Below are positions 1 to 33,650 of a stretch of 33,650 nucleotides of DNA, piece by piece. Both the position numbers and the translations under genes were made by a program. Under the pieces are notes generated by a model, which had not been told where the DNA came from, ran no database searches, and saw only the letters and a list, made by a program, of their open reading frames with translations. Origin of the DNA: Mariprofundaceae bacterium. GTDB lineage: Bacteria > Pseudomonadota > Zetaproteobacteria > Mariprofundales > Mariprofundaceae. Numbering within the stretch: position 1 is the stretch's first letter; the number at the start of each line of letters is the position of its first letter. The stretch is from positions 1-33,650 of the forward strand of contig JALUXN010000281.1 in NCBI GenBank assembly GCA_027018975.1, read 5' to 3'.

Positions 1-1
1 C

Positions 2-727
2 TACGATTGGAGCGAGAACGAGGCGTTCAATACCAAGGGCAACAAGAAGGGCGAGTGCGCCGGTGCGGTATTGTCGATGTCCGATGCGCTGATCTCCGAG
101 GCGGAGTATGAGATGCTGCTGGCGCGCGCCCATATCGATGCGATGTTCTGGGCGGAGGCGCAGAGTGCGCTGCGCCGCTCGGTGATCTCCACCGCGCGCG
201 CCTTTCTGGTGCCGTTCGGTGAAGCACCGGAGGAGGATAGCGAGGTGTTCGGCCTGCTGCTCACCCATGCTGCTGCCGATCAGGACGTGATGGGCGGTTT
301 CCATCAGGTGCAGGCGGCGATGATGGGCATCGATCTGGCTGATCCGGGGGCGGGCGTGACCCGCCTGCGTGATGCGCAGGCCGCATGGTTGGCGTTGGCA
401 GAAAAACGCTTTGCCGCCGTGCCGGAGGAAGTGAGTGAGAGTGAGACGGAAGCGGCTGTGGCAGGCGATGAAGCGGCAGCCGATGCGACGGATAATGTCA
501 CGCTGCTCGATCTCTCCGGTGTCGCCTGCCCGATGAACTTTGTGAAGACGAAGATCAAGCTCTCCACACTGCCGATTGGTGCGCAGCTGGAGGTGATTCT
601 CGATGATGGCGCGCCGATTGAGAATGTGCCGCTCTCCTTGGAAGAGCAGGGGCAGAAGGTGCTGGTCAAAGAGCAGATCTCGGAGCGCCAGTGGAAGATT
701 CGCGTCGAGAAGATTTCCGCAATCTGA
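2..727 (+). CDS. C-terminal part of a protein ending in a TusA/SirA-like sulfurtransferase domain (5' truncated by the window; possibly a sulfite/nitrite reductase fusion)
   Basis: Frame is open from base 2 (YDWSENEAFNTKGNKKGECAGA...) into the 71..727 ORF. The C-terminus LDLSGVACPMNFVKTKIKLSTLPIGAQLEVILDDGAPIENVP fits the TusA pattern (CPxxxxK). The reductase identity is inferred from the adjacent cys genes and the NTKGNKKGECAGA tail. Confidence 0.7.
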   Translation, partial: YDWSENEAFNTKGNKKGECAGAVLSMSDALISEAEYEMLLARAHIDAMFWAEAQSALRRSVISTARAFLVPFGEAPEEDSEVFGLLLTHAAADQDVMGGFHQVQAAMMGIDLADPGAGVTRLRDAQAAWLALAEKRFAAVPEEVSESETEAAVAGDEAAADATDNVTLLDLSGVACPMNFVKTKIKLSTLPIGAQLEVILDDGAPIENVPLSLEEQGQKVLVKEQISERQWKIRVEKISAI

Positions 728-750
728 TCGCTGCCGTTTAAGGTCATCAG

Positions 751-3393
751 GTGACATCCAGCACCGATCTACACCCCTTTGCCAATCCGGGACGGACGAA
801 GCTGTCGCTGGTCAGCCGCGGTGTGGCGTTGCCGGAGGGGTTGCAGCAGGCCTCGCAATGGATTTCGCAGGCCAATGCGATTGAGACGGTGGTCGATATT
901 CGTCTGCCGACCGGTCAGCTCTGTACGGTGCCGGTCGGTCAGCCCTATACGCAGAAGAGCACCTATGAGCTGCGGGAAAAGGATGGCAAGGCGGAGCTGT
1001 ACTGCGCCGGCGAAGTTTCGCCCGTCACCCTGCTGCCAGCGCCGGCGTTCTATCAGCAGAGCACCCGCAGCGGGTCGCGTATGGGCAGTTTCAGCGCCCT
1101 GCATGATCGGCTGCTGATCCTGCATCCGTTCCTCGGTTGCGGCTTCTTTAATCAGGCGGGGCAGGCCTGCCAATACTGCCAGTATGATTCGATGCTCAAT
1201 CAGGCTGAACCGCCGCTACGCGATCCGCTCGAACTGGTGGAGACGGTGCGCGCGGCACTGGCGGAGCGCGATGTCGATACGGTCTATCTCTACAACGGCT
1301 TTTCGCCCTCCAATGATGTCGGCCTGCGCAAGCTGGTGGCGGTGGTGGCGCTGCTGCGCAAACACCTCGGTCATCGCCAGATTGCGCTGGAGACGGTGGC
1401 GCCATCCGACCTGCAGGTGATCGATGAACTCTACGAGGCGGGGCTGGATCTCTTTATCTGCAATGTCGAAGTGCACGATGCGGCGCGCTTTGCCGAGATC
1501 TGCCCGGGTAAGGCGCGGCTGGGCGGACAGGCGGCGATCTATCGTGCGCTGCAACATGCCCGCTCGATCTTCCGCACCGGTGCGGTGGTCAGCCACCTGA
1601 TTGTCGGGCTGGAACCGCTGGCATCGACGATTGCCGGCATGAAAGCGCTGATCGGGCAGGGGATTGTGCCGATGCTGCTCCCCTTCCGGCCACTGCCCGG
1701 CACGCCGCTCAGTGATTGGCCGCTGGCCAGCCTCGATGATGTGGAGCAGGCGCTGCTGGTGCAGTATGAACTGCTCGAATCATCCGGCATCCCGATGCAC
1801 CGGCTGCGCGATATGGGGCGGGTATTGACCCCGATGGAGAGCGGTCTGCTGGTTGGCCGCACGCCTTACCTCGCGCAGCAGGTCGCCAGCTCGACACTGG
1901 GGCGGCGCATGATCGGCTGGATGAACGGGCTGCGCCGTTATCTGCGCTCCAATGGTAAGATCGACGCCAACTACGCAAGCGCTCGCTACCACTCCCTACA
2001 CTGGCTATTGGCCAGAGAGGGGGTGCCGTTTGTGGCGCTGGCGCTGCTGTCGCTCTGCGCGCTCTGGGTGGGGCATCAAGCGCCGCCCGATGGGTTGACG
2101 GCGCAAGGGTGGCATGCGCTGCTGATCTTTCTCTTCTGTCTGGCGCTCTGGGTGAGCGGCCTGATTCCGCTGGCGGCGACCTCGCTGTTGGGTTTGGCGC
2201 TGCTGCCGCTCTCCGGCGTGCTGCCGGCGATGGATGCTTACGCCATGTTCGGGTCGCCGGCGGTATTCTTCATTCTCGGCGCATTCATGCTGGCCGCTGG
2301 CGCGCGTGCCACGGGGCTCTCCGAGCATCTGGCGCTGGCGCTGATCGAGCGGGTCGGCACGGGTGCGCGGCAACTGCTGTTGGCGATGCTGCTGCTGCCA
2401 GCAGTGATGGCGTTTGTCATGCCGGAGCATGCGGTGGCGGCGATTTTCCTGCCAATCGTGCTCGATATGGTGCGCAATCTCGATCTGAAAATCGGTGACC
2501 GTTATGCGCAATCCCTCTTTTTTGCGGTGGCGTGGGGGGCGATTATCGGCGGTGTGATGACGCTGTTGGGCGGGGCGCGCGGGCCGTTGGCGCTCGGTAT
2601 GGTGCAGCAGATCAGCGGCCATGGGTTCAGTTTTCTCGACTGGACGTTGGCGGCAGCACCTCTGGTGTTGCTGATGTTGACGGCTGCTGCAATGCTGCTG
2701 CTATTGACCACACCGTGTGGCGAGCTGGATGTGGCGCAGGCGCGTGCTGCTATCCAGAAACGGCAGTTGGAGCTGGGTAATCTGGAGCTGCGCGGCTGGC
2801 TGATGGGGCTGTTGCTGGCTGGCACAGTGGCCGGCTGGATGCTCGGCGGGCATGGCGCATCGTTGGCGGCGATTGCGCTGCTGGCTGTGGCGGTGATGTT
2901 CGGTCTACATCTGGTGCGCTGGGATGAGATTGAGCGGCAGGTGAACTGGAGCGTGGTGCTGATGTATGGTGGCGCGATTGCGGTCGGCTCGGCACTGACA
3001 GCCAGTGGCGCAGGAGCGTGGATCGCCGCCAATCTGTTGCCCGATGGTGTGGCCGGCCTGTCACTGCTGATGCTGGTGGTGGCGGCGACGCTGCTGTTGA
3101 CCGAAGGGGTGAGCAATGCGGCGGCGGTGGCGGTGCTGTTGCCGGTGGCGGTGCCGGTCGGACTGGGGGCGGGGATTGATCCGCTGACGGTGGCGCTGGC
3201 GGTCGGTATCATTGCCGGCTTCGCCTTCATGTTGCCGATGGGTACGCCGCCCAACGCGATGATCTACGGTACCGGCTTTGTGCAGCGGTTGGCGATGTTG
3301 CGCTTTGGTGGTGTGCTGTCGTTGAGCGCGCTGCTATTGTTCGCTGCGTTGGTGCAGCTCTGGTGGCCGATGATCGGTTTCGGTCTAGAATGA
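751..3393 (+). CDS. Fusion protein: N-terminal radical SAM domain + C-terminal SLC13/DASS anion permease domain
   Basis: Single 880-aa ORF with GTG start. N-half has a cysteine cluster (LGCGFFNQAGQACQYCQYD) and a radical SAM-like TIM-barrel pattern (YLYNGFSPSND, ALETVAPSDLQVIDELYEAGLDLFICNVEV). From about aa 425 it is polytopic with DASS-like features (LIPLAATSLLGLALLPLSGVL, EGVSNAAAVAVLLPVAVPVG, LPMGTPPNAMIYGTG). Confidence 0.85.
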   Translation: MTSSTDLHPFANPGRTKLSLVSRGVALPEGLQQASQWISQANAIETVVDIRLPTGQLCTVPVGQPYTQKSTYELREKDGKAELYCAGEVSPVTLLPAPAFYQQSTRSGSRMGSFSALHDRLLILHPFLGCGFFNQAGQACQYCQYDSMLNQAEPPLRDPLELVETVRAALAERDVDTVYLYNGFSPSNDVGLRKLVAVVALLRKHLGHRQIALETVAPSDLQVIDELYEAGLDLFICNVEVHDAARFAEICPGKARLGGQAAIYRALQHARSIFRTGAVVSHLIVGLEPLASTIAGMKALIGQGIVPMLLPFRPLPGTPLSDWPLASLDDVEQALLVQYELLESSGIPMHRLRDMGRVLTPMESGLLVGRTPYLAQQVASSTLGRRMIGWMNGLRRYLRSNGKIDANYASARYHSLHWLLAREGVPFVALALLSLCALWVGHQAPPDGLTAQGWHALLIFLFCLALWVSGLIPLAATSLLGLALLPLSGVLPAMDAYAMFGSPAVFFILGAFMLAAGARATGLSEHLALALIERVGTGARQLLLAMLLLPAVMAFVMPEHAVAAIFLPIVLDMVRNLDLKIGDRYAQSLFFAVAWGAIIGGVMTLLGGARGPLALGMVQQISGHGFSFLDWTLAAAPLVLLMLTAAAMLLLLTTPCGELDVAQARAAIQKRQLELGNLELRGWLMGLLLAGTVAGWMLGGHGASLAAIALLAVAVMFGLHLVRWDEIERQVNWSVVLMYGGAIAVGSALTASGAGAWIAANLLPDGVAGLSLLMLVVAATLLLTEGVSNAAAVAVLLPVAVPVGLGAGIDPLTVALAVGIIAGFAFMLPMGTPPNAMIYGTGFVQRLAMLRFGGVLSLSALLLFAALVQLWWPMIGFGLE

Positions 3394-3397
3394 AGGG

Positions 3398-3455
3398 AAC
3401 CATTCAGCTATCGAACAAACCACGGGCGGTCTGGAAAGTTCCGGCATGTGAAGTA
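3398..3455 (+). repeat. Dispersed intergenic repeat, copy 3 (internally deleted)
   Basis: AACCATTCAGC joined directly to TATCGAACAAACCACGGGCGGTCTGGAAAGTTCCGGCATGTGAAGT: left end and right half of the element without the central part. Confidence 0.75.
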
Positions 3456-3471
3456 AAGATGGGAGAAATAG

Positions 3472-4404
3472 ATGTCCAATCAACAATCTAAACAGGTATC
3501 TCAGCATAAGCTGACGCAGTTGAAGGCGCTGGAGGCGGAGTCGATCCATATCATCCGCGAGGTGGTGGCGGAGTTCCGCAATCCGGTGATGCTCTACTCG
3601 GTCGGCAAGGACTCCAGCGTGCTGCTGCATCTGGCGCGCAAGGCGTTCTATCCGGCGCCGCTGCCGTTTCCGTTGCTGCATGTCGATACCGGCTTCAAGT
3701 TCAAGGAGATGTACGAGTTCCGCGACAGCTTCTGCAAGGAGATCGGCGCCGATCTGATTGTCCGCCGCAACGAGGCGGCCATCGCCAAGGGGATGAATCC
3801 GAAGGATCACGGCGTGGCGCGCTGCTGCGGTGCGTTGAAGACCCAAGGACTGCTCGATGCACTGGAGGAGGGCGAATATGATGCCGCCTTCGGTGGTGCG
3901 CGCCGCGATGAGGAGCGCAGCCGCGCCAAGGAGCGGGTTTTCTCCATGCGCGACGAGTTTGGTCAGTGGGACCCGAAGAATCAGCGGCCGGAGCTATGGA
4001 ATATCTATAATGGCCGCATCCACGAGGGGGAGAGCGTGCGCGTCTTCCCGATCTCCAACTGGACGGAGATGGATATCTGGCTCTACATCCGCGAAGAGAA
4101 TATTCCCATCGTGCCGCTCTACTTTGCCAAGGAGCGGCTGATGGTGGAGCGCAAACATCTGCTTATCCCCTACTACGAAGAGATGAAGGATCAGCTGCTC
4201 GAGGGTGAGGAGCCGAAGATGGTGATGAGCCGCTTCCGCACGCTCGGCTGCAGCCCGTGTACGGGTGCAGTGCGCTCTGATGCCACCAATATGGATGAGA
4301 TTGTGATCGAGGCGGCTGCAGCGCGCCGCTCGGAGCGCGAGACACGCATCATCGATCACGGCTCGAACAGCATGGAAGATAAGAAGAAAGAAGGGTATTT
4401 TTAG
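3472..4404 (+). CDS. cysD: Sulfate adenylyltransferase subunit 2
   Basis: 310 aa; [23 protein letters not shown]-loop, [27 protein letters not shown]; next to cysN. Confidence 0.97.
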
Positions 4405-4494
4405 GGTGAGGGGTTAGGTGAGAGGCGTTAGGGGGCGTTTTGCTCCTGATGCCTGACGCCGAACCTCCAACGCTTCACAAACAGGGTGAAAACA

Positions 4495-5781
4495 ATGACA
4501 ACACTGAACACAGATATTACTAAAGAGATCGAACTGCTGCGACTGGTGACGGTGGGCAGTGTCGATGATGGCAAATCGACGTTGATTGGGCGTCTGTTGG
4601 TCGATACCAAGGGTGCCTTTGAGGATCAGCTCTTGGCGGTGCGCAAAAAACGCGGCGCCGAGCATGTCGCGTCGGCGGCGGAGATCGATCTGGCGATGTT
4701 GACCGACGGCTTGGCGGCCGAGCGCGAACAGGGCATCACCATCGATGTTGCCTACCGCTATTTCGCCACGCCGAAGCGCAAATTCATCATGGCCGACTGC
4801 CCCGGCCATGAGCAGTACACGCGCAACATGGTGACCGGTGCCTCTACCGCCAATGCGGCGATTATCCTTATCGATGCACGCAATGGTGTCATGCCGCAGA
4901 CCAAGCGTCACACCCATATTCTGGCGCTGCTCGGCATTCCGCACCTGATTGTGGCGGTCAACAAGATGGATCTGGTCGATCACGATCAGGCCACCTTCGA
5001 GGCGATTCGCGACGAGATGAACGACTACTGCGCCAAGCAGGGAGTGCGCGATCTGATCTGTATTCCGATGTCGGCACTGGCCGGCGATATGGTGGCGGTG
5101 CGCGGCGATCATATGGACTGGTATGAGGGGGACACTTTGCTGGAGACGCTGGAGAACTTGTCGGTACTCGATGATGTCGACAATCAGCCGTTCCGTCTGC
5201 CGGTGCAGCTGGTCAATCGTCCGCAGACCGCCGAGTTGCCCGACTATCGCGGCTTCATGGGCACGATTGCCTCCGGCACGGTGAAGGTGGGCGATAAGGT
5301 CAAGGCGATTCCGAGCGGTAATGAGACGACGGTGAAGGAGATCGTTACTTTCGACGGTAACCTGCAGGAGGCGTTCGCGCCGCAGAGTGTGACGTTGACG
5401 CTCAATGATGAGATCGATCTGTCGCGCGGTGATATGCTGGTGCATCCCGGTGCCGAGCCGGCCAGCGCCAAGATTGTGAAGGCCAATGTCTGCTGGATCG
5501 GTGATGAGCCGTTGGCGGCGCGCAATAAATATCTGCTCAAACACACCACCAACACGGTTAAGGCGATGGTCGATAGTATCGATTTCCGCCGCGATATTCA
5601 CACCTTGAGCAAGGATGAGGCGGACGAGCTGGCGATGAACGAGATTGGCCAGATCACCTTCAAACTGATGAAGCCGCTCTACTGCGACCCTTACGCACAG
5701 AACCGCATCACCGGTAGTTTTATCGTCATCGACACCTTCACCAACAACACTGTCGGTGCCGGCATGGTGGTCGAGGCGTAG
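4495..5781 (+). CDS. cysN: Sulfate adenylyltransferase subunit 1 (GTPase)
   Basis: GTPase motifs VTVGSVDDGKSTLIGRLL, DCPGHEQYTRNM, NKMDLV. The ORF track opens at a GTG at 4486; the ATG at 4495 (MTTLNTDITKEIELLR) seems the likelier start. Confidence 0.95.
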   Translation: MTTLNTDITKEIELLRLVTVGSVDDGKSTLIGRLLVDTKGAFEDQLLAVRKKRGAEHVASAAEIDLAMLTDGLAAEREQGITIDVAYRYFATPKRKFIMADCPGHEQYTRNMVTGASTANAAIILIDARNGVMPQTKRHTHILALLGIPHLIVAVNKMDLVDHDQATFEAIRDEMNDYCAKQGVRDLICIPMSALAGDMVAVRGDHMDWYEGDTLLETLENLSVLDDVDNQPFRLPVQLVNRPQTAELPDYRGFMGTIASGTVKVGDKVKAIPSGNETTVKEIVTFDGNLQEAFAPQSVTLTLNDEIDLSRGDMLVHPGAEPASAKIVKANVCWIGDEPLAARNKYLLKHTTNTVKAMVDSIDFRRDIHTLSKDEADELAMNEIGQITFKLMKPLYCDPYAQNRITGSFIVIDTFTNNTVGAGMVVEA

Positions 5782-5784
5782 GCG

Positions 5785-6099
5785 ATGTTTGTCACCATGA
5801 ATCGTTTCACCATCGCGCCGGAGCACTGGGCTGATTTCGAGGCGCGTTTCAAGCAGCGCGCCGGTTTGGTCGATCAGGCGCCGGGCTTTATCCGCAACGC
5901 GGTGCTGCGCCCGGCCGAAGGGAGCGCGGAGCAGCATGTGGTGATGACTTTATGGGAGTCACGCGAGGCGTTTGAGGCGTGGACGCGCTCGGAATCCTTC
6001 CGCGCCGCCCACGCCAACGCCGGCCAAACCCCCAAAACATGGTTCGCCGGCCCATCCAAGCTGGAGATGTTCGAGGCGGTCACCGACTCCGCTGTTTGA
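5785..6099 (+). CDS. Antibiotic biosynthesis monooxygenase (ABM)/HmoA-like small protein
   Basis: 104 aa; MNRFTIAPEHWADFEARFKQRAGLVDQAPGFIRNAVLRP...VVMTLWESREAFEAWTRSESFRAAH is typical of ABM ferredoxin-like folds. Confidence 0.8.
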   Translation: MFVTMNRFTIAPEHWADFEARFKQRAGLVDQAPGFIRNAVLRPAEGSAEQHVVMTLWESREAFEAWTRSESFRAAHANAGQTPKTWFAGPSKLEMFEAVTDSAV

Positions 6100-6114
6100 A
6101 TTGGAGTAAGTTGC

Positions 6115-6609
6115 TTAGCTGCGCACACAGCGTGGCAACAGCCAGCGCCCGATGGCGTAATCGAGTGAGAGCTTACCGGGGCCTGCGAGCACAATCGCCA
6201 GCAGCATCAATCCCCACACCTTGTGATCGATAAATTCGTGGCCGATGAAGCCTGCCCAGAGACCGTGTGGCCAGAGGCCGGGGTAGGAGATGACGGCTGT
6301 AATGTTATAGACAAACAGAAACAGGGCGGCGAGACGACCGAAGAGGCCGAGCGCCAGAAACCACGGCACAATCAGCTCGACATAGGTGCCGATGGTGGCC
6401 GCGAGGTCGGGTGAGAGCAGCGGCACATGATATTCGTAGTTGAAGAGGTAGGCGGTGCCCATCGGGTCGTCGAGTTTGACCACGCCGGCGCGCCAGAAGG
6501 CGAGCGCCACCCAGAGGCGGAAGAGTAGCGGACTCAACGGTTGCAGCGGTTCCAGCAGCGCTACGGCGCGGTTGTAGAGGGTGGTGATGGTGTGCAATAG
6601 TTGTTTCAT
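6115..6609 (-). CDS. DoxX family membrane protein (fourth gene of the bufferin operon)
   Basis: MKQLLHTITTLYNRAVALLEPLQPLSPLLFRLWVALAFWRAGVVKL...; four predicted TM segments; start chosen at the internal ATG with complement at 6607-6609. Confidence 0.85.
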   Translation of the reverse strand: MKQLLHTITTLYNRAVALLEPLQPLSPLLFRLWVALAFWRAGVVKLDDPMGTAYLFNYEYHVPLLSPDLAATIGTYVELIVPWFLALGLFGRLAALFLFVYNITAVISYPGLWPHGLWAGFIGHEFIDHKVWGLMLLAIVLAGPGKLSLDYAIGRWLLPRCVRS

Positions 6610-6628
6610 GGATGCTCCTGTGGGGTAG

Positions 6629-7420
6629 TTACTGCGCGGTTTTATGCGCTGTGATGTCGATGACCAGTCGGTTGGCGACCAGCCATGGCAGCAGTTCGGT
6701 GAGGTCGAAATCGGCATCTGCCGCTGTGGTGAGGGCGGTTTGTATCGATTGACCATCGAGCAGTGCGCGCAGCAATAGCGTGGTGGCTGCGGAAACCGGT
6801 TGCATGGCGATCTGTGCGGCATCGCGCCAGATCAGCAGTGGTTGGCCGCCCCGATCAAGCGCTGGCGGCGGTGTCTCGTCCGGCTCCATGCAGTAGCGCC
6901 AGATATCGAACAGCGGATAGTCGGAAGCGATGATCTGCAGCGATGGATGCAGGCGTAGCGCGATCGCGGCCTCGGATTGCTGCAAAGTGTGTAGCCGTTG
7001 TGTCACCGCATCGGCCGATAGCGGCTCGGCATCCGCGGCGAGCAGGCTGCATTGGCGCGCCCACTCCAGCCGAGCAATATCGGGCAGATAAGCGAGGGAG
7101 GATGCCTCTGGCATGGCCGCCAGAAAGGCGGCGAAATGGGCACCGTAATCCTGCAGATTGCCGCTTGTTGCAGGGTAGTCGCGCAGATAACGCAATGCGG
7201 CCAAGTCGAAAAAATCATCGCCCACTAGCAGCCGCACCGCCGGATAGCTGGTCTGCAGCGCCTCGCTAAAGGTATTCTCAATGATGTGGCGATAGATCTG
7301 CATGCGTTGCGCGGCTGCTAAACCATTGCCGGCCACCGCTGCCTCGATGCTCGCATCCCCATGTAGCACGCTGGCGGCGAAATCGCGCTGCAGTTCAGCC
7401 AGCGACGGCGCGTTGCGCAT
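6629..7420 (-). CDS. bufC: DUF2063 protein, BufC/HvfC-like (bufferin maturation partner)
   Basis: MRNAPSLAELQRDFAASVLHGD...AAAQRMQIYRHIIENTFSEALQTSYPAVRLLVGDDFFDLAALRYLRDYPATSGNLQDYGAHFAAFL is the DUF2063 N-terminal signature; overlaps bufB by 26 nt. Confidence 0.88.
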   Translation of the reverse strand: MRNAPSLAELQRDFAASVLHGDASIEAAVAGNGLAAAQRMQIYRHIIENTFSEALQTSYPAVRLLVGDDFFDLAALRYLRDYPATSGNLQDYGAHFAAFLAAMPEASSLAYLPDIARLEWARQCSLLAADAEPLSADAVTQRLHTLQQSEAAIALRLHPSLQIIASDYPLFDIWRYCMEPDETPPPALDRGGQPLLIWRDAAQIAMQPVSAATTLLLRALLDGQSIQTALTTAADADFDLTELLPWLVANRLVIDITAHKTAQ

Positions 7421-8255
7421 CGAGCACCTCCTCAGCGGTTGCCGCCTCACCTTGCAGTACGGCAAAGGGTGGAATGCGGGCATCCCACTCAATCAGTGTC
7501 GGTTTCACACCGATATGCGCCACGGTCTGGCGGTAGAGAGCCCAGACTTCGGGATAGACCGGATGGTCGTGCGAATCGATCAACAGCGGCGCAGCCAAAC
7601 CCGTCTTGCGGGTGAAGCCGGCCAGATGCATCTCGCCGACAGTGGCCGGGTCGATCGCGGTGATAAACTGCATGGGGTCGAATTGGTGGTTGACGCTGTT
7701 GACGTAGATATTGTTGACATCGAGCAGCACGCCGCAGCCGGTGCGCTGCGCCAGTTCGCGGATAAACTCCCACTCCGGCATGGTGGAGTGGCGGTACTCC
7801 AGATAGGTGGAGGCGTTTTCGATCAGAATCTGCCGCTGAAGCAGCGATTGGGTCGCATCAACATGCTCGATCATCACCGCCAGCGCCTCCTCGGTGTAGG
7901 GCAGCGGCAGCAGGCCGTTGAGATGGATCGATCCCGCAGCTCCCCAGCTCAAGTGCTCGGAGACCAGCCCCGGCTGCACGCGATCGACCAGTGTTTTTAG
8001 TTGGGTGAGATGCTTGCGGTAGTCGCTCTCCGCGCTGCCGAGCGACAGGCCGACGCCGTGCAGGCTGATCGGATAGTGCGCGCGCACCGCCTCCAGCTGC
8101 CGCAGGGCATCGCCACCGGCGGCGAAAAAATTCTCGCTATGCAGCTCGAACCATTCGACAGGCGGCAGCTCAGCGATTACCTGCTCGATATGCGGCGCTC
8201 GCAAACCGATCCCGGCATGTGCCGGGATCGTTCGGGTGTCGTTGGCGGTCAACAT
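7395..8255 (-). CDS. bufB: DUF692 multinuclear non-heme iron oxidase (MNIO), BufB-like
   Basis: GIGLRAPHIEQVI...WFELHSENFF...ISLHGVGLSLGSAE...LVSEHLSWG...ILIENASTYLEY...GVLLDVNNIYVNSVNH...GEMHLAGF...DSHDHPVYPEVWALY are DUF692 hallmarks. Confidence 0.93.
   Translation of the reverse strand: MLTANDTRTIPAHAGIGLRAPHIEQVIAELPPVEWFELHSENFFAAGGDALRQLEAVRAHYPISLHGVGLSLGSAESDYRKHLTQLKTLVDRVQPGLVSEHLSWGAAGSIHLNGLLPLPYTEEALAVMIEHVDATQSLLQRQILIENASTYLEYRHSTMPEWEFIRELAQRTGCGVLLDVNNIYVNSVNHQFDPMQFITAIDPATVGEMHLAGFTRKTGLAAPLLIDSHDHPVYPEVWALYRQTVAHIGVKPTLIEWDARIPPFAVLQGEAATAEEVLDAQRAVAG
8207..8230. repeat. 24-nt perfect-arm palindrome at the 5' end of bufB
   Basis: CGATCCCGGCA-TG-TGCCGGGATCG; 11-bp arms. 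Confidence 0.9.
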
Positions 8256-8272
8256 CTGTTGCGCGCACACCT

Positions 8273-8295
8273 GAGGGGTGATCGCATCACCCCTC
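8273..8295. repeat. Perfect 9-bp inverted repeat across the bufA1 stop codon
   Basis: GAGGGGTGA-TCGCA-TCACCCCTC; the bufA1 stop codon is in one arm. Confidence 0.9.
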
Positions 8296-8541
8296 TTTGG
8301 TGCTGCCGCCATCAATTTTCGCGCACAGACCGGCCGGTACAGCGACAAACGCCTTCGGGTCACGTGCTGTGGCATCCTGTCCAGCGCAAGAGTGGCCGGG
8401 GGATTTGCAGTCGTTTTTGTAAGCGGCGTTGACGCCGTAGCACTTCTCCATCGCCGGCGCAGCAGTCGCCTCGGTGATATAAGCCATCGACATAGCGCTG
8501 ATCAGCGCCGTGCCGAGCATCAGTTTTGTTTTGGTTTCCAT
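8287..8541 (-). CDS. bufA1: DUF2282 bufferin precursor (BufA1-like) with signal peptide and four Cys
   Basis: 84 aa; signal peptide ([30 protein letters not shown]), then [46 protein letters not shown]; Cys at 34, 45, 52 and 73. Confidence 0.92.
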
Positions 8542-8619
8542 CGTGTGTTACCTCCAAATCATTTCCATGGCCTTGCCATGATGTGCGTTCTGTCGCCGCC
8601 GATTGGAGAACCTTACGCG

Positions 8620-8785
8620 GTAACTATTCATCTCATCCCACGCTTTGCTCGCTAGCTGCGTTGAACATGCTCATGTGCAGCACAGCACACTGCGCGTGTT
8701 CGCCTTGCTATCGAACGAAGCGTGGGCGATCTGAACAGTTCCAGTGTGTAGTTGAAGAGCGACTCAGGTCGCGTTGCAAACACCC
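8620..8785 (+). repeat. Dispersed intergenic repeat, copy 1 (long form)
   Basis: GTAACTATTCATCTCATCCCACGCTTTGCTCGCTAGCTGCGTTGAACATGCTCATGTGCAGCACAGCACACTGCGCGTGTTCGCCTTGCTATCGAACGAAGCGTGGGCGATCTGAACAG...GCGACTCAGGTCGCGTTGCAAACACC aligns to the reverse complement of 28304..28446. Confidence 0.9.
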
Positions 8786-8790
8786 AACGA

Positions 8791-8829
8791 TTGAGTAACA
8801 AAATGGTAGCCCACCATTTTGTTACTCAA
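8791..8829. repeat. Perfect 17-bp inverted repeat with 5-nt loop
   Basis: TTGAGTAACAAAATGGT-AGCCC-ACCATTTTGTTACTCAA, between repeat copy 1 and argC. Confidence 0.95.
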
Positions 8830-8904
8830 GAGTTACCATTTGATGGTTTTGCCGGAATCGTGGCATGCCATGACAAACCCAGCCGGCCTACGTAATATGC
8901 GCCG

Positions 8905-9936
8905 ATGACGATTCCTGTGGCGATACTTGGTGCGACCGGCTATACCGGCGCTGAACTGATCCGTTTGATTGAACACCACCCCCATTTTGAGGTCGCCCAT
9001 CTCGGTGCCCATTCGCAGGCCGGCAAGCTGGCGTCGGCGGTGTTGCCCGGCTGTGCTGGACGGGTCGGTGAGATGACCTTGGCGGCGGCTGATGCGGTGC
9101 TGGATGCGGCGATCGAGCTGGTCTTCACCGCCCTGCCGCATGGTGCTGCGGCCAATAGTGTGGCGCAGGCGTTGGACGCCGGTAAAAAGGTGGTCGATCT
9201 CTCCGCCGATTTCCGCCATCAGGATGCCGACACCTACAAGGCCGCCTATGGCCTCGATCATCCTCACAAAGAGCTGTTTGCATCCGCCGTCTATGGCCTC
9301 TGCGAACATGCCCGAGCGGCGGTGGCCGACACGCGCTTGGTGGCTAATCCCGGCTGTTACCCCACCTCGACACTGCTGCCGCTGATTCCGCTGCTCAAAG
9401 CGGGGGTGCTGGCCGATGTGCCGATTATTGTCGATGCCAAATCGGGCAGCTCCGGTGCCGGCCGTTCCGCCAAAACCGACCTGCTCTATTGCGAGCTCAA
9501 CGAGTCGGTGAAAGCCTACGGTCTGCCGCGCCACCGCCACGCATGGGAGATGGAGGAGTGGGCAGCAGGCTTCTCCGGCCAAGCGATCCAAGTGCGCTTT
9601 GTGCCCCATATTCTGCCCATGAATCGCGGCATGCTGACCACTCTGCATCTGAGCGGGCGTGACACCGCCAGCTGGCATGCGCTGCTCAGCGATGCCTACC
9701 GCGATGAATCGTTTGTGCGCGTGCTGCCGGCCGGTCAGCTGCCTTCAACTGCCGGAGTCAGCGGCAGCAACCGCTGCGACATCGGCGTGGCCACACTCAG
9801 TGACAGCGAAGCGGTGATGGTCAGCTGTATCGACAATTTGCTCAAGGGCGCCTCCGGTCAGGCCATCCAGAATGCCAATCTGATGTTCGGCCTCGACGAA
9901 ACCAGCGGCCTCTCCGCCCACGCCCTCTGGCCCTGA
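8905..9936 (+). CDS. argC: N-acetyl-gamma-glutamyl-phosphate reductase
   Basis: 343 aa; VAILGATGYTGAELIRLIEHHPHFEV, VDLSADFR, ANPGCYPTSTLLPLIPLLK, SGSSGAGRS. Confidence 0.97.
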   Translation: MTIPVAILGATGYTGAELIRLIEHHPHFEVAHLGAHSQAGKLASAVLPGCAGRVGEMTLAAADAVLDAAIELVFTALPHGAAANSVAQALDAGKKVVDLSADFRHQDADTYKAAYGLDHPHKELFASAVYGLCEHARAAVADTRLVANPGCYPTSTLLPLIPLLKAGVLADVPIIVDAKSGSSGAGRSAKTDLLYCELNESVKAYGLPRHRHAWEMEEWAAGFSGQAIQVRFVPHILPMNRGMLTTLHLSGRDTASWHALLSDAYRDESFVRVLPAGQLPSTAGVSGSNRCDIGVATLSDSEAVMVSCIDNLLKGASGQAIQNANLMFGLDETSGLSAHALWP

Positions 9937-9977
9937 ACCCGCTGATCGCAAAACTCCCGCCGCAGCTGCGCACAGGC

Positions 9978-10670
9978 GTGACGCAGGCTGTGGCGTGGCT
10001 GCTCGCCTGCTGCGGCCGTTTCCAGCAGCTGATCTGGCTGGGCGTCGCACTGCTGGCGATCATCATGCTGGTCACCATCGCAGTTGCCATGCAGCGCCCC
10101 GCCTCCACGCCCAATTTGCGCGCAGAGATCCAGCAACTGCGGCAGCAACAGCGTACCGGCGAAGAAAAACTGGCTGAAGCCGAGGCGTTGCTGGCCATGC
10201 GAGACAGCCAAATCGCCGCGATGCAGCAGCAGTTCGCCGACCAACAGCAGCAGATCGAACAGCTGCAGGCCAGACTCGCCCTGTTCAACGATGTGCTGGC
10301 CGGTCGCAAGGTCGCCGGCATCCATTTTCTGCATGCCAAGGCGAGCTGGCAGGGGCAGTCGATCCGCTACCGGCTGGCGATCGTCAAGGGCAAGAGCTAC
10401 CCGCGCTGGGTGATCGGCCGGCTGCAGTTTACCTTGAGCGACAAGGCGGATCACCAGATCATCCTGCAACCGCCCAAAGCGAAAAACAGCGGCTACAAGA
10501 TCGAGATGCAGGAGCAGGCATTCATTGAAGGGCAACTGACGTGGCAACAGGATTGGCCGCCGACCCAGATGACCATCACTCTGATCGACCACGCCAAGCA
10601 CGCGCGCGGGCACATCACCATCCCCGTCATCGCAGTCTCACCGACCACCAACACAAGGAGTCAGCCATGA
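9978..10670 (+). CDS. Single-pass membrane protein with coiled coil (DUF6776-like, tentative)
   Basis: N-terminal TM (LIWLGVALLAIIMLVTIAVAM), then a Q/E/A-rich coiled coil and a beta-rich C-terminal domain; GTG start. Confidence 0.65.
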   Translation: MTQAVAWLLACCGRFQQLIWLGVALLAIIMLVTIAVAMQRPASTPNLRAEIQQLRQQQRTGEEKLAEAEALLAMRDSQIAAMQQQFADQQQQIEQLQARLALFNDVLAGRKVAGIHFLHAKASWQGQSIRYRLAIVKGKSYPRWVIGRLQFTLSDKADHQIILQPPKAKNSGYKIEMQEQAFIEGQLTWQQDWPPTQMTITLIDHAKHARGHITIPVIAVSPTTNTRSQP

Positions 10671-11200
10671 TCTACCCCTACCGCCACTGGCAGCCAGAGA
10701 TTGATCCGAGCGCCTTCATTGCCCCCAGCGCCGATGTGATCGGCCGCGTCACCATTGGCGCGGATGCGAATATCTGGCACCAGAGTGTACTGCGCGGCGA
10801 TGTGCATGACATCGTCATCGGCGCGCGCTCGAACATTCAAGATCACAGCACCCTGCACACCAGCGACGGCGTCACCCCCTGCATCGTCGGCGATGATGTC
10901 ACCGTCGGCCATCGGGTGATCCTGCATGGCTGCGAGATTCAGGATGGCTGTCTGGTCGGCATGGGCTCGATCATCATGGATCAGGCGGTACTCGAAGCCG
11001 GCTGCCTGCTCGCCGCCGGCTCACTGGTCACCGAGCGCAAGGTGCTCAAGGGCGGCTTCCTCTACGCCGGCTCGCCCGCACGCGAAATCCGGCCACTGCG
11101 CGACGAGGAGAAAGCCTTCCTGCAACGCTCTGCCGCCCACTACGTCGAAGTCGCCCGCCACCATCAACAAGCGCTGCAAGCAAGCGGACAAGTATCATGA
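10667..11200 (+). CDS. Gamma carbonic anhydrase family protein (left-handed beta-helix, YrdA-like)
   Basis: ATG at 10667; hexapeptide-repeat protein PSAFIAPSADVIGRVTIGADANIWHQSVLRGDVHDIVIGARSNIQDHSTLHTSDG...VTVGHRVILHGCEI. Confidence 0.9.
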   Translation: MIYPYRHWQPEIDPSAFIAPSADVIGRVTIGADANIWHQSVLRGDVHDIVIGARSNIQDHSTLHTSDGVTPCIVGDDVTVGHRVILHGCEIQDGCLVGMGSIIMDQAVLEAGCLLAAGSLVTERKVLKGGFLYAGSPAREIRPLRDEEKAFLQRSAAHYVEVARHHQQALQASGQVS

Positions 11201-12147
11201 AGAGCAACCGCTACGCCGCCATCGACTGCGGCACCAATACCTTCCGCCTGCTCATCGCCACGCCCGCCGACGCAGGACACCCGACGCCGTGGCAGATTCT
11301 CTACTACGGCCACCATATTCCGCGCCTCGGCGAGGGTTTGCAGGCTAGCGGCCAGCTCTGTGAGGCGGGGATGCAGCGCGCTGTGACCGCCTTTGCCGAT
11401 TTTGCGGCGGCGATGGATCGCTATGACGTACCGGCCGATCATCGCTTGGCCTGCGCGACGGCTGCGGTGCGTGAGGCCGCCAATGGCGAGGCGTTTTGTC
11501 AGCGGGTGCTGCGTGAGACGGGGATTGCACTACAGGTGATTGCCGGCGAAACCGAGGCGGCGTGGTCGCTGCGCGGCGCCTGCGCGGTGCTCAAGCGGCA
11601 GGTGCAAGCGGATATGCTGCTCTTCGATATTGGCGGCGGCAGCACAGAGTTCATTCGCGCCCGCGATGCGCGTCAACGGGATGCGATCAGCCGCAAAATG
11701 GGCGTGATCAAACTGACCGAGGCGCATCTGCAGAGTGACCCTCCGGCAACTAGCGACTACGAGGCGATACAGGCCGCTGTTTCACAACATCTGGCGGCAG
11801 TAGAGGCATTCTGGCCGGATCACACCCCACCCAGACACCTCGTCGGCACCGCCGGCACCATCACCACGCTGGCCGCCACTGCGCTCGATATGGCCGAATA
11901 TGATACCGACCGCATCAACAACTACCGCATGAGCCGCGAAAACTTCCTACAACTGCGCGAGCGCCTGCTCGCCCTCACCAACGCCGAGCGCGCCGCCATG
12001 GCCTCCATCGAATCCGGCCGCGAAGATCTGATCATCGCCGGCACCGCCATTGTCGATACCGTCATGCGCCGCTGGCACTACGATCACATCACCGTCCTCG
12101 ATGCCGGCCTTCTGGAAGGGATCTGGCTGGCGGTGCAGGCAGGATGA
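11197..12147 (+). CDS. Ppx/GppA phosphatase family protein (exopolyphosphatase/pppGpp phosphohydrolase)
   Basis: AAIDCGTNTFRLLIA, ACATAAVREAANGEAF, GETEAAWSLRGA, LLFDIGGGSTEF, GTAGTITTLAA. Confidence 0.92.
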   Translation: MKSNRYAAIDCGTNTFRLLIATPADAGHPTPWQILYYGHHIPRLGEGLQASGQLCEAGMQRAVTAFADFAAAMDRYDVPADHRLACATAAVREAANGEAFCQRVLRETGIALQVIAGETEAAWSLRGACAVLKRQVQADMLLFDIGGGSTEFIRARDARQRDAISRKMGVIKLTEAHLQSDPPATSDYEAIQAAVSQHLAAVEAFWPDHTPPRHLVGTAGTITTLAATALDMAEYDTDRINNYRMSRENFLQLRERLLALTNAERAAMASIESGREDLIIAGTAIVDTVMRRWHYDHITVLDAGLLEGIWLAVQAG

Positions 12148-12249
12148 TAAGTGGGCACGACAGGGCGGGGCATCGAACGTAGCGCGCTCCGTTCATTCAG
12201 CGTCTGCGATTAGCGTTTTATCTGCATCAGCGAAAAGAGCATCTGCTCG

Positions 12250-13386
12250 CTACGATCCCCCTGAGTTCGACAGACGCCCAGGGCGCTCGAGCATGATGGT
12301 GATCAGTTGCACCGGCTGCTGTTTTTGCAGGTAGGGCGCCAGCGGAATGATCTGTTGGCGGGTGTGGTGGTCGAAATAGAGGCGGATCGCATCATCGGCT
12401 TGCAGATCGCTCACGATGTAGGTGGTGCCACCGTTGCTGTAGAGGCCGGAACGCAGTGAGCAACATTGATCCAGCGCGCTTTTTTTATGGGGATGCTGGA
12501 GATGAAAACGCTCAATGTCGCCATCGGCAAAGGTGATGCCGTGCGCGGAGTCGGCATATTTGAAGCGTATCCATAGTTCACGACTGGCCGGCGCCAGCGT
12601 CAATGGTGGCAGTGTGCCATCTTTGAGGAAACGCATAGCCCATGGCTCATTGATTCGTTGCCCCAGATGGTGGTCGCCATCAATGGCCGCATTGAGGGCA
12701 CCGGGCAGCCAGGCGTGTGCAGGGGTAACCACGGCATCGCCGCCGAACTGTTTGCTCTCCGCCTTGGCATAGACATTCAATGCCAGCTTACCCTCCAGCT
12801 CACTGCCATCGGCGCTGTTTAGATCCCACAAAAAATCGCTGCCAGGCAACATCTCTTGGGCCTGAATGTTGCCGGAACTGGAGAGTGAGATGGTGCCGAG
12901 ATCCACCAAGAAATCGGCGACGCTGCTGCCGAAATGGGGGCCGGAGAGCAGCAAGATCCGCCGCACCGGATTGTTCCGGTGGTGCAGCAGATATTGGCGC
13001 ATCAACAGCGTGCCCATACTGTGGGCAACTACATCGACCTGTTGATAGGTGTCGAGATAAATATCCAGATGCTCTTCCAACACCTCGATAGGGGGGTACT
13101 GATTGGCGACGATGCCGGTGCGATAGTTGAAGAGGTAGATGTCGCGCTGCAGCGCCGCCTCCATCTTCATCAGGGTGCGGGGATCAGGCCATGTGGACTC
13201 GCCACCATTCCAGCCGTGGATCAGCACAATCGGTACGGCATCGGGATAATCTGCCTGTACCTGCTGTTCGTAGGCCTCCCATGTGTCCCAAAGGTCGCTG
13301 ACTTGTTGTTGCGAGCTTTTGCCAGCACAACCGCTGAGCAACAACACAAGCGCTATGCCCCAACAGTGGATGAAACCGCCTCTCAT
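12250..13386 (-). CDS. Lipoprotein alpha/beta hydrolase
   Basis: Lipobox LLLSGCAG; VPIVLIHGWNGGESTW oxyanion region; VVAHSMGTLLMRQYLL nucleophile elbow. Start set to MRGGFIHCW (complement at 13384-13386). Confidence 0.8.
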   Translation of the reverse strand: MRGGFIHCWGIALVLLLSGCAGKSSQQQVSDLWDTWEAYEQQVQADYPDAVPIVLIHGWNGGESTWPDPRTLMKMEAALQRDIYLFNYRTGIVANQYPPIEVLEEHLDIYLDTYQQVDVVAHSMGTLLMRQYLLHHRNNPVRRILLLSGPHFGSSVADFLVDLGTISLSSSGNIQAQEMLPGSDFLWDLNSADGSELEGKLALNVYAKAESKQFGGDAVVTPAHAWLPGALNAAIDGDHHLGQRINEPWAMRFLKDGTLPPLTLAPASRELWIRFKYADSAHGITFADGDIERFHLQHPHKKSALDQCCSLRSGLYSNGGTTYIVSDLQADDAIRLYFDHHTRQQIIPLAPYLQKQQPVQLITIMLERPGRLSNSGGS

Positions 13387-13521
13387 GGTCGAAGATTGTT
13401 CACTGATCACTGTGCGAGTCAATCTTTCCGACAATAAATCACGATTCCCGGTGTCTGCTGCCCCACATTCAGCCACATGCTGGAGCTGTTCGTTTCACTT
13501 GCTGCTCTCGGGATATGGCGG

Positions 13522-14940
13522 CTACTTGACGCGGCCGTAATTGTCCTCGAAGCGTTCGATATCATCTTCGCCTAGATAGTCGCCGACCTGTACCTCGATC
13601 AGTTGCAGCGTGACTTTGCCACGGTTCTCCAATCGGTGGGTTTCACCGATGGGGATGTAGGCGCTGCCGTTTTTTGGCACGGTTTTGATCATTTCACCAC
13701 AGGTGACTGTCGCAGTGCCGGCGACGACCACCCAGTGTTCGGAGCGGTGTTGGTGTGCCTGCAGGCTGAGTCGGGCGCCCGGCTCTACTTCGATGCGTTT
13801 GAGCTTGTAGCCCTGATTGTGATCTTCCAGCACCGTGTAGCTGCCCCATGGGCGGCGCACGGTGACATGTTCGAGGTGATAGCTGCTGTCGCCATCGGAT
13901 TTGAGCGCTTGGACAATTTCACGTACCCGCTGACTCTCGCCTGTTTTGCAGAGCAGGATCGCATCGGGCGTCTCGACGGCAATGATACCGTCCAGTCCAA
14001 CAGCGGCGATCAGGCTCTTTTCGCTGCGTAGCAGAGAATTTTTGCAGTCGATCGCCAGGACATTGCCGATGATCTCATTCTCATTTTCGTCCCGCACGCC
14101 GATTTCGCGTACCGCATCCCAACTGCCGACATCCGACCAGCCAATATCGGCCGCCACCAGCGAGACAATCTCCGAGCGCTCCATGACACCGTAATCGATC
14201 GAAATATCCGGCATCAGATGGAACTGTTCACGCAACACCTCCTGCCAGAGTTCGCCGTTATTCCAGCGTTGACGCATCGCTTCCAGTTGCTGCCACAGTT
14301 CCGGCAGATAGCGTTTGATCTCAGCGAGAATCACGGATGCTTTCCAGACAAACATCCCGGAGTTCCAGAAATAACCACCCTCATCCAGCATCCGTTTGGC
14401 TGTTGGCAGATCCGGCTTCTCCACAAAGCGGATCACCGGATGTACATCACCATCACCCACTTCGGCTTGAATGTAGCCAAAGCCGGTTTCCGGATGCTCC
14501 GGCACGATACCGAAGGTCACCAGCCGCCCCTGCTCCGCCTCCTGCGCGGCAATTCGCAGGCAGTGCTGAAATGCCTGCTTCTGCGTCACCACATGGTCGG
14601 CCGGTAGTACCACCATGGTCGGATCATGCACATCGCTTATGTCTTGCAGCAGCGCTGCGGCAATGGCCACCGCCGGCGCTGTATTGCGGCCGCACGGCTC
14701 GAGGATGGTATTCAAACCATCGAGTTCAGAGAACGCTTCGCCTGTGGCGTGTGCCTCGCCGGTCACCACCCAGACATGTTCTGGTGCCACCGTCGGGCTC
14801 AGGCGGTCGATCGTCGCACCGAGCATACTCTGTTCACCGTTGAGGCAGAGAAACTGTTTGGGCAACTGTTGACGGGAGAGTGGCCATAATCGTGAACCGG
14901 AGCCTCCGGCCAACACGACGGCATAGATAGATTCAGACAT
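13522..14940 (-). CDS. manC: Mannose-1-phosphate guanylyltransferase/mannose-6-phosphate isomerase (type II)
   Basis: AVVLAGGSGSRLWPLSRQQLPKQFLCL pyrophosphorylase motif; FVEKPD; C-terminal PMI-like cupin (RPWGSYTVLED, LQAHQHRSEHWVVVAGTA). Confidence 0.95.
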   Translation of the reverse strand: MSESIYAVVLAGGSGSRLWPLSRQQLPKQFLCLNGEQSMLGATIDRLSPTVAPEHVWVVTGEAHATGEAFSELDGLNTILEPCGRNTAPAVAIAAALLQDISDVHDPTMVVLPADHVVTQKQAFQHCLRIAAQEAEQGRLVTFGIVPEHPETGFGYIQAEVGDGDVHPVIRFVEKPDLPTAKRMLDEGGYFWNSGMFVWKASVILAEIKRYLPELWQQLEAMRQRWNNGELWQEVLREQFHLMPDISIDYGVMERSEIVSLVAADIGWSDVGSWDAVREIGVRDENENEIIGNVLAIDCKNSLLRSEKSLIAAVGLDGIIAVETPDAILLCKTGESQRVREIVQALKSDGDSSYHLEHVTVRRPWGSYTVLEDHNQGYKLKRIEVEPGARLSLQAHQHRSEHWVVVAGTATVTCGEMIKTVPKNGSAYIPIGETHRLENRGKVTLQLIEVQVGDYLGEDDIERFEDNYGRVK

Positions 14941-14970
14941 AAACTGCTCCTTGGGCATGGGTAAATTGCA

Positions 14971-16248
14971 TCAGCTGTTCAACTGCTCTGTCTTGGTTTG
15001 AAACTCCCGGCTGAGGCGGAATGTGATCAGCAGCCAGATCAAACAGAGACTGACATTCACACCGACGAGAAAGGTGGTGCTCTTGGCCAGCACCGACATC
15101 ACCAGGAAAATCAGCCCGCCCTGAATCAGATCACCAAAGCGGGTGAAGAAGGTGTTCACCGCCAGCATCCCCTCATAGCGTGTGAAGCGATCCAGCGGTA
15201 GGAAGAGGATCTGTTTGGTGGTGTTGGCTACCGAATAGTCGATACTGTTATCGGCTACCTTGACAATGGCAAACCATGCCAGCACCGGCCAGGCCAGCAC
15301 GGAGAAATACATCACCAGATTGATCGCCGCCAGGCTGATCAATGTGCCGCCCACGCCGATCCAGCGATAGAGCGGGCGCACCAGAAAGGCTTGGAGCAGC
15401 AGGGTGGCGATATTCACGAAGAGATAGAAGGTGGAATAAAACTCGCCGATCTGCTCGCCGCTTTTCTCCGCGACAACAAAATCGGCCAGCACAAACTCAC
15501 CGGTGGAGTTGATCAGATTCAGCATCACGACCGAAGCGGCGATCCAGCGTAGATAGGGGAGCGCGACGACTTTTTTCAAACCACCCAGCAGATGTTCGAT
15601 GGTATCATCCGCCTGTTCATCGTGATGATCATCGCGTAGTTGATCTTTGCTGCGCGGCATCACTACCGCGACCAGCAGCATTCCCATCGCCACAATCATC
15701 AGGCCGTAGGCGCCCAGTTCATGATAGAGGCCTTTGGCGACCATCGAGCCGATCATCGCGCCCGAAGAGCCTCCGATGGCGATGTAGGAGGTAAGCCGCG
15801 TCCCCTTCTCCACGCCGTGGTAGTCGCTGACCAGCGTCCAGAATTGCGACACCTGCAGCACAGAGAAGATGCCGAGCCAGACAAAAAACATCACTCCGAT
15901 ATTCAGCCCCATCTGCCCCAATACGTAGAAGAGCACGATATTGCTGATCAAAAACAGCGTAACCACCTGAAACAGCCGATCGCCGTGCACATGCCGAATC
16001 ACCCGGCTGTAGAAGGGTACGATCATCAGTAGAATCGCCGCCTGCCCGGTCAGGGCATAACTGCGCACCAGCGCGCTGCCGCTGGCGAGTACCAGTTCCT
16101 CGCGCACCGGCTTCATCAGGTAGTAGGCGAAGAGAATCAGGAACAGACGGATTGCAAATAGCAGCGTCGCCTGCCCTTCGGCGCTGCGCAGATCGAGCCA
16201 GCACTGCGCCAGTTGCTGCTTGATTTTTGGCAACATGCCCTGCTCCAT
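14971..16248 (-). CDS. ATP/ADP translocase-like (NTT/Npt-type) MFS carrier
   Basis: FAYYLMKPVREELVLASGSALVRSY, FWTLVSDYHGVEKGTRLTSYIAIGGSSGAMIGS, SIDYSVANTTKQILFLPLDRFTRYEGMLAVNTFFTRFGDLIQGG resemble the Npt1/Npt2 family; about 10-12 TM. Confidence 0.8.
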   Translation of the reverse strand: MEQGMLPKIKQQLAQCWLDLRSAEGQATLLFAIRLFLILFAYYLMKPVREELVLASGSALVRSYALTGQAAILLMIVPFYSRVIRHVHGDRLFQVVTLFLISNIVLFYVLGQMGLNIGVMFFVWLGIFSVLQVSQFWTLVSDYHGVEKGTRLTSYIAIGGSSGAMIGSMVAKGLYHELGAYGLMIVAMGMLLVAVVMPRSKDQLRDDHHDEQADDTIEHLLGGLKKVVALPYLRWIAASVVMLNLINSTGEFVLADFVVAEKSGEQIGEFYSTFYLFVNIATLLLQAFLVRPLYRWIGVGGTLISLAAINLVMYFSVLAWPVLAWFAIVKVADNSIDYSVANTTKQILFLPLDRFTRYEGMLAVNTFFTRFGDLIQGGLIFLVMSVLAKSTTFLVGVNVSLCLIWLLITFRLSREFQTKTEQLNS

Positions 16249-16256
16249 CGTATCCC

Positions 16257-18788
16257 CTAGCGCCGCAGCGGTGCGCGCCAGCCCTGTGTCTCAGCTGTCG
16301 AACAGGCGACGAAGCGGTAGATGTGGCCGGCAGTTAGATTGAGATTGCGTGCGGTGAGGGTGTTGGCGCGTGTATTGACCTCGGTGACCAGCGGTGTCCA
16401 GGCGTTGTCCGAATAGGCCCAGAGGTTGATCTGATGTTCATCCTTGATCAGACCGAGCTCGTTGGCCATGCCGTTTTCATCGAAATAGTCGAAGGTGACA
16501 TCGGTGACGATATTGGCCGAGGGGATGCGTGAAAAGAGAATCCACGAACGCTGGATACACTGGCGCGGATCGACATCCTCCATCAGGAACATCGGTGCCA
16601 TGAACGGCTCCGCCTCGGCCTGGAAATCGGCCAAGGTGTATTCCGATTTGAAATTGAGCAGGGCAATCAGATAACCCCAACCCGGATCGCGAATCACCAT
16701 CGAGCGGGTCGGGCTGGCGGCTGCCACGTGGCCGCTAAATGCTTCGCTCAACAGTTTGGCTTCTGCCTCGGGTGCGGTCAGCGGTTGCTGTTTCCCTTTG
16801 AGTGCGTCCTGCATGCGTTGCACCCGCGGATCGATCACCGGTTCTATTGTGATTTTGGAGCCGTGACCGGTGAATTGATCCTTGCCCTGCACGTAATCCA
16901 GATACTCCTGCATCTGCGGCATGTCGCGATACGACCACGGCAGGCGTCCGAAGAACTTGGTATCGAGGAAATAGGGGCGGGCAATGCCGTAGTAGGCCAG
17001 TGCTTGATACTGCGCGATAAACGACTGCTCGGAGCGGCTGCCATATTTCTGACTCTGTTGGAATGGCGTGAGCCGGTGCGCCAGATGGCGAACGCGAGCC
17101 TGCATGACGGCCGGTGAGAACCAGCCGAAGGTGCGCGCTCTGGGCTGCCGCCATGCGTCATCATGTCGCTGTTTGCCGATGAGGTGGGCAATCTTGGCGT
17201 CGAATTTCGCCTTCAGCCGCTTGTTGAGAAATACCTTGGCCTTGAGCGGGTTGAAGACACCCAGATCGGGGGTGTAGTAGTACTGGAAGCGGTCGTTGAA
17301 GATGGTGGCCGGATATTTGACAAAGGGATCGTAGGTCTGGCCGAAGGTGAGATCGTAATCCCAAGGGATGATGCGCCACTTGCCGGTGGTGCCGGATTTC
17401 ACCAAAAAGTAGTTTTTATTGTAGGTGTCGCCCTGACTGACCAGCGTATTGGCGACCAGCCAGTTGATCAGAGAATCATCATCGAAATATTTGGCGAGGA
17501 ACTGGTCGAACTGTTCAACCGGCGTATCGGAGACCGCCTTAATCAGCGTTTTCAGGCTCGATTTGTCTTCCTGATCCTGGGTGAATTTAAACCAGCACTC
17601 ATCCACATCCGAGGCGTGTTTGAAGTCACCGCAGTACATCGCGTCATTGGGCTGATAAAACTCCGCCTGCTTGCCGTAGCCGCGCCGTTCAAGGAAGTGT
17701 TTGCCGAGCCACTCGATATAGAAATAGACACCGATAAATTCACCGTTGATGCTCAGCCGGACATAGTGGGTATCCGGCACGGTCATGCCCATATCCCGCA
17801 TCAGCTCCCAGGTGATCCATTCGCGCATCATGGCGCCATCCGACCCCATCGAGCGCAGGGAGATCTTGTGATAGCCGTGCCATTTGCCGTTGAGCACCTT
17901 CAGAATCAGCGCCTTCTTGTGCAGTGAGCGTGTTGAGCTGCCGTAGGATTTGATGCGGCCGGTAAGCTGTGGTTCGCCATCGATGGAGAACTGCGCCGGG
18001 AACGAGGATTTATCGTTGGGGTCTTTCAAGAACAGAATGCGTGCATCGCGTTGATCCATCTGCACATCGATATCCTGCATCTGAACCTCGCGTGTCGCGC
18101 GATGCATCGCTTCCGGCGAGTAGTGGAAATAGTGGTCATCAACCAGCCAGGCATAATCACCATCGGCGTAATCGGCTTCCCGCCAGGTGGTGGCTGGCGG
18201 TGCATCGGCCACCGGCGAGGGCTCAACCGGCGGTACATAGACCGGATCCGCTTCCGGTACAACCACATCCGGCGGCATGGCATTGTTGCCTTGATCGCCA
18301 GCCATGGTGTCGGCAACGGGCGTATCACTGGCGGCTGTTTTGAACCGGCCAGCCTCGTTGGCAAACAGCAAGCCGTGCAGGCCGGCGCGCTGAATGAGCG
18401 GTGCCAGTTCACGTTGGCGTTGATGGATGTCCGCAGACGTCGGCAATGCACTCAAGACAAAATAGAGCGTGCGCCCGCGATGCTGATGGCGAACAATAAA
18501 GGCCTGTCCCGCTTCACCGACACGGCGCGCCTGACGCAGCGCGCTATCGAGCGGCACATAGCTGCCCAGCACAGCGAAGAGTCGCCGATCCGGCTGCTGA
18601 TTGACGCCATCCTGCCAGCTCTGCAGCGCCGCCGCAGTCTCTCCTGCGCGCAGCTGTTTCCAGCCGCTCTTCACCCACGCCTCACCCGATGCCGCCATGG
18701 TGACTGTTGGCATCATAAGCAGGGCGATACAGCATATTGTGCGCAGGAGGGCTGTTGCGATGTGTGCCTGTATGGTGGTTAATCCCAT
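16257..18788 (-). CDS. Secreted CotH-type kinase with N-terminal SPOR-like region
   Basis: Signal peptide; FSIDGEPQLTGRIKSYGSSTRSLHKKALILKV, SLRSMGSDGAMMREWITWELMRDMGM, GVYFYIEWLGKHFLERRGYG, WRIIPWDYDLTFGQ are CotH hallmarks. The N-terminal stretch LFAVLGSYVPLDSALRQARRVGEAGQAFIVRHQHRGRTLYFVLSALPTSADIHQ looks SPOR-like. Confidence 0.85.
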   Translation of the reverse strand: MGLTTIQAHIATALLRTICCIALLMMPTVTMAASGEAWVKSGWKQLRAGETAAALQSWQDGVNQQPDRRLFAVLGSYVPLDSALRQARRVGEAGQAFIVRHQHRGRTLYFVLSALPTSADIHQRQRELAPLIQRAGLHGLLFANEAGRFKTAASDTPVADTMAGDQGNNAMPPDVVVPEADPVYVPPVEPSPVADAPPATTWREADYADGDYAWLVDDHYFHYSPEAMHRATREVQMQDIDVQMDQRDARILFLKDPNDKSSFPAQFSIDGEPQLTGRIKSYGSSTRSLHKKALILKVLNGKWHGYHKISLRSMGSDGAMMREWITWELMRDMGMTVPDTHYVRLSINGEFIGVYFYIEWLGKHFLERRGYGKQAEFYQPNDAMYCGDFKHASDVDECWFKFTQDQEDKSSLKTLIKAVSDTPVEQFDQFLAKYFDDDSLINWLVANTLVSQGDTYNKNYFLVKSGTTGKWRIIPWDYDLTFGQTYDPFVKYPATIFNDRFQYYYTPDLGVFNPLKAKVFLNKRLKAKFDAKIAHLIGKQRHDDAWRQPRARTFGWFSPAVMQARVRHLAHRLTPFQQSQKYGSRSEQSFIAQYQALAYYGIARPYFLDTKFFGRLPWSYRDMPQMQEYLDYVQGKDQFTGHGSKITIEPVIDPRVQRMQDALKGKQQPLTAPEAEAKLLSEAFSGHVAAASPTRSMVIRDPGWGYLIALLNFKSEYTLADFQAEAEPFMAPMFLMEDVDPRQCIQRSWILFSRIPSANIVTDVTFDYFDENGMANELGLIKDEHQINLWAYSDNAWTPLVTEVNTRANTLTARNLNLTAGHIYRFVACSTAETQGWRAPLRR

Positions 18789-19639
18789 TTGTAGGTGACT
18801 CCGAGACTGGTGTACCAGCTGGCGCTGGTGTTGCGCCCCCAGATGGTGTCGCCGATGGTTGCGTGACCGCTGATGCTTGGGCTGAAGGTGTGTTGCAAGC
18901 TGGCGTAGGGGACAAAGGCATCACTGTTGCCGGGGAAACGGTGGCCGCCCAGCGGGGTCGGTTCGGGGCGATAATCATGCATCGACAAGCGCAGCGCCGC
19001 ACCGGCCACAAAGCGGTTCAGCCCCCCCTCGTCGAGGCGGGCGGACCATTTTGCATAGCTGCGCCACTGGGTAGCAGGAAAACCGAACCAGTACTGAATG
19101 CCGGTGCCGAACTCCCAATAGGTCGGCTTCTGCTCCTCCCAGCCGGTATTCTGCGTGGACCACGCAATGCCGCCCCACAGACCGAGCACACCGAAGCCGA
19201 GGCGGTTGGGTAAATGACTGTCATAGCCGGTCGGGATGGTGAGCGAGACCTCCCAAGTGCGGCCGTTGCGGGTCTCATCCAAGCGGCCGCGCACGCCGAA
19301 TACCGCGTTGCCGAGACCGGAGATCGTCTGTGTGGTGGTGCAGCTGCGGTGAATCAGTGTCGTATTGGCGAAGAAGTTGTAGTAGTAGGAGTAGCCGTAG
19401 GTGTAGCCATGGCTCCAATAGATGTCGCGTGAGCGGCCGCAGAGTTGCGCCACCCGATGGCGGCTGCGGTTGAAGAAGTCTTTGGCGCTGGCGAAGGTGA
19501 TGCCGGTGGAGTACTCACTCTCACCTTCAGCAATCATAAAAGCACCGGCATCTGCACGCGGCGCGCCGTTGATCAACATCATCAATAACAGAATCGCAAA
19601 CAGCAGGCTGCCCCGCCATGGATGACTTTTCTTTACCAT
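18779..19639 (-). CDS. Predicted outer-membrane beta-barrel protein of unknown family
   Basis: Signal peptide (MVKKSHPWRGSLLFAILLLMMLINGAPRADA); alternating aromatic/polar strands, Gly/Tyr/Trp rich, C-terminal strand WYTSLGVTYKWD; overlaps the CotH gene start by 10 nt. Confidence 0.65.
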   Translation of the reverse strand: MVKKSHPWRGSLLFAILLLMMLINGAPRADAGAFMIAEGESEYSTGITFASAKDFFNRSRHRVAQLCGRSRDIYWSHGYTYGYSYYYNFFANTTLIHRSCTTTQTISGLGNAVFGVRGRLDETRNGRTWEVSLTIPTGYDSHLPNRLGFGVLGLWGGIAWSTQNTGWEEQKPTYWEFGTGIQYWFGFPATQWRSYAKWSARLDEGGLNRFVAGAALRLSMHDYRPEPTPLGGHRFPGNSDAFVPYASLQHTFSPSISGHATIGDTIWGRNTSASWYTSLGVTYKWD

Positions 19640-19646
19640 ACTACTC

Positions 19647-20684
19647 CTATCTCTGCCACTGCTGCCGCACCACCCGTTCGGCCGGCTTGTGCTGTAGCGT
19701 GTAATCCACATCTGACGTGCCGCCGGCATGGGGATCGCTCATCCAGTTCCAGATGAACACACCGCGAATGCGGGGTGTATCCTGCAGCGCTTGCAGCCAA
19801 GCGGCGATGGCATCTTGTTGCAGCTGCAGATCCGGCGCGCGTTGCGACAGATCGTGCCAGTCCCACGGCCGGCTGCTGGCACCTTGCGCTGAGGGGATGC
19901 CGATCTCCAACAGCCAGAGCGGTTGATGCATTCCCTGCACAGCTTGGTTCAAACGTTGCAGGTTCCGGCGCACAGATGCAAGCATCTCCTCAGGGTTGCC
20001 GCTGGCTCCCATGTTCGGATAAAAGGAGAGCGCAATCAGATCCAGCTGATCCCAGTAAGGGAATGCCTCTACACCTTCGACATTGTGTGCCGTGTAGGTC
20101 AGCAAACCACGATATGTGGCGCGCAGTTGTTGAATCAGCTGCGGCCAGTGGCGGCTTTGTGCCATGCCCTGCAGTTCGGTGCCGATGACCAATGCTTCCA
20201 CGCCCATCTGCCGGGCAAGTTGCGCGTAGTGCAGCATGGCGCGACTGTAGTGCGCGAACCATGTGGATTCCTGAGCGTGATCGTGAAAGGCGAGTTCGCC
20301 CGCCCAGTGGTCGCGAATCAATACCTGAGGTTTGAGTACAACGCTCAATCCCGCCGCGTGAGCATCACGGATCGCCGCGCTCAATTGCGCCTCGGTGACA
20401 TGGTTGCCTATGTGAATATGGGTGTCATGCAGATGATCCTGAACGAGGAAAGGAATCAGCGCCACACTGTTTGCTCCTGTCGCGGCCAGCTGTTGTAGCG
20501 AACGTTTCGCTTCGACACTGCCCCAGGGCGCCTGCGCACTCTGCAGCGCATTAAAACCATGCCACACGGCATCAATGCCGAGCGAAGCGCGATGCGCAGC
20601 CTGCTGATGCATGTCGATCCCCCTCTGTTCCCCGCAGCTGCTAAGGAGCAGGAGTGCTGAGCAGCAGATGATCAGGCGCTTCAC
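19647..20684 (-). CDS. Lipoprotein glycoside hydrolase, GH113-like (beta-mannanase-type TIM barrel)
   Basis: Lipobox LLLLSSCG; VIGTELQGMAQ (candidate acid/base Glu), LLTYTAHN, DLIALSFYP, PLWLLEIGIPS (candidate nucleophile Glu). Confidence 0.7.
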   Translation of the reverse strand: MKRLIICCSALLLLSSCGEQRGIDMHQQAAHRASLGIDAVWHGFNALQSAQAPWGSVEAKRSLQQLAATGANSVALIPFLVQDHLHDTHIHIGNHVTEAQLSAAIRDAHAAGLSVVLKPQVLIRDHWAGELAFHDHAQESTWFAHYSRAMLHYAQLARQMGVEALVIGTELQGMAQSRHWPQLIQQLRATYRGLLTYTAHNVEGVEAFPYWDQLDLIALSFYPNMGASGNPEEMLASVRRNLQRLNQAVQGMHQPLWLLEIGIPSAQGASSRPWDWHDLSQRAPDLQLQQDAIAAWLQALQDTPRIRGVFIWNWMSDPHAGGTSDVDYTLQHKPAERVVRQQWQR

Positions 20685-22180
20685 AGGCGTCTGTACACGC
20701 GCCAGGTGACGCCGCTATAGACCAGACGAAAGCCCGGCATGCCGTGCGCATAGAGGTTGGGATAGTGAATGGAGATATGATCGAGTTTGCCGGCCGGCGA
20801 GGTCGGATCGGCAACTACAATCTGGTCGATATCGGGAATGGCACGACCCAGCGCCAGTTTGAAGCGGTCGGTATAGGAGAGGTAGAGCCCTTTGGCATCA
20901 CCGCGCGCCACAAGCACCTTATAGGCGCTGTTTTCATCAATCATGGTCGGCAGGCGGTGTGTGGCGAGCCAGCGCCCGAGCCGCAACGCACCATCCTGAT
21001 CGGCAATCAGTACACGGTCGGCACGGAATGCCTGCAGCCACTGCTGCATCGCCGGATTGGCAGTGCTGGTGAACACCCACCAACCACCAGCCAGACTGAT
21101 CACAAGCATGGCGACGACACGCCAGTAGCTGCGTGTATGGGAGAGGTCGATAAAGGTCAGCTCAGCAAAGATACTGGCACTGATCAATACCAGGATCTCG
21201 ATGGGATGGCGTAGATAAAATTGATCGGTCGCCAAGGCGATCGCCAAAACCGGATGCACAAAGAGCACAAAACTGGCGCGGAAACGGGACTGATCCTGCC
21301 AGGTGGCGAATAGGAAATAGAAAACCGCAGGATAGGCGGCCAGTGCGTAGCCCAGTGCCGGCAGCAGCGTCGCGAAAAAGTGACCGCCGTAGTGCACCAG
21401 CCACGGGTAGTTAAACAGCGTCATGTAGCCGCCAAGGTAGGAGGAGTGCGGATCGTGAATGAAGTGGAAGAAGTCGGAGGCGAAGAGCCAGTTCAGCCAT
21501 GCCCACGAGAATACCGCCATCAGGAAGGGGACGGAGAGGATGAAGTAGATACTCAGCGGCGAGACCATCATCAAGCGGCGTGGTGCCACCACCGCCAGCA
21601 TCGGCAGCAGCGCCACAAAGATGAACACCGCCGAGCCATCGATAAAGAAGAACATCGCCAGAATCAGCGCCAACGAGATATAGGCGTGGATATCATGTTC
21701 GGCGATCATGCTCTGGCAGGCGTGATAGAGCAGATAGAACATCACCATGCTCATCGCCAGTTGGCTGCCGTTGGTGGCTCCCCACAGAAATGCCGGATGT
21801 GCGACCAAGAGCACCATCAACAACATCCGCTTGAAGATCGAGATCGGCTGTGCCCGCATATGGTGCAGAAAGAGCCAGATGAGGATGGCGGCGAAGAGTA
21901 CTGAGACCAGATAGGGGGCGCCGGCGAATTTCATACCCGGTAGATAGTAGAAGGGCACCATCGCATAGAGTGGCAAGTGCGGGTAGAGCAGACTTAGATT
22001 TTCCAGTCGAATATGCTCCGAGCCGAGTACGCCCAGCACCTTCGACCAGCGCACCATCGCGTCATCAAACATAAATCCGTGCGCCAGCAGCCAGGCGGCC
22101 AAGGCACCCAGAGCCATGACCGCCATGATGACAATGAGCACATTTTCGCGACCACGCAGTTGAATCTGACGGGCATCCAT
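20681..22180 (-). CDS. Polytopic membrane protein, possible GT-C-type glycosyltransferase
   Basis: About 11-12 hydrophobic segments plus a soluble C-terminal tail; acidic FDD in the first predicted outer loop (HGFMFDDAMVRW), a GT-C-like trait; 4-nt overlap with the downstream GH113-like gene. Confidence 0.55.
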   Translation of the reverse strand: MDARQIQLRGRENVLIVIMAVMALGALAAWLLAHGFMFDDAMVRWSKVLGVLGSEHIRLENLSLLYPHLPLYAMVPFYYLPGMKFAGAPYLVSVLFAAILIWLFLHHMRAQPISIFKRMLLMVLLVAHPAFLWGATNGSQLAMSMVMFYLLYHACQSMIAEHDIHAYISLALILAMFFFIDGSAVFIFVALLPMLAVVAPRRLMMVSPLSIYFILSVPFLMAVFSWAWLNWLFASDFFHFIHDPHSSYLGGYMTLFNYPWLVHYGGHFFATLLPALGYALAAYPAVFYFLFATWQDQSRFRASFVLFVHPVLAIALATDQFYLRHPIEILVLISASIFAELTFIDLSHTRSYWRVVAMLVISLAGGWWVFTSTANPAMQQWLQAFRADRVLIADQDGALRLGRWLATHRLPTMIDENSAYKVLVARGDAKGLYLSYTDRFKLALGRAIPDIDQIVVADPTSPAGKLDHISIHYPNLYAHGMPGFRLVYSGVTWRVYRRL

Positions 22181-22183
22181 GGC

Positions 22184-24256
22184 CTAGCTGCCCTTTGCCT
22201 CAGGTGCGCTGCCCTGTTCACCGCTCAGGGAGTGCTCATCGACTTCACTGGTCACCTGATAGGTGGTCAAGCCGTGGTTGGTCTTCTCCCAGTAGAACGG
22301 ATTGAAAATCAGCTGCCACAGCCCTTTGAACGCCGCCCATGACATTAAAAACCAGTAACCGGGCACAGTCAGCGCCCACGGCATCAGTTTGTAGTAGTGG
22401 CGCTTGAAGCCGCTGAGCATGAATAGCTGGATCAAAAAGGCGTTGCCCACCAGCAGGTTGATCAGATTGATATAGAGCAGTGAAGCGGGGTAGATGGCGT
22501 TGAAGACGGTGGTTTGGGTGATCAGCCAGACGATGAAGATGGCGATCAGAAACGGCATCAGCAGCACACTGAGAATGGTGCCACCGATAAAGAACTGGAA
22601 GCCCCAGAAGCCCACATGGCCGAGGGTTTTGTAGAAGTGGAGTGGTCGGCGCATATGCACCAGATAGGTCTGCATGTATCCCTTGAGCCAGCGTGAACGT
22701 TGGCGGATCCAGTTGTGCACCTCGTTGTTGGCCTCTTCATAGGTGGTCGAATTGACCACGCCGACGCGGTAGTTGCGCTGGGTCAGGCGCACGCCCAAGT
22801 CACAATCTTCTGTTACATTGTACGGATCCCAGCCCTGCAATTCACGCAGTACTTTGGTTTTGAAGTGGTTGGATGTGCCGCCGAGCGGAATGGGGATTTT
22901 CAGTGCATCGAGCGCCGGCAGATAGAAGTCGAACCAGAGCGAATACTCCATGGTAAACATGCGGGTCAGCCAGTTCTCACTCACATTGAAGTAGTTCAGC
23001 CGCGCTTGGATCACCGCCGTATTGGGTGATGACTTGCGGAAAGCCGCAACCACCTTTTTCAGCTGGTCGGCCTCGGGCGCATCCTCACCATCGTAGATGG
23101 TAGCCAGCTCACCGCGCGCAAAATTGAGCGCATAGTTGCACGCTTTCGGCTTGGTTTTGGGCAGCGACGGTGGCACGCGGATAATCTCGAACATCCCTTC
23201 AAGGGCGAGGCTCTTGGCGGTTTCGATGGTCTCCTCATCGTCCTCTTCGAGGATAATTTTGATGTCGAGCTTGGACATCGGGTAATCGAGGTTGCGCAGC
23301 GCTTGCGCCAAATGCGGTAGCGTCTCCGCTTCCTTATACATCGGCACCAGCACCGTATAGGTCGGCAGATCCGCCGCCTTGAGATTGGCCACCTCCTCAT
23401 CGGTGACGTAGTTGTCGAAGCGTTTATCGCCGCCCACCCAAGTCAGCAGTGCGCGCAGGCCGAAGTTGAATAGCAGAAAGACCGAGATAAAGGCGTTGAT
23501 GACAATCAGTGTGTTGACCGGCTCGAAGGCCATGGCCAGCAGGGTGATGCTCATGACCACGAAGGCAAAAATCAGCTGCGGCACGGTGAACACCGTGCTG
23601 GCGGAGTATTCCGGTTGGCGCTTGCGCAGCTCATGCACAGATTTTTCACTGAAGAAGGCGTCGCCATATTTTTGCAACGTCCAGACGATATCGAATTTGG
23701 AGGTGACTACGAAGTCGATCGGCCCGTCAATCACCTGCTCGGCAGCTACCATGATCTCGCCATCGAGATCGGCAACCGCCACCTTGGTCAGCCCGTGCTC
23801 CTTTCGCCATGGTAGAAAGAGCTGTTCCAGATAGGCATCATAATGGTTCTCATCAAGCAGCCCCTCATCCGGCGGCTCATCGATCAAATTGACAAAGGGT
23901 TTGTCGAAATGGGTGGCCATCACCTGATAGAAGAGGAAGGGGCGCACCCATCCCTTGGCCAGGATAATATCACCGACGCGGGTGCCCCACTCCCGCTGCA
24001 GCTGGAGCGCCTCCATCAAGCGCTCTTCGGAGAGCAGCCCCCGCTCCACCAGCAGATCACCGATCCGCCCTTTGCGGAAATGGTCGGTCAGCGCGCTGTA
24101 AAATTCGCTGGCGGTGATCCACCCCTGCGCGAGGATCACTTCACCGATCCGCTGTCCGCGCTCCCGCTGTAGCTTCAGTGCTTCCTGCAGCTGCGATTCG
24201 GTGATCAGGCCGTGATCCACCAGCACATCGCCAATACGCGGCAGTGCTTGACTCAT
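22184..24256 (-). CDS. Membrane GT2 polysaccharide synthase with two N-terminal MshEN (c-di-GMP-binding type) modules
   Basis: N-terminus: RIGDVLVDHGLITESQLQEALKLQRERGQRIGEVILAQGWITASEF, then RIGDLLVERGLLSEERLMEALQLQREWGTRVGDIILAKGWVRPFLF. GT2 core: TVLVPMYKEAETL, ATIYDGEDAPE, NVTEDCDLGVRL, RQRSRWLKGYMQTY (Q/R-x-x-R-W), TM helices on both sides. Confidence 0.9.
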   Translation of the reverse strand: MSQALPRIGDVLVDHGLITESQLQEALKLQRERGQRIGEVILAQGWITASEFYSALTDHFRKGRIGDLLVERGLLSEERLMEALQLQREWGTRVGDIILAKGWVRPFLFYQVMATHFDKPFVNLIDEPPDEGLLDENHYDAYLEQLFLPWRKEHGLTKVAVADLDGEIMVAAEQVIDGPIDFVVTSKFDIVWTLQKYGDAFFSEKSVHELRKRQPEYSASTVFTVPQLIFAFVVMSITLLAMAFEPVNTLIVINAFISVFLLFNFGLRALLTWVGGDKRFDNYVTDEEVANLKAADLPTYTVLVPMYKEAETLPHLAQALRNLDYPMSKLDIKIILEEDDEETIETAKSLALEGMFEIIRVPPSLPKTKPKACNYALNFARGELATIYDGEDAPEADQLKKVVAAFRKSSPNTAVIQARLNYFNVSENWLTRMFTMEYSLWFDFYLPALDALKIPIPLGGTSNHFKTKVLRELQGWDPYNVTEDCDLGVRLTQRNYRVGVVNSTTYEEANNEVHNWIRQRSRWLKGYMQTYLVHMRRPLHFYKTLGHVGFWGFQFFIGGTILSVLLMPFLIAIFIVWLITQTTVFNAIYPASLLYINLINLLVGNAFLIQLFMLSGFKRHYYKLMPWALTVPGYWFLMSWAAFKGLWQLIFNPFYWEKTNHGLTTYQVTSEVDEHSLSGEQGSAPEAKGS

Positions 24257-24295
24257 TGCAACCTCTGAGGCGCAGATAGGCAGCCGATCATCACG

Positions 24296-26683
24296 TTATG
24301 GTTTCGGCTCGATCTTATCATCGTCATCCACGTTGAGGTTGGCGTGGTGGACGCGCTGCGATTGCAGGTCAGCCGCTGTCGGCATGGCCATATCCTTATC
24401 CTCCTCTTCGTTGCGTTTGCGGGAGATACGGAAGATGTAGACAATCGCCAGACTCAACAGGAACCAGAGCAGGCCGAGCAGCCAGAAGCGATACTGACCC
24501 AACTCGGCAAACCAATCCTGCGTGTCCGGATAGTAGACTTCAGCCAGTGTCGGCTGCCGGCTGTCGATGCTCAGTAGTACGCCATTACCATCGAGGAAGG
24601 CGACATCGCCTTCCACCAAGCGCAGCGGCTTACGGAAATCACGCTGCTGTGCCGATTCCGGCAGGATCTCCAGTAGTCCAAAGACCGAGGATGCGGAGGC
24701 GATCTCGGCGATGGTGACTTTGGGCAGGTGGTTGATGCTGAAGAAGCTCTGTCCATCCTGATCGCGGATCTCAATTGGTCCCTGATTCAGTCGGATGGGG
24801 GCATCGATGTTGTCCAAGTTGAAGGCTCCGAAAGCGACAAATGGTTGATTCGGGCTCAGCTGGCTTCCTGCCGGGAGAAAATGGATGCGCGAGTAGTCCA
24901 TGGTCACAGAGAGGTTGGCGAGCATCTGTGCAATCATCTGCAGCGCCACATCGGGGTGGCTCAGATATTGATCAGAGATGAAAGTGTCAAAGCCCGAGGA
25001 GAGATATTGCGACAGCAGCGCGAACTTGGTCGGTTTCTTGTCGATACGCTTCACGACCACCGATGTGTCCGGTGTGATCTGGACAAAATCGGTTGGTAGC
25101 GTGCCCTGGCATAGCCCCATTTTGATATCGTGTTGCACGACGAAGCGGAGACCATTGTACTGCTGTTGATAGTCCGCAGGCAGCGGAATGGCATAGTGGT
25201 GCTTGCGGCCATCGTTGGGCAGTCGCGTGGTAAACACCAGCACATCATTGAGGAAGGCATAGAGTTCGTAGGTGGGGTCATCCTGCCAACGCACGGGGGC
25301 GATGATATTCAGCTCCACGGTCTCCAGTCGCGTGCCGGCCGGCAGATCGTGCGGCGCGAGGATGACATCCCACTCGGTCTGTTTGCGGATGTAGTGCGGT
25401 TCGGTGTTCAACTGATAGAGCGGCAGCTGATAGTGGTCACTGGTGCCGTTATCGGGCAGCGAATGGCGTGTGTAGAGCTGATCAGGCTGATTCAGATCGT
25501 AGTGACGGCCGGCAGCCAGAAGTTCCCAGCGGCCATCGAGCAGGTAGAGCGGTTGCACATCGTAGGGATCGGTAATTGCGATGGCAGCCATACCGGCGGA
25601 ACGGATCAGGCTGATGTTGTCAGTCGGAGTGCGAAAAATATCGCCATTTTTCAATGGAGTAAAATGCGTGTGCATCAACTTTCCGCGCTGATTGAGGGCG
25701 TCAACGATCTCATCCTTGCTGGCTACGACCAGGTCGCCCAGCGCCGGCAGATGGGTGATCTCGATCTCTTTATGTGCGGCGCGCAGCAGCTCCATGATCG
25801 ACATGGTTGCCGAGAACTGCTGTTCATCGAGCGGCTCGGCGGGGACCGAAATAACCACGTGCTTTGGCAGCATACGCCATGCATCACGAATCGAGCGCGG
25901 CATGGTGCCGTAGGCGATATCCAGCGCCGTATTCGGCAGGATGGCGAGGAAACCGCCGCCGGCACGCAGATCCAGACACATACTGTCATCGATCACGATG
26001 CCTGCTTCGATCGTCACCTTCAGGGTGTCGCCGGTAAAGGTCTCCGCCGGTAGTACAATGGCGATTTCGTGACGCATGTTGTCCGCCACAAGTCGGGTCT
26101 GCGCCAGCGGCACGTCGTTGACGTAGATGCTGACATTGGAGATGGGCAACAGCATTTTGGATGCGCGGTAGTTCAGCCGGAAGACACCGCCGCGGATGCG
26201 TGAATCCAGTGGTGTTTGAAAGTAGAAATCATGTAGATAGGCAGATTGAGCATGTTTGAAAGTAAAGCCTTTTTTCAGCCCCATCTCTTTGAGCGTGAGG
26301 CTGCGCACAGGTCCCAGCGAACGCAGACTCTCCTGTGCTGTCACAGGATCGACCAAAGCGGCGTGCATGCGCATCCGTGTTGCCCGTTTGCCATGCCGGA
26401 CAACGGCCGATTTCACCCAGCCGTGAACCCCCGACTGTCGTTCGACAACCAGCACCCACCCTTTGCGTCGCTCCATTTCGGTCACTGTTGTCTCCGGTTT
26501 CAGGGTCAACAGCTGTGCGGACGCGACACTGGGGGCGGCATAGATGGCCGCTTTACTGGTGGTGATATGCAGCGGATCACCGATCTTCGCTTCGCCGATA
26601 CCCGCTCCCATTACTGTTGCTAGAATTAGCCACAAGAACTTGATATGTCGATGTTTTATCATTGTAATTGTGTCATCTATCAT
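24296..26683 (-). CDS. BcsB-like periplasmic polysaccharide synthase subunit with N-terminal SH3b-like domain
   Basis: Signal/TM, then SH3b-like (HITTSKAAIYAAPSVASAQLLTLKPETTVTEMERRKGWVLVVERQSGVHGWVKSAVV), BcsB-like body (KGFTFKHAQSAYLHDFYFQTPLDSRIRGGVFRLNYRASKMLLPISNVSIYVNDVPL), C-terminal TM and charged cytoplasmic tail. Start set to MIDDTITMIKH. Confidence 0.82.
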   Translation of the reverse strand: MIDDTITMIKHRHIKFLWLILATVMGAGIGEAKIGDPLHITTSKAAIYAAPSVASAQLLTLKPETTVTEMERRKGWVLVVERQSGVHGWVKSAVVRHGKRATRMRMHAALVDPVTAQESLRSLGPVRSLTLKEMGLKKGFTFKHAQSAYLHDFYFQTPLDSRIRGGVFRLNYRASKMLLPISNVSIYVNDVPLAQTRLVADNMRHEIAIVLPAETFTGDTLKVTIEAGIVIDDSMCLDLRAGGGFLAILPNTALDIAYGTMPRSIRDAWRMLPKHVVISVPAEPLDEQQFSATMSIMELLRAAHKEIEITHLPALGDLVVASKDEIVDALNQRGKLMHTHFTPLKNGDIFRTPTDNISLIRSAGMAAIAITDPYDVQPLYLLDGRWELLAAGRHYDLNQPDQLYTRHSLPDNGTSDHYQLPLYQLNTEPHYIRKQTEWDVILAPHDLPAGTRLETVELNIIAPVRWQDDPTYELYAFLNDVLVFTTRLPNDGRKHHYAIPLPADYQQQYNGLRFVVQHDIKMGLCQGTLPTDFVQITPDTSVVVKRIDKKPTKFALLSQYLSSGFDTFISDQYLSHPDVALQMIAQMLANLSVTMDYSRIHFLPAGSQLSPNQPFVAFGAFNLDNIDAPIRLNQGPIEIRDQDGQSFFSINHLPKVTIAEIASASSVFGLLEILPESAQQRDFRKPLRLVEGDVAFLDGNGVLLSIDSRQPTLAEVYYPDTQDWFAELGQYRFWLLGLLWFLLSLAIVYIFRISRKRNEEEDKDMAMPTAADLQSQRVHHANLNVDDDDKIEPKP

Positions 26684-26721
26684 GATTTTCTCCTCTCCAC
26701 ACGACAGCCGCTGAATGCATG

Positions 26722-28275
26722 TTAACGTGCAACACGGTGCATCCACACAGCATCAAAGGCAACCTCGGCATAGGGTAGATCCATATTGCTGCTGGCATAG
26801 AGCGCCGGCACCAAGTCACCGCGATAGAAGGGGAGCTGCCCGATGCGATGCCAACGGTTGCCACCTAAACTGGCATAGGCTGTGTAGATTTGTCCACTGC
26901 GTTGCAGCTTCAAGCGTACAAAAAATTGGGTTCGCAATGCGCGGCTCTGTGGCGGGTGCCATGCGATGCGTAGCGGTTTACCGATCAGCCGTGGGCGGCC
27001 CCGTTCCATAGCTGTGAAGCGGACGCGCACTACCTGCCGGCAGGGCGTGCTTCGACAGGCGCCGAAGCTGTCGTGTGGGACATTTTCCACCACCAATCCG
27101 AGATAGTTGCGCCGGTCATGGTAGAGGAGCAAGCCAGCTTGCTGTTGCGCTTTGCCATCCTCGCCACTACTGAACTCCGATTTCAGTGATGTTGTCACCC
27201 TGTAACCGCCCTCTCCAGCAGTGCGCTCAAGCAGCAGTAGATTGGCCACATCACCGCGCGGCAATGCACCCGGCTCTGTGTGCAGGATCAGCTTGCCCCC
27301 CTCAAGACGCATGGTGGAGAGGTTCGGGTTGATTATCTGCCAGGCGTCGCTGAGCAGCTGGCCATCGAAATTGTCGCGGAACATGGTTGGTTTCGCACCT
27401 TTATGCTGCGCAGAGTCGCCAAGCGCCGGCAGCTCTCTATCGCGGTCCCACTGATCCTGAAACGTGATCGCCGGCGCGGCGGGTTGCGTGGCTAGCGGAG
27501 TGGCCGGAGAGGGTGTGACGGTTGCTTTGGCTGCGTGCTGTGGGTGCGATGGAGCCACTTTTTCACCGCTTACGGCAGTGGCAACATTTGCCAGCAGCGT
27601 TTGCTCAATGGTGTTGAGCGCTTGCTGCAGCGTTTTTTTACTGTCTGCGGCGTAGTAATGGCCGCCGCCTTGTTCGGCGACACAGCGCAACTGTTCGACC
27701 GCTGCAGGACGCAGATGTAATCCGACGACATCAATGGTGATCTCTGATCCCGATCCGGCGGCCGCATCGCAGGGGTCTCCGGAACAGTTGTCGCGACCAT
27801 CACTGATCAGGACGATGGTGCCACGCCCGCCATGTGCTTTGATGCGTTCGATTGCCAGCTTAATCACCTCGGCCAGTGGTGTCCGCCCTTTGGGCGTAAA
27901 GGCGTGGAGCCGTTTTGAAAACAGCGCGGGGGGGGCGCCGATTGGTGCTAAGAGTTCGAAGTCGTTGCAGTCTGCCTGAATACGATGACCAAAAGCGATC
28001 AGTCCCGGTTTGGCTGTGCTGGGGTAGTTGACAACGCTGTGAGCCAGCAGTTCGCGAACCAGTGTGATCTTGGCTGTGCCATCGATTTTATTCCACATGC
28101 TGCTGGAGCCATCTACGACATAGAGTATGGCTGGCGGTGTAGCGATTGGCGCATCGGGCTGTTTGGAAGCTGTTGTCGCATTGGCTTCAGTCATGCTGCT
28201 CAGTGCCCAAAGCATAGCGACAGCCAGTCGCCATATCCCCCTGTTCCATCTCTGCATACAACAACTACGAATCAC
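26722..28275 (-). CDS. Secreted von Willebrand factor A domain protein with C-terminal concanavalin/GH43_C2-like domain
   Basis: MIDAS-like DGSSSMWNKI, TPLAEVI, VLISDGRDNCSGDPC; C-terminal DNFDGQLLSDAWQIINPNLSTMRLEGGKLILHTEPGALPRGDVANLLLLE resembles GH43_C2/LamG-like sandwiches. Confidence 0.8.
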   Translation of the reverse strand: MIRSCCMQRWNRGIWRLAVAMLWALSSMTEANATTASKQPDAPIATPPAILYVVDGSSSMWNKIDGTAKITLVRELLAHSVVNYPSTAKPGLIAFGHRIQADCNDFELLAPIGAPPALFSKRLHAFTPKGRTPLAEVIKLAIERIKAHGGRGTIVLISDGRDNCSGDPCDAAAGSGSEITIDVVGLHLRPAAVEQLRCVAEQGGGHYYAADSKKTLQQALNTIEQTLLANVATAVSGEKVAPSHPQHAAKATVTPSPATPLATQPAAPAITFQDQWDRDRELPALGDSAQHKGAKPTMFRDNFDGQLLSDAWQIINPNLSTMRLEGGKLILHTEPGALPRGDVANLLLLERTAGEGGYRVTTSLKSEFSSGEDGKAQQQAGLLLYHDRRNYLGLVVENVPHDSFGACRSTPCRQVVRVRFTAMERGRPRLIGKPLRIAWHPPQSRALRTQFFVRLKLQRSGQIYTAYASLGGNRWHRIGQLPFYRGDLVPALYASSNMDLPYAEVAFDAVWMHRVAR

Positions 28276-28303
28276 AGACGCTCCAACGCTTGTTCTGCGG
28301 TAT

Positions 28304-28446
28304 GGGTGTTTGCAACGCGACCTGAGTCGCTATTCAGATCGCCCATGGTTTGTTCGATAGCAAGGCGAACACGCGCAGTGTGCTGTTGCACATGAGCATG
28401 TTCAATGCATCTAGCGGGCAAACCGTGGGATGAGCTGAATGGTTAC
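28304..28446 (-). repeat. Dispersed intergenic repeat, copy 2
   Basis: Reverse complement GTAACCATTCAGCTCATCCCACGGTTTGCCCGCTAGATGCATTGAACATGCTCATGTGCAACAGCACACTGCGCGTGTTCGCCTTGCTATCGAACAAACCATGGGCGATCTGAATAGCGACTCAGGTCGCGTTGCAAACACC matches copy 1; lacks about 24 nt present there. Confidence 0.9.
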
Positions 28447-28479
28447 ATTGTGCGTTACCATAGACCAGTCGATTGCAGA

Positions 28480-28515
28480 GTGCAAAATTTATTGATAAAT
28501 CAGCGAATTTTGCAC
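28480..28515. repeat. 10-bp perfect inverted repeat with a smaller AT-rich palindrome inside
   Basis: GTGCAAAATT (28480-28489) / AATTTTGCAC (28506-28515); internal ATTTAT-TG-ATAAAT. Confidence 0.85.
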
Positions 28516-28580
28516 GCATCGCCAGCATGTGCTTATCGGTTGCATGGGTGTTTTGCTGGGTATGGTGTCTGAGTAGGCAT

Positions 28581-30116
28581 TCAGTTTCCATGTGCCGCCT
28601 CATTGGATGAGGTGTCGAATTCGCCCCGGCGCAGTTTGCCAAGATAGCTTTTCAGTGCCGCAGCCACCTTGCCTTGCAACAGATAGAGGGCAAGAAAGTT
28701 GGGAAACGCCATCGACAGCAGCAGCAGGTCGGAGAAATCGAGGATGTTGCCTGCGCTGACCAGCGATGCGAGCACGACAAACATCAGATAAATGATCCGA
28801 TAAGTCATCGAGAAACGTTCGCCGAAGAGATAGGTCCAGCAGCGTTCACCGTAATAGGACCAGGAGATCATTGTTGAGTAGGCGAATAGCACCACCGAGA
28901 TCGATAGAATCACAGGGAACCATGAAATAACACTGCCGAAGGCGACGGCTGTCAATGCGGCGCCTTTGCTTTCGGCAACCAGCGTGTGGTATTCCGGCGC
29001 GTTGTAGACACCGGTCAATACCATCACCAGTGCGGTCATGGTGCAGATCACGATGGTGTCAATAAAGGGCTCGTAGAGTGCCACAAAACCTTGTCGGATC
29101 GGATATTTTACTGCTGCAGCCGAGTGCGCGATTGCCGCTGATCCGATGCCCGCCTCGCTGGAAAATGCCGCTCGCTTAAAGCCTTGCACCAACACACCAA
29201 TCATGCCGCCCGCCACCGCGCTTGGCGCGAATGCCTCGTGCACAATCAGTCCGAATGCAGCCGGTAGATCGGCAATATGACTCAAAATAATCCACAGGCA
29301 GGCAGAGAGATAGATAAAAACCATCGTCGGCACCAGCGCCTCCGCTGCATGCGCAATGCGTTTGATGCCGCCAATAATCACCAGTCCCACTGCGCCGGCC
29401 ATGAAGACACCGAACACCCACGGATAATCTTTGAAAAAGGTGATTTCATTCTGCACCGCACCGAGTGCCTGCGACACCTGAAAGGCATTGCCGCCACCCA
29501 GCGATGCGCCGACACAGAGGATGGCAAAGAGCATTGCCAAGCTGCGCCCCACTCCGGCCATGCCCTTTTCCGCAAAGCCGCGAGACAGATACTCCATCGC
29601 GCCGCCCATCAGTCGCCCGTCTGGCCGTACCTCGCGATACATCTGAGCCAGCGTGACTTCAGTAAATTTTGAGGTCATGCCGAAAAAACCGGCGACAATC
29701 ATCCAGAAGGTTGCGCCCGGGCCACCAATGCTTACCGCAATCGCCACGCCGGCGATATTGCCCAGTCCAACCGTGGCCGAGAGTGCAGTGGTCAGCGCTT
29801 GAAAGGGTGACACTTCGCCCTTGTCATCTGCGCTCTGATATTTTCCGCGGATGATCCCCAGCGCGTGTCGCATCATACGAATATTGATAAAGCCGAATCG
29901 ACAGGTGAGATAGATGGCGCCCACAACCAGCCAGCCGACGATAAATGGCATCGTTCCCTCGCCTGGTAGAATGTCGTAGAAGAGTACACTCGCCAGATAG
30001 CCGTTCAGTGTGCCGAAAAACGCGTCAACTCCGGGAGCTCCGCTGTCCTGTGCAGCAGCGATCTGCGCTGGCATTAGTAGACCCGTCAGACATATGATCT
30101 TGATCACTCGTTGCAT
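28581..30116 (-). CDS. Sodium:alanine (AGCS family) symporter
   Basis: 511 aa; GNIAGVAIAVSIGGPGATFWMIVAGFFGMTSKFTEVTLAQMYR, AFSSEAGIGSAAIAHSAA, STMISWSYYGERCWTYLFG are AGCS signatures. Confidence 0.95.
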   Translation of the reverse strand: MQRVIKIICLTGLLMPAQIAAAQDSGAPGVDAFFGTLNGYLASVLFYDILPGEGTMPFIVGWLVVGAIYLTCRFGFINIRMMRHALGIIRGKYQSADDKGEVSPFQALTTALSATVGLGNIAGVAIAVSIGGPGATFWMIVAGFFGMTSKFTEVTLAQMYREVRPDGRLMGGAMEYLSRGFAEKGMAGVGRSLAMLFAILCVGASLGGGNAFQVSQALGAVQNEITFFKDYPWVFGVFMAGAVGLVIIGGIKRIAHAAEALVPTMVFIYLSACLWIILSHIADLPAAFGLIVHEAFAPSAVAGGMIGVLVQGFKRAAFSSEAGIGSAAIAHSAAAVKYPIRQGFVALYEPFIDTIVICTMTALVMVLTGVYNAPEYHTLVAESKGAALTAVAFGSVISWFPVILSISVVLFAYSTMISWSYYGERCWTYLFGERFSMTYRIIYLMFVVLASLVSAGNILDFSDLLLLSMAFPNFLALYLLQGKVAAALKSYLGKLRRGEFDTSSNEAAHGN

Positions 30117-30468
30117 CGTCTCCTCCCATGTGGCGCAACCCTGCCAAATTAATGTCGCTTTTCCATACCTAGGAGGCTATCGGTCTTAGAGGATTCGTAG
30201 CGAACGGGTGGGGGCGAGGTCAAAACGTTTGGTTTTTGAGGGTCATGGTGGTGTCCATATGACGAAAAAGCCGTCTATGTTGAGTTGCTGTCCCTGCCGT
30301 GCAGTAGATTTTCATCAGTTCGCAATTCCTGGGGTGACTGTGAGGCGTTCACAGCGGCTGTGGTTTGTGCATCTTGTTGCGGAGCGAATGGCGGGTGACT
30401 ATGGTTGCCGCAGCTCTGCTGACAAGATCATCGTTGCGGGCAGGCGTGTTGTATGGTTTAGTCGAGGT

Positions 30469-30484
30469 GGTTTCACGTGAAACA
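30469..30484. promoter_or_regulatory. parS-like centromere site (GGTTTCACGTGAAACA)
   Basis: Contains the perfect palindrome GTTTCACGTGAAAC; 15/16 match to the canonical parS TGTTTCACGTGAAACA; lies at the mnmG start. Confidence 0.85.
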
Positions 30485-32348
30485 TCCCCAGAAGATTGAT
30501 GTGTTGGTTATTGGCGCAGGGCACGCAGGCTGTGAAGCAGCATGGGCAGCGGCAAACCGCGGTGCTTGTGTGCGTCTGATTACCCAGAATCTCGACACGA
30601 TTGCTAAAATGTCTTGTAATCCGGCGATTGGAGGTGTTGGCAAAGGGCATCTGGTCTTTGAAATCGATGCGCTGGGCGGGCTGATGGGTAGGGCTGCGGA
30701 TCAAGCGGCGCTCCAGTATCGGCTCCTGAATCGTCGCAAAGGGCCGGCTGTTCGGGCGACTCGGGCGCAGTGTGATCGGCGTCAATACCATATCGCCATG
30801 CGTGCGGCGCTTGATGCGCATCCCAATATCTTTCTCCATCAGGGCAGTGTTGCGGAGTTGCTTTTCGAAGATGGTTGCATTGCAGGGGCTGTGGATGAGC
30901 TGGGTGTACAACACATGGCGAAAGCCGTCGTGTTAACGACCGGCACGTTTCTTGGTGGGCTCATTCATATTGGTGAGAAGCGTTTTCACGCCGGGCGGAT
31001 GGGGGATGCCGCCATATCTGGTTTGACGGATGAGCTATACCGCCGCGATTTTTCGTTGGGGCGATTGAAGACGGGAACGCCGCCCCGTCTTGATCGTCGC
31101 TCCATTGATTGGAATCGATTGCCGAAACAGCCCGGTGAATTGGATCTCCTCCCCTTTTCAGAGCGGCATGATCGTGTCACTGAATCGCAGCTGTCGTGTG
31201 CTATTGCGCGCACCAACGAAACGAGTCATGCGCTGATTCGGGAGAATCTGAAACGCTCTCCCATCTATTCAGGTGCTATCGAGAGTCGAGGGCCGCGCTA
31301 TTGTCCCAGTATAGAGGATAAGGTGGTGCGTTTCTCCGATAAGGATAGCCATCAGATTTTTCTTGAGCCAGAGGGGCGTGACCATGATGAGATATACCCA
31401 AACGGTATCTCTACCTCGCTGCCGGTCGATGTGCAGTGGGCCTTCATTCGCACGATCGAAGGATTGGAGAATGCGCTGATCATCCGGCCCGGATATGCGA
31501 TCGAGTATGACTATGTGGATCCGCAGGAGCTGCGCACGACCCTAGAGACCAAACGGGTGGCTGGATTGTTCCACGCCGGTCAAATCAATGGTACGACCGG
31601 CTATGAGGAGGCAGCCGCGCAGGGGCTGTTGGCCGGTATCAATGCGGCGGCTGTCGCGTTGGGGCTGGATTCCTGGGTGCCGTCGCGAGCTGAAGCCTAT
31701 CTTGGTGTGATGGTGGATGATCTTGTACATAAAGGTGTGACAGAGCCTTATCGCATGTTTACTTCTCGCGCTGAATTTCGTTTGCAGTTGCGTGAAGACA
31801 ATGCAGACCTGCGTTTGGGCGAGACTGCGATTCGCCTTGGGCTCTATTCTGATGGGCGTGCTACGCGCTTCAAGCAACGCAGAAAACGGGTGGAACAAGC
31901 CTTCGTCGCAGCGCGTTCGACAGTGATTGGCACCAGCAAGCAGTGGCAAGAACGTTTGCAAAAATTGGGATTGCCGCAGCCCAATCAACCGTTGTCACTT
32001 TCAGCTTATGCTCACCGTTCCGATGTCAAATCGGCCGATCTCGCCCTATTGTGTGATGTGCTGCATGCGTTGAACCGGCGCGATCTACGCAGTGTGCTGT
32101 CATCGATTCACTATGATGGCTATATGGATAAGCAGCAACAGGAGATTGCTCGCTTTGCGCAGATGGAGAGCCAGCGCATCCCCGACGGCTTTGATTATCA
32201 TGCTGTACAGGGGATGAGTCATGAGTGTCGCGACCGGCTGCATCAGCATCAGCCGCGTACGATTGGTGAGGCCGCGCGCATCTCTGCTATCACGCCGGCG
32301 GCTATTGCAGCGTTGATGCTGCATATCAATCAGGGTAACCATGCTTGA
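30477..32348 (+). CDS. mnmG: tRNA uridine-5-carboxymethylaminomethyl modification enzyme MnmG
   Basis: 623 aa; [85 protein letters not shown] start. Confidence 0.98.
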
Positions 32349-32937
32349 GTCCAAGCTGAAGATTTACGTCGATGAGGTCATGAAGTTTCGTCGTGCGCTG
32401 AATCTCACCTCAGTAGATGATTTGGAACTCTTCTACGCGCGTTTTATTGCGCCGACATTGCAGCTGAAGTTGCTGCTGCCGGATCAAGGGCGTTTGTTGG
32501 ATGTGGGTAGTGGTATGGGGGTGCCGGGCGTGCCGCTATTGCTTGCGTTGCCCGGGCTTATGGGGGTGTTGGTTGAGCGTCGTAAGAAGCGCGCTGAGTT
32601 TCTGCGTCATTTGGTGCGCAAACTGTCGCTGCAGGCAGAGGTCTATGATGCGGATGTAAATCGTCTGCCTCCGCTGCATGTCGATGTGTGTGTGGCGCGC
32701 GCGGTTACCGCGGAGAGTGACTTGTTGAAGATGTTCGCGCCGCACTGCAATCCGGGCGCCATTGCGGTGCTGCCAGTGCCCAGTCATGCGGAGACTGTTG
32801 CGCAAGCTGGCTGGGAGACGGGTCGCACGGTTCATCTGCCTGCAGCGATCGATGGCGACGCTGAGCAGCAGATTCACTGCTATCACTACGGCGAACCATT
32901 GCAGCAATCATCTGTGCGTGGGGGAGGTTTCACGTGA
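32341..32937 (+). CDS. rsmG: 16S rRNA (guanine-N7)-methyltransferase RsmG (GidB)
   Basis: [43 protein letters not shown]; 8-nt overlap with mnmG, followed by parA. Confidence 0.93.
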
Positions 32938-32941
32938 AACA
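32926..32941. promoter_or_regulatory. parS-like centromere site (GGTTTCACGTGAAACA)
   Basis: Same 16-mer as at 30469, spanning the rsmG stop/parA start junction. Confidence 0.87.
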
Positions 32942-33650
32942 TCAATATTTGGGGCCGGTGATTGCCATCGCCAATCAGAAAGGCGGGGTGGGCAAAACAA
33001 CCACGAGTGTCAATTTGGCCGCATCGCTAGCGGCGCTGGATCAGCGGGTGCTGCTGATTGATCTGGATCCCCAAGGCAATGCCACATCTGGACTCGGCAT
33101 CGAGCAGCGCTCCGTTCAGCAGGGCAGCTATCAAGTGCTCATGGATGCCTGTACGCTCTCAGAGGGCGTGGTGGCCACCGAGTTTGAACGACTATCGCTG
33201 CTGCCGGCCAGTATGGATCTGGCTGGCGCAGAGGTGGAGTTGGTGAATGAGATGGGGCGCGAATCTCGTCTCGATGCCGCCTTGACAGCGTATGATGGGG
33301 AACCGTTTGACTATCTGTTGATCGACTGCCCGCCGGCACTGGGGTTGTTGACGATCAATGCCCTCACCGCTGCGGATATGGTGCTGGTTACGCTGCAGAC
33401 AGAGTTTTATGCGATGGAGGGATTGACCCAGTTGATGGATTCGATCCGTCGTGTGCGCCAGCGATTGAATCCGGCATTGAATATGGAGGGGATTCTGTTG
33501 ACCATGGTGGATCGCCGCAATCGCCTCTCCAATCAGGTAGAGCAGGAGGTGCGGGAGTATTTCGGTTCACAGGTCTATCAGCAGATTATTCCGCGCAATG
33601 TGCGCCTCTCTGAAGCGCCGAGTTTTGGGCTGCCGGTCATGTATCACGAT
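32934..33650 (+). CDS. parA: Chromosome partitioning ATPase ParA/Soj (3' truncated by window)
   Basis: GTG start inside the parS-like palindrome; translation [33 protein letters not shown]...VLLIDLDPQGNATSGLG...DYLLIDCPPALGLLTINAL; open to the window end. Confidence 0.95.
   Translation, partial: MKHQYLGPVIAIANQKGGVGKTTTSVNLAASLAALDQRVLLIDLDPQGNATSGLGIEQRSVQQGSYQVLMDACTLSEGVVATEFERLSLLPASMDLAGAEVELVNEMGRESRLDAALTAYDGEPFDYLLIDCPPALGLLTINALTAADMVLVTLQTEFYAMEGLTQLMDSIRRVRQRLNPALNMEGILLTMVDRRNRLSNQVEQEVREYFGSQVYQQIIPRNVRLSEAPSFGLPVMYHD

Follow-up and report, generated by a model that had tools for sequence, protein, structure and literature searches.

A radical SAM enzyme and a DASS/SLC13 permease are joined in one 880-residue polypeptide in a Mariprofundaceae bacterium, a marine iron oxidiser, and this fusion is conserved across the Zetaproteobacteria within an operon for sulfate assimilation. 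The stretch of DNA analysed here, referred to as the window, is 33,650 nucleotides long and carries the fusion gene near its start (Table 1). The reading that we prefer, tentatively and as something approaching an even prospect, is that the protein imports sulfate and that its radical SAM half is a catalytically competent enzyme, lying in the cytosol and serving the same pathway.

Table 1. Features of the fusion gene and its neighbours in the window
Feature	Position	Strand	Basis and remarks
Radical SAM-DASS permease fusion	751-3393	+	880 aa, GTG start; ORF list, profile search, homologues in relatives
Radical SAM half, aa 1-401	751..1953	+	NF045502 variant_rSAM; model pLDDT 83, pTM 0.85; nearest solved folds HydE, LIAS, PylB, HydG, ThiH and BioB
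Linker joining the halves	1954..2025	+	pLDDT <50 around aa 402-420
DASS/SLC13 permease half, aa 426-880	2026..3390	+	Profiles, alignment to VcINDY, Foldseek
Cluster motif C130-X9-C140-X2-C143, presumed [4Fe-4S] ligands	1138..1179	+	Invariant in 35 fused proteins; common to NitD homologues
C237, where barrel strand 4 ends, and C251, in CPGK	1459..1503	+	Invariant in the fusion group; not conserved in aligned NitD proteins
P558-E559-H560, standing where DASS carriers have their first SNT motif	2422..2430	+	VcINDY alignment; invariant in 35 fused proteins; DASS protein of G029 also PEH
R610 in GGARGP	2578..2580	+	Invariant; alignment of 35 fused proteins
S788-N789-A790, replacing the second SNT motif	3112..3120	+	VcINDY alignment and 35 fused proteins
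Siroheme sulfite reductase, 3' part, with C-terminal TusA domain	2..727	+	PF01206 7.4e-20; tblastn match to Sir-TusA of L083
cysD, sulfate adenylyltransferase subunit 2	3472..4404	+	PF01507; relative TIGR02039 449 bits
cysN, sulfate adenylyltransferase subunit 1	4486..5781	+	PF00009 among others; relative TIGR02034 546 bits

The sequence-only reading described a single uninterrupted frame with a radical SAM half and a complete DASS half, and this was borne out both by the open reading frame, whose listing and translation contain no internal stop, and by the profile matches to each half. The junction, at about positions 2000-2030, had been flagged there as a possible frameshift. The join is real: stop-free, full-length fusions at 60-82% identity were found in about 24 of the close relatives that were searched, including isolates, genomes assembled as a single contig (G008 and G012) and M. 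ferrooxydans PV-1 (L054). Across those pairs with estimable dS, dN/dS was 0.05-0.09 for the N-terminal half and 0.08-0.14 for the C-terminal half; purifying selection is strong on each half, and the N-terminal one is the more constrained. An assembly artefact or frameshift is ruled out by the fused relatives, the survey of loci described below and these ratios. The full-length AlphaFold model reached a pLDDT of 82 and a pTM of 0.56, a pTM at which the placement of the halves relative to each other is unreliable.

An alignment of the radical SAM half was scanned against 85,462 species genomes using two strict motifs, which would miss distant relatives, and yielded 66 named loci, all zetaproteobacterial by record or by kinship (two are recorded merely as Proteobacteria, and tree position or identity puts both within the zetaproteobacterial group). 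The gene is fused at 54 of these loci, present as two neighbouring genes at seven and interrupted by contig ends at five. At every one of the seven split loci (L058, L066, L086, L088, L092, L093 and L094) the DASS gene adjoins the radical SAM gene, and in most the two lie end to end or share a few bases; by ORF calls, about 270 bases separate them in L086. Separately, at two loci from metagenome-assembled genomes, L093:3648-5233 and L071:2988-5660, the radical SAM frame itself lies in two ORFs, reflecting either assembly error or decay. Of 78 Zetaproteobacteria genomes, 77 carried the radical SAM half, the lone exception being a genome only 57% complete, and it is single copy in each genome if pieces split between contigs are set aside. 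The spread of the fusion, which the sequence-only reading had left to be established, is thus class-wide. Neither of the objections it foresaw applies, as close relatives are mostly fused rather than all carrying two genes, and our literature search found no paper describing a radical SAM-DASS fusion, let alone a well-described family.

The fusion looks ancestral because the tree has a fused protein (L090) as its basal member and nests the split cases, at two places, within fused groups, although some of the branches that place the split-case groups are weakly supported. This topology suggests that the fused protein is the older state and that two or more later fissions left the genes adjacent. 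No fused NF045502 member was detected outside the Zetaproteobacteria in the scans run, in which coverage of other phyla came from the strict-motif search, and no viral relatives were found with the search patterns used. Searching plasmids with the radical SAM half gave weak matches only, and the named ones listed were mostly of the MSMEG_0568 type; among the weak matches were 372 Klebsiella plasmid records.

The N-terminal half belongs to the radical SAM superfamily by PF04055 (29.8 bits for the whole protein and 31.7 bits for the half alone, cut-off 29.5), and more specifically to NF045502 variant_rSAM, at about 171.9-174.5 bits against a curated cut-off of 125. This NCBIfam entry is a domain model without an assigned reaction. 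The canonical CX3CX2C motif is replaced by CX9CX2C. In the AlphaFold model of this half a radical SAM barrel is preceded by an extra N-terminal, beta-rich part, and the nearest solved structures narrow its predicted fold, not its reaction. The barrel resembles that of the lipoyl synthase, biotin synthase and HydE group, but the cluster motif differs. A lipoyl synthase standing in for a missing LipA was considered and ruled out, since these genomes encode a separate LipA; profile comparison of the radical SAM half with the class's own LipA was weak (7.6% probability), and a profile search with TIGR00510 (LipA) gave no match in the fusion protein.

The nearest kin detected are the NitD/MSMEG_0568 proteins of nitrilase (Nit1C) cyanide-assimilation clusters, at 21-25% identity. 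Among the nit1C cluster proteins, NitD is listed as one with a radical SAM domain (PMC6368324), and our literature search found no reaction for it. The two are homologous over residues 54-352 (hhalign probability 99.5%, 26% identity) and have in common the CX9CX2C cluster motif and a PGK motif. Unlike NitD, the zetaproteobacterial protein lacks a C-terminal CX2CX2C, carries C237 and C251, is fused to a permease and has no adjoining nitrilase genes; its score against TIGR04043 (MSMEG_0568/NitD) is 91.7 bits, far below the cut-off of 303.7. A further NF045502-like protein, at L210:5539-6621 on the minus strand, scores 120.8 bits, below the cut-off for that model, and its neighbours are not those of a Nit1C cluster. 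The kinship with cyanide-cluster proteins, and the fact that the whole class is one lineage, would fit a radical SAM enzyme whose role is unrelated to sulfur, one that entered the operon by accident and has simply been inherited since. Conservation within a single class does limit what can be inferred about function, yet the two genes remain neighbours even where fission has occurred, both fusion and operon order hold across families, and we regard a chance placement as very unlikely.

The C-terminal half is a DASS protein both by profile (TIGR00785 dass, 253.8 bits against a cut-off of 198.6; PF00939, 4.7e-57) and by fold, with Foldseek TM-scores, normalised by target, of 0.85-0.88 for VcINDY chains, up to 0.85 for NaCT and, with a single NaS1 chain, 0.82. 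In DASS carriers the carboxylates are coordinated by the two SNT motifs, which also contribute to the Na1 and Na2 sites (PMC7553777). The second hairpin of the fusion retains S-N and the GTPPNA motif of these carriers, but its second SNT reads SNA and its first is replaced altogether by PEH, so that a dicarboxylate solute, as for the Na+/dicarboxylate cotransporters, cannot be assumed and, with the first SNT gone, the solute is not readable from DASS precedents. The closest DASS protein found outside the Zetaproteobacteria, in genome G029 (38% identity), also has PEH. Its gene lies beside those for Sir-TusA, CysH, MoeB and ATP sulfurylase, and the radical SAM half has no match in that genome; the search of the class to which G029 belongs covered one genome. 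A permease of this type beside sulfate genes but without the radical SAM enzyme leads us to consider that sulfate probably enters through the permease of the operon and that the radical SAM half is probably a zetaproteobacterial addition. Sulfate import by the C-terminal half, as proposed in the sequence-only reading, is supported as far as genome context goes, by the operon and the G029 neighbourhood. The further suggestion made there, of a radical SAM step on a sulfur compound or on the solute carried, found no support in this analysis.

The altered motif could also be taken to mean that the permease imports an organosulfur anion, such as a sulfonate, from which the radical SAM half would cleave the C-S bond to release sulfite for the Sir-TusA protein encoded directly upstream. 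Against this, the genomes encode the full sulfate route (CysDN and CysH), and in G029 the related PEH protein is encoded among sulfate genes but has no radical SAM partner. We know of no C-S lyase in the NF045502 group, and consider that there is only a slim chance of such a reaction here. The 11 genomes searched had no sulfate ABC permease over the cut-off. SulP-family genes are present as well, and the fusion is therefore not the only possible sulfate importer; the idea that it is the sole one was not sustained.

The genomic setting seen in the window, with the fusion lying between a gene with a TusA tail and cysDN, had been read as supporting a sulfur role, and the wider survey strengthens this: a complete sulfate-to-cysteine operon is conserved across the class. 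Its order is thrC, a gene for a MoaD-like carrier, a gene for a NIL protein, a cysK-type synthase gene, moeB/thiF, Sir-TusA, the fusion, cysH, in some cases a TusA-like stretch, cysD and cysN. The upstream Sir-TusA gene of the window is cut by the contig start, the listed ORF at 71-727 beginning at an internal start; a full-length relative (L083) has 789 residues with two NIR_SIR domains and TusA. The TusA-like stretch between cysH and cysD, seen in L045, L046, L050 and other loci, resembles the TusA end of Sir-TusA. The interval between the fusion and cysD no longer holds cysH in the window's clade. This is not a loss of APS reductase, as the same genome carries the gene on a different contig (G000:C31:1672-2256, L192). 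Elsewhere in the window, on the minus strand at 6115-8541, genes for a DUF2282 small protein, an MbnB/TglH/ChrH-family enzyme (PF05114), a DUF2063 protein and DoxX follow one another, an arrangement resembling a bufferin-type RiPP cluster.

Strict co-location with the same set of proteins raises the question of whether the radical SAM half modifies one of them, be it Sir-TusA, the MoaD-like carrier or the permease itself. Profile searches detected no SPASM or other peptide-maturase domain in this half, and no precursor-like small gene was seen adjoining it, making such a modification improbable in our view. Siroheme synthesis was also considered, with the radical SAM half supplying the missing precorrin-2 dehydrogenase step for Sir-TusA. 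Ten genomes (G003, G008, G012, G001, G011, G013, G024, G026, G041 and G029) contain SUMT but have no match to the CysG N-terminal domain, and a CbiX-like chelatase was found in most; despite the absent match, the group has a conserved siroheme-type sulfite reductase. G029 has the same gap and no radical SAM match, and the control genomes of Synechococcus and Corynebacterium likewise match SUMT and CbiX but not TIGR01470. The gap therefore occurs without this fusion, and we hold it highly improbable that the radical SAM half fills it.

A regulatory role for the radical SAM half deserves more weight, although we still think it unlikely. By binding SAM through its Fe-S cluster, the domain could act as a sensor through which ample SAM or Fe-S clusters gate the import of sulfate. 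This would be logical for a domain linked covalently to the importer of a pathway that ends in exactly these products, and the same operon carries a separate gene with a NIL domain, known for sensing methionine in MetN. However, the halves are separate proteins at seven of the 66 loci, and the homologous NitD proteins have no transporter fusion. In addition, the invariant C237 and C251, at or just after strand 4, are expected on the active-site face and would be superfluous for binding SAM alone. A catalytic role is favoured because the cluster motif and these two cysteines are invariant, the N-terminal half is the more constrained, and the halves persist apart after fission.

In the sulfate importer that we propose, the C-terminal half would be an elevator-type DASS permease bringing in sulfate for the CysDN, CysH and Sir-TusA of the operon. 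The N-terminal half would be a cytosolic enzyme of the NF045502 group, kept at the membrane by the short flexible linker, and would catalyse a single radical step in the service of sulfur assimilation, its substrate being a small molecule or a partner protein. Fusion would set a 1:1 ratio of radical SAM enzyme to importer and may hold the enzyme at the point of entry. We infer sulfate as the solute, activity of the radical SAM half and a substrate for it in this pathway. As G029 has a similar cluster without a radical SAM match, the enzyme would not be needed for sulfate assimilation as such.

These findings link a radical SAM group that is still uncharacterised with a transporter and a defined pathway, through a single polypeptide that is conserved across the Zetaproteobacteria, a main group of marine iron oxidisers. 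With some hesitation we would go further and suggest as a possibility that throughout a whole class the sulfate importer has been fused with a radical SAM enzyme, and that this enzyme catalyses a step in assimilatory sulfur metabolism unknown in other organisms. The fusion offers a testable handle both on the chemistry of the NF045502/NitD group and on the route of sulfate uptake in the Zetaproteobacteria.

Follow-up and report, generated by a model that had tools for sequence, protein, structure and literature searches.

Co-inheritance of a secreted CotH kinase and an NTT-related carrier in iron-oxidising bacteria suggests a possible energy supply route for extracytoplasmic kinases

In animals, SLC35B1/AXER is the ATP/ADP exchanger of the ER that serves kinases of the secretory pathway, such as Fam20. 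Bacteria likewise have kinases that act outside the cytoplasm, and the source of their ATP is an unanswered question, stated as such for the spore-coat protein CotH of Bacillus, in which residues D228 and D251 were shown to be catalytic and which, where characterised, targets proteins (PMC7821199). Translocases of the NTT/TLC type belong to intracellular parasites or plastids, and many NTT-like carriers of free-living bacteria are without known function (PMC5381601). In the plastid transporter AtNTT1, ATP binding is lost with the substitution K527E and ADP binding with K155R (PMC3306366); K527 is considered important for triphosphates but not for diphosphates (PMC4256464). A gene set in which a CotH protein and an NTT-like carrier meet is the sfz cluster (“stalk formation in Zetaproteobacteria”) of Koeksoy et al. 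2021, which comprises a BcsB-like protein, an MshEN-GT2, an unknown protein, a GH, a second unknown protein and CotH (sfz6), followed by an “ATP-ADP antiporter” and a mannose-phosphate enzyme (PMC8250860). The antiporter figures there as neighborhood only, with no link to CotH and no role in ATP supply proposed, and sfz5, sfz6 and the cassette are reported missing from Betaproteobacteria (PMC8250860).

We analyzed a stretch of 33,650 nucleotides from a Mariprofundaceae bacterium, hereafter the window. Profile searches and synteny show that sfz1 to sfz6 are present in their conserved order, and the locus is the published sfz cluster (Table 1). Its CotH gene is transcribed first and the carrier gene after it, with exactly 8 nt (gggatacg) between the CotH stop codon TAG and the carrier ATG, and the Shine-Dalgarno-like AGGGGA of the carrier overlaps this stop codon. 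The first-pass annotation had placed a secreted CotH 8 nt upstream of an NTT-like carrier on the same strand, and both the coordinates and the gap were borne out; this spacing belongs to the present genome alone, the distance in other Zetaproteobacteria being 74–264 nt. ManC also lies 3′ of the carrier in Mariprofundus relatives. Identity to Mariprofundus ferrooxydans PV-1 (L066) is 65% for sfz2, 49% for sfz3, 45% for sfz4, 27% for sfz5 and 39% for sfz6, and the window sfz genes as a set do not attain >50–70% identity to twisted-stalk formers (M. ferrooxydans PV-1); the cluster is closer to those of L053 and L054 (47–79% identity). As the antiporter beside sfz6 was already listed (PMC8250860), the pairing of the two genes has been published before. 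We found no paper in the open-access literature that connects an NTT carrier with CotH or with any other secreted kinase, and within that literature the repeated association of NTT-type carriers with secreted kinases appears undescribed, the individual genes being of known kinds.

Table 1. Features of the sfz locus in window coordinates.
Feature	Coordinates	Strand	Basis
VWA-domain protein, operon head	26722..28275	-	PF13519, PF17851; homologue in same position in L055 and L058
sfz1, SH3-BcsB-like periplasmic subunit	24296..26746	-	PF03170
sfz2, GT2 polymerase with MshEN c-di-GMP domain	22184..24256	-	PF13632, NF053729
sfz3, without assigned function	20681..22180	-	Synteny; 41–69% identity to relatives
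sfz4, GH113-type glycosidase lipoprotein	19647..20684	-	PF22612, 184 bits
sfz5, predicted outer-membrane/secreted protein; 10-nt overlap with CotH start	18779..19729	-	ORF; synteny
sfz6, CotH-family atypical kinase, 843 aa, signal peptide	16257..18788	-	PF08757; PDB 5jd9; invariant residues; N-terminal hydrophobic segment
CotH-carrier intergenic gap, 8 nt	16249..16256	-	Sequence
NTT-superfamily (TLC) inner-membrane carrier, 425 aa	14971..16248	-	PF03219; PDB profile matches; AlphaFold2 model
ManC-type mannose-1-phosphate guanylyltransferase, 12 nt 3′ of carrier	13522..14958	-	ORF and sequence

The sequence of the sfz6 product is that of a predicted secreted kinase with intact catalytic residues. 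It scored 163 bits against PF08757 (cut-off 23.8) and matched the solved spore-coat CotH (PDB 5jd9) with E = 2e-17. D454 and D477, the latter within residues 471–483 (WRIIPWDYDLTFG), are the equivalents of D228 and D251 of Bacillus CotH, and N459 that of its metal-binding Asn. The first-pass annotation had named degenerate catalytic residues as an outcome that would speak against its proposal, and the opposite was found: D454, N459 and D477, together with Lys291/292, are invariant across 13 homologues, all 13 of which carry an N-terminal hydrophobic signal segment. The window protein thus shares with Bacillus CotH the domain, the catalytic Asp/Asn/Asp and, by prediction, action outside the cytoplasm; unlike it, it comes from a Gram-negative bacterium, is secreted and is encoded within a polysaccharide synthase operon, with a carrier gene adjoining.

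The carrier passed the cut-off of the TLC ATP/ADP transporter family PF03219 (40.1 bits, cut-off 21), matched MFS_1 weakly and remained below the cut-off of the NTP/NDP exchange transporter model TIGR00769 (33.7 vs. 387.2 bits). In a PDB search with a profile built from the carrier and its relatives, all matches were NTTs of plastids or chlamydiae (9j3j, E = 6e-20). Its AlphaFold2 model (pLDDT 92) predicts a 12-helix NTT fold, closest to ATP-bound AtNTT1 (9j3l, TM 0.80), and the best five PDB matches of the model are all NTTs (TM 0.60–0.80). The likeness to NTT/TLC translocases such as AtNTT1 (9j3l) and Chlamydia NTT1 (9j3n) therefore extends to fold, full-length profile match and an equivalent of E385, whereas identity is 15–18% and three of the charged sites of AtNTT1 are changed; moreover, the carrier adjoins a secreted-kinase gene in a free-living bacterium. 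From the canonical charged set K155/E245/E385/K527 of AtNTT1, only E385 is kept, as E251. In the alignment, E245 corresponds to G126 and K527 to D373, and K155 falls on no lysine, with the basic R62 one helical turn away. Because two of the four charged residues that AtNTT1 requires are replaced, ATP/ADP exchange by this carrier cannot be assumed, and the changes at K527 and K155, given the role of K527 with triphosphates, imply that its substrate may be a diphosphate, a monophosphate, phosphate or another compound.

Gene linkage, co-inheritance, the intact catalytic residues and secretion signal of CotH and the occurrence of related carriers beside other kinases, combined with the predicted NTT fold, point to a functional link between CotH and the carrier, which we consider highly probable. 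The best single mechanism for it, in which we place about even confidence, is supply or return of nucleotide for CotH. CotH would be exported to the periplasm or the cell surface, where little ATP would be present, and the inner-membrane carrier would act as an antiporter, moving a phosphoryl donor or nucleotide out and spent nucleotide or phosphate back, so that CotH could phosphorylate a stalk component, either glycan or protein. The carrier would then belong to the core of the sfz exopolysaccharide/stalk module and work for the kinase by moving phosphoryl donor or nucleotide, a reading that we judge equally likely to be right or wrong. What the carrier transports, in which direction, and what the kinase phosphorylates are inferred parts of this mechanism, and whether the target is the glycan, the VWA protein or the barrel, and any role in iron binding, are speculation. 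The likeness to SLC35B1/AXER and Fam20, that of a nucleotide carrier feeding kinases across a membrane, is an analogy only, as the transporter families are unrelated. The idea that the carrier supplies periplasmic CotH came from the first-pass annotation and is supported in part: the pairing, the co-inheritance, the NTT fold and profile and the wider pattern around kinases speak for it, and the replacement of E245 and K527 speaks against it.

Across 78 genomes of Zetaproteobacteria, CotH was present in 19 and the sfz-type carrier in 21, among them all 19; in the two genomes with a carrier and no CotH match, the carrier sits at a contig end. The two genes were adjacent in 18/18 assembled zetaproteobacterial cases, the named relatives compared being Mariprofundus species. 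A contig scan further found the complete sfz1–6-carrier operon in three gammaproteobacterial MAGs and one Desulfurivibrionaceae MAG. Recurrence at these 18 loci and at four loci in other classes shows that the adjacency is not due to chance. In second sfz copies (G050, G058; L055, L058), CotH has no adjacent carrier, and the carrier lies elsewhere in those genomes. A general rule that CotH goes with such a carrier was rejected: CotH lay beside a carrier for none of >40 CotH genes in 247 Acidobacteriota genomes, among the carrier matches listed, in which weak carriers could be missed, and none of seven CotH genomes from Pseudomonadota other than Zetaproteobacteria had the carrier. As most CotH genes have no carrier neighbor, CotH has no general need for one. 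Absence of the pairing in relatives, which had been named as counterevidence, was not what we found: every zetaproteobacterial genome with CotH has the carrier, the two genes lie closer still in other classes, and they co-occur exactly, even when unlinked, in the Ferriphaselus family.

In 158 genomes of that family, an NTT-like carrier occurs in seven and an sfz6-type CotH (counted at >400 bits) in the same seven (7/7 with and 151/151 without), mostly at unlinked loci. The chance of such an exact match is 1/C(158,7) = 2e-12 if genomes are independent, which they are not; with this dependence, and with two different carrier clades among the CotH-bearing genomes, the match counts as at least two pairings. 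The second carrier type keeps K/D/D/K at the four functional positions of AtNTT1, invariant in six sequences; it is present in 5/7 genomes and is the only type in four (G683, G690, G691 and G706). Contrary to the reported absence from Betaproteobacteria (PMC8250860), separate loci of Ferriphaselus sp. R-1 encode an sfz5-sfz6 pair (L220), a long CotH (L219) and a carrier (L100).

The carrier might instead serve the stalk polysaccharide together with ManC, moving a sugar nucleotide, a sugar phosphate or another building block (e.g., GDP-mannose/GMP). The gap between carrier and ManC is −4 to 41 nt in 5/7 zetaproteobacterial relatives, often shorter than that between CotH and carrier, a spacing that would, taken alone, favor a carrier-ManC link. 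At one Ferriphaselus-family locus (L236, in G690), the K/D/D/K carrier overlaps ManC by 4 nt and adjoins CotH in opposite orientation, and the loss of the ATP-site lysine K527 from the window carrier agrees with a substrate of this kind. In Gammaproteobacteria and Desulfurivibrionaceae, however, the ORFs of CotH and carrier share 1–4 nt (L087, L088, L090) with no ManC alongside, which makes the carrier one of the core genes of the operon and speaks against a role tied mainly to ManC, and related carriers are paired with kinases at loci without mannose genes. We therefore regard service to ManC as unlikely.

Work for a kinase finds a parallel outside the sfz cluster, as the closest carriers in Acidobacteriota and other phyla often adjoin secreted kinase-like proteins of two other families, HK1 and phosphatase-HipA. 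In the 247 Acidobacteriota genomes, one of these lies within ~2 kb of 14 of the 22 close carriers (>215 bits), the remaining 8/22 having no recognised kinase partner, compared with 0/33 for distant carriers of Pseudomonadota. Seen from the kinase side, a carrier lies within ~4 kb of 20 of the 50 HK1 genes; the number expected, estimated from genome size and the number of carriers, is ~0.2. The HK1 and phosphatase-HipA HMMs were built from carrier neighbors, which makes the rate counted from the carriers partly circular; the rate counted from HK1 and the controls are affected less. Six-frame HMM searches replaced longest-ORF calling at high-GC loci, given antisense artefacts. Several kinase-carrier pairs overlap by 4–7 nt (L091, L092, L101, L153). 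HK1 has no Pfam or NCBIfam match; 31/33 sequences carry a signal segment, and the DFG-type Asp is conserved in 33, the catalytic Asp in 31 and the β3 Lys in 27 of the 33. The structures most similar to its model, with modest scores, are the Golgi casein kinase Fam20 and CtkA. The second family combines a PPP-type phosphatase with a HipA_2-like kinase, fused or as separate genes. Profile comparisons of HK1 with CotH and with MPHIP gave no significant global match, indicating that the families are unrelated at the sequence level.

The neighborhood of secreted kinase, secreted phosphatase and carrier in L153–L158 and L095 would also suit a carrier that, having a phosphate-binding site, takes up a small molecule phosphorylated by the secreted kinase, or exports the acceptor for that reaction; the charged NTT site, only partly kept, fits this as well, as does an overlap of a carrier gene with a myo-inositol-1-phosphate synthase gene (L152). 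As the inositol case is one example, characterised CotH acts on proteins (PMC7821199) and the sfz locus makes an exported polymer and contains no uptake pathway, we consider such transport improbable. Co-occurrence could also reflect one shared stalk gene set instead of direct cooperation, CotH and the carrier being co-inherited for unrelated reasons, which would fit the presence of sfz-type genes in every organism in which we found a CotH-carrier case and the lack of carriers beside other CotH genes, but shared stalk biology cannot explain why the carrier family is also linked to kinases of the HK1 and phosphatase-HipA families where no sfz genes are involved, and this account is likewise improbable.

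Returning to the carrier as a partner of secreted kinases, we tentatively extend the reading, with somewhat less than even confidence: a branch of the NTT superfamily in free-living bacteria may supply extracytoplasmic phosphorylation in general, with dedicated carriers for at least three unrelated families of secreted kinases (CotH, the Fam20/HipA-like family without a Pfam entry and phosphatase-HipA). If this holds, it would answer where secreted kinases obtain their phosphoryl donor, provide a first functional hypothesis for many NTT-like carriers of free-living bacteria (PMC5381601) and add phosphorylation to the proposed stalk machinery of iron oxidisers. The recurrence of the carrier family beside secreted kinases yields named gene pairs for direct testing in organisms already cultured or sequenced (Mariprofundus, Ferriphaselus and Acidobacteriota).

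Several candidates were set aside. Regular-expression kinase matches at L149, L159 and L165 are, according to Pfam, an efflux protein, an esterase and an Omp85 protein. A second NTT-like paralogue of Mariprofundus (L061–L065) is not orthologous to the carrier and has no kinase neighbor. The distant carriers of Pseudomonadota (L102–L134) have no kinase beside them and form a separate clade, mostly next to aldo/keto reductases.

Ferriphaselus sp. R-1 carries an sfz5-sfz6 pair, contrary to the published statement that both genes are missing from Betaproteobacteria (Koeksoy et al. 2021, PMC8250860). In this genome, the carrier and a further CotH, a long one, are unlinked to the pair and to each other. 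The sfz proteins encoded at 16257-26746 of the window are nearer to the versions of two single-contig genomes (L053 and L054; 2.5 and 2.3 Mb) than to those of twisted-stalk formers, and the window CotH is missing the long SH3-repeat N-terminus. Two Mariprofundus genomes (G050 and G058) hold extra sfz clusters of a different type (L055, L057, L058), without adjacent carrier or ManC.

Members of two families of secreted kinase-like proteins lie beside carriers. The first, HK1, has no entry in Pfam or NCBIfam, is common in Acidobacteriota (about 50 genes), and its predicted model shows likenesses to Fam20 and CtkA. In the second, a PPP-type phosphatase and a HipA_2-like kinase, either fused or encoded by separate tandem genes, lie around an NTT-like carrier, together forming a possible extracellular phosphorylation/dephosphorylation unit.

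Positions of carriers and associated genes in the compared loci
Feature	Locus	Positions	Strand
sfz5-sfz6 pair, Ferriphaselus sp. R-1	L220	8289-11317	
Second, long CotH, Ferriphaselus sp. R-1	L219	7105-11574	
Carrier, Ferriphaselus sp. R-1	L100	9860-11209	
HK1 gene	L163	5362-7047	-
HK1 gene	L091	423-2024	
Secreted PPP-type phosphatase and HipA_2-like kinase around NTT-like carrier	L095	2503-7840	
Same	L153	2424-9246	
Same	L154, L157, L158		
Second NTT-like carrier, Mariprofundus	L061	9655-10887	
Same	L062, L064, L102		

No kinase was found in the four neighbourhoods of the second Mariprofundus carrier, near which a conserved protein of ~980 aa with a signal-like N-terminus is encoded. In Pseudomonadota, NTT/MFS-like carriers of one large subfamily (L104-L134) mostly adjoin an aldo/keto reductase that bears a Tat-like signal. 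In one acidobacterial locus, the genes for the carrier and for myo-inositol-1-phosphate synthase overlap (L152:2983-5839).
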